A stretch of DNA of 15,877 bases from Bacillota bacterium (GTDB taxonomy: Bacteria > Bacillota > Clostridia > Peptostreptococcales > Anaerovoracaceae): assembly GCA_016282655.1 (NCBI GenBank), contig JAEELK010000160.1:1-15877 (forward strand), given 5' to 3'. This document shows positions 1 through 15,877 of this stretch, in pieces. The position numbers and the translations under genes were made by a program. The notes beneath the pieces were generated by a model, which saw only the letters and a program-made list of their open reading frames with translations, was not told where the DNA came from and searched no databases. Within the stretch, counting starts at the first letter, position 1. Each line of letters begins with the position of its first letter.

Positions 1-495
1 CATCTCGGCCACGGCGTCCATGTTGATCCCCGCCCGGGTGGAGCCCACGTTGACGGAGGAGCAGACGAGCTCCGTCTCCGCCAGCGCCTGCGGGATGGAA
101 GCCAGGAGCTTCCGGTCCGCCTCCGTGAGGCCCTTCTGCACCAGGGCGGAAAAGCCGCCGATGAAGTCCACGCCGCAGGCCGAAGCGGCCCGGTCCATCG
201 CCTTCGCGAAGGGCACGTAGTCTTCACAGCGGGAGGCCGCCGCCACGAGCGCGATGGGCGTGACGGAGATGCGCTTGTTCACGATGGGGATGCCGAACTC
301 CGCCTCGATCTCCGCGCAGACGGGCACCAGGCGCTCCGCCGCGCCGCAGATCTTGTCGTAGATGGCCGCGCAGGCTTCTTCCGCGCTGCTGCGCGCGCAG
401 TCCAGCAGGGAGATCCCCATGGTGACGGTGCGGATGTCCAGGTGCTGCTGCTGGATCATCTCGATGGTGGCCAGAATGTCGTTTCGGTTCATCAT
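1..495 (-). CDS. UPF0210 (DUF711, PFL-like) protein, N-terminal part
   Basis: This is the first 165 codons of a UPF0210/DUF711 family protein; the rest lies beyond the left edge. The reading frame is open to base 1. The segment ends with the family-typical stretch [15 protein letters not shown], and the early residues ([13 protein letters not shown]) also fit the family. Two ATGs are adjacent, at 495 and 492. I chose 495 because a GAGGTG ribosome binding site lies a few bases upstream; 492 is equally possible. The gene starts 12 nt after the stop of the ACT-domain gene, so the two are almost certainly co-transcribed. This UPF0237-UPF0210 pair is a conserved arrangement in Firmicutes. Members are annotated as distant relatives of glycyl-radical (pyruvate formate-lyase) proteins, but I know of no established biochemical function. 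Family assignment is secure; function is unknown. Confidence 0.88.
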
Positions 496-507
496 CTCCG
501 GCACCTC

Positions 508-777
508 TTAAATGGTATGCATGGCATCGAAGATCTCTTCCCGCTGCATCCGGATGCTGAGACCCATCTCCTGCCCCTGCGCCTCCAGCGCGCGCGCGAC
601 CTCCGCGAAGGGCAGCGTGCTGCCGCTCACGTCCACCATCATGATCATGGTGAAGTTGTTCTGCAGGATGGTCTGGGAGATGTCCAGGACGTTGATGTTG
701 TAGGCGGCCAGCTTGTTGCAGATGGCGGCGATGATGCCGACTCTGTCCCTGCCGACCACGGTGACGATCGCGTTCAT
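508..777 (-). CDS. ACT domain-containing protein, UPF0237 family
   Basis: This 89-residue protein is essentially one ACT domain, the small ligand-binding fold that usually senses amino acids. It starts with the family-typical MNAIVTVVGRDRVGIIAAI, where the DRVGII stretch is the turn that forms the ligand site, and continues with NINVLDISQTILQ. The length of about 90 residues is normal for UPF0237. An AAAAGGAG ribosome binding site precedes the ATG with good spacing. The gene lies about 50 nt after the copper ATPase stop and 12 nt before the UPF0210 gene, its usual partner. It is plausibly a regulatory subunit or sensor for that partner, but this is inferred from conserved gene order. The ligand is unknown. 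There is no intrinsic terminator between the ATPase and this gene, so read-through from the copper promoter is possible. Confidence 0.9.
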   Translation of the reverse strand: MNAIVTVVGRDRVGIIAAICNKLAAYNINVLDISQTILQNNFTMIMMVDVSGSTLPFAEVARALEAQGQEMGLSIRMQREEIFDAMHTI

Positions 778-828
778 TTCAAAGAGCTCCTTTTGTCTTG
801 TTTTTTGCTGCGGGGCAGGCCCGCTCCG

Positions 829-1038
829 CTATTCGATGCCCAGGACCTGATAGTCCTGCGCTTCCACCGCCGCCTTCAGGACGGCATCCTCTACGGGCCC
901 GCTGAGCGTCAGCACCGCGGTGCCGGCGCTGTGGTCCGCCACGGCGCTCTCCACGCCGGGGATTGCTTCCAGCGTCTTCTTGACGCGCGCTTCGCAGTGC
1001 GGGCACATCATGCCCTCGATCTTCATGGTCTTTGTCAT
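829..1038 (-). CDS. copZ: Nested internal start: CopZ-like copper chaperone
   Basis: An in-frame ATG at 1038, codon 773 of the ATPase ORF, would yield a free 69-residue HMA protein. It starts MTKTMKIEGMMCPHC and ends at the ATPase stop. The length, the position of the CxxC (residues 12 and 15) and the start just before the first beta strand all match stand-alone CopZ/Atx1-type copper chaperones, which hand Cu(I) to CopA. A perfect AGGAGG lies 8 nt upstream of the ATG, better placed than many real starts in this window. The residues encoded before it (QQEESK) are what a ribosome binding site looks like when translated. The likely history is a copA-copZ gene pair whose intervening stop was lost, leaving a fusion plus an active internal start. 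Whether the free chaperone is made is inferred from the sequence and has not been shown. Confidence 0.6.
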   Translation of the reverse strand: MTKTMKIEGMMCPHCEARVKKTLEAIPGVESAVADHSAGTAVLTLSGPVEDAVLKAAVEAQDYQVLGIE

Positions 1039-3354
1039 TTTGCTTTCCTCCTGCTGTCGGATGGCAGGCGCGCCGCCTGCCGCTCTATGATGGATGGGTC
1101 TGTCCTGCGCCGGGTCACGCAGCCTGCAGAGGTTGAGCCGCAGCGCGTTCATACAGACGAAGAAACTGGAAAGGGCCATGGCCGCCGCGCCGTACATGGG
1201 CTGCATGGCGATGCCGTAGAGCCCCATGGCCAGCGGGATGCAGACCGCGTTGTAGAAAAAGGCCCAGAAGAGGTTCTGGTGGATGTTGCGGATGACGGCC
1301 CGGCTCAGGCGGATGGCCGCCGAAACGTCCGTCAGGCGGCTGTGCATGAGCACGATGTCCGCCGCGTCGAGCGCCACGTCCGCGCCCGCGCCGATGGCGA
1401 TGCCCGTGTCCGCCACGGCAAGCGCCGGCGCGTCGTTGATCCCGTCGCCCACCATGGCGACCCTGCCCTGCGCTTTCAGAGCGCGGATCCGCTCGGCTTT
1501 TCCTTCCGGCAGCACGCCGGCGATCACTTCCTCCACGCCCGCCTCGGCGCCGATGGCCTTTGCGGTCTTCTCGTTGTCGCCCGTGAGCATGACGACGCGG
1601 ATCCCCATGCCCGCGAGCTCGCGGACCGCCTGCGCGGAGTCCTCTTTTATGGTGTCCGCCACGGCGATGAGGCCGAGCGCCCGGCCGTCCGCCGCGAAGA
1701 AGAGCGGGGTCTTTCCGGCCTCGGCAAGCGCCTCCGCTTTCTGCAGCAGCGCTTCCGGCAGGGCCATCTGCCCGGCGAGGAAGCGTCTGTTCCCGCCCAG
1801 GACCTCCCTGCCTTCGATCCGCGCGCGGAGCCCGCTGCCCGGCAATGCGCGGAAGTCTTCCGCCTCCGGCAGTTCCATGCCCGCCGCGGCCGCGAGCACC
1901 GCCTTGGCCAGCGGATGTTCGCTCTGCTTTTCCAGCGCGGCCGCGAGGCGCAGCAGCGTGCCCTCATCTCCGTCCACGGCCGCAAGGTCCGTGACGAGCG
2001 GCCTTCCCTCCGTGATGGTGCCGGTCTTGTCCAGCGCCACGATCTCCGCGCGTCCGGCACCTTCCAGCGCGGCCGCGGTCTTGTACAGGATGCCGTTCCG
2101 CGCGCCGACGCCGCTGCCGACCATGATCGCCACGGGCGTCGCGAGCCCGAGGGCGCAGGGGCAGCTGATGACCAGCACGGAGATGGCCCGCGCGACGGCG
2201 AAGCTGAAGCTCCTGCCCGCGAGCAGCCAGCCGCCCAAAGTCAGAAGGGCAATGCCGATGACCGCCGGCACGAAGATGCCCGCCACCTTGTCCGCGATGC
2301 GGGCGAGCGGCGCCTTGGTGGCCGCCGCGTCCGAGACGGTCTTGATGATCTGCGCGAGGGTGGTGTCCTCCCCGACCCGCGTGGCCCGGCACTGCAGATA
2401 GCCTTCCCGGTTGATGGTCGCCGCGGAGACGCTGTCCCCCTCGGCCTTGTCCACCGGGATGCTCTCGCCCGTGAGGGCGGATTCGTCCAGGGCGCTCTGC
2501 CCTTTGACGATGACGCCGTCCACCGGGACGCTCTCTCCCGGCCGCACCGCGAAGAGATCGCCGGGCCGGACCTCTTCGATGCCGACCTCGATCTCCTCTC
2601 CGTCCCGCAGCAGAACGGCCGTCCTGGGCGCGAGGCGCATGAGGCCCTTGAGCGCGTCCGTGGTCCGCCCCTTGGACATGGCCTCGAGCATCTTGCCGAC
2701 GGTGATGAGGGTGGGGATCATGGCGGCGGACTCAAAGTAGAGGTCCATGCTGCCGGCCATGAGCGCCGCGTGATCGCCCGCGCCCAGCGCGAGGACCATG
2801 CGGAAGAGCACGGCCAGCGAGTAGCCGAAGGACGCCGCGGAGCCGAGGGCCACGAGCGTGTCCATGTTCGGCGCGCCGCGCAGCAGGGAGCGGAAGCCGG
2901 AGCTGAAGAACTTGCCGTTGATGAGCATGACCGCGATGGCCAGAAGCATCTCGACCAGCGCCAGAAAGACCGGCTGGTCGAAGGCCGCCGGGGCCGGCCA
3001 GCCCCACATGCCGTGGCCCATGGAACAGTACATGAGCAGCAGCAAGATGGGGATGGAGAGCAGCAGGCGGCGCTTCAGCTTCGGCGTCTCATGGTCTTTG
3101 AGGGCCTCCGCGTCCGCCCAGGAAGGGCCGTCTCCCGCCGCCGCGGCGCCGGACGCGCCCTTCGGCGCCGCGCCGTAGCCGGCCGCCTCGACCGCCCGGA
3201 CGATCTCCTCGGGAGGCACGCTGCCTTCCACGCCCATGGAGTTGGTCAGGAGGCTCACGGCGCAGTCCGTAACGCCCGGAACGGCGCGGACCGCTTTTTC
3301 CACCCGGCTCTGGCAGGCCGCGCAGCTCATGCCTGTAACTGTGTATTGCTGCAT
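829..3354 (-). CDS. copA: Cu(+)-exporting P1B-type ATPase with N- and C-terminal HMA domains
   Basis: This 841-residue ATP-driven copper(I) exporter sits in the cytoplasmic membrane. An N-terminal heavy-metal-associated domain carries CAAC at 11-14. Transmembrane helices start near 95. The actuator TGES is at 295-298, the metal-site CPC at 398-400, the phosphorylated Asp of DKTGT at 442, the SEHP motif at 478-481 and GDGIND at 636-641. YN at 701-702 and the MALSS segment near 726-730 match the Cu(+) (P1B-1) subgroup. The usual end of the enzyme is near residue 743 (NALRLNL). Beyond it comes a polar linker of about 29 residues without family character, then a second HMA domain (CPHC at 784-787). 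That last domain looks like a CopZ chaperone joined in frame, and it has its own ribosome binding site and ATG. The start at 3354 follows AAGGATAGGAAG. The promoter lies at 3392-3420. The nucleotide-binding and metal-site motifs are all intact. Confidence 0.95.
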   Translation of the reverse strand: MQQYTVTGMSCAACQSRVEKAVRAVPGVTDCAVSLLTNSMGVEGSVPPEEIVRAVEAAGYGAAPKGASGAAAAGDGPSWADAEALKDHETPKLKRRLLLSIPILLLLMYCSMGHGMWGWPAPAAFDQPVFLALVEMLLAIAVMLINGKFFSSGFRSLLRGAPNMDTLVALGSAASFGYSLAVLFRMVLALGAGDHAALMAGSMDLYFESAAMIPTLITVGKMLEAMSKGRTTDALKGLMRLAPRTAVLLRDGEEIEVGIEEVRPGDLFAVRPGESVPVDGVIVKGQSALDESALTGESIPVDKAEGDSVSAATINREGYLQCRATRVGEDTTLAQIIKTVSDAAATKAPLARIADKVAGIFVPAVIGIALLTLGGWLLAGRSFSFAVARAISVLVISCPCALGLATPVAIMVGSGVGARNGILYKTAAALEGAGRAEIVALDKTGTITEGRPLVTDLAAVDGDEGTLLRLAAALEKQSEHPLAKAVLAAAAGMELPEAEDFRALPGSGLRARIEGREVLGGNRRFLAGQMALPEALLQKAEALAEAGKTPLFFAADGRALGLIAVADTIKEDSAQAVRELAGMGIRVVMLTGDNEKTAKAIGAEAGVEEVIAGVLPEGKAERIRALKAQGRVAMVGDGINDAPALAVADTGIAIGAGADVALDAADIVLMHSRLTDVSAAIRLSRAVIRNIHQNLFWAFFYNAVCIPLAMGLYGIAMQPMYGAAAMALSSFFVCMNALRLNLCRLRDPAQDRPIHHRAAGGAPAIRQQEESKMTKTMKIEGMMCPHCEARVKKTLEAIPGVESAVADHSAGTAVLTLSGPVEDAVLKAAVEAQDYQVLGIE
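1047..1052 (-). promoter_or_regulatory. Internal ribosome binding site inside copA
   Basis: AGGAGG is read on the minus strand, followed by an 8-nt spacer and ATG at 1038. It lies within the coding sequence of the ATPase linker. It is the evidence that the C-terminal HMA domain can be made separately. Confidence 0.65.
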
Positions 3355-3391
3355 GTCTTCCTATCCTTGCTCACACTTCGCTTGCGGCATT

Positions 3392-3420
3392 ATTATACCC
3401 GCTCGCGTCCCGTTTGCCAA
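3392..3420 (-). promoter_or_regulatory. copA promoter (TTGGCA-17-TATAAT)
   Basis: On the minus strand, TTGGCA (3420-3415), a 17-nt spacer and a perfect TATAAT (3397-3392) form a near-consensus sigma-A promoter. Transcription should start near 3385, giving a leader of about 30 nt before copA. I see no CopY cop box (TACAnnTGTA) and no full CsoR-type palindrome, only a lone GGGTATA half-site overlapping the -10. The copper regulator therefore cannot be named from sequence. Confidence 0.8.
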
Positions 3421-3429
3421 TGAAGGGGA

Positions 3430-3458
3430 TTGTCATTTTTGCCCGCCTCCCGTAAAAT
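3430..3458 (+). promoter_or_regulatory. Nudix gene promoter (TTGTCA-17-TAAAAT)
   Basis: On the plus strand, TTGTCA (3430-3435), a 17-nt spacer and TAAAAT (3453-3458) form a good sigma-A promoter, back to back with the copA promoter; the two -35 boxes are 9 bp apart. The predicted start near 3465 would put the GGAGG ribosome binding site at the very 5' end of the mRNA, with a leader of only about 13 nt. That is unusually short and lowers confidence. Confidence 0.5.
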
Positions 3459-3477
3459 CGACTTGGAGGAAACTGCC

Positions 3478-4149
3478 ATGAACAAAGCCCCGCGCATGAT
3501 CAAAGAAGAGAGCCGGACCCTGCTGGACACGCCTTTCATCAAGGTCTATCGGCTTGCCATAGAAGGCGGACGCTGCTACTACGACGCCTCACGCCGGCCC
3601 CTGGACGATCTGCTCGCCTTCAAGACGGACGAGGAGGTCGGCGCGGAACTGCCGGACGCCGTCACCATCTTTCCCATCATAAAGACGCCGGACGGGCCGC
3701 CCCGCCTGCTGCTCTTCTATGAATTCCGCTACGTGACGGGACAGTTCCTGCTCTCGCCCCCCGCGGGCCTGATCGACAAAGAGGCGGACAAAGGCGAAGA
3801 TCCGGTGCTGGCCACCGCGCGCCGCGAGCTCTTTGAGGAGACCGGTCTTCTGCCCGGCCCGGAGGATCGTCTGTTCACGATAAACCCCTTCGCCTTCAGC
3901 ACCCCCGGCTTCAGCGACGAATGCAACGCGCTGGCCGGCGCCGTCCTCCATCTGCCGGACCTCTCCGTCCTGAACCACGGCGGCGCGGAGGGCACGGAAT
4001 GCTTCGGCGACTTCGTCCTGCCGGACCGGGAAGAGGCCCTGCAGATGATGCGGAGCGGCAAAGACCCCAAAGGCAGAGCCTACTCCATGTACACCTGGTC
4101 CGCCCTGCTCTACTTCGTCTCGGGTCTCTGGGAAGAGCAGGCGCGCTAG
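3478..4149 (+). CDS. Nudix hydrolase, ADP-ribose pyrophosphatase-like
   Basis: This 223-residue protein has a Nudix fold. The box runs from about residue 97 (AGLIDKEADKGED) to RELFEETG at 116-123, which provides the catalytic, magnesium-binding glutamates. Compared with the classic GX5EX7REUXEEXGU pattern there is a short insertion after the first Gly, and Asp replaces the first Glu. I recall the same layout from clostridial relatives, so I read it as a subfamily trait and not as damage. The YEFRYVTGQFLLSPPAG stretch before the box is typical of enzymes hydrolysing ADP-ribose or related nucleoside diphosphates. The exact substrate is not predictable. The ATG at 3478 is preceded by TTGGAGGAAACTGCC; an upstream TTG at 3430 overlaps the promoter and is rejected. 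The gene is divergent from copA and converges on the HxlR gene with only 2 nt between stop codons. Confidence 0.88.
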   Translation: MNKAPRMIKEESRTLLDTPFIKVYRLAIEGGRCYYDASRRPLDDLLAFKTDEEVGAELPDAVTIFPIIKTPDGPPRLLLFYEFRYVTGQFLLSPPAGLIDKEADKGEDPVLATARRELFEETGLLPGPEDRLFTINPFAFSTPGFSDECNALAGAVLHLPDLSVLNHGGAEGTECFGDFVLPDREEALQMMRSGKDPKGRAYSMYTWSALLYFVSGLWEEQAR

Positions 4150-4151
4150 CG

Positions 4152-4484
4152 CTATCTTCTGTTTTCGTTCCCCCAGTCGCAGAGCTTGTCCAGCACCGCC
4201 ACCAGCGACTTGCCGCGCGGCGTCAGGCTGTATTCCACCCGCGGCGGGATCTGCGGATAGACCGTGCGGCAGATGAGCTCATCCGTCTCCAGTTCCTTCA
4301 GATTCTGGCTGAGGGTCTTGTCGGATACGTTCTGCAGGTAGCGCCGCAGCGCGTTGAACCGCACGGGCTCGTATTCCATCAGACAGTAGAGGATGACCGG
4401 TTTGTATTTCCCCGCGATCAGCGAGAGCGTATAGCTGTATCCTGTCTTAGAAAAATCCGCCTCTTCGATGCACTTCTTCTCCAT
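4152..4484 (-). CDS. HxlR-family winged-helix transcriptional regulator
   Basis: This 110-residue MarR-like regulator of the HxlR family fits the family in length and in motifs. The signature YTLSLIAGKYKPVILYCL is at about 18-35. It is followed by the recognition-helix region with SDKTLSQNLKELE, where the family usually has S.K.L...L..LE. The wing segment has PRVEYSLTPRG. HxlR proteins bind short palindromes and often control nearby redox or detoxification genes; some sense electrophiles through a cysteine. The usual Cys just before the first helix is Thr here, but Cys5 lies near the position of the redox-active Cys6 known from YodB, so thiol sensing remains possible. The gene is divergent from the flavin reductase, which is its likely target. 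A GGGAGG ribosome binding site precedes the ATG, and a perfect palindrome sits immediately upstream (4497-4511), suggesting autoregulation. Confidence 0.92.
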   Translation of the reverse strand: MEKKCIEEADFSKTGYSYTLSLIAGKYKPVILYCLMEYEPVRFNALRRYLQNVSDKTLSQNLKELETDELICRTVYPQIPPRVEYSLTPRGKSLVAVLDKLCDWGNENRR

Positions 4485-4496
4485 TACGAACCTCCC

Positions 4497-4511
4497 GGTA
4501 AGTCACTTACC
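4497..4511. promoter_or_regulatory. Probable HxlR operator palindrome
   Basis: GGTAAGT-C-ACTTACC is a perfect 7-bp dyad with a single central base. It sits 13 nt before the HxlR start and upstream of the flavin reductase promoter. GTAAGT/ACTTAC half-sites of this kind are typical of HxlR-family operators. Its position inside the predicted hxlR leader fits repression of the regulator's own gene. Binding is inferred. Confidence 0.65.
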
Positions 4512-4524
4512 TAAAAGCCGGTAC

Positions 4525-4553
4525 TTGCTATTCATTCCATGCCATGATAGCAT
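4525..4553 (+). promoter_or_regulatory. Flavin reductase promoter (TTGCTA-17-TAGCAT, extended -10)
   Basis: TTGCTA (4525-4530), a 17-nt spacer and TAGCAT (4548-4553) match sigma-A at four of six bases each. A TG one base before the -10 (4545-4546) gives an extended -10 element. The predicted start near 4560 leaves a leader of about 60 nt that contains the hairpin at 4576-4604. Confidence 0.45.
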
Positions 4554-4572
4554 GCTGACAGCAAGCATACAA
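4544..4572 (-). promoter_or_regulatory. hxlR promoter (TTGTAT-17-TATCAT)
   Basis: On the minus strand, TTGTAT (4572-4567), a 17-nt spacer and TATCAT (4549-4544) form a promoter with a good -10 and a weaker -35. The -10 overlaps that of the divergent flavin reductase promoter by 2 bp, so the two cannot be occupied at once. The predicted leader of about 50 nt includes the palindrome at 4497-4511. Confidence 0.45.
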
Positions 4573-4575
4573 GAG

Positions 4576-4604
4576 GGAAGGTCCCTTCCATATAAGGACC
4601 TTCC
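4576..4604 (+). repeat. Perfect 9-bp inverted repeat in flavin reductase leader
   Basis: GGAAGGTCC (4576-4584) and GGACCTTCC (4596-4604) pair perfectly around an 11-nt loop, 18 nt before the flavin reductase ATG. A competing tighter hairpin (GGAAGG-TC-CCTTCC, 4576-4589) uses the left arm. There is no U-tract after it, so it is not a simple terminator. It could be an operator dyad, a translation-control hairpin or a 5' stabiliser. I do not recognise it as a known riboswitch. Confidence 0.6.
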
Positions 4605-4622
4605 GGGAAAGGCAGGTAAGAC

Positions 4623-5198
4623 ATGAAAAAAGATCTCGGAAGCATCCCGGCAGTTTACCCGATGCCGGTCCTGATGGTAGCCGCCTATGACGAGAACGGC
4701 AAGGTGAACGTGATGAACGCCGCCTGGGGCCAGATCTGCGCCATGGACAAGATCGCCCTCTTCATCGACGAAGAGCATAAGACCACCCAGAACATCCTGA
4801 AGAGCAAGGCCTTCACCGTCAGCCTGGCCGACAAGGCCCACATGGACGTGGCGGACTTCTTCGGCATCGCCAGCGGCAATCAGATGACGGACAAGTTCGA
4901 GCGCACCGGCTACACCGCCGTCAAGAGCGCGTTCGTGAACGCCCCCCTCATCGACGAGTTCCCGCTGGTCATGGAGTGCGAGCTCGCCGAAGTGGTCCGG
5001 AGCGACAGCTTCTACTGCATCGTGGGCAAGATCGTCAACGTCGGCGCGGAGGAGCGCGTCCTCAACGAGCGCGGCAACAAGGTGGATCCCTCCAAGCTGG
5101 AGGCCCTCATCTTCGACCAGTTCCAGCACGGCTACTACCTCTGCGGCGAGCAGGTCGGCAAGGCCTGGAACGCCGGCAGAGACTGGATGAAGAAATAG
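4623..5198 (+). CDS. Flavin reductase / flavoredoxin-like protein
   Basis: This 191-residue protein belongs to the FMN-binding split-barrel flavin reductase family (flavoredoxin-like). Such cytoplasmic proteins bind FMN and pass electrons between reduced cofactors and acceptors. The N-terminus (IPAVYPMPVLMVAAYDENGKVNVMNAAWG) has the family pattern in which a P-P-V stretch is followed by the strands that hold the flavin. The central segment (KTTQNILKSKAFTVSLAD) and the C-terminal HGYYLCGEQVGKAWNAGRDW also fit this group in anaerobes. The length is normal. The start is supported by GGCAGGT upstream. The gene is divergent from an HxlR regulator, a very common pairing that suggests induction by electrophiles, quinones or other redox stress. 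The electron donor and true acceptor cannot be told from sequence. The mRNA ends at the terminator at 5222-5256. Confidence 0.9.
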   Translation: MKKDLGSIPAVYPMPVLMVAAYDENGKVNVMNAAWGQICAMDKIALFIDEEHKTTQNILKSKAFTVSLADKAHMDVADFFGIASGNQMTDKFERTGYTAVKSAFVNAPLIDEFPLVMECELAEVVRSDSFYCIVGKIVNVGAEERVLNERGNKVDPSKLEALIFDQFQHGYYLCGEQVGKAWNAGRDWMKK

Positions 5199-5221
5199 CG
5201 CGGCGCATCGCGCAAAAACAG

Positions 5222-5256
5222 AAAAAAGCGGATCCCCTGCGGGATCCGCTTTCTTT
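5222..5256. terminator. Bidirectional intrinsic terminator
   Basis: GCGGATCCC-CTGC-GGGATCCGC (5228-5249) forms a perfect 9-bp stem with a 4-nt loop, extended by AAA/TTT pairs. It is flanked by an A-run on the left and TTTCTTT on the right. It therefore works on the plus strand for the flavin reductase and on the minus strand for the phosphoketolase, whose stop is 14 nt away. The minus-strand U-run is the stronger. Confidence 0.93.
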
Positions 5257-5269
5257 ATGTGCTTTCGAT

Positions 5270-7639
5270 CTAACAGTCGCTCCACTTCCACTCCGCCACT
5301 TCGGGCAGGTCCACGCCGTATTCGGCGATGTATCGCTTATGATCGCAGAGCTTGTCCTTCATCTGCTGGATCAGGTAGGCGCCGCGGTTGCCGAGCTGCG
5401 GCAGATTGTAGACCGCGGACTGCACCAGGCTGAAGCGGTCCAGGCCGTTCAGCACGCGCATGTCGAAGGGCGTGGTGATGGTGCCCTCCTCGATGTAGCC
5501 GCGAACGTGCAGGTTCTTGTTCTTCCGCTTGTACGTGAGCTCATGGATGAGCGAGGGGTAGCCGTGATACGCGAAGAGGATCGGCTTCTCCGTGGTGAAG
5601 ATGGCGTCGTATTCCCGCTGGGATAGGCCGTGCGGATGCTGCTCCTCCGACTGCAGGCGCATGAGGTCCACCACGTTGACCACGCGGATCTTCAGCTCGG
5701 GGAAGGCCTCCCGCAGGATGGTGACCGCGGCCAGAGTCTCCAGGGTGGGCGTGTCGCCGCAGCAGGCCATGATGAGATCCGGCTCGGCGCCGCGGTCCGT
5801 AGAGGCCCACTGCCAGATGCCGATGCCCTGCTCGCAGTGCCGCTCCGCCTCTTCCATGTTGAGCCACTGCGGGCGCGGATGCTTGGATGCGACGATGACG
5901 TTCACGTAGTTCCGGCTGCGCAGGCAGTGATCGAAGATGCTGATCAGGCAGTTCGCGTCGGGGGGCAGATAGAGCCGCACCACGTCCGCCTTCTTGTTCG
6001 CCACGTGATCCAGGAATCCGGGATCCTGATGGGTGAAGCCGTTGTGATCCTGCTGCCAGACGTTGGAGGCCAGGATGTAGTTGAGCGAGGCGATCTCCTC
6101 GCGCCAGGGCAGCTGGTCGCAGACCTTCAGCCATTTGGCGTGCTGGGAGAACATGGAGTCCACGATGCGGATGAAGGCTTCGTAGCTCGTGAAGAAGCCG
6201 TGGCGGCCGGTGAGCAGATAGCCCTCCAGCATGCCCTGGCAGACGTGCTCGGAGAGCATGGAGTCCACCACGCGGCCCGAGGGGGAGAGGTGATCGTCCT
6301 CCGGCAGGATCTCGCCGGCCCAGATCCTGTTCTCGATCTCAAAGAGCGCGCCGAGCCGGTTGGACGTGGTCTCGTCCGGGCCGAAGGAACGGAAATTGCG
6401 ATGGTCTTCGTTCAGGCGGTAAACGTCTCTGACGTAGGCGCCGAGGGCTGCCATGTCCTGCGCCTCCGCGCCGCCGTGCGCGGGCACGTCCACCGCGTAA
6501 TCGCGGGGATCCGGCAGGCGGAGATCCCGCAGGAGCTTGCCGCCGTTGGCCTTGGGGTTCGCGCCCATCCTTCTGCGGCCTTCCGGCGCGAGCGCCAGCA
6601 GCTCCGGCACGGGCACGCCGTCTTTGTCAAAGAGCTCTTCGGGGCGATAGCTGCGCAGCCAGTCCTCGATGATCTGCAGATGCGCGGGGCTGTCAGGCTG
6701 CACTGGCACCTGATGGGCGCGCCAGTAGCCTTCCACTTTGTTTCCGTCCACGCTCGCGGGGCCGGTCCAGCCCTTCGGCGTACGCAGGACGATGAGCGGC
6801 CAGCGGGGACGCTCCGTGACGCCGTCCTCTCTGGCGGCCTTCTGCGCGGCGCGGATCTCCGTGACGCAGCGGTCCAGGACCTCCGCCATCTTGCGGTGCA
6901 TGGGCATGGGGTCATCCCCCTCCACGAAATAAGGCGTCCAGCCGCAGCCGCGGAAGAAGCTCTCCAGCTCTTCGTGCGGGATGCGGGCCAGCACCGTGGG
7001 GTTGGCGATCTTATAGCCGTTGAGGTGCAGGATCGGCAGCACCGCGCCGTCCGTGACGGGCGAGAGCATCTTGTTCAGCTGCCAGCTGGTGGCGAGGGGG
7101 CCGGTCTCGGCTTCGCCGTCGCCCACCACGCAGGCCACGATCAGCTCCGGATCGTCCAGGACCGCGCCGAAGGCATGGGCCAGGCTGTAGCCCAGCTCGC
7201 CGCCTTCATGGATGGAGCCCGGCGTCTCCGGCGCGACGTGGGACGGGATGCCGCCCGGAAAGCTGAAGCGCTTAAAGAGCTTGCGCATGCCGTCGCGGTC
7301 GCGGGTGATGTTCGGATAGACCTCCTGATAGCTGCCGTCCAGCCAGTCCTGCGCCACCATGGCGTTCCCGCCGTGGCCGGGACCGGACATGTAGATCATG
7401 TCCAGATCGTATTCCTTGATGACGCGGTTGAGATGCGTATAGATGAAGTTCTGACCCGGGCAGGTGCCCCAGTGGCCGACGATCTTCTTTTTGATGTGCT
7501 GCGGTGCAAGCGGCTCCTCCAGCAGAGGATTGTCCAGCAGATAGAGCTGGCAGGCGGTCAGATAGTTGGATGCGCGCCAGTAGGCGTCCATCTGCCGCAG
7601 CGTGGTCCCGCTGAGGCTCGTCTTCTTTCTCTTAGGCAT
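5270..7639 (-). CDS. xfp: Xylulose-5-phosphate/fructose-6-phosphate phosphoketolase
   Basis: This 789-residue thiamine-diphosphate enzyme cleaves xylulose 5-phosphate, and often fructose 6-phosphate, with phosphate to acetyl phosphate plus glyceraldehyde 3-phosphate or erythrose 4-phosphate. The length is normal for the family. Visible motifs include [18 protein letters not shown] (55-72), GPGHGG (86-91), [16 protein letters not shown] (138-153) and the ThDP/magnesium site [14 protein letters not shown] (173-186), followed later by RTPKGWTGP. All appear intact. Whether it prefers the pentose or also accepts the hexose phosphate cannot be told here. The start is supported by CGGAGGTCGAAC before the ATG. 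The gene begins 36 nt after the zinc-ribbon gene with no clear promoter or terminator between them, so it may be the last gene of the c-di-GMP transcript. No phosphotransacetylase or acetate kinase is in the window. Confidence 0.96.
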
Positions 7640-7675
7640 GTTCGACCTCCGGATGGATCTTTGAGTTGCGTCGGT

Positions 7676-8335
7676 TTATCTGTCGCGGCCTCTTCCTCCC
7701 CGGGAGGGAGAAGTGCCTCTGGATGCGGGGCTCTTGCCGGCGCTGCCGCCGCTCCGGCTCGTGGGATTGCCGGTGCCGCTGCGCTTCGCGAAGGCGCTGT
7801 TCAGCCCGCTCCCGCCGCTGCTGCTGCGGGCCTTGGACGCCTGCTTCATGATGCTGTCGAAGCTGGCCGGGCGGGCGCTGCCGACATTGGAAGCGGGTCT
7901 GGCGGCAGGCTTGGCGGCGGGCTTCGCGGCAGGTCTTGCCGGCGCCTTGGCGGCGGCGGAAGGCGCCGCGGGCCTTCCCATGGTGGTCTTGTATCCGGGC
8001 GGATACTGTCCGTAAGCATTGCCGTAGCCCTTGTTGTAGGAGCTGCCGTAAGGGTTCTGCGCGCTCCGCGCCGCGGCGCCGCCGGCGATGCCGGCCACCA
8101 GCGTTTTCAGGAGGGACGAGGCCTGGTCCATCTGCGCCTGCGCGGCTTCCATTTCCGCCATGCGCAGGGCGTCCTCTCTGGCAGCCTGCGCCGCGGCGGC
8201 CTCTTCGGCCGCGAGGCGAGCTTCTTCTTCTTTGATCGCGTTGCCCAGCGGGGCGCCGCAGCAGGGGCAGGTCGCAAAGCCCTCGGCCGCCTCGACATCT
8301 ACATAAGAATCGCAGTATTCGCAAGTCACTTTCAT
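7676..8335 (-). CDS. Zinc-ribbon protein with low-complexity Ala/Pro/Ser/Gly/Arg tail
   Basis: I do not recognise a named family for this 219-residue protein. The N-terminus is a zinc ribbon with CEYC (5-8) and CPCC (23-26). Residues 31-72 are rich in Ala, Glu and Gln and should form one long helix or coiled coil. A short hydrophobic Gly/Ala stretch follows (74-89). Residues 92-115 are rich in Tyr, Gly, Asn and Pro, like a prion-type low-complexity segment. Residues 121-150 carry PAAK/PAAR-type repeats and the end is Ser/Gly/Arg-rich and strongly basic. Such a protein might bind nucleic acid or a membrane partner, but no function should be assigned. Its ATG overlaps the stop of the HD-GYP/GGDEF gene (ATGA), with AAGGAGGAAGG upstream, so the two are translationally coupled. 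The tail is encoded by repetitive GC-rich codons that could vary in length between strains. Confidence 0.8.
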   Translation of the reverse strand: MKVTCEYCDSYVDVEAAEGFATCPCCGAPLGNAIKEEEARLAAEEAAAAQAAREDALRMAEMEAAQAQMDQASSLLKTLVAGIAGGAAARSAQNPYGSSYNKGYGNAYGQYPPGYKTTMGRPAAPSAAAKAPARPAAKPAAKPAARPASNVGSARPASFDSIMKQASKARSSSGGSGLNSAFAKRSGTGNPTSRSGGSAGKSPASRGTSPSRGGRGRDR

Positions 8336-10581
8336 TGCCCTTCCTCCTTCTCACGCCGTGAAGCGCCTTCCGCTTTCATCTGGTTCTTATTCTCATACAT
8401 GGCGTTGTCCGCCGCTTTGATCAGTTCGGGAACGCTCATGCCGCTGGCGGGGTCGTAGACCGCAAGGCCGCATGCAAGGCCCAGAACGGCTTCGGGAACG
8501 TCCGGCAGTTCCGTGGATGCCGCCATCCGGCTCCGCAGCTCCTGCAGGAGCTCTTCCCGTCTCTCATAGTCCTCGCCGCTCAGGATCACCACGAACTCGT
8601 CGCCGCCGATGCGGTATACGGGGCTGTGCTTGAAGACCCGGCAGATCATGCCGCAGCAGTACTGGATGTAGAGATCGCCGACGTCGTGGCCCTGTCTGTC
8701 GTTGACCTCCTTCAGGTCGTTGATGTCGCAGCCCACGACGGCGAGCTTCATCTGCGGATCCGACTGCAGCGTCTGGCTGAGCTGCTTGACGGCGTCCTTG
8801 TACGCGGCCACGTTCTTCACGCCCGTGAGGCCGTCCTGCTTGGCCAGGATCTCCGCGCGGCGCAGCTTCTTGCGCATCAGCTCGGAACGGCTGCGCATGC
8901 AGTCCAGCAGCACGCGGGTCAGCGCGGCGATGGCGACCGGTTTCGTCAGATAGGCGTCCATGCCGGCCTCCAGGCAGCGCTCGACGTCGCTGTCCTCGGA
9001 GCTGGCGGTCAGGGCGATGATGGGCACCGTGGCGGCGCTGGGGGTCGGCAGCGCGCGGATGGCCTCCGCGGCCTCCGGCCCGTTCATCTCCGGCATCTGG
9101 ATGTCCATCAGGATGGCGTCGAACTCGTCCGGCGCGTCCCGGAAGGCTTCCAGGGCAAGCTGTCCGTTGCCGACGGCGACGACCGCCGCGCCTTCTCCTT
9201 CCAGGATGTCCACCGCGATCTCGCGGCTGAGGGCGTTGTCCTCCGCCAGCAGGATGCGAGTGTCCGCAAGGCTCTCCGTGCGGATCGCGCTGCTCCTGTC
9301 CGCGTGCCTGTTCTGGGAGAGACCGCTCCCGGGATCCTCGGCCTGGGTGGCAAAGGCGTCCAGACAGGCCCGGAAACAATCCAGCAGCTCCGGCGAGAAG
9401 CAGCCGCATTCGCCGTTCAGGATCATGTCGCAGGCTTTTTCGTGGCTGAAGGCTTTCTTATACGGGCGCTCCGTGGTCAGGGCGTCGTAGCAGTCCGCGA
9501 TGGAAACGATCTGCGCGGCGATGGGGATCTCGTCCCCCGCCAGGCCGTCCGGATAACCGCGGCCGTCGTATTTTTCGTGATGATGGCGGCAGATGTCCAT
9601 GCAGACGGAAAGATAATTCGTGTCCCAGTACTCCGGCGTCTGCTCCAGGATGCTGCAGCCGCGGGCGCAGTGGGTCTTCATGAGGCTGAACTCTTCGTCC
9701 GTCAGCTTGCCGGGCTTCAGCAGGATGGCGTCCGGGATGGCGATCTTGCCGACGTCGTGCAGGGCGGCCGCCGAGGTCATGAGGCTGATCTCGCGCTCCG
9801 TGAGGCCGTAGCGCGGGATGCGCTCCGCCACCTGCTCCGCCAGGAGCTTCGTGAAGCCCTTGACCCGCCGGACGTGCCAGCCGCTGTTTTCGTCGCGGCC
9901 CTCGACCACGTTGCCGAGCAGCTCGATGACGTCTTCGTTCATGAGGTTGAGCATGTGGTTGCGTTCCTGCAGCTCCGCGGTGCGCTCCAGGATGGTGGCC
10001 TCCAGCTGCTCCATCTGCGCCGCGTCCTTGCTGCGCACGATGTCCGCGCTGCGGTCCGCCAGCAGGATGACGAACTCGCCCTCCTCCTCCGCCTCATAGC
10101 GCATGATGCGGGTCTCGTAATAAGTGGGCCTCTCGCCGTCCTGAACGCGGTAGGAGATGGTGTAGACCGGCTCTATGGAAAGCGCCTCGCGCAGATAGTC
10201 CGTGGAGAGCAGCAGCGCGACGTGATCCCGGTCGTCCGGAAAGACCCGCTCTTCGATGTAGCTCTTGCAGTAGGCGTCGTAGCCCTGCGCGATGCGCGCT
10301 TCCAGCGCGGCGCGGCCTTCCGGCTGCGCTTTGTAGATGGACATTTCTCCGCTGTCCGGCTTCACGAAGAGGATGTCTTCGTACTCGGTGGCGAAATGCG
10401 CGATGGTCGCCCGGTCTCTCTGGTCCTCCAGACGGCTCTCCTCCGCTTTTCGTTCCGCGCTGCGCAGCTGCCCGCGCAGCCGTCTGACGTAAAGAGCCAG
10501 CGCGATCGCGAGGATCAGCAATAGTAGACAGAGAACGGCCCAGCCTGCGGGAAAGACAGGATTGGAAGCAGTTTGTGGCAT
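8332..10581 (-). CDS. Membrane-anchored HD-GYP / REC / GGDEF cyclic-di-GMP turnover protein
   Basis: This 749-residue protein combines synthesis and breakdown domains for cyclic di-GMP. One transmembrane helix (about 11-32) is followed by a charged helix, a PAS-like sensory region (about 57-180) and a coiled coil (about 182-222). The HD-GYP phosphodiesterase (about 223-412) has the HD pair at 275-276, HHE near 334 and GYP at 342-344, with all expected metal ligands. A receiver domain (about 441-557) has its phospho-acceptor Asp near 493 and the usual Thr and Lys. The C-terminal cyclase (about 577-739) has GGDEF at 659-663 and an intact substrate motif (NDRQGHDVGD). The RxxD inhibitory site before GGDEF is absent. 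The start at 10581 is chosen because AAGGAGA lies 5 nt upstream and because 43 earlier codons would overlap the structured RNA. It overlaps the zinc-ribbon gene by 4 nt. No partner kinase is nearby. Confidence 0.92.
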   Translation of the reverse strand: MPQTASNPVFPAGWAVLCLLLLILAIALALYVRRLRGQLRSAERKAEESRLEDQRDRATIAHFATEYEDILFVKPDSGEMSIYKAQPEGRAALEARIAQGYDAYCKSYIEERVFPDDRDHVALLLSTDYLREALSIEPVYTISYRVQDGERPTYYETRIMRYEAEEEGEFVILLADRSADIVRSKDAAQMEQLEATILERTAELQERNHMLNLMNEDVIELLGNVVEGRDENSGWHVRRVKGFTKLLAEQVAERIPRYGLTEREISLMTSAAALHDVGKIAIPDAILLKPGKLTDEEFSLMKTHCARGCSILEQTPEYWDTNYLSVCMDICRHHHEKYDGRGYPDGLAGDEIPIAAQIVSIADCYDALTTERPYKKAFSHEKACDMILNGECGCFSPELLDCFRACLDAFATQAEDPGSGLSQNRHADRSSAIRTESLADTRILLAEDNALSREIAVDILEGEGAAVVAVGNGQLALEAFRDAPDEFDAILMDIQMPEMNGPEAAEAIRALPTPSAATVPIIALTASSEDSDVERCLEAGMDAYLTKPVAIAALTRVLLDCMRSRSELMRKKLRRAEILAKQDGLTGVKNVAAYKDAVKQLSQTLQSDPQMKLAVVGCDINDLKEVNDRQGHDVGDLYIQYCCGMICRVFKHSPVYRIGGDEFVVILSGEDYERREELLQELRSRMAASTELPDVPEAVLGLACGLAVYDPASGMSVPELIKAADNAMYENKNQMKAEGASRREKEEGQ

Positions 10582-10610
10582 GAGGCTCTCCTTAAGACAA
10601 AAAGTAAATA

Positions 10611-10765
10611 GAAAAATGAGCAGGCATCGCTTTTTCCCTGTCGTGGACAGGTGGGCTTCCTGCGCCCCTGTCTCTGTCTTCCGCTGATGCGAGGCGGCCT
10701 GACATAACACAGGACCGACGTCCGGATCCCCTTATAGCAAGTGTAGGAAAATGAACTGCCTGCTC
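10611..10765 (-). ncRNA. ssrS: Structured RNA, 6S RNA candidate
   Basis: Read on the minus strand, GAGCAGGCA at 10765-10757 pairs perfectly with TGCCTGCTC at 10626-10618. Inside, after a symmetric 5x5 internal loop, UUUUCC (10751-10746) pairs with GGAAAA (10637-10632). Next comes an open region whose 3' side holds a 6-bp hairpin (CCUGUC-CAC-GACAGG, 10651-10637). A long imperfect apical arm follows: GGG/CCC, CCUGU/ACAGG, UGUC/GACA and CCGC/GCGG, with the tip near 10690. The closing stem is followed by AUUUUUC. The predicted +1 of the strong promoter just upstream is exactly the first base of the closing stem, as expected for an independent small RNA. A rod with closing stem, central bubble with a 3'-side hairpin, and apical arm is the 6S RNA architecture; 6S RNA binds the sigma-A polymerase. 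The length of about 150 nt is somewhat short for 6S. The alternative is a regulatory leader for the c-di-GMP gene. Confidence 0.6.
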
Positions 10766-10771
10766 GTCTTT

Positions 10772-10800
10772 ATTATACGGCTTTCGCCGGAGCTTGGCAA
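10772..10800 (-). promoter_or_regulatory. Strong promoter of the structured RNA (TTGCCA-17-TATAAT)
   Basis: On the minus strand, TTGCCA (10800-10795), a 17-nt spacer and TATAAT (10777-10772) match sigma-A at 11 of 12 bases with ideal spacing. The start site 7 nt after the -10 is G at 10765. It may also serve the c-di-GMP gene by read-through past the RNA's U-run; I see no second promoter between 10617 and 10582. The -35 lies in the loop of the inverted repeat 10785-10811. Confidence 0.85.
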
Positions 10801-10811
10801 GTGTTCCGGCG
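10785..10811. repeat. Inverted repeat after pyrI, overlapping the ncRNA -35
   Basis: CGCCGGA (10785-10791) and TCCGGCG (10805-10811) form a perfect 7-bp dyad around 13 nt, beginning directly after the pyrI stop codon. It has no U-tract on either strand. It may act as a 3' stabilising hairpin or a weak terminator of the pyrimidine mRNA, and its DNA overlaps the spacer and -35 of the next promoter. On the minus strand CGGC-GAAA-GCCG gives a competing small hairpin. Confidence 0.55.
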
Positions 10812-11237
10812 CTAGCGCTCCGGCTCCGCCTTGGTCTCGCAGTAGAGGCAGCGATAGATCTTGTTCTCGCGGTCCGTGAGCTTGAAGATCTGCGGCAGCT
10901 CCTGCTCCGTGGAGCTGATGCAGCGGGGGTTCTTGCAGACCAGCACGTTGGTCAGCGTCTCCGGCATGGGGATGCTCTCCTTGCTGACGATCTCCCCGCT
11001 GCGGATGACGTTCACCGTGGCGCCCGGATCCACGTAGCCGATGAGGTCCAGGTCGATGTCGATGGCCGCGTCCACCTTGATGATGTCTTTTTTGCCCATG
11101 CGCTTGCTGCTGACGTTCTTGATGAGCGCCACGGAGGCGTCCAGCTTGTCCAGCTGCAGCAGCTCGTAGAGGCGCATGGCCCTTCCCGCCGTGATGTGAT
11201 CGATGACGACGCCGTTCTGGATGGAATCTACGTTCAT
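10812..11237 (-). CDS. pyrI: Aspartate carbamoyltransferase regulatory subunit
   Basis: This 141-residue regulatory chain pairs with PyrB in an ATCase holoenzyme and binds nucleotide effectors (CTP or UTP as inhibitors, ATP as activator in studied homologues). The N-terminal part (MNVDSIQNGVVIDHITAGRA) is the allosteric nucleotide-binding domain. The C-terminal zinc domain carries four cysteines at 101, 106, 130 and 133 (CKNPRC and CLYC), which tether the regulatory chain to the catalytic trimer. Length and motifs are normal. The ATG lies 4 nt after the pyrB stop. Its ribosome binding site (GGAGG) is made by the last pyrB codons, so expression is coupled. It is the last gene of the pyrimidine operon. 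No U-tract terminator follows, only the inverted repeat at 10785-10811. Confidence 0.97.
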   Translation of the reverse strand: MNVDSIQNGVVIDHITAGRAMRLYELLQLDKLDASVALIKNVSSKRMGKKDIIKVDAAIDIDLDLIGYVDPGATVNVIRSGEIVSKESIPMPETLTNVLVCKNPRCISSTEQELPQIFKLTDRENKIYRCLYCETKAEPER

Positions 11238-11241
11238 GAAC

Positions 11242-12156
11242 TTAGGCCTCCTTCAAAAGCTTCAGGATGAGCGCCATGCGGATGTAGCGGCCGTTGCGCA
11301 CCTGCTTGAAATAGCAGGCCCGCGGGTCGTCGTCCACGGCCACGCTGATCTCGTTGACCCTGGGCAGCGGGTGCATGATGCAGAGGTCCTCCTTAGCCAC
11401 GCGCAGCTTCTCCGGGGTGAGGACGTAGCTGTCCTTCAGCCGCAGGTAATCCTCTTCATTGAAGAAGCGTTCCCGCTGGACGCGGGTCATATAGAGGATG
11501 TCCAGCTTCGGCAGGACTTCCATCAGATCCTCGGTCTGCTCGTAGGGGATGCCGCGGTCCTTGATGGCGTCTTTCTTCACGTAGCTCGGCAGCTTCAGCT
11601 CCTCCGGGGAGATGAGCACGAAGCGGATGCCGCTATAGCGCGAGAGCGCGTTGATGAGGGAGTGGACCGTGCGGCCGAACTTCAGGTCGCCGCAGAGGCC
11701 TACGGTCAGATCGTCGAAGCGGCCCTTCTCGCGGTAGATCGTCAGAAGGTCCGTGAGGGTCTGGGTGGGGTGGCAGTGGCCGCCGTCGCCGGCGTTGATG
11801 ACCGGCACCAGCGCGTTCTTCGCGAGCACCAGCGCAGCGCCCTCCTTCGGGTGCCGGATGGCCATGATGTCCGAATAGCAGCTCACGGTCTTGGCGGTGT
11901 CCGCCACGCTCTCGCCCTTCGCGGCGGAGCTGGAGGCGGCGCTGGAGACCGAGATGACGCTGCCGCCCAGGCTCTGCATGGCCGATTCGAAGCTGAGACG
12001 GGTGCGGGTGGAGGGCTCGAAGAAGAGCGCCGCCAGGATCTTTCCGTCGCAGGCGTGGGCGTATTTTTCCGGATGGGCGATCATGTCCTGCGCGGTATCG
12101 ACCAGCTCGGCGATCTCCTCCTTGCTCAGATCCGTGATGTCGATGAGACTTCTCAT
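11242..12156 (-). CDS. pyrB: Aspartate carbamoyltransferase catalytic subunit
   Basis: This 304-residue cytoplasmic enzyme condenses carbamoyl phosphate and aspartate to carbamoyl aspartate, the committed step of pyrimidine synthesis. Key motifs are intact: [13 protein letters not shown] with the phosphate-binding STRTR at 49-53, the 80s-loop region with [17 protein letters not shown] from 129, [11 protein letters not shown] and, towards the C-terminus, MHPLPR. It has the usual length for catalytic chains that work with a PyrI subunit, and pyrI follows. The ATG overlaps the pyrE stop (ATGA). Lys and Glu codons are strongly G-ending (2 of 20 Lys are AAA), in contrast to pyrK upstream in the same operon. 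Confidence 0.98.
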
Positions 12157-12800
12157 TTCGCTGCACCTCCGATCCAGCTCTCATCCTCCGGGCAGGCCCG
12201 GAACGCAAGCAGGCGCGGCGCGTCTTCCGGCTTGATGTAGCCTTCCGCCGCGGCGCGCTCCACGATGGTGTCAAAATCCGTGAGGGAAATGTTCTTCACG
12301 TTCGCGGCAGCCAGGCGCGCAAGGCCCTTCTGCATGCCGTAGGTGAAGATGGAGACCACGCCGAGCACCTCGGCGCCGGCTTCGCGCAGGGCCTCCACCA
12401 CTTCGATGACGCTGCCGCCGGTGGAGATCAGGTCCTCCACGACCACCACCTTCTGCCCCGGCTCCAGGCGGCCTTCGATGCGGTTTTGCCGGCCGTGGTC
12501 CTTGTTGCCGGAGCGCACGTAGCCCATGGGAAGGCCCATGATGTGCCCGCAGATGGCCGCGTGGGCGATGCCCGCCGTGGAGGTCCCCATGAGGACTTCC
12601 GCCTCCGGGTAGTTCGCCCGGATCAGCTCCACCAGGCCGTCCTCCACGTGGCCGCGCACCTCCGGCGCGGTGAGCGTGAGCCGGTTGTCGCAATAGATGG
12701 GGCTCTTGATGCCGCTGGCCCAGACGAAGGGCTCCTCCGGCCGCAGGAACACCGCTTTGATGCGGAGCAGATCCTCCGCGATCTCCCGTTTCCGATCCAT
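12153..12800 (-). CDS. pyrE: Orotate phosphoribosyltransferase
   Basis: This 215-residue enzyme transfers ribose 5-phosphate from PRPP to orotate to give OMP. The PRPP-binding loop [13 protein letters not shown] is at about 118-130. The flexible catalytic loop has [10 protein letters not shown] at 94-103, where the Lys and His are the conserved residues. The N-terminal [16 protein letters not shown] stretch is the orotate-site region. Length is normal. Its ATG is 3 nt after the pyrF stop, and AAGGAGG within the last pyrF codons serves as ribosome binding site. Its stop overlaps the pyrB start by 4 nt. It acts directly before PyrF in the pathway, although its gene lies after pyrF here. Confidence 0.98.
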
Positions 12801-12803
12801 GTC

Positions 12804-13511
12804 TTATGCCTCCTTGCCAAGAAACTCGCTGAGACAGCGGCGGTAGGCCGCCACCGGGTCCGCCGCGGCGGTGATGGAACGCCCCACGACGATGTAGTCG
12901 GAGCCGAGCTCCCGCGCCATGGCGGGCGTGGTGACCCGTTTCTGGTCCCCCGCGGCGCCGCCCGCGAATCGGATGCCCGGCGTGATGGTCAGGAAGTCCG
13001 CGCCGCAGGCCGCGTGGACCTTGCCCGCCTCCAGCGGCGAACAGACCACGCCGTCCAGGCCGGCCGCCTTCGCCCGCGCCGCGTAGTGCATCACCACTTC
13101 GTCGATCGGGCGCTCGATGAGCAGGTCCTCTTCCATGGTCTTCTGATCGGTGCTGGTGAGCTGCGTCACGGCGATGAGCATCGGCCGGCTGCCGTCTGGG
13201 CGGCGCAGCCCCTCCAGCGCGGCCTGCATCATCGGCACCGTGCCCGCGGCGTGCAGATCGCAGAGATCCACGTCCAGCTCCGAGAGCACCGCCATGGCCT
13301 TCTTCACCGTATTCGGGATATCGTGCAGCTTCAGGTCCAGAAAGATCTTGTGGCCGCGCGCCCGGATCTCCCGCACGATCTGCGGGCCGGCCGCGTAGTA
13401 CAGTTCCATGCCGATCTTCACGAAGGGCTTCTCCTCCGTAAAGAGGTCCAGGAAGCGAAAGACTTCCGCCTCCGAAGCGAAATCACAGGCGATGATCACG
13501 TCTTTTCCCAT
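12804..13511 (-). CDS. pyrF: Orotidine 5'-phosphate decarboxylase
   Basis: This 235-residue enzyme decarboxylates OMP to UMP, the last step of the pathway. The catalytic tetrad motif [10 protein letters not shown] is intact (Asp59, Lys61, Asp64), as is the C-terminal phosphate-binding region (TPGIRF and later [10 protein letters not shown]). Its length and motifs match the short, Bacillus-type form of about 235 residues. AAAGGAG is placed 9-10 nt before the ATG. A gap of about 50 nt separates it from pyrD, the largest within the operon; it holds only a weak 5-bp hairpin. pyrF lying between pyrD and pyrE differs from some clostridial operons in which it sits nearer the front. Confidence 0.98.
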
Positions 13512-13563
13512 GTTGTATACTCCTTTTCCAAAAGCGCAGGCCGCTTGACGCGGGGCGGGCCCC

Positions 13564-14478
13564 CTATCGGGCGGCCTGCCCGATGATGTCTGTCAGACGG
13601 TCGATGCCGCAGCGATCCATGACCTCCGGCAGCGCTTCGATGATCTTTTTGCAGGCGAAGGGATCGACCAGATTCGCCGCGCCCACCTGCACCGCCGTGG
13701 CGCCCGCGAGCATCAGCTCCAGCACGTCCTCCGCGCGGGAGACGCCGCCCAGGCCGACCACGGGGATCCGCACGGCCCGCGCGACCTGATAGACCATGCG
13801 CACGGCCAGCGGCAGCAGCGCGGGGCCGGAGAGGCCGCCGGTGCCGTTCGCGAGCAGCGGGCGCTTCGTCTTCAGGTCGATGCGCATGCAGAGCAGCGTG
13901 TTGATGAGGCTCAGTCCGTCCGCGCCGGCGGCCTCGCAGGCCCGCGCGATCTCGCAGATATCCGTCACGTTCGGCGTCAGCTTCACGATGACGGGCTTCC
14001 GGGTGACCGCCTTCACCGCGCGCGTGACCGCCGCGGCGCTCTCCGGGTCCGTGCCGAAGCTCATGGCGCCGCCGTGCACGTTGGGACAGCTGATGTTGAC
14101 CTCCAGCCAGCCCACCTGTTCCTCCTTGTCGAGCAGGGCGCTGACCGCCTCGTATTCTTCGATCGAAAAGCCGCTGATGTTCGCCATCACGGGCTTATGG
14201 AAACACCGCTTCAGCTTCGGGAGCTCCTCCGCGATGACCTTCTCCACGCCGGGATTCTGCAGGCCCACGGCGTTCAGCATGCCGGAGGGCGTCTCCGCGA
14301 TGCGCGGCGTCGGGTTCCCGTAGCGCGGCTGCAGCGTGGTTCCCTTGAAGGAAAACGTGCCGAGCACGTTGATATCGTAGAGTTCTGCAAACTCGTAGCC
14401 GTAACCGAAGGTGCCGGAAGCGGGAATGATCGGGTTGTCCAGTTCGATGCCGCAGAGATCCACGCTCAGTCTTCCCAT
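13564..14478 (-). CDS. pyrD: Dihydroorotate dehydrogenase, class 1B catalytic subunit
   Basis: This 304-residue FMN enzyme oxidises dihydroorotate to orotate. It is the 1B type, which passes electrons through PyrK to NAD+. The active-base cysteine is Cys131 in [10 protein letters not shown]; class 2 enzymes have serine there. The N-terminal [10 protein letters not shown] and C-terminal [13 protein letters not shown] phosphate-binding segments are typical. The start is at 14478 (MGRLSVDL), where AAAGGGGA lies upstream and the protein begins at the normal position. An in-frame ATG at 14562 would add 28 residues lying within pyrK and unlike any PyrD. The true start overlaps the end of pyrK by 13 nt, so the two subunits are coupled. 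Confidence 0.97.
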
Positions 14479-15215
14479 GTGAGTTCCCCTTTCCGCAGCA
14501 CCGGACCGTCCCGGCAGATCCGTTTCCATCCGCTTACGGTTTTGCAGGTGCAGCCCATACATGCGCCGAAGCCGCAGCCCATCCGTTCTTCAAAGCTGAA
14601 CTGGCCGTCAGACGCGCTTGCGTGAAATACTGCCTTCAGCATCGGTTCCGGCCCGCAGGTGTAAAAATAGTCGTACTGCAAATCCTTCATCGCGTCCGTC
14701 ACGAATCCGCGGACGCCGCGGCTGCCGTCGGCAGTTGCGATCACGGTCCCGTCGCAGATTGCGGAAAACTCAGATTCGTAATAGATGTCCGATTCCGTGT
14801 TGAAGCCGAGGACCGCCGTCGCCCGGACCCCGTTTTCCCTGAGACTGCGCGCGAGCCAGTAAAGCGGCGCAGCGCCGATTCCGCCGCCGATGAGCAGCGT
14901 TGCGCCTTTTGCCGCGGAAACGTCAAAGCCGTTCCCTAGCCCGGTCAGAACGTCCAGCGTCCGGCCCGTTCGCATTTCCGCCATCTGCGCCGTCCCCTGT
15001 CCGACGACCTTGTAAAGGATCGTTACGGTATCCTCGCTGCGGTCGCACACGGAGATCGGCCGCCGGAGAAAACGCCCGTCCAGCGCCAGATTGACGAACT
15101 GCCCCGGCGTCGTGACTGCGGAAACGTCGCCCTGCAGCACCATGCGGAAAACGCCGCGCGCGATCGGTTCATTCTCTTTGATTGTAAGGAAACGCTGTTT
15201 CATACGTGCATTCAT
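14466..15215 (-). CDS. pyrK: Dihydroorotate dehydrogenase electron transfer subunit
   Basis: This 249-residue FAD and [2Fe-2S] protein links PyrD to NAD+. The FAD-binding RRPISVCD is at 51-58 and the nucleotide-binding glycine motif GGGIGAAP at 110-117. A late CGP segment follows (187-189), then the iron-sulfur cysteines (214, 219, 222 and 234) in CGFGACMGCTC and its partner. Length is normal. The ATG at 15215 overlaps the carB stop (ATGA) and lacks a clear ribosome binding site, which suggests translation by coupling; an ATG at 15203 is an alternative. Codon use stands out from its operon partners: I count 6 AAA among 9 Lys and 10 GAA among 13 Glu, against 2 of 20 and 5 of 21 in pyrB. Confidence 0.97.
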   Translation of the reverse strand: MNARMKQRFLTIKENEPIARGVFRMVLQGDVSAVTTPGQFVNLALDGRFLRRPISVCDRSEDTVTILYKVVGQGTAQMAEMRTGRTLDVLTGLGNGFDVSAAKGATLLIGGGIGAAPLYWLARSLRENGVRATAVLGFNTESDIYYESEFSAICDGTVIATADGSRGVRGFVTDAMKDLQYDYFYTCGPEPMLKAVFHASASDGQFSFEERMGCGFGACMGCTCKTVSGWKRICRDGPVLRKGELTWED

Positions 15216-15877
15216 TCGTTAATGAGAGAGACCGTGATGGTCGTTTCTTCCAGAACATCCAGAAGGATTCTTACCGTATCAAGCGCGGTGAACAGCGAAA
15301 CGCCGTTTTCCGTCGCCAAAGCGCGGATCTGTGCGCCGTCGGTCGCCTCATTGGTGGAGTTCACGTCCCGCGTATTGATCACATACGCAATATAGCCCTG
15401 CCGGATCGCCTCCGGGATCTCGTCGCTGCCCTCGCTGAGTTTTCGGACCGTATGCGTACGGATGCCGTTGGCCTTCAGGAACTTTGCCGTTCCCTCCGTC
15501 GCCAGGATATTGAAGCCGAGCTGATAGAAGCGTCTGACAAGCGGCAGCACCTCATCCTTGTCGCGGTCAGAGACCGTGACAAGCACGCTGCCGTATGAGC
15601 GCACCTGCATGCCGGAGGCCTGCAGCGCCTTATAGAGTGCGCGCGTCAGCGACTTGTCGTAGCCGATCGCCTCGCCCGTGGACTTCATTTCCGGCGAGAG
15701 ATAGGCGTCAAGGCCGTGGATCTTCTGGAACGAAAATACCGGGACCTTGACATAGCAGCGCTTTTTCTCCGGCGGATAAATGTCGAAAATCCCCTGCTCC
15801 TTCAGGGACAGCCCGAGGATCACGTCGGTTGCGATGTCGGCCAGAGAATAACCGGTGGCTTTCGAGAGGAACGGAAC
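15212..15877 (-). CDS. carB: Carbamoyl-phosphate synthase large subunit, C-terminal part
   Basis: These are the last 222 codons of a protein normally about 1,060 residues long; the rest is beyond the right edge. The enzyme makes carbamoyl phosphate from bicarbonate, ammonia from glutamine, and two ATP. The segment begins at the end of the second ATP-grasp half (VPFLSKATGYSLADIATDVILG, then VKVPVFSF and PEMKSTGEAIGYD). It continues into the MGS-like allosteric domain with LVTVSDRDKDEVLPL, ILATEGTAKFL and AYVINTRDV. In studied homologues this domain binds UMP as inhibitor. The stop overlaps the pyrK start by 4 nt. Adjacency to pyr genes suggests the pyrimidine-dedicated form; the small subunit carA is probably upstream, outside the window. 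Confidence 0.97.
   Translation of the reverse strand, partial: VPFLSKATGYSLADIATDVILGLSLKEQGIFDIYPPEKKRCYVKVPVFSFQKIHGLDAYLSPEMKSTGEAIGYDKSLTRALYKALQASGMQVRSYGSVLVTVSDRDKDEVLPLVRRFYQLGFNILATEGTAKFLKANGIRTHTVRKLSEGSDEIPEAIRQGYIAYVINTRDVNSTNEATDGAQIRALATENGVSLFTALDTVRILLDVLEETTITVSLINE

Follow-up and report, generated by a model that had tools for sequence, protein, structure and literature searches.

What is encoded on the minus strand of the window between 10612 and 10800? The window (the whole stretch of 15,877 nucleotides analysed here, from genome G000 of a gut bacterium) carries there a structured element with a promoter of its own, which the initial annotation had read as a 6S RNA-like rod, with a new small RNA or a regulatory leader as alternatives. 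As a global brake on RNA polymerase, 6S RNA occupies the housekeeping holoenzyme, and release follows the synthesis of a product RNA (pRNA). The analysis described below leaves little doubt that the element is a 6S RNA gene (ssrS), the one found in its genome, with its own strong housekeeping promoter, and that it belongs to a divergent short-stem lineage which has replaced a copy linked to yebC. In several genera the brake would have moved and taken another form.

Anatomy of the element

The promoter, stems, bubble, hairpin, apical arm and U-run all lay on the minus strand (Table 1). The -35 hexamer TTGCCA (10800-10795) stood 17 nt upstream of TATAAT (10777-10772), with shuffled sequences giving 0.2 promoter-like sites on average, and an identical TTGCCA-17-TATAAT was present at the corresponding copy of a relative, G027. 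The strong promoter claimed in the initial annotation was borne out, as was the position of the first paired base of the closing stem at the 7th nucleotide after TATAAT. The perfect 9-bp pairing of GAGCAGGCA with UGCCUGCUC was likewise recovered; the closed stretch measured 147 nt with its arms. AUUUUUC followed the last base of the stem, and the second stem (UUUUC/GAAAA), the bubble with a hairpin on its 3' side and the long apical arm were found as drawn. A run of at least five T occurred at the corresponding place in four of the six other short-stem copies described below and was weaker in G318 and G322. The start of the predicted RNA was placed from the -10 box and its end from the U-run.

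Table 1. Features of the window, with the evidence for each.
Feature	Position	Strand	Evidence or remark
ACT-domain protein	508-777		Pfam
P-type ATPase with HMA domains	829-3354		Pfam
NUDIX hydrolase	3475-4149		Pfam
HxlR regulator	4152-4484		Pfam
Flavin reductase-like protein	4623-5198		Pfam
Phosphoketolase	5270-7639		Pfam
Sigma-70/A type promoter, TTGCCA - 17 nt - TATAAT	10772-10800	-	11/12 matches
6S RNA gene, predicted transcript about 155-160 nt	10612-10768	-	both ends inferred
Outer closing stem, 5' arm GAGCAGGCA	10757-10765	-	sequence, fold; all 9 pairs also standard in G027
Outer closing stem, 3' arm UGCCUGCUC	10619-10627	-	sequence, fold, G027 comparison
Inner closing helix (P2-like), 5' strand UUUUC	10747-10751	-	sequence, fold
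Inner closing helix, 3' strand GAAAA	10633-10637	-	directly abuts 3' bubble hairpin; spacer of canonical relatives absent
CCUACA of 5' bubble	10742-10747	-	columns invariant or nearly so in family 6S RNAs
3' bubble hairpin CCUGUC CAC GACAGG	10638-10652	-	sequence, fold; same position in family consensus
Apical arm including AUGUCAGGCCGCCU...AGCGGAAGACAGA	10654-10731	-	family alignment, consensus, R1 match
AUUUUUC after closing stem, likely 3' end	10612-10618	-	sequence
6S core matched by covariance model R1	10626-10755	-	56.6 bits, E 8.9e-13, model positions 1-125 of 125

The element showed the structural plan of a 6S RNA, with an apical arm, an open central bubble and a closing stem that was short but carried compensatory changes. 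Compared with G027, all 9 outer pairs were standard; 5 of them had changed on both sides and none on one side alone, once the pairs had been registered by hand because MAFFT misplaced the arms of the outer stem. Folding of the minus strand gave -59.2 kcal/mol (z -2.73), with 2 of 200 shuffles equally good. Since the opposite strand folded equally well (-61.1, z -3.8), the fold cannot tell the strand.

The length of the closing helix was also not rare. A gap-free helix of 9 pairs, G-U allowed, arose from shuffled window arms in 357 of 5000 trials, and the longest helix of the other short-stem copies was matched by shuffled arms in 503 (G027), 100 (G028), 344 (G324), 3 (G374), 353 (G318) and 370 (G322) of 5000. 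Helix length alone is weak evidence for most carriers, and the case for a 6S RNA rests on homology and not on the closing stem by itself.

Homology to 6S RNA

The search with the Rfam 6S model that the initial annotation had recommended was negative, RF00013 giving no match in the window either at its gathering score or at E values up to 10. No Rfam family reached its cut-off in a scan of the window; the only two matches at E up to 10, to an L2 leader of Alphaproteobacteria (18 bits against a cut-off of 37.8) and to a small RNA of mycobacteria (17.3 against 45), were rejected as far below theirs. Among 37 genomes of the same family, RF00013 at E <= 0.001 found 6S RNA in 27 and none in the other 10, which included G000. 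A BLAST search of the window against 99 genomes gave matches in six, its own included, one of them within the Rfam-called 6S RNA of G009.

A covariance model, R1, was built from 24 6S cores of the family that scored over the Rfam cut-off; the window and its short-stem relatives were excluded, and the family 6S RNAs of G015, G004 and G023, under that cut-off, were left out. Its consensus held 32 pairs, 22 of them with at least one both-side change. R1 recovered 5 of the 10 genomes that had no RF00013 match, so that the failure of RF00013 in the window lies, at least in part, with the model and not with the RNA. Annotation with Rfam would label these genomes 6S-negative.

R1 matched the window over the full model (E calculated over 56 kb), and in a search of the whole of G000, which is 88.6% complete and in which 126 of 137 candidates were scored, the window was the only match (E 2.3e-11, on a rough calibration of R1). 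The 6S RNA-like reading of the initial annotation was thus supported. In the family as a whole R1 matched 309 of 349 genomes, and exactly once in 308 of them, with 10 candidates scored per genome under strict filters through which a weak second copy could be lost. The single genome with two matches, G291, carried them at equal high score on contigs C9 and C96. G003 (1.5 Mb, listed as 100% complete) matched neither RF00013 nor R1; downstream of its yebC lay a plain terminator-like hairpin and then an ORF, which we take to resemble an IS200-type transposase.

The gene downstream of the element (8332-10581) encodes a single protein combining HD, response-regulator receiver and GGDEF domains. A cis-acting leader of this gene, such as a riboswitch, would suit the position of its ATG at 10581, about 30 nt past the predicted RNA end and behind a ribosome-binding-like AAGGAG, and read-through is possible. 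The downstream neighbours nevertheless varied between carriers: a PNPOx-family gene in G324, a gene for a CoA-binding domain in G374, and in G318 a convergent HSP20 gene, to which an ORF in G322 was similar. G318 and G322 have an HSP20-like neighbour in common. With no Rfam family reaching its cut-off either, the leader proposed as an alternative is very improbable. An unrelated new small RNA or a chance fold, with which the silence of Rfam and the 357 of 5000 shuffles would agree, is just as improbable against a match to every position of the family 6S model with its conserved sequence motifs, and against a best tree that puts the window RNA inside the family's 6S RNAs.

The short-stem form, the yebC site and possible routes of replacement

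In canonical relatives the outer stem had a conserved sequence, roughly AUCCUGRGRUGUUCGUUAAGG / CCUGACGGCAUNUCGGGAUU, and a short spacer lay between the inner stem AAUUNA/UNAAUU and the 3' hairpin. The outer stem of the window was unrelated to it in sequence, and UUUUC/GAAAA stood directly against the hairpin. Seven genomes from four genera carried this short-stem form (G000, G027, G028, G374, G318, G322 and G324), a minimum, as part of the 309 matches were inspected by eye. UUUUCC was common to all seven RNAs. Their own closing arms paired at -17.6 to -23.9 kcal/mol, compared with an average of -12.9 kcal/mol for the 42 cross pairings of arms between carriers; the five cross pairings that reached -19.2 to -24.8 were all among the g28 and g58 carriers. 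A pattern search for the short 3' junction gave matches in 9 of the 349 genomes and a reversed control pattern in 3. Four of the nine coincided with R1 matches (G000, G027, G028 and G324) and the other five had no R1 match around them, while the carriers G318, G322 and G374 were missed by the pattern. The exact 5' motif occurred in three named records, the MAGs UBA1764, Tb.RUG.430 and Horse_feces278. As judged from these sequences, the lineage is a divergent 6S RNA with a closing stem of about 9-14 bp that has no conserved sequence and with the inner helix set on the 3' hairpin. The length of about 150 nt, which the initial annotation had found short for 6S RNA, is explained by the shortened closing stem.

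The usual place of the gene in this family is beside yebC. In 20 of the 27 Rfam-positive genomes 6S RNA shared the strand of yebC and lay no more than 3 kb from it, at under 160 bp in 14; in the remaining seven it was 3,079 bp away (one genome) or on another contig (six). The identity of YebC was confirmed by Pfam on the copy of G001, a genome of the same genus as the window, in which 6S RNA separates yebC from a solute-binding gene. A similar gene (57% over 97 aligned positions) follows yebC in G000, and between the two there was no R1 match and no 6S RNA. The G000 site keeps GATCCTGGGGTG...CGTCAGGATC with a T-rich tail, a terminator-like hairpin similar to the former closing stem, and the G324 site has AATCCTAAGGTGCTTTTGGCATCTTAGGATT. 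In G322 only 6 nt separated yebC from the next, polA-like gene, for which a 5'-3' exonuclease domain was found on the G028 copy. When matrices made from canonical closing arms were applied to hand-picked regions, both arms taken together, 0 of 3000 shuffles reached the score of G000 or of G324, in a comparison in which shuffling kept single-base make-up and a terminator hairpin ties both arms together. The same matrices gave no signal at the sites of G028, G003, G296 and G027 (1349, 807, 821 and 2397 of 3000 shuffles, respectively). If real, these fossil stems are evidence that the closing stem of a 6S RNA can persist as an ordinary terminator. No paper treating 6S RNA together with yebC was found in a literature search.

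On visual comparison, an ORF downstream of the short-stem 6S RNA on the G027 contig (7263-7781) resembled the window's NUDIX gene, itself 6 kb away from the 6S RNA of the window; Pfam assigned no family to the G027 piece.

The usual 6S copy has perhaps been replaced by the divergent lineage through horizontal transfer. A route in which the short-stem form arose in g28/g58 and passed horizontally to the window's genome (g1) and to G027 (g27), displacing the native yebC-linked 6S RNA, is compatible with the 6S identity and has about an even chance of being correct. The seven short-stem RNAs formed one clade (89/91; 94/89 with outgroups), which sat beside canonical g58 RNAs (91/67) inside the family when the tree was rooted on 8 of 14 order-level 6S RNAs, the 6 with inner stem GUUUUGA/UCAAAAC being left out. 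By comparison, the YebC tree joined G000 with G001 (96/95), the hosts of the carriers formed no clade, and well-supported branches forced at least three changes of variant label, a conflict that horizontal displacement directly explains. As few changes were needed in 131 of 500 label shuffles as for the five carriers in the tree, so that these are not clustered there. The canonical 6S RNA of another type in G001 and the different neighbours of the variant in different genera also favour transfer. Against this, the RNA tree was drawn from 113 columns of a short RNA and has many open forks and several long branches, the host tree was that of one gene, YebC, present for five of the seven carriers, and an AU test (p 0.234) did not reject a tree with the variants outside the 35 canonical RNAs of the family. 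The split of the variant clade into g1 plus g27 and g28 plus g58 moreover matches that of the hosts. In pyrB the window was 62% identical to G001 and closer to G027 (78%, measured over part of the protein), G070 (76%) and G035 (75%), so that the placing of the host is unsettled and fewer transfers may suffice.

The 62% identity with G001 had raised the possibility that the window contig is a contaminant of G000, against which its tetranucleotide make-up argues: its correlation with the pool of other readable G000 contigs was 0.966, compared with 0.81-0.96 for 13 other readable contigs of G000 and 0.60-0.74 for those of G001 (five) and G027 (four).

An ancient duplication, by which the family ancestor held both a canonical and a short-stem 6S RNA and later lineages kept one, is the less probable history. 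It too is left standing by the AU test, it agrees with the host-like split inside the variant clade, and several Firmicutes are reported to have a second copy of 6S RNA (PMC8414754). However, none of the 309 positive genomes, at 10 candidates scored per genome, was seen to carry both forms; the sole two-match genome had equal high scores and the seven carriers had one match each. In the best tree the variants are nested next to the canonical RNAs of g58, and the 8 order-level 6S RNAs used as outgroup carry the canonical inner stem.

Returning to horizontal displacement, its fuller form is put forward tentatively, at somewhat short of an even chance and lowered slightly by the pyrB result: the short-stem 6S RNA may spread among gut Clostridia as a single promoter-RNA-terminator unit, displace the native 6S RNA and, after deletion of the core, leave a fossil closing stem as a yebC terminator, as would be the case in G000 and G324. 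Searches on 6S RNA or ssrS together with horizontal gene transfer gave no paper on 6S transfer among records judged by title and the start of the abstract.

Predicted function and comparison with known systems

By analogy with the 6S family, the transcribed rod would mimic an open promoter and occupy the housekeeping sigma holoenzyme in slow growth. It would then template a short product RNA starting opposite C10743; this pRNA would invade the UUUUC/GAAAA helix, and the polymerase would be freed. The predicted pRNA is GUAGGAAAAUGAAC, read from the template UUUUCCUACA with A10742 just upstream. Its start was chosen to fit the rule given in PMC8414754, by which a conserved A immediately precedes the start and GG occupies positions 4/5 or 5/6, so that the upstream A and the GG at 4/5 agree with that rule by choice. 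A short closing stem is compatible with function, since drastically truncated 6S-1 RNAs still bind polymerase, make pRNA and are released, at an affinity about tenfold lower, and the complex forms without need of the terminal stem P1, as stated in PMC8876501. The natural short-stem form offers a test of the closing-stem length needed for polymerase release.

Among known systems the element is most like the 6S RNA (RF00013) of the Bacillus subtilis 6S-1 type, in which the 3' bubble hairpin is preformed. It has the same rod, central bubble, 3' bubble hairpin and long apical arm and a housekeeping-type promoter, the context of its pRNA start, as chosen above, would be alike (upstream A and GG at 4/5), and there is likewise one match per genome in 308 of the 309 positive genomes of the family. 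It differs from canonical 6S RNA in having no RF00013 match, in its 9-bp outer stem, which has no conserved sequence, in an inner helix that is not AAUUNA/UNAAUU, and in the absence of a spacer before the 3' hairpin. Its predicted length of 155-160 nt compares with Rfam matches of 175-183 nt in family relatives and, unlike the canonical RNAs of the family, it does not adjoin yebC. A laboratory truncation of the B. subtilis RNA, 6S78, also has short flanking helices, yet binds polymerase and makes pRNA in vitro (PMC8876501); 6S78 is artificial and without the -35-like apical region, whereas the window RNA keeps that region. Ms1 RNA of Actinobacteria (PMC9130861) is a further small RNA that binds RNA polymerase and is described as related to 6S RNA in structure, but it binds the core enzyme and belongs to another phylum.
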